Shown here one piece after another: positions 1-24,331 of a stretch of DNA of 24,331 nt. Origin of the DNA: a virus; IMG/VR virus record IMGVR_UViG_3300047444_000343, positions 1 through 24,331 of that record, one strand, 5' to 3'. The notes below the pieces were generated by a model. It was given only the letters and a program-made list of their open reading frames with translations, was not told the DNA's origin and did not search any database. Each line of letters begins with the position of its first letter. The stretch's first letter is position 1. Both the position numbers and the translations under genes were made by a program.

Positions 1-251
1 CCCAGCGCTCTCGAGCCCGTATTGCCACGCTGGAGAACGCGGCAAAATATAGCGCGCAGGAGATCGGGAACCGTGCGGTGCAGGGCAAACGCCGGCACTA
101 CGCGGAGCAGATCGACCCGGAGCACAAGCTGCCACCCGATGAGCTAGAGCGGAGGATTCGCCGCAAAGACGAGGCGAGCATGGAGCGGGCACGACTGGCC
201 AAGATTGAGCGACGGATGTTGCGGGAGCAGTACGGGCAAGACCCGGCATAG
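1..251 (+). CDS. Unrecognised protein, 5' end outside the window
   Basis: The reading frame is open from base 3 to the TAG at 249-251, giving 82 residues of a C-terminal part. The product is highly charged and probably helical, rich in Arg, Lys and Glu, with a run of heptad-like spacing toward its end (LERRIRRKDEAS, then RLAKIERRMLREQ). It has no cysteine cluster or known catalytic motif. It lies 5' of another small unrecognised gene whose ribosome binding site begins at the stop codon, so the two are probably co-transcribed. I do not recognise the family. The charged helical character would fit a nucleic-acid-associated protein, but that is a guess. The true start and full length cannot be seen. 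Confidence 0.6.
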   Translation, partial: QRSRARIATLENAAKYSAQEIGNRAVQGKRRHYAEQIDPEHKLPPDELERRIRRKDEASMERARLAKIERRMLREQYGQDPA

Positions 252-262
252 GAGAAATGAAC

Positions 263-619
263 ATGGCAATGGACCGACAAGAAGCAGAGCGCTTGGCTAC
301 CCAGATCAACAATGAGGCGAAGTGGGCCTGGGGATCTCAGTGGCACGCTGAAGCCAAGATCAACTCCTGGACGGGCGGGTGGTACGTCAAGGCGTGGCAA
401 GGCGATACCGAAGAGGATGAGGAAAACAATAGCTACACCTTCGAGTTCAAATCTTCCTGGTTCAAGACACGGCAAGGGCTGTGGGAAGAGCAGCGCGACG
501 CTAGAGAAGAGAAGTTCCTAAAGGACTGGGAAGAGAAGCTGGTCAAGCAAGGGTATTCCAGGGAGTGGGCCGCTGAGAGCGCAGTGTGGGAACTCCATGT
601 GAGAAACGGCGGTGACTGA
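263..619 (+). CDS. Small tryptophan-rich protein of unknown function
   Basis: Predicted length is 118 residues from ATG 263. ATG 257 is also in frame, but the GGAG at 251-254 sits only two bases from it and eight bases from ATG 263, so the latter is preferred. The product has an aromatic central segment with repeated Trp (WAWGSQWHAEAKINSWTGGW), an acidic turn (DTEEDEEN), and a charged helical C-terminal half. The middle looks like an alternating beta-hairpin. There is no signal peptide and no membrane segment. I do not recognise the family. Position ahead of the recombination genes suggests an early phage gene. Confidence 0.65.
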   Translation: MAMDRQEAERLATQINNEAKWAWGSQWHAEAKINSWTGGWYVKAWQGDTEEDEENNSYTFEFKSSWFKTRQGLWEEQRDAREEKFLKDWEEKLVKQGYSREWAAESAVWELHVRNGGD

Positions 620-791
620 GTAGCAGACAAAAAGTGACCGCCTGAGTTCTTGCAGGAAGCAGGCGGTCGAGAGTAATCGTAGCAATTCGGTTCGGTTGGA
701 GACAGCACCTCCAATCCATGAAATGGCCCACAGTAATAGGCGAGAAAGCCTAGAAGGGCCTAGAAAGACTTCTCCCAGAAAGGGAATAGCT
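620..791. promoter_or_regulatory. Structured intergenic leader upstream of bet
   Basis: This gene-free stretch holds three stem-loops. The first has arms GACCGCCTG (636-644) and CAGGCGGTC (660-668) with a 15-base loop. The second pairs 694-701 with 709-716 around a 7-base loop, allowing one G-T pair. The third is TAGGC (737-741) with GCCTA (748-752); the octamer GCCTAGAA is repeated directly at 748-755 and 758-765. No T-run follows any stem, so a classic intrinsic terminator is unlikely. I see no confident -35/-10 pair. Operator sites or a structured mRNA leader for the recombination operon are the likeliest readings. Confidence 0.45.
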
Positions 792-1868
792 ATGGACAAG
801 AGTATAGCACAGAGCCTCGTACCCGTTGAAACTGGCCACGGATTCACGGGTGAGCAGATCGAGATCATCAAGAACTCAGTGGCCAAAGGTGTCAGCGATC
901 AGGAGCTGGCGTACTTCCTGGAAGTGTGCCGAAGCACGGGGCTCAATCCGCTGCACCGGCAAATCTACGCGATCATGCGTAGCGGGAAGATGACGATTCA
1001 GACGGGCATCGATGGGTACCGCTTACTCGCCCATCGCTCCAGGCGGCACGTAGGGACCGATGACGCGGTCTATGACACTGAGACAGCAGCACACCCGAAC
1101 AAGGCCACGGTGACCGTCTACAAGTGGGTAGCGGGTCAGAGATGCGCCTACACGGCGACAGCGCGCTGGAAGGAATACGTGCAAGAGTCTAGCCCGATGT
1201 GGAACAAGATGCCGTACCTGATGCTGGCCAAGGTCGCCGAAAGCCTTGCCTTGCGGAAAGCCTTCCCAGCGGAGACGAGTGGACTCTACACGGATGAGGA
1301 GATGATGCAGGCCGATCGGGTGGATAACAGCGCGCCGGCCCAGATCGCCGCTCCGGTGATCACTGAGGTGATAGAGGAAGCTCAGACACGCTTGCTGGAG
1401 ATGACACCAGAACAGATCGAGGACACAATTGCACGAGCTCAGGCGACCTATCCAGGCAACCGCACGAACGCATTACCAGAACCCACGCCTATACGAAAAC
1501 ACAAGACCGAGAGACCTGAGGCGCCGGCAAAAAGCATCGAACAGTTGGAGCAGGAACTCAAGGCCCGTGCGTTGGGACTCGGACTGACTGAAGAGCAATA
1601 CGACAAATCTCGTGAGCACCACGGTACCTATGCCGCGACTGAAGAAGCGCTCAACGTCTACGAAGCCAGGCAGAGGCATATACAGCAGGCCATCCTCACC
1701 AGTGACCAGCGCCAGAAGATTCGGCGTATGGCCGCACCGCTGATGCTTCCTGACGGCGAACTCAGCGAGATATGCGCGCAGCATGGCAACGACTTCGAGC
1801 AGATCATGAAGGATCTCGGCCAACTTGTGGATCAGGCTGGCGTTGCCGCTAGCAGGAGGAACCACTGA
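792..1868 (+). CDS. bet: Single-strand annealing recombinase, Bet/RecT type
   Basis: The protein anneals complementary single strands during phage recombination and repair. The first 190 or so residues match the lambda Beta branch of the RecT family: TGLNPLHRQIYAI, then MTIQTGIDGYRLLAH, a VTVYKWVAGQ strand pair, PMWNKMPYLMLAKVAESLAL and RKAFPAETSGLYTDEEMMQA. The C-terminal 150 residues are charged and helical and are not recognised; C-terminal parts in this family often bind single-strand binding protein. The frame is open from 696, but the start at ATG 792 is chosen because AGAAAGGGAA lies just upstream and family similarity begins soon after; it gives 358 residues. The stop overlaps the next start by one base (TGATG), so translation is coupled to the nuclease gene. 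Confidence 0.9.
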   Translation: MDKSIAQSLVPVETGHGFTGEQIEIIKNSVAKGVSDQELAYFLEVCRSTGLNPLHRQIYAIMRSGKMTIQTGIDGYRLLAHRSRRHVGTDDAVYDTETAAHPNKATVTVYKWVAGQRCAYTATARWKEYVQESSPMWNKMPYLMLAKVAESLALRKAFPAETSGLYTDEEMMQADRVDNSAPAQIAAPVITEVIEEAQTRLLEMTPEQIEDTIARAQATYPGNRTNALPEPTPIRKHKTERPEAPAKSIEQLEQELKARALGLGLTEEQYDKSREHHGTYAATEEALNVYEARQRHIQQAILTSDQRQKIRRMAAPLMLPDGELSEICAQHGNDFEQIMKDLGQLVDQAGVAASRRNH

Positions 1869-2278
1869 TGGTTGCCAAACGGAAGCTGCCTGATCCACTG
1901 GCTGTCCTACGACGGGAGACGGTGGCGGCTAACCGAGACAAGCACGAGCTCGCCTACTTCCAGCATGTGGCGCTGCCGCTTGCGATGGCCGGTTACCCAC
2001 GACCGAAACCACAGGTGATGCTCATTCCCGGCCGCCGCTACCGCTACGACTATGGCTACTACGAGGCCCTATTGGCGATCGAGATCCAGGGGCAAATCTG
2101 GCAGAAGGGTGGACACACCAGCGGACGAGGGCTCACGCGCGATGCCGAGAAGCTGAACGCGCTGACCTGTATCGGCTGGAAGCTCCTGATCATCACCCCC
2201 GAGATGATTGACAGCGGCGAGGCATTCGACTGGACCGAACGCGCGCTCCGTTCCGCCGGCGTGAGAGGAGCGACCTGA
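1868..2278 (+). CDS. Small PD-(D/E)xK-type nuclease
   Basis: Predicted 136 residues. The core RYRYDYGYYEALLAIEIQG, followed by WQKGGHTSGRG and TRDAEKLNALTCIGWKLLIITPEMI, has the layout of the PD-(D/E)xK endonuclease fold seen in Vsr- and DUF559-like proteins. Asp61, Glu72-x-Gln74 and Lys95 are candidate catalytic positions, with the usual lysine apparently migrated to the following helix. Coupled by one-base overlap to the annealing protein, it may serve as the recombination nuclease or a junction resolvase. It is far smaller than lambda Exo or RecE, so resection is uncertain. Substrate is inference; the fold assignment is fairly good. Confidence 0.65.
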   Translation: MVAKRKLPDPLAVLRRETVAANRDKHELAYFQHVALPLAMAGYPRPKPQVMLIPGRRYRYDYGYYEALLAIEIQGQIWQKGGHTSGRGLTRDAEKLNALTCIGWKLLIITPEMIDSGEAFDWTERALRSAGVRGAT

Positions 2279-2535
2279 TGACTAGAACACAACGACCACG
2301 ACCACGGCGAAGGACGAGCGTCTTGACTGGTTCCTTCGGCAGTCGTGAATGCTTCGCCACTGAGGAAGACTGGCAGGAGTACCAGGATGTGCTAGCCCGT
2401 CTGCAGATGATCGCACTGGGACATGTGATGGATGGGGAGGAGAGACGGCCGGCACAAGGGTTTCGGATGACTCCGGCACACCAGCCAAACAAGCGCAAAA
2501 GAGCATTTGAGCGACAGGCAAAGGAGACAGCATGA
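2278..2535 (+). CDS. Small basic protein of unknown function
   Basis: 85 residues, starting inside the stop of the nuclease gene (TGATG). It begins with an Arg/Pro-rich stretch (TRTQRPRPRRRTSV), has an acidic helical middle (ATEEDWQEYQDVLARLQMIALG), and ends with a Lys/Arg-rich tail closing in ETA. I do not recognise it. Its last codons and stop coincide with the first copy of the 19-bp repeat that bounds the methyltransferase gene. Confidence 0.55.
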   Translation: MTRTQRPRPRRRTSVLTGSFGSRECFATEEDWQEYQDVLARLQMIALGHVMDGEERRPAQGFRMTPAHQPNKRKRAFERQAKETA

Positions 2536-2540
2536 ACAGT
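2522..2540 (+). repeat. 19-bp direct repeat, copy 1, at methyltransferase start
   Basis: AGGAGACAGCATGAACAGT occurs here and again, exactly, at 3610-3628. It contains the ribosome binding site, the end of the upstream gene (ETA-stop) and the start (MNS) of the next one. The match stops at both edges. Confidence 0.9.
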
Positions 2541-3623
2541 GATCTGCCGGTGGACCAGATCATCCAGGGGGATGCGCTCCGTGTGCTGCGGTCCTTGCCG
2601 CATGAGAGTGTGCAGACGGTCGTGACGAGCCCCCCTTACTGGAACCTACGCGACTATGGTGCGCCGGGTCAGTACGGCTTGGAGAAGACGCTCGATGAGT
2701 ACCTGCATACGATGGTCGCCGTCTTCGAGGAGGTGCGGCGCGTCCTCCGGAGCGATGGCACCCTGTGGCTGAATTTGGGAGATTCCTATGCTGGTAGCTG
2801 GGGCGCTCAAGGGCGTAAAGACTCCGACGTGATGTATTCACCGGTGTCTCGATCTGAGATCGAGACACACCCACACCGAGGACACAACACAGGTAGCCTC
2901 AGATCCACTCCTGGGTTGAAGTCAAAAGATCTGATGGGGATTCCGTGGCGAATTGCCTTTGCGCTCCAGGCAGATGGCTGGTATCTGCGCTCAGACATCA
3001 TCTGGCACAAATCGAACCCTATGCCGGAGAGCGTGCAGGATCGGCCTACGAAGGCGCATGAGTATCTGTTCCTGCTCTCGAAGTCGGAGCGGTACTTCTA
3101 CGATGCAGCTGCAATCAGGGAGCCGGCACGCGATCTGAGTCGCTACACCAAGATGCCGGATGGTTGGGACACAGGCGCTGGTGCTCATGGATCATTCCAC
3201 CGAAACGGCCGCGAGAAAGGCGCCCGCGTTGCTTATCAACGCGGGCATAGTCGGAGGCATGCTGGATTTAATGACCGATGGGATCTCATGGACCGCTCTG
3301 AGCAGATGGCTCATGGAGCTAATAAGCGCTCAGTCTGGACAGTAGCAACCCATCCTTTCCCAGAGGCGCACTTCGCCACCTTCCCGCCGGCGTTGGTCGA
3401 GCCGTGTATCCTGGCTGGCTGTCCTGCTGGTGGCATCGTGCTTGACCCATTTGGTGGTAGCGGCACCGTCGGTGTGGTGGCCAGAACTCACAGCCGGCAC
3501 TACCTCCTCATCGAGCTCAACCCCAGTTACTGCGAGATGGCAGAGCAACGCATTCTCCGAGAGTCCGCACAGCCGGTGCTCTGGAGTGCGCCAGTAGAAC
3601 CCACACAAGAGGAGACAGCATGA
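2532..3623 (+). CDS. DNA methyltransferase, beta class (N4-cytosine or N6-adenine)
   Basis: 363 residues. It transfers methyl groups from S-adenosylmethionine to exocyclic amino groups in DNA. The catalytic motif IV appears first, as VVTSPPYWNLRDYG (SPPY at 33-36), and the AdoMet-binding motif I comes late, as DPFGGSGT (305-312), the order that defines the beta class. The stretch WRIAFALQADGWYLRSDIIW and the following KSNPMPESVQDRPTKAHEYLFLLSK are typical of phage and type II enzymes of this group. No restriction enzyme is adjacent, so it is probably an orphan enzyme protecting phage DNA or affecting regulation. The start overlaps the previous stop by four bases. The target site cannot be read from sequence. 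The gene sits exactly between two 19-bp direct repeats. Confidence 0.92.
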   Translation: MNSDLPVDQIIQGDALRVLRSLPHESVQTVVTSPPYWNLRDYGAPGQYGLEKTLDEYLHTMVAVFEEVRRVLRSDGTLWLNLGDSYAGSWGAQGRKDSDVMYSPVSRSEIETHPHRGHNTGSLRSTPGLKSKDLMGIPWRIAFALQADGWYLRSDIIWHKSNPMPESVQDRPTKAHEYLFLLSKSERYFYDAAAIREPARDLSRYTKMPDGWDTGAGAHGSFHRNGREKGARVAYQRGHSRRHAGFNDRWDLMDRSEQMAHGANKRSVWTVATHPFPEAHFATFPPALVEPCILAGCPAGGIVLDPFGGSGTVGVVARTHSRHYLLIELNPSYCEMAEQRILRESAQPVLWSAPVEPTQEETA

Positions 3624-3628
3624 ACAGT
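3610..3628 (+). repeat. 19-bp direct repeat, copy 2, at methyltransferase end
   Basis: Exact second copy of AGGAGACAGCATGAACAGT. Here it encodes the last residues of the methyltransferase (ETA-stop) and the start (MNS) of the small membrane protein, in the same relative frames as copy 1. Confidence 0.9.
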
Positions 3629-3799
3629 ACAACAGTCATGGCGATCGGTCTGCTGCTGGCGGCATTCTTCGTGGCGCTCTCGCTGTTCGTGATGGCAGCG
3701 TTTCGCGATGCGCCGCCTGATCCCCAGGAGATCGAGCTGAACCGGCAGGATCTGGAGCGGATCGCAGAGTACCGACGGCTGCAGAGCCGGGGATGGTAA
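3620..3799 (+). CDS. Small single-pass membrane protein
   Basis: 59 residues; its start overlaps the methyltransferase stop by four bases and has a strong GGAGA site inside the 19-bp repeat. Residues about 6-28 (VMAIGLLLAAFFVALSLFV and following) form one clear hydrophobic helix, followed by RDAPPDPQE and a charged, probably helical tail (IELNRQDLERIAEYRRLQS). The layout suggests insertion in the inner membrane with a cytoplasmic tail, though topology is not certain. It is too small and too early in the genome to call a holin or spanin. Function unknown. Confidence 0.7.
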   Translation: MNSTTVMAIGLLLAAFFVALSLFVMAAFRDAPPDPQEIELNRQDLERIAEYRRLQSRGW

Positions 3800-3854
3800 G
3801 TCTCGTCGTCGTGGAATAGCGGTGCCAGAGCGGCACTAGAAATAGTCGTGAAAC

Positions 3855-5390
3855 ATGGCGGCAAGCTTCCCCGGGCAAACTGGTGGCGGGAAGAAACCCA
3901 GACCGCGCAGGGAGCCAGTTCCTCTCAAGCCAGTAGAACCTATCAACACGGAGGCTGAACGGAACTTGCTTGGCAAGCTGTTCCGCTGCCCCGAGGATGT
4001 GCCGCTGGTGTTGGAGATGCTGAGGAGCCAGGACTTCTTCGATCACCGGCACGAGGTGGTCTTTGAGGCGTTCTCTCGTATTGCTGCGCGAGAGGAACTG
4101 ATCACTCCGGCGTTGGCGGACGAAGAACTCAAACGCATGGGCAAATTGGGGCTGGTGAAGCAGGTCTACATCCACGAGTTGGAGAGTGGTCTGAGTCCCT
4201 TTGATGACGCCCTGGCGCTGGCGGGTGTGGTCTTTGAGGATTCCCTGAAACGTCAAGAGATGGGGATCGGCGCGGAACTGATGACCGGTATGCTCAGTCC
4301 AGAGCTCGCGATGGCTAAGTTGGAATTGCTGCAGCAGCGCCGACTGAATCACTCGCTTGCCACGAATAAACCGACCGCAGGGATGTTGGTCGAGGACGTG
4401 GAGGCGCAAGCCGTATCCTGGTTGTGGCATCGTCGGATCGCACGTGGGAAAGTGACGATGCTTGATGGTGATCCTGGCGTCGGGAAAGGCTTCCTGACGC
4501 TTGATATAGCGGCGCGTGTGAGCCGTGGCGCAACGCTGCCGCATGATCCACGGCCACACGCCCATCCTGCCAATGTCCTGCTCTTCACGCCTGAAGATGA
4601 TGTTGCCGACACCATCAGGCCACGTCTGGAGGCGGCAGGCGCGGATCTGCACCGTATCCGCTCCATCGCCACTACGGCGCACACTGATCCCGAGACGGGC
4701 ATGATGAATGAGCGCATGCTCTCCATCCCTCGCGATGTGCCGCTTCTCGAGGAGGTGATCATGCGCGAAGGCATTGAGCTGCTGATCATTGATCCAATTA
4801 CCGCCGTTTTGGATGCTGGCGTGAAGACCAACAACGATACCGAGGTAAGAAGTGCGCTCATGCCACTTGCCACGATGGGAATGCGCACCAATTGCGCGAT
4901 CCTGGTCGTGCGTCACCTGAATAAGAGTGGAGGGGACAATGCCCTGTACCGTGGAGGTGGCTCGATTGCCTTTGTGGGGCTCGCTCGAGTTGGCTTGATG
5001 CTTGTGGCGCATCCTGATGGTGACGCCAAACGAGTACTGGCACCAGTAAAGTCCAATATCGGCCGGCAAGGGGATGCGCTCGCCTTCTCCTTTGCCTCTG
5101 ACGCCCAGGATGCCATTCCTCGCATTGTCTGGGATGACGAGGTGGTGCAGTACGACACCAAGACACTGCTGACCACGCGGGTATCTGATCAGCGGCGCGA
5201 GATCATCCAGGTGATCAAGGATGCTGGCCCTGGCGCAGAAGTCGGACCGAATGAAATTGCACAAGTCCTTGGCTTTGCTGGAGACGTATCCAAGGAGAAC
5301 TCGTTACGCAACATGCTCCGCAAAATGGTGAAGGCCGAAGCCCTTGCATCCCGGAGTTATGGCAAATATTGTCTCCCAGATCGACTGTAA
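3855..5390 (+). CDS. Replicative helicase-like ATPase, DnaB-N domain plus RepA core
   Basis: 511 residues. Residues about 30-150 (INTEAERNLLGKLF, DVPLVLEMLRSQDFFDHRHEVVFEAF) resemble the helical N-terminal domain of DnaB, which binds primase and loader. The ATPase core follows: Walker A GDPGVGKG at 205-212 within KVTMLDGDPGVGKGFLTLDIAARV, a Walker B at LLIIDPITAVL (Asp313), and the sensor-like VVRHLNKSGG, which places it with RepA/AAA_25 hexameric helicases. The last 80 residues look like a winged helix (GPNEIAQVLGF, LRNMLRKMVKAEAL). It probably unwinds DNA at the phage origin. The ribosome binding site is weak. The repeat array immediately downstream is a likely place for it to act. The N-terminal 25 residues are basic and proline-rich. 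Confidence 0.85.
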   Translation: MAASFPGQTGGGKKPRPRREPVPLKPVEPINTEAERNLLGKLFRCPEDVPLVLEMLRSQDFFDHRHEVVFEAFSRIAAREELITPALADEELKRMGKLGLVKQVYIHELESGLSPFDDALALAGVVFEDSLKRQEMGIGAELMTGMLSPELAMAKLELLQQRRLNHSLATNKPTAGMLVEDVEAQAVSWLWHRRIARGKVTMLDGDPGVGKGFLTLDIAARVSRGATLPHDPRPHAHPANVLLFTPEDDVADTIRPRLEAAGADLHRIRSIATTAHTDPETGMMNERMLSIPRDVPLLEEVIMREGIELLIIDPITAVLDAGVKTNNDTEVRSALMPLATMGMRTNCAILVVRHLNKSGGDNALYRGGGSIAFVGLARVGLMLVAHPDGDAKRVLAPVKSNIGRQGDALAFSFASDAQDAIPRIVWDDEVVQYDTKTLLTTRVSDQRREIIQVIKDAGPGAEVGPNEIAQVLGFAGDVSKENSLRNMLRKMVKAEALASRSYGKYCLPDRL

Positions 5391-5602
5391 TGGTCTCTCT
5401 ATAAAAGGTGGTTACAGTGATGATGATGATTACAGTGATTACGATGGTTACACTGATTACACTCCGTTTGAATTGCCGAGTGTAATCAGTTGGTAGGAAG
5501 TGTAACTGTCTAGATGATTGGTAACACTCCTGAATTTCCCCGAACTGTAATCAGTGTCACCGTTTTTGGATGCGTGCGCGCACGCGCGCGAGGAGAAAAT
5601 AC
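5391..5602. repeat. Iteron-like repeat region, candidate origin or operator array
   Basis: Gene-free stretch of 212 bases after the helicase gene. Copies in + orientation: GGTTACAGTGAT (5410-5421), GATTACAGTGAT (5428-5439), GGTTACACTGAT (5446-5457) and GATTACACT (5455-5463). Copies in opposite orientation: AGTGTAATCAGT (5479-5490), AGTGTAACTGT (5499-5509) and ACTGTAATCAGT (5544-5555). The first three forward copies start 18 bases apart. Arms 5452-5464 and 5478-5490 form a perfect 13-bp inverted repeat with a 13-base loop. No T-run follows, so it is not an ordinary terminator. Iterons for replication initiation, or clustered repressor sites, both fit. Confidence 0.65.
5571..5590. other. Alternating purine-pyrimidine tract
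   Basis: TGCGTGCGCGCACGCGCGCG is a nearly perfect alternating purine-pyrimidine run with a central TGCGCGCA palindrome, a sequence type that can adopt Z-DNA under negative supercoiling. It separates the repeat array from the AGGAG ribosome binding site of the next gene. Confidence 0.5.
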
Positions 5603-5779
5603 GTGTTAGACCAGGAACTGCCTGAGACGGAGCCTCCACAGCATTGCGTTTATTGTGGTGAAGAATCGGAGTTCACTTGTGACGAGTGTAACGACCCCAT
5701 CTGTCATGACTGCTTTATTCTCGATGACGGTAGGACGGTCTGCATGGATTGTGATGGCGTCCTAGAAAGGTGGGGGTAA
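5603..5779 (+). CDS. Small zinc-binding protein, eight cysteines in four CxxC pairs
   Basis: 58 residues from GTG 5603, chosen because AGGAG (5591-5595) lies seven bases upstream. The in-frame ATG at 5570 would translate the alternating GCGC tract into an odd Arg-rich leader and has no binding site. After an acidic start the sequence runs CVYCGEESEFTCDECNDPIC, then HDC, and finally CMDC. That gives four C-x2-C pairs, enough for two structural zinc ions in a B-box or cross-brace style. Small zinc proteins of this kind often mediate protein contacts or act as antirepressors in phages. No specific family is claimed. Confidence 0.7.
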   Translation: MLDQELPETEPPQHCVYCGEESEFTCDECNDPICHDCFILDDGRTVCMDCDGVLERWG

Positions 5780-5783
5780 GTAG

Positions 5784-6089
5784 ATGGCTAGCATCGTGGA
5801 TGAGTTCGATGGTGATACCCAGGATCGGCTGTATATGCTCCTGTGGGACATGAAGGTCGGCGAACGCAGTGACTGGTTCCTGCCGGCAGAGAACCACATT
5901 GCGCGGCAAACGTGCTCCGCATTTCTCATCGCCGAGCAGCAGTTCGGGAAGTGGAAGGAGCAGCTCGCCGACCTCCTGGTGGATCTCAAGGTCGAAAGCA
6001 TGCTGCCCTTCAGTCGCGTCGATAGCCCAGGCGACTTCTGGATGGTCAACTACGGCAAGTATCGCCGATGGGGAGAAACAGCCGCATGA
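5784..6089 (+). CDS. Small acidic protein of unknown function
   Basis: 101 residues, five bases after the zinc protein stop; a GGTGGGGG purine run (5769-5776) precedes the start at a suitable distance. Segments LYMLLWDMKVGERSDWFLPAENHIARQTCSAFLIAEQQFGKWKEQLADLL suggest a mixed alpha/beta globular domain without known catalytic motifs. It ends with VNYGKYRRWGETAA. Its stop overlaps the next start by four bases. I do not recognise it. Confidence 0.6.
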   Translation: MASIVDEFDGDTQDRLYMLLWDMKVGERSDWFLPAENHIARQTCSAFLIAEQQFGKWKEQLADLLVDLKVESMLPFSRVDSPGDFWMVNYGKYRRWGETAA

Positions 6090-6322
6090 GCAAAGGCAAG
6101 AATCGCAAACCAAAGGCTGGCGAGTGGAGCAAATACGACATGAATGGCAGAATCATCGCGCTCCCTGCTGCCTGCGATCATTTCTGGCAACCTGGCGCAC
6201 TCGCCGATGGGTGGGAGAAATGTTGTCTCTGCGATGCCGTCAGACGCTACGTGCCTCCCTCACCACCAACATCGTATAGCCAAGGTGGCCCACCCCCGAA
6301 GAAGACGCTGACAGAAAAGTGA
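6086..6322 (+). CDS. Small putative zinc-ribbon protein
   Basis: 78 residues from ATG 6086. The frame is open from 6068, but the ATGA overlap with the preceding gene and the GGGGAGA at 6069-6075 favour the internal start. A basic leader (MSKGKNRKPKAGEW) precedes ACDHFWQPGALADGWEKCCLCDAVRR, where one Cys, one His and a C-x2-C pair could hold a zinc ion. The tail is proline-rich (YVPPSPPTSYSQGGPPPKK). It is the last gene before the non-coding boundary region. Function unknown. Confidence 0.6.
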   Translation: MSKGKNRKPKAGEWSKYDMNGRIIALPAACDHFWQPGALADGWEKCCLCDAVRRYVPPSPPTSYSQGGPPPKKTLTEK

Positions 6323-6613
6323 CAAAACTGTGACTCTGTGTACGAATGGACCGTCTAAGCATGCGTAATCGTACGCAAAAGTGGACAGTTGCAGTCTGTC
6401 TGATATACAAGACAGTACTGCATGGAGACAGCACCCACTTGTGCTAAGAAGCATTAGCACAAGTCCATTACGTGACATACATTGGCGGTGAGAAGGCGAC
6501 CTTCTCACAAGTCGCGGACGTTTGTCCGAGTTGCGGACAATTGCACATAGTTCCACCAATCGGCATTGGTGGTAGTTCATTTTCGGCAGTTTTCGATCAA
6601 AGGTTCTATACGG
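6323..6613. other. Stem-loop cluster before terminase, candidate packaging site
   Basis: About 290 bases without a convincing gene. Stem A: TGCGTA/TACGCA at 6362-6367 and 6372-6377. Stem B: 6390-6401 with 6410-6422, 12 bp and one bulged T. Stem C: ACTTGTGCTAA (6437-6447) with TTAGCACAAGT (6454-6464), perfect, 6-base loop. Stem D: GTGAGAAGG (6488-6496) with CCTTCTCAC (6500-6508), perfect, 3-base loop. Stem E: CGGAC at 6515-6519 or 6534-6538 can pair with GTCCG at 6524-6528, so two exclusive pairings exist. Stem F: CCACCAAT (6553-6560) with ATTGGTGG (6565-6572). No T-run follows any. The position just upstream of small terminase is where cos and pac sites usually lie. Confidence 0.55.
6382..6409 (+). 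promoter_or_regulatory. Possible sigma70-type promoter for the late genes
   Basis: TGGACA (6382-6387) is separated by 16 bases from TATACA (6404-6409), which is preceded by TG with one base between (extended -10). The -10 element lies in the loop and right arm of stem B. The match to TTGACA/TATAAT is moderate (5/6 and 4/6), and host promoter preferences are unknown. Confidence 0.35.
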
Positions 6614-7018
6614 ATGGCAGCTCCGAGCAAGTACACCAAAGCCACTCTCAAGGTTATTGAGCAAGCATTATCTGCTGGTTGCTACCACAAGCTCGCTGCC
6701 CACGCCGCCGGAATCTCTGAGACCACCTGGTGCGAATGGATCAATACTAAGCCGGGATTTGCGGAACTGGTAGAAAAAGCCGAAGCCAAAGCCAGTCAAC
6801 GCTGGCTCGCGCTGATCGAACGGGCCGCCGAAGATGGCAACTGGCAAGCAGCGGCGTGGAAGCTCGAACGCCGGTATCCCGATTTCTACGGTCAACCCAA
6901 AGTGAGACACGAGGTCACTGGTCCCAATGGCGGTAACATCCCCGTCGAGTTCATTGCCCGCACTGCAATTGCCGAAGTTGCGGCCGGATCAATTGCGGAT
7001 AGCCGAAGCGCTGAATGA
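6614..7018 (+). CDS. Terminase small subunit
   Basis: 134 residues. It recognises phage DNA for packaging and hands it to the large subunit. The N-terminal half holds a helix-turn-helix (CYHKLAAHAAGISETTWCEWI), then helices with KAEAKASQRWLALIERAAEDGNWQAAAWKLERRYPDFYG, a pattern typical of HTH-type small terminases. A VTGPNGGNIP segment follows, as in relatives. The frame extends up to a TTG at 6566, but ATG 6614 is preferred, with AAAGG (6599-6603) ten bases upstream and the family start matching. The last 92 bases overlap the large terminase gene in another frame. Confidence 0.85.
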   Translation: MAAPSKYTKATLKVIEQALSAGCYHKLAAHAAGISETTWCEWINTKPGFAELVEKAEAKASQRWLALIERAAEDGNWQAAAWKLERRYPDFYGQPKVRHEVTGPNGGNIPVEFIARTAIAEVAAGSIADSRSAE

Positions 7019-8261
7019 CGCCGACACCGTCTGCCTCGCCATGGGCCGACGCTGGGGCAAGTCGACGCTGGGCCTCGTGCTCGAGGCGACCTTTGCCGCA
7101 CGGGGTGGACGCTGCGCCTGGATCGTGCCGACCTACAAGAACGGCTATCCGCTCTGGTCGATGCTGAAGAACGCGTTCGCCGAGTTGCGGTCGATCGAGG
7201 CGGTCAGGATCTGGGAGAATGACCGACGCCTCGAAGTCGATCCTCGGCATGGCGGCGGCTACATCGGCATGTATACCGGTGAGGACGATTGCGCCAGTAT
7301 TCGCGGGGACGCCTTCGATCTGGCGATTGTGGATGAGGCGGCGAAGGTCACGGAGACGGCGGTGTATGACGCGATACTGCCGACGCTGGCTGACCGCTCC
7401 GGCAAGCTGATGCCGATCTCCACACCGTGGGGGCGGAACTGGTTCTGGCGGATGTGGCAAGTCGGCCAGGATGAGGCACAACGCGAGATCCGGAGCTTTA
7501 CCGCTCCCAGTTCGGCCAACCCGATGCCGCAGATTCGACGAGCCTACCACCTGGCGAAAGAGCAAGTCTCGGAACGGACGTTTCGTCAGGAGTGGGACGC
7601 TGAGTTTGTGGATGATAGCGGTGGCGTGTTTCGTAACGTCCGGATGTGTCATGCCGGCTCACTCGAGGACGCACCAGCCAACTGGGGCAGGCAGTACGTC
7701 GTTGGCGTGGACCTGGCGAAGATGGAAGACTACACCGTCTGCATCGTCGCCGACCTGAAAGAGCAGCGCATCGTCGCGATGGATCGGTTCAACCGTGCCT
7801 CCTGGCCGTTGCAGAAAGAGCGCATTGCCCGGTTAGCGCAGGACTGGAACAACGCACAAGTGATCCTGGATGCCACTGGTCTGGGTGACCCGATCTATGA
7901 CGACTTGCAGCGTGGTGGCCTGAACGTGCTGCCGTACAAGCTCACGCATGCGACGAAAAGCGCGCTGATCGACAATGCGGTGCTGATGGTGGAGCAGCAG
8001 CAAGTGCATTTTCCGGCCAGCCTGACGACGCTCACGAATGAGCTGGAGAGCTACGAGTACGAACGCACGCCAGCGGGAGTCATCCGGATGAATGCGCCGC
8101 AAGGCATGCACGACGACTGTGTGATTGCCTTCGCGTTGGCCTGCTGGGGGCTCGGACATGGCGGCTCGGTCAGGATCGCGCAGGCGGTGATCGAGCAACT
8201 GAGAGCGAAGCCGGAAGACAGGCCGTTCGGTGGGGTGTCGCTGATGAAGAGATCGCTGTAA
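6927..8261 (+). CDS. terL: Terminase large subunit (ATPase and nuclease)
   Basis: 444 residues; the DNA packaging motor and the nuclease that cuts concatemers. Walker A is GRRWGKST (40-47), Walker B is LAIVDEA with Asp136 and Glu137, and the coupling motif is ISTPWG (164-169). The RNase H-like nuclease domain has acidic residues Asp262 (VVGVDLAK), Asp315 (VILDATGLG) and Asp396 (MHDDCVIAF). Length is usual. ATG 6927 lies 92 bases inside the small subunit gene and has no strong binding site. Conserved LRPDQLRIAEAL, beginning about residue 18, still falls within the overlap, so at least part of the overlap is real. Downstream starts cannot be excluded. Confidence 0.95.
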   Translation: MAVTSPSSSLPALQLPKLRPDQLRIAEALNDADTVCLAMGRRWGKSTLGLVLEATFAARGGRCAWIVPTYKNGYPLWSMLKNAFAELRSIEAVRIWENDRRLEVDPRHGGGYIGMYTGEDDCASIRGDAFDLAIVDEAAKVTETAVYDAILPTLADRSGKLMPISTPWGRNWFWRMWQVGQDEAQREIRSFTAPSSANPMPQIRRAYHLAKEQVSERTFRQEWDAEFVDDSGGVFRNVRMCHAGSLEDAPANWGRQYVVGVDLAKMEDYTVCIVADLKEQRIVAMDRFNRASWPLQKERIARLAQDWNNAQVILDATGLGDPIYDDLQRGGLNVLPYKLTHATKSALIDNAVLMVEQQQVHFPASLTTLTNELESYEYERTPAGVIRMNAPQGMHDDCVIAFALACWGLGHGGSVRIAQAVIEQLRAKPEDRPFGGVSLMKRSL

Positions 8262-8275
8262 GGGGAGCAATAGAG

Positions 8276-8665
8276 ATGGGACAAGCAGTCAACCGCGCAC
8301 CGATCAACCTCTCGCCGGGAGCGACCCTCACCGGCAGCTTTGTCGCCGCCGGCACCCAGACGTCCAGTGACATCGCTGGTGGCACGCTGACCGAGCTCGC
8401 GATCGACCTGAACGTGACGACAATCACGGGCACGTCGCCGACGCTGCAGCTCACGGTCAACCGCAAAGGCGCTGATGGCGTCTATTACCAGATCTATCAA
8501 GGCGCCAGCATCAACGCCACCGGCAAGCAATCCGTGAGCATCGGCTCTGGCTTCTCGGGCTCGAATACCGCGCCAGTCTCGTTCGGCAATCTCTTCCAGG
8601 TGGTGCTCGTCGCCGGCGGCACGGTCACTAGCATCGTGTACACGATCAGCATCCAGGGCAAGTAG
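8276..8665 (+). CDS. Beta-rich probable virion protein
   Basis: 129 residues with AGGGGAG eight bases upstream of the start. The composition is rich in Thr, Ser, Gly and Val with almost no charged residues. Alternating hydrophobic strands (LTELAIDLNVTTITG, TLQLTVNRKGADGVYYQIY, FQVVLVAGGTVTSIVYTISI) suggest a compact all-beta domain such as a jelly roll or Ig-like fold. Such proteins decorate capsids or sit in the neck or tail. Placement between large terminase and portal is unusual for a decoration protein. No family is recognised; structural role is inferred from composition and context. Confidence 0.6.
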   Translation: MGQAVNRAPINLSPGATLTGSFVAAGTQTSSDIAGGTLTELAIDLNVTTITGTSPTLQLTVNRKGADGVYYQIYQGASINATGKQSVSIGSGFSGSNTAPVSFGNLFQVVLVAGGTVTSIVYTISIQGK

Positions 8666-8675
8666 AGGCAGTCTC

Positions 8676-10571
8676 ATGGCTCGACGGCACAACAACCGAG
8701 GCTACCGGCACGATCCCGCACGGAAGGATCGCAGTGCGAATCGTCTCGTCGTCGAAGCCGCCGCGAAGACTAATGGCCATAGTGAAAGCAGCACCGCAAT
8801 TGCGCTGGCCGATGCCACCAAGCCCATTGTGGTGCCGATGACGAACAAGCGTAACCCTGGCTCTTCCCCGTTCGTGTCTGCCGCTGGCTTCTCGGCGCTG
8901 GACAATGGCGACAAGCCGTTCCCCAAGATGGATGGCGTCGACCCCAACAAGCCGCCGCTGGATGCGGTCGGTGCCGCCGGCAACCAGATCTTCGCCGGCA
9001 TCGTCGCCCAGGATGACGAATACAACCCCGATTTCTATTGGCGCGATGCGATCGACGTCTATGAGAAGATGCGCCGCAACGATGCGCAGATCAACACCGT
9101 GCTGCAGATGCTCTACCTGCCGATCGAACGGACCACCTGGCGTATCAAGCCGGCCTCGACGGCACCGATTGACAAGGAGATCGCCAGCTTTGTGGAGTCG
9201 TGTCTGTTCCACGACATGCTCTACACCTCGACCGAAGGACGGGTCATTCGGCAGCAGTGGCAGTCGATCCTGCAGCATATCCTCCTGATGCTGCCCTTCG
9301 GCTTCTCCGTCTTCGCCAAGTGGTTCAGAGTGGATGATGATGGCTGGATCAAGTGGGCTCGTTTCGAGCCACTCCTGCAGCGAACGCTGTGGCGCTGGTG
9401 GGTCGGCGCCGATTCCCAGCTCGTGGGTATTCAGCAGCGCACCTTCAAGAACTGGCGCGTCGAGTTCGAGGACATTCACGCTGATCGGATCTTGCGCTTC
9501 GCCTGGCGGCAAGAGGGCAACAACTACGATGGCTGGAGTGTGCTCCGGTCCGCCTACAAGCACTGGTACTACCTGGATGGCTTCTACAAGATCCAGGCGA
9601 TTGCTGTTGAGCGTACCGCGACGATGGCGCCAGTTGGCAGTCTGGGGCCGAGTGACCTGAACCAGGCGGCGGCGAATGCGATGCTCAAGCAGTTGCAGAA
9701 TATGCGGGTGTCGGACTCGATGGGTGTGGTGCTGCCGTTCGGGCAGAAGATCGAGTTCCCTGATCCGCATATGCGTGGCAACATGGAGATCGTCAACGCG
9801 ATCATGCACCACGACCTGAAGATTGCTAGGAACGTTCTTGCCCAGTTCATCAACCTCGGCAGCAACGAGACCGGCAGCTATGCGCTAGCCGACGTTCAGA
9901 CGAAGACGTTCATGCAGTGCGAGGAAGGCGTCGCGACCTACATCGCTAGTGTGCTGAACACCGACGCGATCCCCGAGCTGGTGGACTACAACTATGATGG
10001 CGTCTCGATCTATCCGACGGTGGAGTTCGAGCCACTCGCTGATACCGATGTCAAGGATGTCTCGCTGGCGATCCAGAACATGGCCAGCTTCATCAGCAAC
10101 GATCCCGGCTTCGAGGATTACGTGCGGAAACTGGTTGGAGCGCCGTCAGCACCCAAGGATGTGGTGGTGGCCACGAACCCGACCGCACCGGACAAGAACG
10201 CGCGGCAACCTGGAAGTGCAGCCCAGGAGACGAAGCCAGGGCTCAACAAGGGCATCCCGGAGAATCCTGCCGATGAGGTGGACGATGGCAAGACACAAGC
10301 CTCGAGTGCCACCGCTGCGGGTCTGGTGGAGCAGAGTGCCAGCGTCGATACACGCCTGCTGAATGAGGCGCTCTCGGCGATCTATGGCCGCGATGCGACC
10401 GAGCGGGGTGTACGGCACATTGCACGACTGGCAGAACTGCGTGTGACGGCTGCGGCGGTCTGCGATTGCTCCCCGGAGACGCCAGCGGTGGAATGCACCT
10501 GTGCCGCTGACTGTGTGTGCCGTGCTGAGGGCGGAAGCTGCCCAAGCTTGCAGAGCGGAGGTGCCGAGTGA
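8676..10571 (+). CDS. Portal protein, Mu gp29/DUF935-like, with Cys-rich tail
   Basis: 631 residues. It forms the dodecameric ring through which DNA enters and leaves the head. The core (about 75-500) includes YWRDAIDVYEKMRRNDAQINTVLQ, PIERTTWRIKP, LPFGFSVFAKWF, a clip-like FEPLLQRTLWRWW, GWSVLRSAYKHWYYLDGFYK, QFINLGSNETGSYALADVQ, and a helix near the C-terminal side with DTDVKDVSLAIQNM. These match Mu-type portals, which often carry the motif of a polar NE-G-S loop. The last 36 residues are odd: Cys at 596, 598, 607, 609, 613, 615 and 622, in three C-x-C pairs. The binding site is a modest AGAGG. The stop overlaps the next start (GTGA). Confidence 0.88.
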   Translation: MARRHNNRGYRHDPARKDRSANRLVVEAAAKTNGHSESSTAIALADATKPIVVPMTNKRNPGSSPFVSAAGFSALDNGDKPFPKMDGVDPNKPPLDAVGAAGNQIFAGIVAQDDEYNPDFYWRDAIDVYEKMRRNDAQINTVLQMLYLPIERTTWRIKPASTAPIDKEIASFVESCLFHDMLYTSTEGRVIRQQWQSILQHILLMLPFGFSVFAKWFRVDDDGWIKWARFEPLLQRTLWRWWVGADSQLVGIQQRTFKNWRVEFEDIHADRILRFAWRQEGNNYDGWSVLRSAYKHWYYLDGFYKIQAIAVERTATMAPVGSLGPSDLNQAAANAMLKQLQNMRVSDSMGVVLPFGQKIEFPDPHMRGNMEIVNAIMHHDLKIARNVLAQFINLGSNETGSYALADVQTKTFMQCEEGVATYIASVLNTDAIPELVDYNYDGVSIYPTVEFEPLADTDVKDVSLAIQNMASFISNDPGFEDYVRKLVGAPSAPKDVVVATNPTAPDKNARQPGSAAQETKPGLNKGIPENPADEVDDGKTQASSATAAGLVEQSASVDTRLLNEALSAIYGRDATERGVRHIARLAELRVTAAAVCDCSPETPAVECTCAADCVCRAEGGSCPSLQSGGAE

Positions 10572-11905
10572 GTGCCGCTCTCCTGCTCGTGGATGCTTCC
10601 CAACGTGGAGCGCAACCTGATCTGCGTAGGATCACGGAAGACGATCCCGACTTCCAGCGTCTGCACACGACGACGGTGAAGCGGTTGCAGCGTTCGGTGA
10701 GACAGTATGCGCGGGAAGTGCAGCGGGGCGAGCCTGGTGCGGATACCCGGTTCATCAATCGCCACATCAGCCTCATGCGTGCTGCCTATGCAGCGGGACA
10801 TCACGAGGGGCAGAAGGACTACTGGCCCGCCGTCTCCAATCGCACGGTACAGCATCGCTACCTTCCGCCCGATGAGCAGCAGACACAGAAGCGCCTGGCG
10901 TACTACGCGCTCGGCAGTGTGCTGAAGATGGCGCACGAGATCAAGAGCTACGTCAGGAACAGTCAGACGCTCTCCGACACGATTCTGCTGTACAACCCGA
11001 ACCACGACAGTCATGGCAAATTCACCTATGGGTCGACGTTCACAAAGGGGCACACGCCAGACGAGATCGCAGCGGCTCGTAGTCGGGTCACACAAGCACA
11101 GGAACGCGCCAGAAACGCAGACGCGCGACTTTCTCGCGAGACGAACCGAATACTTCAGGCTGGTGGTAGTCGAGGATCTAGTAGCTACAGAATAGCTGAC
11201 GAAGATCGAGACGCGCAGTATGACGCGGCCGCTAAGGAGATGGATGATTCTCTGAACTCACTGCGAACTGCGTACAGCAACATGGACGCAATGCACTCGG
11301 CTGAAGAGACCGATGCTACCAGTCAGCAGATATTCGGTCGCGCACTCACCGAGGATGACTATCGCTCTCTGGTCGGAGCGCCGAAGAATGCTGATGTAAC
11401 CGTCTCTACGGATGGTGAGAAACTGCTGATCCACACCGAAGGCAAAGCGGGCAGGAACGCCACTTTCTACAATGACCGCGAAGTCTACAAAGAAGGCGAT
11501 AACATTGTCTTGCACAATGACTACTTCATGGTTGACGGAAAGACTGGCAAAGGTTTCGGCACTCAAGTATTTGCCAATCAGGTGGAAGGTGCGCAAAGGC
11601 TCGGCGTCAGCAAGATTGTTACGCTTGCCGCTCGTGAGGAAGGTCTGTTCAACGGCTATTACACTTGGCCGAGATTAGGCTACGATGCCAGTTTGCCGCG
11701 CGGCTTCCGGAATGGTCTCGCAGGCACGCCATACGAAGGATTCAGCCGCGTAAGTCAGTTCATGAAGACAAGTGGCGGTCGTAACTGGTGGAAAATGTTT
11801 GGCATCCAGATGGATATGTCATTCAGTCTACGCCCTGGCAGCCGCAGTCTCCGCACGTTGAAAGCCTACCGAGCCGCGAAAGCAGCAGCAAAGGGAGGAA
11901 AGTAA
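10568..11905 (+). CDS. Minor-head-like protein with GNAT-like C-terminal domain
   Basis: 445 residues, GTG start coupled by GTGA to the portal. Residues 1-140 are helical (VKRLQRSVRQYAREVQ, FINRHISLMRAAYAAGHHEGQ) and look like the start of a MuF/SPP1-gp7-type head protein, without its Cys pairs. The peptide LYNPNHDSHGKFTYGS (141-156) then marks a junction. After a charged helical spacer, residues about 270-385 hold VLHNDYFMVDGKTGKGFGTQVFANQ, GAQRLGVSKIVTLAA and NGYYTWPRLGYDA. This fits a GNAT fold: the GKGFGT loop is like the acetyl-CoA motif A and the YYTWPRLGY segment is like motif B. Catalysis and substrate are unknown. G+C drops after the junction. A virion-carried effector is inferred. 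Confidence 0.65.
   Translation: MSAALLLVDASQRGAQPDLRRITEDDPDFQRLHTTTVKRLQRSVRQYAREVQRGEPGADTRFINRHISLMRAAYAAGHHEGQKDYWPAVSNRTVQHRYLPPDEQQTQKRLAYYALGSVLKMAHEIKSYVRNSQTLSDTILLYNPNHDSHGKFTYGSTFTKGHTPDEIAAARSRVTQAQERARNADARLSRETNRILQAGGSRGSSSYRIADEDRDAQYDAAAKEMDDSLNSLRTAYSNMDAMHSAEETDATSQQIFGRALTEDDYRSLVGAPKNADVTVSTDGEKLLIHTEGKAGRNATFYNDREVYKEGDNIVLHNDYFMVDGKTGKGFGTQVFANQVEGAQRLGVSKIVTLAAREEGLFNGYYTWPRLGYDASLPRGFRNGLAGTPYEGFSRVSQFMKTSGGRNWWKMFGIQMDMSFSLRPGSRSLRTLKAYRAAKAAAKGGK
10988..11035 (+). repeat. Shared junction motif, copy 1
   Basis: Encodes LYNPNHDSHGKFTYGS. The first 21 bases match those of copy 2 (13065-13112) at 19 positions. It lies exactly between the head-like and enzyme-like halves of the first effector protein. 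Confidence 0.8.
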
Positions 11906-12045
11906 TGCCCGAGGAGCAACCCCAGAAGGCCGAGCAGATCGAGTTAGATCCAGAAGACGACGAAATTCTGGATGAAGTCTGGGACAAGATTGCAGCCGAA
12001 GATGAAGCAAACCCACCAGCAGAGGACGACGATACCGAAGCATGA
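11905..12045 (+). CDS. Very acidic 46-residue protein
   Basis: 46 residues starting in the stop of the GNAT-like gene (TAATG), with a strong GGGAGGAA site. Twenty residues are Asp or Glu and only two are Lys (for example LDPEDDEILDEVWDKIAAED). It probably forms one amphipathic acidic helix flanked by disordered ends. Its stop overlaps the start of the ADP-ribosyltransferase gene by four bases, so it is made together with both effectors. It could be a cognate inhibitor, a chaperone for loading, or a DNA mimic. None is proven. Confidence 0.65.
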   Translation: MPEEQPQKAEQIELDPEDDEILDEVWDKIAAEDEANPPAEDDDTEA

Positions 12046-13949
12046 TCACGCCACGTGAGGCGACCGACAACGCCGATTCCTGGATGTTCGACTCGACGGT
12101 TCCCCTGCCGCCAGGGATAGCCAATCGCACGGTGCTGCAGGGCCAGATCGTGTGGAGCGGTTTGCAGGATGGCTACAGTGACGCTGGTGCCTCTGATTCA
12201 GCCAGTCCGTATGCAACGCTTTACTGGCTGCTTGGTGAAGTGAAGACCGATCATTGTAGCGATTGCCCAGACTTAGCGCTTGGCAGCCCCTACGATCCTC
12301 CGTGGGCGGGTGCTGGCTCGAATCAGTTGACGCAGAGTCCTGGCGATGGGCAGACGGAATGCGGGGCGGCATGCAAGTGCAGTCTCAGCTACGAGTACCC
12401 GACCGGCACTGCGGCGGCGGAGCTCGGCAAGGCAATCGCCGCGAAGTGGAATGACTTCCTGCCGACCGGGTACGACAGCGCTGGTGAACTCGTCACGAAG
12501 TCGGTGCCGTCGGTGTCGTTCCCGAAGCAGGGCGCGGCCCTGACCGCTGAGCAGAAGGCAGCGCTGGATGACTTCCGCAACTCCGCCGACGCCTGGGACG
12601 TGGTTCGACGCAACCTGCCCGAGATGCCGGACATGTTCGGCGCCGAGGATCTGCCGAGTCCGTTGCCCGCGTGGGACGCCCTGACGCCGGAGCAGCAGGC
12701 CATCGTGCAGCGGATCGAGGAAGCGTGGGATCGCTGGGGCAACGCGGTAGCACGACTCGCTCCGCCGCCAGTGTTCTTGCCTGATCCACTGGAAGTGCTG
12801 CGCCAGTGGGGCGCTGCGGCGGCACGGGGTGAGTTTACGCCGTGGTGGTCCGACTACGTGGAGCCGCCGAGCGAGTCGCAGATCAATCAGGAATGGGTGA
12901 AGTGGTTGACGACTCGTGACTGGCCCGATCCGCATCTGCCTGATCAGCATCAGGAGCTGGAGGCGTGGACCGCCTGGGTGCAGGAACACTACGACGAGCT
13001 GAAAGCGGAGGCGAAGCTGTCGCAAGACTTCCGTGGCAGTGAACTGGAGCAGCCGACGATCAAGCTCTACAACCCGAACCACGATGGTAAGGGAAGGTTC
13101 ACGTATGGGAGCGGTGCCAAGACCACGGTAGCACGTGGGCAAGGACGAACGAGACGCGGTGCGGGTGGTAAACGCGAAGCTAACCCACGGCATCAGGGAG
13201 CGTCATTCCGTTCTGTGGGTACTGGTGGATCACCGAGTTATGACGAACTTAAGCAGACGTTCGACGCTGGCAACAAGCAAGAGCGAGCCTCGCAGTCCAA
13301 GGCGCGTATCGCCAAAGACTTAGCTAACCGCATGAGTGACAATAAAGACTTCCAAGCGATGGCAGACGAGCAAGGCAAGACACCAGAGCAGATGGCGAGT
13401 ACGTTGGTACGCAGTTGGGCGCAAGGCAGTCAAAGCCCCTATGCGGTAGCGCAGCAGTTGGCAACAAAGGACGAATTTGGGCTGCATGACTCACCGCTCA
13501 CTACGTCTGGATCGCGGCTGGCAAAGGGACAGGATCTCTATGCGACACATCCTGAAGCCTTCCGAGGGTTTGCACGGGCGCAATATGATGCAACGCAAGA
13601 CTACTTCGCAAAGAACGGGATCGAAACTGTAACACTCTATCGCGGGATGTCTTTCAAGTCAGAGGCATCTGCTCCGGCTGGCATCCATTGGGGCTCTGGA
13701 AGGGCTGAAGGCGAGACGGATGTGGGTTTGCATCCATTGTCATCGTTCTCGTTTAGTTCTGGTATAGCCGGAATCATGTTCACGGGTGCCTTTTCAGGCG
13801 GTGGGAACTACGCACTGACGATGTCTGCCGATGTTCCCGTTGGGCGCATCTTGTCTACAGCAATGACTGGCTTTGGATGCAAGAGCGAAGCAGAGATGGT
13901 GGTGTTGGGTGGTATCAGTCATGTCCACTATCACGCATATTTCAAATAG
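12042..13949 (+). CDS. MuF-like head protein with ADP-ribosyltransferase domain
   Basis: 635 residues. Residues 30-120 carry the Cys/His cluster of MuF/SPP1-gp7 head morphogenesis proteins: WLLGEVKTDHCSDC, then SPGDGQTECGAACKCSLSYE (His71, Cys72, Cys75, Cys107, Cys111, Cys113). A Trp-rich acidic spacer leads to the junction LYNPNHDGKGRFTYGS (342-357). The C-terminal domain (about 430-635) has the three marks of R-S-E ADP-ribosyltransferases: TLYRGMSF (Arg534), HPLSSFSFSS (567-572), and SEAEMVVL with Glu616-x-Glu618. It would move ADP-ribose from NAD to a target, probably after injection with the DNA, as T4 Alt does. MuF proteins with toxin domains are an established class. Target unknown. Confidence 0.82.
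   Translation: MITPREATDNADSWMFDSTVPLPPGIANRTVLQGQIVWSGLQDGYSDAGASDSASPYATLYWLLGEVKTDHCSDCPDLALGSPYDPPWAGAGSNQLTQSPGDGQTECGAACKCSLSYEYPTGTAAAELGKAIAAKWNDFLPTGYDSAGELVTKSVPSVSFPKQGAALTAEQKAALDDFRNSADAWDVVRRNLPEMPDMFGAEDLPSPLPAWDALTPEQQAIVQRIEEAWDRWGNAVARLAPPPVFLPDPLEVLRQWGAAAARGEFTPWWSDYVEPPSESQINQEWVKWLTTRDWPDPHLPDQHQELEAWTAWVQEHYDELKAEAKLSQDFRGSELEQPTIKLYNPNHDGKGRFTYGSGAKTTVARGQGRTRRGAGGKREANPRHQGASFRSVGTGGSPSYDELKQTFDAGNKQERASQSKARIAKDLANRMSDNKDFQAMADEQGKTPEQMASTLVRSWAQGSQSPYAVAQQLATKDEFGLHDSPLTTSGSRLAKGQDLYATHPEAFRGFARAQYDATQDYFAKNGIETVTLYRGMSFKSEASAPAGIHWGSGRAEGETDVGLHPLSSFSFSSGIAGIMFTGAFSGGGNYALTMSADVPVGRILSTAMTGFGCKSEAEMVVLGGISHVHYHAYFK
13065..13112 (+). repeat. Shared junction motif, copy 2
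   Basis: Encodes LYNPNHDGKGRFTYGS, matching the peptide at 10988-11035 in 13 of 16 residues. It separates the head domain from the ADP-ribosyltransferase part. Confidence 0.8.
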
Positions 13950-13962
13950 GGAGAGGTTCGAC

Positions 13963-14160
13963 ATGAAGAAACCATTCAATATCGACGCCGATCCGATGAA
14001 TGCCGATTGGGCGAAGCACACCTGGGACGTAGATTTGCCGACAAATCCTGTAGATATGCGGGCATGGCTCAAAGAGTGTGGTATGAGCGTGAGCGAGTTC
14101 CGCAAGTCACCGCTCTATCAATTCAACGTCGAGAAGATGCCGTGGCTGAAGGAGGTCTAG
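13963..14160 (+). CDS. 65-residue protein after the ADP-ribosyltransferase gene
   Basis: 65 residues from ATG 13963, chosen over the open frame to 13873 because GGGAGAGG (13949-13956) lies six bases upstream. Sequence features: MKKPFNIDADPMNADW, then DLPTNPVDMRAWLKECGMSVSEFRKSPLYQF, a short Trp/Leu-containing helix pair, mildly acidic overall. No membrane segment. Immediate placement 13 bases behind the toxin-like gene is where an immunity protein would be expected, but phage minor-head loci also carry small assembly genes. I do not recognise it. Confidence 0.65.
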   Translation: MKKPFNIDADPMNADWAKHTWDVDLPTNPVDMRAWLKECGMSVSEFRKSPLYQFNVEKMPWLKEV

Positions 14161-14162
14161 CG

Positions 14163-14321
14163 ATGACGAGCACACCGAGCCCGAACGCCACCGTCGGTAG
14201 CGTCCATCAGAGCGCGCCGCAAGGGGCAATCACGATACGGCCGCGCGGCTCCAATTTGCCGAAGCCGAAGCGGCCGAGAAATGAAAAGCTACACGATCCC
14301 GTAAGGAGAACGCAGTCATGA
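14163..14321 (+). CDS. 52-residue protein sharing the capsid N-terminal peptide
   Basis: 52 residues with a strong GGAGG (14151-14155) seven bases upstream. Residues 1-19 (MTSTPSPNATVGSVHQSAP) match the major capsid protein N-terminus (MTAVATPNATVQTVHQSVP) at 12 of 19 positions, including PNATV and VHQS. The remainder is basic (ITIRPRGSNLPKPKRPRNEKLH). It ends inside the start of the next small gene (ATGA). It could be an assembly or packaging tag bearing the same docking peptide as the capsid subunit, or a relic of a partial duplication. Confidence 0.65.
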   Translation: MTSTPSPNATVGSVHQSAPQGAITIRPRGSNLPKPKRPRNEKLHDPVRRTQS

Positions 14322-14437
14322 GCGACGAAGTCATCAATCCCGATCCTGATCTTGTGGAAGAGTCCGAAGAGGGCGACCTGGCTAGCAGCGTCGAAGTGAC
14401 CGATGGTACGCCAGCGATGCCTGTCATTGAACCGTAA
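14318..14437 (+). CDS. Acidic 39-residue protein
   Basis: 39 residues, AAGGAGAA (14303-14310) upstream, start overlapping the previous stop by four bases. Twelve residues are Asp or Glu and none is Lys or Arg (NPDPDLVEESEEGDLASSVE). Probably disordered. Its coupling to the basic 52-residue protein suggests a charge-complementary pair. No function recognised; small size keeps confidence moderate. Confidence 0.5.
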   Translation: MSDEVINPDPDLVEESEEGDLASSVEVTDGTPAMPVIEP

Positions 14438-14480
14438 TTGACCCGTAATTCTCGCTAGTCACACCAGGAGCAGCAGTCAC

Positions 14481-14897
14481 ATGACCAGCAAAGTTCGCCG
14501 ACTCCGCGCGGTGGAGCGCACCGACCCGACTATGGCGACCGTCACCGTGGTCGATGCTGACTCCGCTGCTCCTGGTGAGCCTATTCCAGCGTGGCAGGAG
14601 ATGGCCACTGAGGTGGGGCAGATACTCACCGCCCTAGCGGGCTATAACATCGACCTGCGGGACACGATAGACCCACGTCAGATGCGGCCACGTATCGAGA
14701 GCTTCAGCGCCTGCCGCATGCTGGTGCTGAAGGGCATCTGCACCGAAGAGGAGATGCACACGATGCAGATCGAGGCGCATCGAGACCTGCTGCGCGGCAT
14801 CCTGCAAGCGGCGGAGAATCAACGGATGCAGCAGCAGACCGATATGCGGAAGCCGGTGGTGGTGGACAAGCCTGGACTGGTGATCGCGAAGCACTAA
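14481..14897 (+). CDS. Probable minor structural protein, unknown family
   Basis: 138 residues, AGGAG about 11 bases upstream of ATG 14481. An extended N-terminus (RRLRAVERTDPTMATVTVVDAD) is followed by an amphipathic helical part (WQEMATEVGQILTALAGYNIDLRDTI, MRPRIESFSACRMLVLKGICTEEEMHTMQIEAHRDLLRGILQAA) and a Gln-rich tail. Such small helical proteins between minor head genes and protease are common in Mu-like head modules, but I do not recognise a family. Confidence 0.6.
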   Translation: MTSKVRRLRAVERTDPTMATVTVVDADSAAPGEPIPAWQEMATEVGQILTALAGYNIDLRDTIDPRQMRPRIESFSACRMLVLKGICTEEEMHTMQIEAHRDLLRGILQAAENQRMQQQTDMRKPVVVDKPGLVIAKH

Positions 14898-14935
14898 TTT
14901 GTGGTGGTGGGTGTGAAGTGGTGGTGGTGGCGAAG
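14898..14935 (+). promoter_or_regulatory. GTGG-repeat leader of the protease gene
   Basis: The 38-base gap is mostly GTGGTGGTGG (14901-14910) and GTGGTGGTGG (14918-14930 region) separated by GTGTGAA. It has no ordinary GGAGG, so the G-rich repeat itself may serve in ribosome loading. Similar leaders precede four other late genes. Confidence 0.5.
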
Positions 14936-17053
14936 ATGGTAACACAACTGAGAAACGTGCCGAGATCCTGGCCCTATAGCGATCTGCGGACCTATGCGCT
15001 GCAACTCGGCGAGCAAGGCACCGATGGCTTCCACCGCTCGTGGATTCCGATCCTGCCTGAAGGCGCCTACGACCACCCGCAGTGGGGCACGCTGGACTTC
15101 AGTGAAGACACCCTCCAGCAGATCAAGCAGAACTTCGACGCTGGTGTACGCGGCATCGAGATCGCCCTGGACTACGACCACAAAGCCTCCGAGGGCGACA
15201 GCAAAGCACCAGGCTGGATCGAGAAGCTGGACTTCGGTGACGCGATCGGTAAGGGTGACTCGCCGGAGATGACGCATGGTCTGTGGGCGTATGTGCGCTG
15301 GACACGGCTGGGACTAGCTGACATCAAGGATCAGATCTATCGCTACGTCTCGGCGGAGGTCAAGCCGGAGTATCACGCCGACATCACCGGCAAGGACTAC
15401 AAAAACGTCCTGGTCGGCGCGACCCTCACGAACCGGCCCTTCATGAAGAACATGCCGAGCATTAGCCTGGCGGAGATCTCCAGGAAGCCGTGGGGCAGCG
15501 TCAACAAGAGCAAGTTGCCCAGGAGTTGCTTCCTGATCAAAGGCACACCGGACAACAAAGACAGTTGGAAGCTGCCGGTGTATGAGGGTGCGGGCCCGCT
15601 CGACGCGGATGGACATTATACCCAGCGTGGGGCGCTGAATATCAATGGGGTGAAGGCGGCACTCGGAGCCATTCATGGCGCACGCTCCGGGCAGAACATG
15701 AGTGGTGTTCCAGCAGGGACAGTACAACGCTTACAGAACCTGCTCAAAAAATACAGTGGTGGGGATGGTGGGGACAGTAGCTCGTCCACCAAGGCGAGCG
15801 AAGGTGTGGAGGAGACAATGACGCGAATCAAGAGTGCGAAACTCGATGGTCGGGAACTGAGCGAGGCGGAGACGCTGAACCAGTTCCTGGCTGACCGGCT
15901 GGAGCAACGCGGCGACGTGATGCTTTCCAGCACCGCTCGTGCGGCCAAGGCCAAAATGGCCGGCAGCCGACGCGCGGCGGAACCCGATGACGAGCCCGAT
16001 GGGGATGAGGCCGACGGTAACGCGCCGTCCGGCAATCCTGGTGCCCGACGGGCCAATCGGCAGGGCACGAAGAAGCTGGCCACGCCGACCGATGACTCGA
16101 ATGACGAGCACGAGGGCGACTACGCCGAAGACGGCGGAGACGATGGGTGGGACGGCGAGAGCAATACACACCCGCAGATGACGGTCAAAGGGCACAGTCA
16201 CGGCAAGTTCGGCCAGCATTCGCATGATGGCGACGCCGATCATAGTGATGCTCCGGTCGCGGCGGAGAAGATGGGTGACCCGGAGTCTGACGACGAGATG
16301 ATGGACGAGGGCGCCAACCTGGACGGCATCGACGAAGAGCTCGACGCCGACGATGACGATTCGGATGCGCTCGATCAGTATCTGCCGAAAGCCGATCTGA
16401 CGGGCCCCAAAGCGGTCACCGGACGCGCTACGGCGCCGCTCACTGGAGCGGGCAAGAACACCAACGTTGGCCGGAGCAGCGGACTCACCGAGCCCACTGA
16501 GGGCACGCTGACGCTGGAAGAGGCGCGCGAGCTCCGCGAGCAGTTGGCGCAGGCCCGCTATCAGTTGCACGAGACGAAGATCGGCGAGCAGTTGCGCGGC
16601 TTCGCGAAGCTGCACGTCAAGCTCTCGGAGTCGCAGGCTAAGAGTGAGGCGGGTAAAGCGCTGGCCGAGCAGCAGGTGGCGATCAGCAAGCGGTTCCGGG
16701 ATCTGTACCGCAAGTTCATGCTCTCTGATGGCTACAAGCTCTCCGAGGGCACGTCCGAGGCGATACATGGCCTCATCAAGACGGCGCTCGAGGTGGCGAT
16801 TGTGGACCTGTCCCGCAAGGGCACGAGCTTCGACATGGAAGAGCGGCGCACGATTCGCGCCAGTGACGCCAAGAACGGCAACGTGCAGGATCAGAAGCTG
16901 GTGGATAGCGCCGAGATGATCGCCCAGCGCGACTACCACGTGAGCCTTGCCGAGCTGCGGGTGCTGGTCAAAGAGGGCGATCATCAGGCGCGTGAGCAGA
17001 TGGGCATGGTCTATCGGCGCGCGGCCAAAGAATCTGGCTATACCGGTCACTAG
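14936..17053 (+). CDS. Prohead protease fused to scaffold (Mu gpI-like)
   Basis: 705 residues from ATG 14936; several in-frame GTG codons of the repeat leader lie just before it. Residues 30-180 match the Mu I protease: FHRSWIPILPEGAY, IEIALDYDHKASEG, APGWIEKL, LWAYVRWTRLG, YRYVSAEVKPEY and GATLTNRPFMKNMP. Residues about 198-285 hold a separate small domain (WKLPVYEGAGPLDADGHY, NINGVKAALGAIHGARSG) often inserted in phage proteases. An acidic, disordered part with a His-rich stretch (GHSHGKFGQHSHDGDADH) follows, then a coiled-coil scaffold (LEEARELREQLAQARYQL onward). The protease would process head proteins and remove the scaffold before DNA entry. Catalytic residues of this family are not certain to me. 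Confidence 0.85.
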   Translation: MVTQLRNVPRSWPYSDLRTYALQLGEQGTDGFHRSWIPILPEGAYDHPQWGTLDFSEDTLQQIKQNFDAGVRGIEIALDYDHKASEGDSKAPGWIEKLDFGDAIGKGDSPEMTHGLWAYVRWTRLGLADIKDQIYRYVSAEVKPEYHADITGKDYKNVLVGATLTNRPFMKNMPSISLAEISRKPWGSVNKSKLPRSCFLIKGTPDNKDSWKLPVYEGAGPLDADGHYTQRGALNINGVKAALGAIHGARSGQNMSGVPAGTVQRLQNLLKKYSGGDGGDSSSSTKASEGVEETMTRIKSAKLDGRELSEAETLNQFLADRLEQRGDVMLSSTARAAKAKMAGSRRAAEPDDEPDGDEADGNAPSGNPGARRANRQGTKKLATPTDDSNDEHEGDYAEDGGDDGWDGESNTHPQMTVKGHSHGKFGQHSHDGDADHSDAPVAAEKMGDPESDDEMMDEGANLDGIDEELDADDDDSDALDQYLPKADLTGPKAVTGRATAPLTGAGKNTNVGRSSGLTEPTEGTLTLEEARELREQLAQARYQLHETKIGEQLRGFAKLHVKLSESQAKSEAGKALAEQQVAISKRFRDLYRKFMLSDGYKLSEGTSEAIHGLIKTALEVAIVDLSRKGTSFDMEERRTIRASDAKNGNVQDQKLVDSAEMIAQRDYHVSLAELRVLVKEGDHQAREQMGMVYRRAAKESGYTGH

Positions 17054-17165
17054 ACCGTGATCTAGCACGTAAGAGACACAGACATTGTGGGTGATGGGTG
17101 GATGTGGTGGTGGTAAGTGGTGATGCTGGCAGGTCAGTCAGCAACGGTGGGGGAGAGTAGCACAC
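17054..17165 (+). promoter_or_regulatory. G-rich leader of the decoration gene
   Basis: 112 bases. It contains GATGGGTGGATGTGG (17093-17107), repeated exactly at 17686-17700, then GTGGTGGTAAGTGGTGATG. The binding site GTGGGGGAGA (17147-17156) is also shared with the capsid gene leader. No promoter is recognised. Confidence 0.55.
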
Positions 17166-17618
17166 ATGGCATTCGAGGAAAACGCAATCTTCGAGACGAA
17201 GACTGCCTCTAGCAACGTGACGGCATTGTCCTACACGTCGTCGGATGGCTCGACAATCGTGTACAGCAGCGGTGGCATCCCGCAGTACTACGTGGTGATG
17301 GAAGACACCGGCACCAACGGCATCGGCGACGTCAAGCTCGCTGGCGCCGCGTCGAAGTGCATCGGGGTCGCTCAGGATGCGCCGGCGGTCACCGCTGGTC
17401 AGCCGGTGCGCGTCTGTGTACGCGGCGTCTGCAAAGCCTATGCAGGGGCGGCGATCGCGTATGGTGACTCGGTGGCGCCGAACGCCTCCGGGCAGGTCAT
17501 CACGGCGCCGACCGCGACTGAGTACGTTCTGGGGCGTGCCCGTGAGGCGGCGGTTGAGGCCGGCGACCTGATCTCGATCGAAGTGGCCCCGACCAGCGGC
17601 AAGGTCGTGTACCCGTAA
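17166..17618 (+). CDS. Capsid decoration protein (DUF2190-like)
   Basis: 150 residues. Gly/Ala/Val-rich, all-beta sequence with the usual decoration layout: KLAGAASKCIGVAQDAPAVTAGQPVRVCVRGVCKAYAGAAIAYGDSV, SGQVITAPTATEYVLGRAREAAVEAGDLISIEV. The pattern of GVA, GQPVRV, AYGD and LGRA/AGD segments is that of DUF2190-type proteins which bind the outer face of HK97-fold capsids, stabilising them. Directly upstream of the major capsid gene and with the same leader, so probably made in matching amounts. Cys residues 62, 81 and 86 or nearby may be surface positions. Confidence 0.75.
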   Translation: MAFEENAIFETKTASSNVTALSYTSSDGSTIVYSSGGIPQYYVVMEDTGTNGIGDVKLAGAASKCIGVAQDAPAVTAGQPVRVCVRGVCKAYAGAAIAYGDSVAPNASGQVITAPTATEYVLGRAREAAVEAGDLISIEVAPTSGKVVYP

Positions 17619-17714
17619 TCGTTGGCGGATGGATGTGGGCTGGTGCTGGTATGTGCCAGCCCTGGTGGCACAGTAGACACGTGTGGATGGGTGGATGTGG
17701 GGGAGAATACCTAA
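17619..17714 (+). promoter_or_regulatory. G-rich leader of the capsid gene, with a stem-loop
   Basis: 96 bases. GGGCTGG (17637-17643) pairs with CCAGCCC (17656-17662) over a 12-base loop. GATGGGTGGATGTGG (17686-17700) repeats the element in the decoration gene leader, and GTGGGGGAGA (17697-17706) is the binding site, eight bases before ATG. Confidence 0.55.
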
Positions 17715-18722
17715 ATGACAGCAGTTGCAACGCCAAACGCAACGGTACAAACGGTTCACCAGTCAGTACCGTTATCCGACCTGTCGCTTCTGTGGAGGGC
17801 CAGTTCTGGCGTCATGATCGCCGATCAGGTGATGCCGGTCAAGGCCGTCGCGCATGAGAACGACAACTACTATGTGTGGGACAAGAACCAGCGCTTCCGC
17901 GTGCTGCGCTCTGATGGTCAGGGTTCCCAGCGGGCCGACAAGACGGCGGCCAAAGTCCGCGACTTCGGCTTCACCGAGGCGGCCTACCGGACGATCGAAT
18001 ACGCGATCGCCGAAAGCGTCTCCGACCGTGAGAAGAGCAACGCCGACCAGGCTTTGTCTCTCGAGCAGAGCAAGATCCTGGGCATCCAGGACGAGCTGAT
18101 GCTGGACTATGAGATTCGCGTCGCCTCGATCGTGACCACGACCGCGAACTATACGCTGTCGAACACCGTCACGAACTCCGGCACGTCGCAGTGGAACAAT
18201 GCCAGCTTCGCCTCGTTGAACACGACCGGCAGCGGGCACTCGACGATCAAGGGCCAGATCGACACCGCGCGACAGGCGATCCTGACCAATACCGGCGGCT
18301 ACCTGCCGAACGTGATCGTCATCCCGTTTGCGGTCGCCGTCGTGATGAACAACGACCCAGGCCTCCTGGATCTTGAGAAATTCACGATCAATAGCCTCCT
18401 CAATGGCGACCTCGTGAATGGGCAAGCCTCACTGTGGGGCATGCGTGTCCTGATCCCGACGGTCTCCTTCCAGCAGACGACTGAGGGTGAGCCAACCAAC
18501 CTAAGCTATGTGTGGGGCAAAAACGTCTGGATCGGGTATGTCAACCCGAGCCCGAGCCTGAACAGCCTCACCTTTGGCATCACGTTCCGGAAAGACTCCT
18601 TCCAGGTGCGGTCGTGGCGGTGGGAGCCGACCCGTGAGACCTTCTACGAAGTCTCGATCAACCAGACCGAGAAGCTGGTCTCGCAGGAGTGCGGCTATCT
18701 GATCAAGAACGCGATCGCGTAA
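17715..18722 (+). CDS. Major capsid protein, HK97-like fold
   Basis: 335 residues; the main shell subunit. N-terminal LSLLWRASSGVMIADQVMPVKAVAHENDNYYVWDKNQRFRV is the usual start of this group of capsid proteins, where a first strand is followed by the long-arm (E-loop) region. FTEAAYRTIEYAIAESVSDREKSNAD and LEQSKILGIQDELMLDYEIRVASIV form the spine helix region, LPNVIVIPFAVAVVMNNDPGLLDLEKF and SLWGMRVLIPTVSF the A-domain, and GITFRKDSFQVRSWRWEP the P-domain end. The first 19 residues resemble those of the small protein at 14163. Whether the N-terminus is cleaved by the protease is unknown. Confidence 0.85.
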   Translation: MTAVATPNATVQTVHQSVPLSDLSLLWRASSGVMIADQVMPVKAVAHENDNYYVWDKNQRFRVLRSDGQGSQRADKTAAKVRDFGFTEAAYRTIEYAIAESVSDREKSNADQALSLEQSKILGIQDELMLDYEIRVASIVTTTANYTLSNTVTNSGTSQWNNASFASLNTTGSGHSTIKGQIDTARQAILTNTGGYLPNVIVIPFAVAVVMNNDPGLLDLEKFTINSLLNGDLVNGQASLWGMRVLIPTVSFQQTTEGEPTNLSYVWGKNVWIGYVNPSPSLNSLTFGITFRKDSFQVRSWRWEPTRETFYEVSINQTEKLVSQECGYLIKNAIA

Positions 18723-18756
18723 AGTCTTCACGTAGCGGTCCAGAGGAGACACAATC

Positions 18757-19113
18757 ATGGCAAAGACTACCTTCCGGGTGCATGGCGGACTGCACCACAA
18801 CGGCATCTTCTATCCGCATGGCGCGTCAGTCCCGGAGTCCCTTTTTGGCAGCAATCCCGGCGATCCGGACGAGCTGAAGACGCTGGTACGCGCCGGCACA
18901 CTCAAGACGGAGGCCGAATTCCTCAATCCGGAGCAGCTGCAGAGCGGCCTGGATGAGCGGGACGCCGAGATCGAGCGCTTGAAGGCCGAGCTCGCCGCCG
19001 CGCAAGCCGCCAAGACCGAGCACGAGAGTGCGCGGGATGCGGCGATGGAAGAGGCGCGGACCAGCGGGGAGTCGGAGGCTGCTGAAGAGCAGTTTCCCAA
19101 AAGCACCCTCTAG
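18757..19113 (+). CDS. Small head protein with C-terminal coiled coil
   Basis: 118 residues, GAGGAG (18743-18748) eight bases upstream. Residues 1-60 (FRVHGGLHHNGIFYPHGASVPESLFG, DPDELKTLVRAGTLKTEAEFL) form a small alpha/beta unit. Residues 65-105 are a coiled coil (LDERDAEIERLKAELAAAQAAKTEHESARDAAMEEA). The gene lies between capsid and the first connector, where Mu-like phages have a small head gene (Mu gp35 region). It ends at TAG 19111, but the +1 frame stays open to 19327 and encodes a basic AKP-rich tail, so a longer form is possible. Confidence 0.65.
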   Translation: MAKTTFRVHGGLHHNGIFYPHGASVPESLFGSNPGDPDELKTLVRAGTLKTEAEFLNPEQLQSGLDERDAEIERLKAELAAAQAAKTEHESARDAAMEEARTSGESEAAEEQFPKSTL

Positions 19114-19327
19114 AGTTCCTACGAGAATACCCGCCAAACGCGCTGTAGTGGCAAAAGAAGCGTCTGTGGCCAGTCGTCAGCCTCCTAGCACCTCTACTAG
19201 GCCAGCGACCCCACAGACGCCACAGAAGGCCAAGCCAGCGAAGACAGCGAAGAGTACGAAAACCGTGAAGAAGACGACACCGAGTAGGAGTGTGAAGCAT
19301 GCCAGCATTACCGCCAGCAATCGTTGA
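19097..19327 (+). other. Open +1 frame, possible frameshift extension
   Basis: From the sequence TTT CCC AAA AGC at 19093-19104, moving one base forward at CCC-A continues without a stop to TGA 19327. The tail is basic and low in complexity (PTRIPAKRAVVAKEASV, TPQTPQKAKPAKTAKSTKT). No good start or binding site exists inside this frame; the first candidates are GTG 19148 and GTG 19166. A fusion would be 189 residues. The frame overlaps the next gene by 29 bases. A sequencing error or chance opening cannot be excluded. Confidence 0.35.
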
Positions 19328-19871
19328 TGCCGGTGTGACACAAAAGCCGTACTCGTGGATCACGGCGACGAATACCTATTACGGCTACTGCACGATCGCC
19401 GATGTGCAGCAGGAGTTCATGGACGTCGCCAACATGCCTAGCTCGGCGAACAGCAAGAACTTCGTGGCGCAGATGATCACCGACACGGCAATCGAGTTGC
19501 AGAACGCGCTGGAGCTCGCCTACGTCATGCCCTACACCGGGACGAATCTCGCCATTTTGGGCACGCTGAACAAGATCAATCGGAAGCTCGCCGCCGCTGA
19601 AGCGATCATGCGTGTCTTTGGGGCGAACGAGCCGGATGCCACGACCTGGGGGCAAGAGCAACGCGACTATGCCGAGTCCTGCCTGGTGGGGATACTCGAT
19701 GGTGAGGAGCAGTGGGCCGCACCGTTCGGGGATGCGCAACCCCAGCCTGAGCATGCCGTCTACCCGAGATCGGCGCTCAATGTCTACAGTCCCAGCACAC
19801 TCGATCAGAACGGGCAGGAGCCGATCTTCAGTATCGGACAGACCCGCATCAACCGTGATGGTCTGATGTGA
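19299..19871 (+). CDS. Head-tail connector, Mu gp36/DUF1320-like
   Basis: 190 residues, AGGAG (19286-19290) eight bases before ATG 19299. The pattern YCTIADVQQEFMDVANM, then MITDTAIELQNALELAYVMPYTGTNLAILGTLNKINRKLAAAEAIMRV is that of phage adaptor proteins that sit under the portal: a helical bundle of four or five helices with the second half contacting the portal clip. The C-terminal stretch (EDGEEQWAAP-like, then PRSALNVYSPSTLDQN) is extended, as usual. It follows the capsid block and begins the connector set. Confidence 0.75.
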   Translation: MPALPPAIVDAGVTQKPYSWITATNTYYGYCTIADVQQEFMDVANMPSSANSKNFVAQMITDTAIELQNALELAYVMPYTGTNLAILGTLNKINRKLAAAEAIMRVFGANEPDATTWGQEQRDYAESCLVGILDGEEQWAAPFGDAQPQPEHAVYPRSALNVYSPSTLDQNGQEPIFSIGQTRINRDGLM

Positions 19872-19893
19872 ACACTTCGAACAGGAGCGAGCG

Positions 19894-20028
19894 ATGACCT
19901 GGGCAAAGACAAAGAAGGCGAAGGCACCAAAGAAGGCGACGCTGCATAGGCGCAAACGCATGAAGCAGCCGCGATCTGTGCTCACCGACCCGTGGAAGCA
20001 CATCGGCATGGCGAGAGGGCAGAAGTAA
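19894..20028 (+). CDS. Very basic 44-residue protein
   Basis: 44 residues with AGGAG (19883-19887) six bases upstream and a stop three bases before the next start. Sixteen residues are Lys or Arg, only one Asp (TWAKTKKAKAPKKATLHRRK, then MKQPRSVLTDPWKHIGMARGQK). It could bind DNA or an acidic virion partner. Short length keeps confidence moderate, but spacing and binding site are good. Confidence 0.6.
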   Translation: MTWAKTKKAKAPKKATLHRRKRMKQPRSVLTDPWKHIGMARGQK

Positions 20029-20031
20029 CCG

Positions 20032-20511
20032 ATGATCCAGATCACCTTTGATGTCTCCGGCATTGCGACGGTCCAGCAGAAGTTTGCCACCTACGGAGCG
20101 GACGTCAAGGATCTCTCGGTGCCGTTCACAGAGATCGCCGACGATCTGCAGGCTGACTTCACGCTGAACATGGCGACCGAAGGCGCGCTCTTTGGTGGTG
20201 GCTGGGCGCCGCTCGCACCGTCGACGATTGCCGATCGGGTGCGCAAAGGCTACGGCGCTGGTCCTATCCTGTACCGCACTGGTGCGCTAGCGAATAGCCT
20301 CTCAGGCGACAATAGCGGGGCCATCAAAGAGGTGACGCCGGCGAGTGTGACCGTGGGAACAGCGGTGCCCTACGCGGGGTATCACCAGACGGGGACGAAG
20401 AAGATGCCGATGCGGCGCATCATCGGGCTCTCCTGGGCACGGCGCTCGCTCATCGTGCGCCGGCTCGCTGATTATATACGGATGCTTGCCGCCGAGTCAG
20501 GGATAGGGTAG
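20032..20511 (+). CDS. Virion morphogenesis protein, Mu gpG-like
   Basis: 159 residues. The order GGGWAPLAPSTIADRVRKGYG, ILYRTGALANSLSG, VTVGTAVPYAGYHQTGTKKMPMRRIIGLS matches phage virion morphogenesis proteins (Mu gpG, PF05069), where the W-x-PL and the LYRTG-L segments, the YA-YHQ-GT turn and MP-R are conserved. These act at the head-tail junction in completion of the tail or head. The N-terminal 45 residues (ITFDVSGIATVQQKFATYG) form a first strand and helix. Direct neighbours are connectors, which supports the role. Confidence 0.8.
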   Translation: MIQITFDVSGIATVQQKFATYGADVKDLSVPFTEIADDLQADFTLNMATEGALFGGGWAPLAPSTIADRVRKGYGAGPILYRTGALANSLSGDNSGAIKEVTPASVTVGTAVPYAGYHQTGTKKMPMRRIIGLSWARRSLIVRRLADYIRMLAAESGIG

Positions 20512-20517
20512 CAGCAC

Positions 20518-21060
20518 ATGCCAGTTGTCGTTCCGGGTCCGTCAGGTGCTGTGAGTAGTGTAGTGGCGACGATCTCGGCGAATCTGACCAGCGTCATCAG
20601 TGAGATCTGGCCGATCGCCGATAGCGCCGGCATCACGATCACGTTTGGTTCGCCGGCGGTGACGGGGGTCTGCCCGCAGCCGCAGGGCTCCTGGCTGTTC
20701 CTGCGCCATCAGCACCTGCTAGTGCCGTCCTACCCAGCGATCATGGTCTACTCGATGAGCGGGCACGAATACGCCGACGCAGCGCCGCAATGGGGCAGCT
20801 GGGCGCACAAGATCATGGTCGAGTGCTGGCTGGTGCATGAGTCCGAGGAAGTGGTGCAGGAGCAGTTGCTGCGGGTGGTCGAGTGCTTGTGGCTGATCTT
20901 CGAGCGGAATCAGACCTTAGACGGCAACCTCTCCGGACCGCACGGGGTGGAGGCGGCAGACTATTCCATCGTGTACAAGCCGCCGCCTATCGGGAAGATC
21001 CTAGTCGGGGTGCAGATGCCAATCACGGTGTATGTGGATGAAGGGGCGCTGTTCCCGTAG
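20518..21060 (+). CDS. Tail terminator or minor tail protein candidate
   Basis: 180 residues. After a Ser/Val-rich start (VVVPGPSGAVSSVVATISANL), the core contains an alternating strand pair and the helix VVQEQLLRVVECLWLIFERNQTLDGNLSG, followed by a beta end (SIVYKPPPIGKILVGVQMPITVYVDE). Order between the gpG-like protein and tail tube, length, and the helix ahead of closing strands fit tail terminators (lambda gpU or HK97 gp10 type), which cap the tube at the head end. Family match is by layout rather than by a decisive motif. Confidence 0.6.
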   Translation: MPVVVPGPSGAVSSVVATISANLTSVISEIWPIADSAGITITFGSPAVTGVCPQPQGSWLFLRHQHLLVPSYPAIMVYSMSGHEYADAAPQWGSWAHKIMVECWLVHESEEVVQEQLLRVVECLWLIFERNQTLDGNLSGPHGVEAADYSIVYKPPPIGKILVGVQMPITVYVDEGALFP

Positions 21061-21128
21061 GGGGCGTTAGAGCGCTCGTGGCGATAGATGATGTGTGGTG
21101 GTGGTGGTGGATGGTGAGGTGGTAGATC
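21061..21128 (+). promoter_or_regulatory. GTGG-repeat leader of the tail tube gene
   Basis: 68 bases containing GTGTGGTGGTGGTGGTGG (21093-21110) and GTGAGGTGGTAGATC directly before ATG 21129. The end resembles the leader of the tape measure gene (GTGAGGCGGTAGACG). GTGAGG is the likely ribosome binding site. Confidence 0.5.
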
Positions 21129-22415
21129 ATGCCAGCGACAACAGGTGGCGTAAACAGCATACGCGAAAATCTTTTTTACATGGGATTTGCCAAGCAAAGC
21201 GTGTGGGGTACTGCGGTTGCGCCGACCTTCTTCTCACGCTGGCTTGATGGCTCCGACGCGGAGCCGAACACGAAGGTCCAGAAAGAGCGCGAAGGGGACA
21301 CCAGTCCGTTCGTCGCGCTGATGTACAAGACCGAGCAGATGTGGGAACTGAAGGTCGTTGAGTACATCCGTCCGATCGGCGTGGGCTTCATCCTGCAAGC
21401 GCTGCTCGGCACCGGCTCGGATGCCTTCACGGCGCCGACACAGGCGACGACGCTGTCAGCGCCGATCACGGTGGGCGCGAATACCTTCAATGTGAACGGT
21501 GCGATCGGTACGGTGGGCAATGCGTTCTTCAACTTCACGCCAGGCTATGCCAGCGCCGCCTATGAGGTGGCCAACGTCAACCTGGCCTCGAAGACCGGCG
21601 CCGGGCCATTCACGTATACGCTCCAAAGCGGTACCTTCCAGAACGCGCACAGCACCTCGGATGTGGTGAACAATGCCAGCGTGCACGTGATGACCCGCCA
21701 GCAGACGACGTATGACGCCTACGCCTGGGAAGTGGCGTTCGGCAACTCGACGTTCGGCAAAGTCTTCCGTATCAGTAACTGTGTCTGCACCGGACTGACA
21801 CTCAGCTCAGACATGGGCAAGCCGCTCAAGCTAGAGCATACCTGGGTCGGCAGTCAGAGCGCGATCCAGGCGACCTTCACCACGATTAGCCAGGAAGGCA
21901 CCAACCTCGTCGGTGTGGCCGGTGGTCCACTAGTCCACTTCCACGGCGGCTCGTCCTGGTCCATTGATGGCTCGACCTCGGGCAATGCCGCCGGAATACG
22001 CAGCCTCAAGTTGACACTGAAGAACAGCACCAAGCCGGAAGACATGCAGAGTGAGCTTGTCTACGCGCCGTACTTCATCCCTGGTGACTTCGAGATCGAT
22101 GGTCAGATCCAGGTCATCTTCGAGTCCTATGCGCAGTACCTGAACACATTCTTCGGCAGTGCCTCGGCGACCACCGGCGCGACGGATAGCTACCTCGTCG
22201 GCTACGGCGCGTTCACCACCACCTGGACCAGTGATGGTGTGAACAGCCTGGCCGTGAGTCTGCCCTACGTTGGCTACACCGGCGCCAAGTTGGACCCACC
22301 GAAGCTCGATGCGAAGCCGCTCTACCAGACGCTATTGTTCAGCGCCTACAAGACGCCAGCGTTCCCAACGCCAATCACGTTCACGCTGAACAACAGCCAG
22401 TCCTCGGCCTATTAG
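21129..22415 (+). CDS. Tail tube (major tail) protein
   Basis: 428 residues. The start YMGFAKQSVWGTAVAPTFFSRWLDGSDAEPNTKVQ is typical of siphovirus tube proteins (a WGT-A-P segment near the N-terminus with a following disulfide-free beta barrel). Long Thr/Ser/Gly-rich beta strands follow, with an inserted domain (about 100-190: ITVGANTFNVNGAIGTVG, GPFTYTLQSGTFQNAHS). The C-terminal side has WSIDGSTSGNAAGIRSLKLTLKNSTKPEDMQSE and a strand-rich close. Being placed just before the frameshifted chaperone and tape measure confirms the role. Hexameric rings of this protein form the tube. Confidence 0.8.
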   Translation: MPATTGGVNSIRENLFYMGFAKQSVWGTAVAPTFFSRWLDGSDAEPNTKVQKEREGDTSPFVALMYKTEQMWELKVVEYIRPIGVGFILQALLGTGSDAFTAPTQATTLSAPITVGANTFNVNGAIGTVGNAFFNFTPGYASAAYEVANVNLASKTGAGPFTYTLQSGTFQNAHSTSDVVNNASVHVMTRQQTTYDAYAWEVAFGNSTFGKVFRISNCVCTGLTLSSDMGKPLKLEHTWVGSQSAIQATFTTISQEGTNLVGVAGGPLVHFHGGSSWSIDGSTSGNAAGIRSLKLTLKNSTKPEDMQSELVYAPYFIPGDFEIDGQIQVIFESYAQYLNTFFGSASATTGATDSYLVGYGAFTTTWTSDGVNSLAVSLPYVGYTGAKLDPPKLDAKPLYQTLLFSAYKTPAFPTPITFTLNNSQSSAY

Positions 22416-22451
22416 TCTCTCGTAGTTGTCTCTTCTAGAAAGGTGGCGCAC

Positions 22452-22949
22452 ATGCCACAGATACTCAACATCGACGCGCTCGTCGTCGATACCGTCACGC
22501 TCAACCTCAAGCTGCCTGATGGCTCGGTCAAGGCCTTCCACCTCAAAGATGACATCCCAGTGACGACGGGCCTGCTCGCCTTCCAGCTTATGCAGAAACA
22601 GGCGGCGATCAAAGAGGCGGACACGGGCAAGAACTCGTTTGAACTGCAAGGGCAGCTCCTGCAGATGCTTTCTGACGATCTGACCCACATCGTGGGCGAG
22701 ATCTTCCGGCACACCTATTCGGAGATGTCCGACGCCGAGATTGCCACGCTTATCTCGCCGGCCAATCAGATGGCGATCCTGCAGATTTTTTTTACACGCC
22801 TTACCTCGAGGTTCAGCGGGCCGGGTACAAATACGGCTTCCTCGAGCAGCCAGGATCAGAGCCAGGGGCAGACAGCGGAGCCGACCGAGCCGTCATCGGG
22901 CGAGACCCCGTCGCCGAGCAGCTCGAACGAGCCCGACCCGGCAGCGTAG
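22452..22949 (+). CDS. Tail assembly chaperone, short form (gpG-like)
   Basis: 165 residues from ATG 22452, chosen over GTG 22443 because AGAAAGG (22437-22443) lies eight bases upstream. The N-terminal beta part (ILNIDALVVDTVTLNLKLPDGSVKAFHL) and helical part (LLAFQLMQKQAAI, QLLQMLSDDLTHIVGEIFRHTYSEMSDAEIATL) are typical of lambda gpG-type chaperones that hold the tape measure during tube growth. After the slippery T-run the zero frame encodes a Ser/Gln/Pro-rich disordered end (SSSSQDQSQGQTAEPTEPSS). It is not part of the finished tail in known systems. Confidence 0.85.
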   Translation: MPQILNIDALVVDTVTLNLKLPDGSVKAFHLKDDIPVTTGLLAFQLMQKQAAIKEADTGKNSFELQGQLLQMLSDDLTHIVGEIFRHTYSEMSDAEIATLISPANQMAILQIFFTRLTSRFSGPGTNTASSSSQDQSQGQTAEPTEPSSGETPSPSSSNEPDPAA

Positions 22950-23197
22950 CCGGTGCTACTGATGGTGCTGAGGAGTCGGAAGATTTGGATTTTCTCCTCA
23001 TTATCGAGGCGATGTCGAACTACTTCCGGGAGCATCACGAGGCGATCATGCGCTGGAGCTGGAAACTGTTCTGCGCGAAGTGGGTGCGGTTGATCCAGGC
23101 GGCAGACCGGCAGCGGCAAGCGGCGGAGAAGCGGCGCGTCGAGGAAGAGTTCGAGCGGCTACGACAGGCGCATGCGGAAGCGCACGGGACAGGTTGA
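22452..23197 (+). CDS. Tail assembly chaperone, frameshifted long form (gpGT-like)
   Basis: Zero frame to 22793, then -1 frame from TAC 22793 to TGA 23197, about 248 residues in all from ATG 22452. The -1 part has no stop over 135 codons and no usable start with a binding site close to its beginning. It adds YTPYLEVQRAGYKYGFLEQ, an acidic linker, DFLLIIEAMSNYFREHHEAIMRWSWKLFCAKWVRLIQ and a charged coil (EKRRVEEEFERLRQAHAEA). In lambda the T part of gpGT contacts the tail tube protein, so both forms are needed at a set ratio. Confidence 0.85.
22787..22793 (+). other. -1 ribosomal frameshift slippery site
   Basis: T TTT TTT within a run of eight T (22786-22793), in the zero frame read as ATT TTT TTT ACA. 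Both tRNAs can re-pair one base back, leading on with TAC ACG CCT. Confidence 0.85.
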
Positions 23198-23234
23198 CGT
23201 AGTGGCTGATGTGGTGGTAGTGAGGCGGTAGACG
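23198..23234 (+). promoter_or_regulatory. GTGG-type leader of the tape measure gene
   Basis: 37 bases with GATGTGGTGGTAGTGAGGCGGTAGACG before ATG 23235. It shares the ending GTGAGG-x-GGTAGA with the tail tube leader. GAGG at 23222-23225 is the probable ribosome binding site. Confidence 0.45.
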
Positions 23235-24331
23235 ATGGCAGGGGCAGAAGACGTCCTCATAACAATAGCAGGCGATTCCGCGCCTCTGGTAGCGGCGGTT
23301 GCCGATGCTAGTGCCTCCTTCGGTGACATGGCCGTCTCGGCCAGTTCCGCCTCCGATGACATCGCCACCTCGATGCAAGCGCTGGCCTCCGTGATCGATC
23401 AGCTTGCCGCCGAGGTGGATGTGCTCGCTGCCTCGATGGACAATCTCGCCGCATCGTCCGGTACCGCCTCAGCAGGCGTGGCGCAGACCGGCGCCTCTGC
23501 CGATGCCGCCTCCTTCGAGGTAATGACCCTGGGTGATGCGGTCGATATGCTCACCGGGGCTGTTGACAGTCTCATGGGCAGTATTACCCCACTCTTGGCC
23601 ACGCTCGGCATGCTCATCGCCGTCATGGGCGCGATGACGATTATCAATGCCGTCACCTCCTGGATCGAGAACCTGATCCAACAGATGTTCCAACTCGACC
23701 AGCAGACCCAAAAGACGGTGAATAGCTGGCAATACCTCTTTGCCACGGTCAAGGGTGGTGGCCTGGAAGCGTCTCAGAGCCTGGCACGGTGGGCCTATGC
23801 CGAGTCGCCCAAGCTGCCGTTCACCGCGATGGATCTGCGGTCTGCCATCTCTACCCTCGGCACGGCGGGTTACAACCCCGCGCAGATCGAGCAGTTCCTG
23901 CCCTACCTGGCGGACATCGCCTCGACACTCGGCACCGCTGCCTACGGCGGCCAGGGCGTCACGCTGGAGCAGGCCGCGATGGCAATTCGGTCGGCGGGCT
24001 TCGGCCTTACCCGCATGTTGCGGACTGACCTGGGGATCTCACCGGCCCAACTGGTTCCGTACGGCCTGGATGCGAAGGTCAGCGCCGGTGGGCAGGTCAA
24101 GATCAAGGACATGGCGACGCTGCTCCCGGCGATTATGGCGTTCGCACGGGGGCGTGGACTGGCTGGGGCGGCGCAAGCGCAGGAGACGAAGACGTTCTGG
24201 GGCGCGTGGTCTAGCTTCCAGGACTATGTCCAGAACTGGCTGCAGACTGCGGGTGGCATCGATCCACAGACGGGCGCGGTCGAGAAGGGCTCGCTCTTCG
24301 GAGGGCTGCAGAACATCCTCATCATGGTCAA
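23235..24331 (+). CDS. Tape measure protein, N-terminal part (runs off the window)
   Basis: 365 complete codons to the window edge with no stop. It sets tail length and is ejected with or ahead of DNA. The N-terminal 100 residues are Ala/Ser-rich helical heptads (VAAVADASASFGDMAVSASS, MQALASVIDQLAAEVDVLAA), as in the coiled rod of tape measures. Residues about 110-150 are hydrophobic (LLATLGMLIAVMGAMTIINAV), a membrane-active segment common in this family. Next comes a conserved-looking domain (WQYLFATVKGGGLEASQSLARWAYAESPKLPFTAMDLRSAISTLG, YNPAQIEQFLPYLADIAS) resembling the tape measure N-terminal domain of PF20155-like proteins. Place after the gpGT pair is diagnostic. Total length unknown. 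Confidence 0.88.
   Translation, partial: MAGAEDVLITIAGDSAPLVAAVADASASFGDMAVSASSASDDIATSMQALASVIDQLAAEVDVLAASMDNLAASSGTASAGVAQTGASADAASFEVMTLGDAVDMLTGAVDSLMGSITPLLATLGMLIAVMGAMTIINAVTSWIENLIQQMFQLDQQTQKTVNSWQYLFATVKGGGLEASQSLARWAYAESPKLPFTAMDLRSAISTLGTAGYNPAQIEQFLPYLADIASTLGTAAYGGQGVTLEQAAMAIRSAGFGLTRMLRTDLGISPAQLVPYGLDAKVSAGGQVKIKDMATLLPAIMAFARGRGLAGAAQAQETKTFWGAWSSFQDYVQNWLQTAGGIDPQTGAVEKGSLFGGLQNILIMV

Follow-up and report, generated by a model that had tools for sequence, protein, structure and literature searches.

A hairpin cluster upstream of the small terminase gene of an uncultured phage and its counterparts in a minority of relatives

Introduction

To our knowledge, the way in which a small terminase locates its own genome is well understood in a few phages only. 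Packaging sites (cos or pac) are usually located directly upstream of terS, the small terminase gene. In lambda and HK97, the cos sites hold this position, are sequence-specific and are conserved within groups. A different picture comes from the Bacillus phages SPP1 and SF6, in which the DNA-binding domain of TerS binds pac without sequence specificity and bent DNA is selected; it has been proposed that DNA shape matters more for recognition than sequence does, and in SPP1 the pac site extends across the terS start (PMC4737164). Phage DNA can also act through a hairpin or cruciform, e.g. at the target of the diversity-generating retroelement (DGR) of BPP-1, where the stem works by structure and its sequence can vary (PMC3240598).

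The locus described here, a cluster of hairpins directly before a terS gene, shares its position with the cos sites of lambda and HK97 and its terS-start location with the pac of SPP1 and SF6, and it shares with the BPP-1 element a phage DNA hairpin of variable sequence. Unlike the cos sites, however, it has no conserved sequence, and unlike SPP1 pac, which has direct repeats, it consists of hairpins that are not conserved. The BPP-1 element comprises one hairpin next to a variable repeat and is accompanied by a reverse transcriptase, whereas no DGR parts (reverse transcriptase, template or variable repeats) were recognised among the annotated genes of the DNA studied here and of the contig that contains it. 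Another comparison is offered by the Rickettsia palindromic elements, palindromic repeats inserted in-frame in genes. Hairpin-forming inserts that preserve the coding frame are found here as well, but the copies of the Rickettsia elements share sequence, whereas each of our hairpins is unique and bound to one genomic position. In the literature on hairpin packaging sites and on palindromic inserts in phage genes, we found no description of such a pattern.

Results

The window analysed here is the full 24,331-nt stretch of IMGVR_UViG_3300047444_000343 (positions 1-24,331), which belongs to an uncultured tailed phage, probably a temperate one. It is base-for-base identical to part of a 44,853-bp IMG/VR contig, IMGVR_UViG_3300046817_000553, whose two ends, at window coordinates -959 and 43893, share exactly 127 bases. 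Because this overlap resembles a common assembler k-mer, we took the genome as circular and complete; the sequence suggests a circle of 44,726 bp. On the plus strand lie terS (6614-7018), of the phrog_4102 type (profile match, E 2.6e-24), and the large terminase gene terL (6927-8261), which matches the Terminase_6 family. The window also encodes an N6/N4 methyltransferase (2532-3623), a Mu-type portal, head and tail proteins, a DnaB-like helicase and a RecT-like protein, and the contig adds a tyrosine integrase and an HNH-helicase beyond the window. The closest terL relatives, at no more than about 50% identity, come from phages in metagenomes and from prophage-like contigs, many of which belong to Chloroflexi MAGs. 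Among 400 genomes of a single bacterial phylum (labelled Chloroflexi), 15 gave matches to the TerS profile, 17 in all and mostly weak.

A stretch of 291 bases (6323-6613) in which no gene was recognised separates a small ORF (6068-6322) from terS and constitutes a candidate cis region. Within it, at 6362-6572, where a preliminary description of this DNA had noticed five to six stem-loops, six hairpins form a cluster that ends 42 bp before terS. Hairpin 1 (6362-6377; TGCGTA-ATCG-TACGCA) has a 6-bp stem and a loop of 4 bases. Hairpin 2 (6390-6422; TGCAGT+CTGTCT / AGACAG+T+ACTGCA) pairs 12 bp as 6+6 around a loop of 8, with one bulged T, and is therefore not the perfect 12-bp stem it might have been taken for; the other stem lengths reported previously (6, 11, 9, 5 and 8 bp) were reproduced. 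Hairpin 3 (6437-6464; ACTTGTGCTAA-GAAGCA-TTAGCACAAGT) has 11 bp and a loop of 6, hairpin 4 (6488-6508; GTGAGAAGG-CGA-CCTTCTCAC) 9 bp and a loop of 3, and hairpin 6 (6553-6572; CCACCAAT-CGGC-ATTGGTGG) 8 bp and a loop of 4. Hairpin 5 (6515-6540) can indeed adopt two mutually exclusive forms, one of 5 bp at 6515-6528 (CGGAC-GTTT-GTCCG) and one of 7 bp at 6522-6540 (TTGTCCG-AGTTG-CGGACAA). All stems consist of Watson-Crick pairs only, and the six have no sequence in common with one another.

The cluster is genuine, and it is unusual. In 2000 dinucleotide shuffles, perfect stems of 6 bp or more summed to 2.9 bp on average and never to more than 25, whereas the 211 bases of the cluster hold 47 bp of them. 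When only stems of at least 7 bp are counted, the cluster scores 35, and 21 was the best score of any 211-bp stretch after the 24 kb window had been shuffled 30 times. The folding z-scores of 6320-6620 are -5.5 with RNA parameters and -5.9 with DNA parameters. When the whole 44.7 kb genome was scanned, no second cluster was found. A blastn search of 50,697 phage records returned no similar DNA, and the sole nucleotide-level relative of the cluster region is 100% identical to it. Two further features of the preliminary description also held: the DNA contains no convincing gene, none of the three small ORFs crossing it having a match in a family search, and no T-runs of the strong terminator type follow the stems, a permissive scan of 1.7 kb giving 2 sites where 1.5 were expected. 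A search of Rfam with the cluster yielded no match at the gathering threshold; the only hit, at E 3, is attributable to chance.

We gathered related loci by TerL, TerS and methyltransferase profiles, the main set being 73 non-redundant loci with a phrog_4102-type terS, the window excluded. Perfect hairpins were defined by a stem of at least 9 bp and a loop of 3-8 bases, and expected counts were obtained by random rotation of each locus. Hairpin density in the three 250-bp bins before terS was 0.88, 0.66 and 0.35 per kb, compared with mostly 0 to 0.2 per kb elsewhere between -4 kb and +4 kb, and the remaining DNA of these loci was near background. Between -750 and -100 there were 31 hairpins in 19 loci (expected 5.3 in 4.4), and after removal of terminator-like hairpins 23 in 15 loci (expected 3.8 in 3.1), a number reached in 0 of 10,000 permutations. 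Affected loci carry one to four hairpins each, whose sequences are unrelated between phages. The hairpin-rich stretch before terS has counterparts in a minority of relatives. Clusters of at least two hairpins occur in seven loci, the window included, the others being L209 (stems of 10, 11, 10 and 10 bp), L219 (13 and 11 bp, and also 12 bp with a loop of 9 bases), L019 (11, 10 and 10 bp), L033 (11 and 14 bp), L271 (18 and 13 bp) and L241 (12 and 11 bp).

This concentration does not appear to be a property of all terminase loci, since 163 TerL relatives without a phrog_4102-type terS showed a weak effect (15 hairpins upstream versus 9.6, P 0.07). As the -750 to -100 interval had been chosen on the first set, 22 new loci found with a second TerS profile provide a fairer test. 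In these, 4 hairpins fell in the interval versus 1.4 expected (P 0.07), in 4 loci versus 1.2 (P 0.023), with no clusters; the out-of-sample trend is weak, pointing in the same direction without fully keeping its strength. Inspection of the contig table revealed no clear pile-up of physical contig ends before terS.

The DNA that hosts the relatives' hairpins encodes N6/N4 methyltransferases, a C5 methyltransferase (L219) or Mom (L209 and L239), or is non-coding, and methyltransferase genes initially showed an 8.6-fold hairpin excess. Where a modification gene lies directly upstream of a phrog_4102-type terS, hairpins are present in 10 of 26 genes and number 18 in 26.5 kb (P 2e-7 versus controls). 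The controls, 79 genes for methyltransferases of the same family, were collected regardless of terS, had no phrog_4102-type terS detected nearby and contained 0 hairpins in 93.6 kb; the host methyltransferase genes examined had no such hairpins either. Both results rule out that the hairpins are a property of methyltransferase genes, i.e. that they simply accompany such genes. An exception to the rule of position is the window itself, whose methyltransferase gene contains a perfect 11-bp hairpin (2844-2868) and a perfect 10-bp hairpin (3222-3246) at 3.4-3.7 kb from terS. Perfect hairpins of 10-18 bp within modification-gene reading frames, often in variable inserts, were seen in the window and, in other loci, at L019:4296-4432, L033:475-580, L209:1831-2005, L219:3668-3757 and L271:3391-3558.

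Comparisons of close relatives reveal rapid turnover. Loci L240 and L241 encode an identical TerS and are ~97% identical in DNA from terS to -545, yet L241 has a 101-bp segment with two hairpins where L240 carries ~224 bp of other sequence. Similarly, the hairpin-bearing inserts of the L019 methyltransferase are missing from L029, and in the comparison of L023 with L025 a hairpin lies just beyond the point where identity drops. Gains relative to relatives are in-frame or segmental. Only a minority of family members have hairpins, and these are scattered on the TerS tree, on which, for 13 rows, the hairpin label requires 13 changes; well-supported branches force at least 6 of these. This scatter and the difference between L240 and L241 indicate that the hairpins are gained and lost often and are not obligatory in the packaging machinery of the family.

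The stems themselves bear on whether they act as DNA or as RNA. An RNA structure under selection is expected to tolerate G.U pairs and to include decayed stems. One-mismatch stems are only slightly in excess (19 in the 50 kb before terS versus 89 in 329 kb elsewhere), and both G.T and A.C mismatches are rare in stems before terS, with 5 of each. The hardly enriched imperfect stems and the lack of preference for G.U argue against RNA structure, the G.U test being negative for the relatives' hairpins. Chance hairpins should drop ~fourfold in number with each added base pair, whereas stem lengths in the relatives peak at 10-11 bp, in a count that includes some terminator-like hairpins. Restriction to perfect stems together with this peak favours a DNA-level element that is either young or kept perfect.

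Discussion

Our preferred reading, which we hold tentatively and at somewhat less than even confidence, is that the cluster consists of recent, fast-turnover hairpins that act at the DNA level and can form cruciforms, in a permissive stretch upstream of terS where packaging most likely starts. As the hairpins are concentrated upstream of terS, we infer from their position that they are linked to the packaging region. Two routes could produce such a link. Local extrusion or bending of the DNA may benefit the terminase, with no particular sequence needed; the shape-based recognition of the SF6/SPP1 pac (PMC4737164) and the structure-dependent stem of BPP-1 (PMC3240598) are precedents. Alternatively, ends made by packaging cuts may fold back, be copied and leave scars. 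Repeated fold-back copying would fit the CGGAC/GTCCG/CGGAC triplet at 6515-6538, which is only suggestive. Under either route the cluster is not a cos/pac site of the obligatory, sequence-specific kind, although the hairpins may take a direct part in loading the terminase. We consider it unlikely, on a broader reading, that phages with a phrog_4102-type TerS mark the packaging start by clusters of perfect hairpins of ~10-14 bp, extruded as cruciforms and arbitrary in sequence, such that structure would specify initiation and even coding sequence would be free to change.

The main rival explanation holds that the region before terS is a hot spot of recombination and gene exchange (methyltransferases, Mom, small ORFs), in which the hairpins, unrelated to packaging, would travel as neutral or selfish hitch-hikers with newly acquired DNA. 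It is a possibility to be taken seriously, if a doubtful one: the hairpins do lie within replaced or inserted segments, and fast turnover, scatter on the tree and unrelated sequences all agree with it. However, the related phage methyltransferase genes sampled elsewhere and the host ones examined are free of hairpins, and outside the region before terS these loci stay near background. If the hairpins are scars or selfish inserts, they would mark a hot spot of phage genome breakage and rejoining. If instead our preferred reading of DNA-level hairpins tied to the packaging region is true, hairpins fixed in position and free in sequence would be a structural signature of that region, visible in raw metagenomes, and would offer a direct test of whether terminases read DNA shape.

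The preliminary description had offered either a packaging site or an RNA switch for the late operon, and of the two the switch is the less likely. More generally, a structured RNA leader in the transcript upstream of terS (a switch, a put-type antiterminator or a processing signal) would account for the very low folding energy, for a cluster that precedes the operon and for the mutually exclusive hairpins at 6515-6540, but DNA parameters give much the same z-score, the stems are all Watson-Crick, and the relatives' hairpins show no tolerance of G.U, often lie inside coding genes, are unrelated in sequence and lack a conserved architecture. With no Rfam match in addition, we regard such a leader as quite improbable. 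As for the packaging site, what stands of that proposal is the link with the packaging region, by position; an obligatory cos/pac sequence does not, being absent from most relatives. A true site at which the hairpins are a required recognition element for the phrog_4102-type TerS would lie directly upstream of terS, as the cluster does, and would agree with an enrichment specific to this TerS type, yet such a site should be conserved among phages with the same terminase, and L240 lacks the hairpins that L241 has; it is very improbable. Transcription terminators or attenuators ending the early operon are the least credible explanation of all. Among the relatives' hairpins before terS there are clear terminators (those of L031, L136 and the L256 type), but no T-runs follow the hairpins of the window, and the enrichment in relatives persists once terminator-like hairpins are removed.

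Other repeats

Several other repeats were seen in the same DNA or in related loci. Just after the gene for the DnaB-like helicase, 9-bp repeats (GATTACAGT-like) occur in both orientations in an array at 5400-5561 of the window, a candidate origin or operator, which includes a 13-bp perfect inverted repeat at 5452-5490. In TerL relatives of 46% identity, dense TTGTTGCGC repeats in both orientations occur directly before terS (L003:1610-1780, L004:4490-4690 and L006:42-69) and are a candidate terminase-binding or regulatory array. The arrays of L003 and L004 were rejected as homologues of the window's cluster, as they repeat one motif, unlike the hairpins of the window. Finally, a recurring hairpin, GGGGCGTAT...ATACGCCCC, was observed in contigs of Chloroflexi MAGs (L133:8170, L135:3542, L149:6597 and L156:6532) and is apparently a small dispersed palindromic repeat of Chloroflexi hosts.
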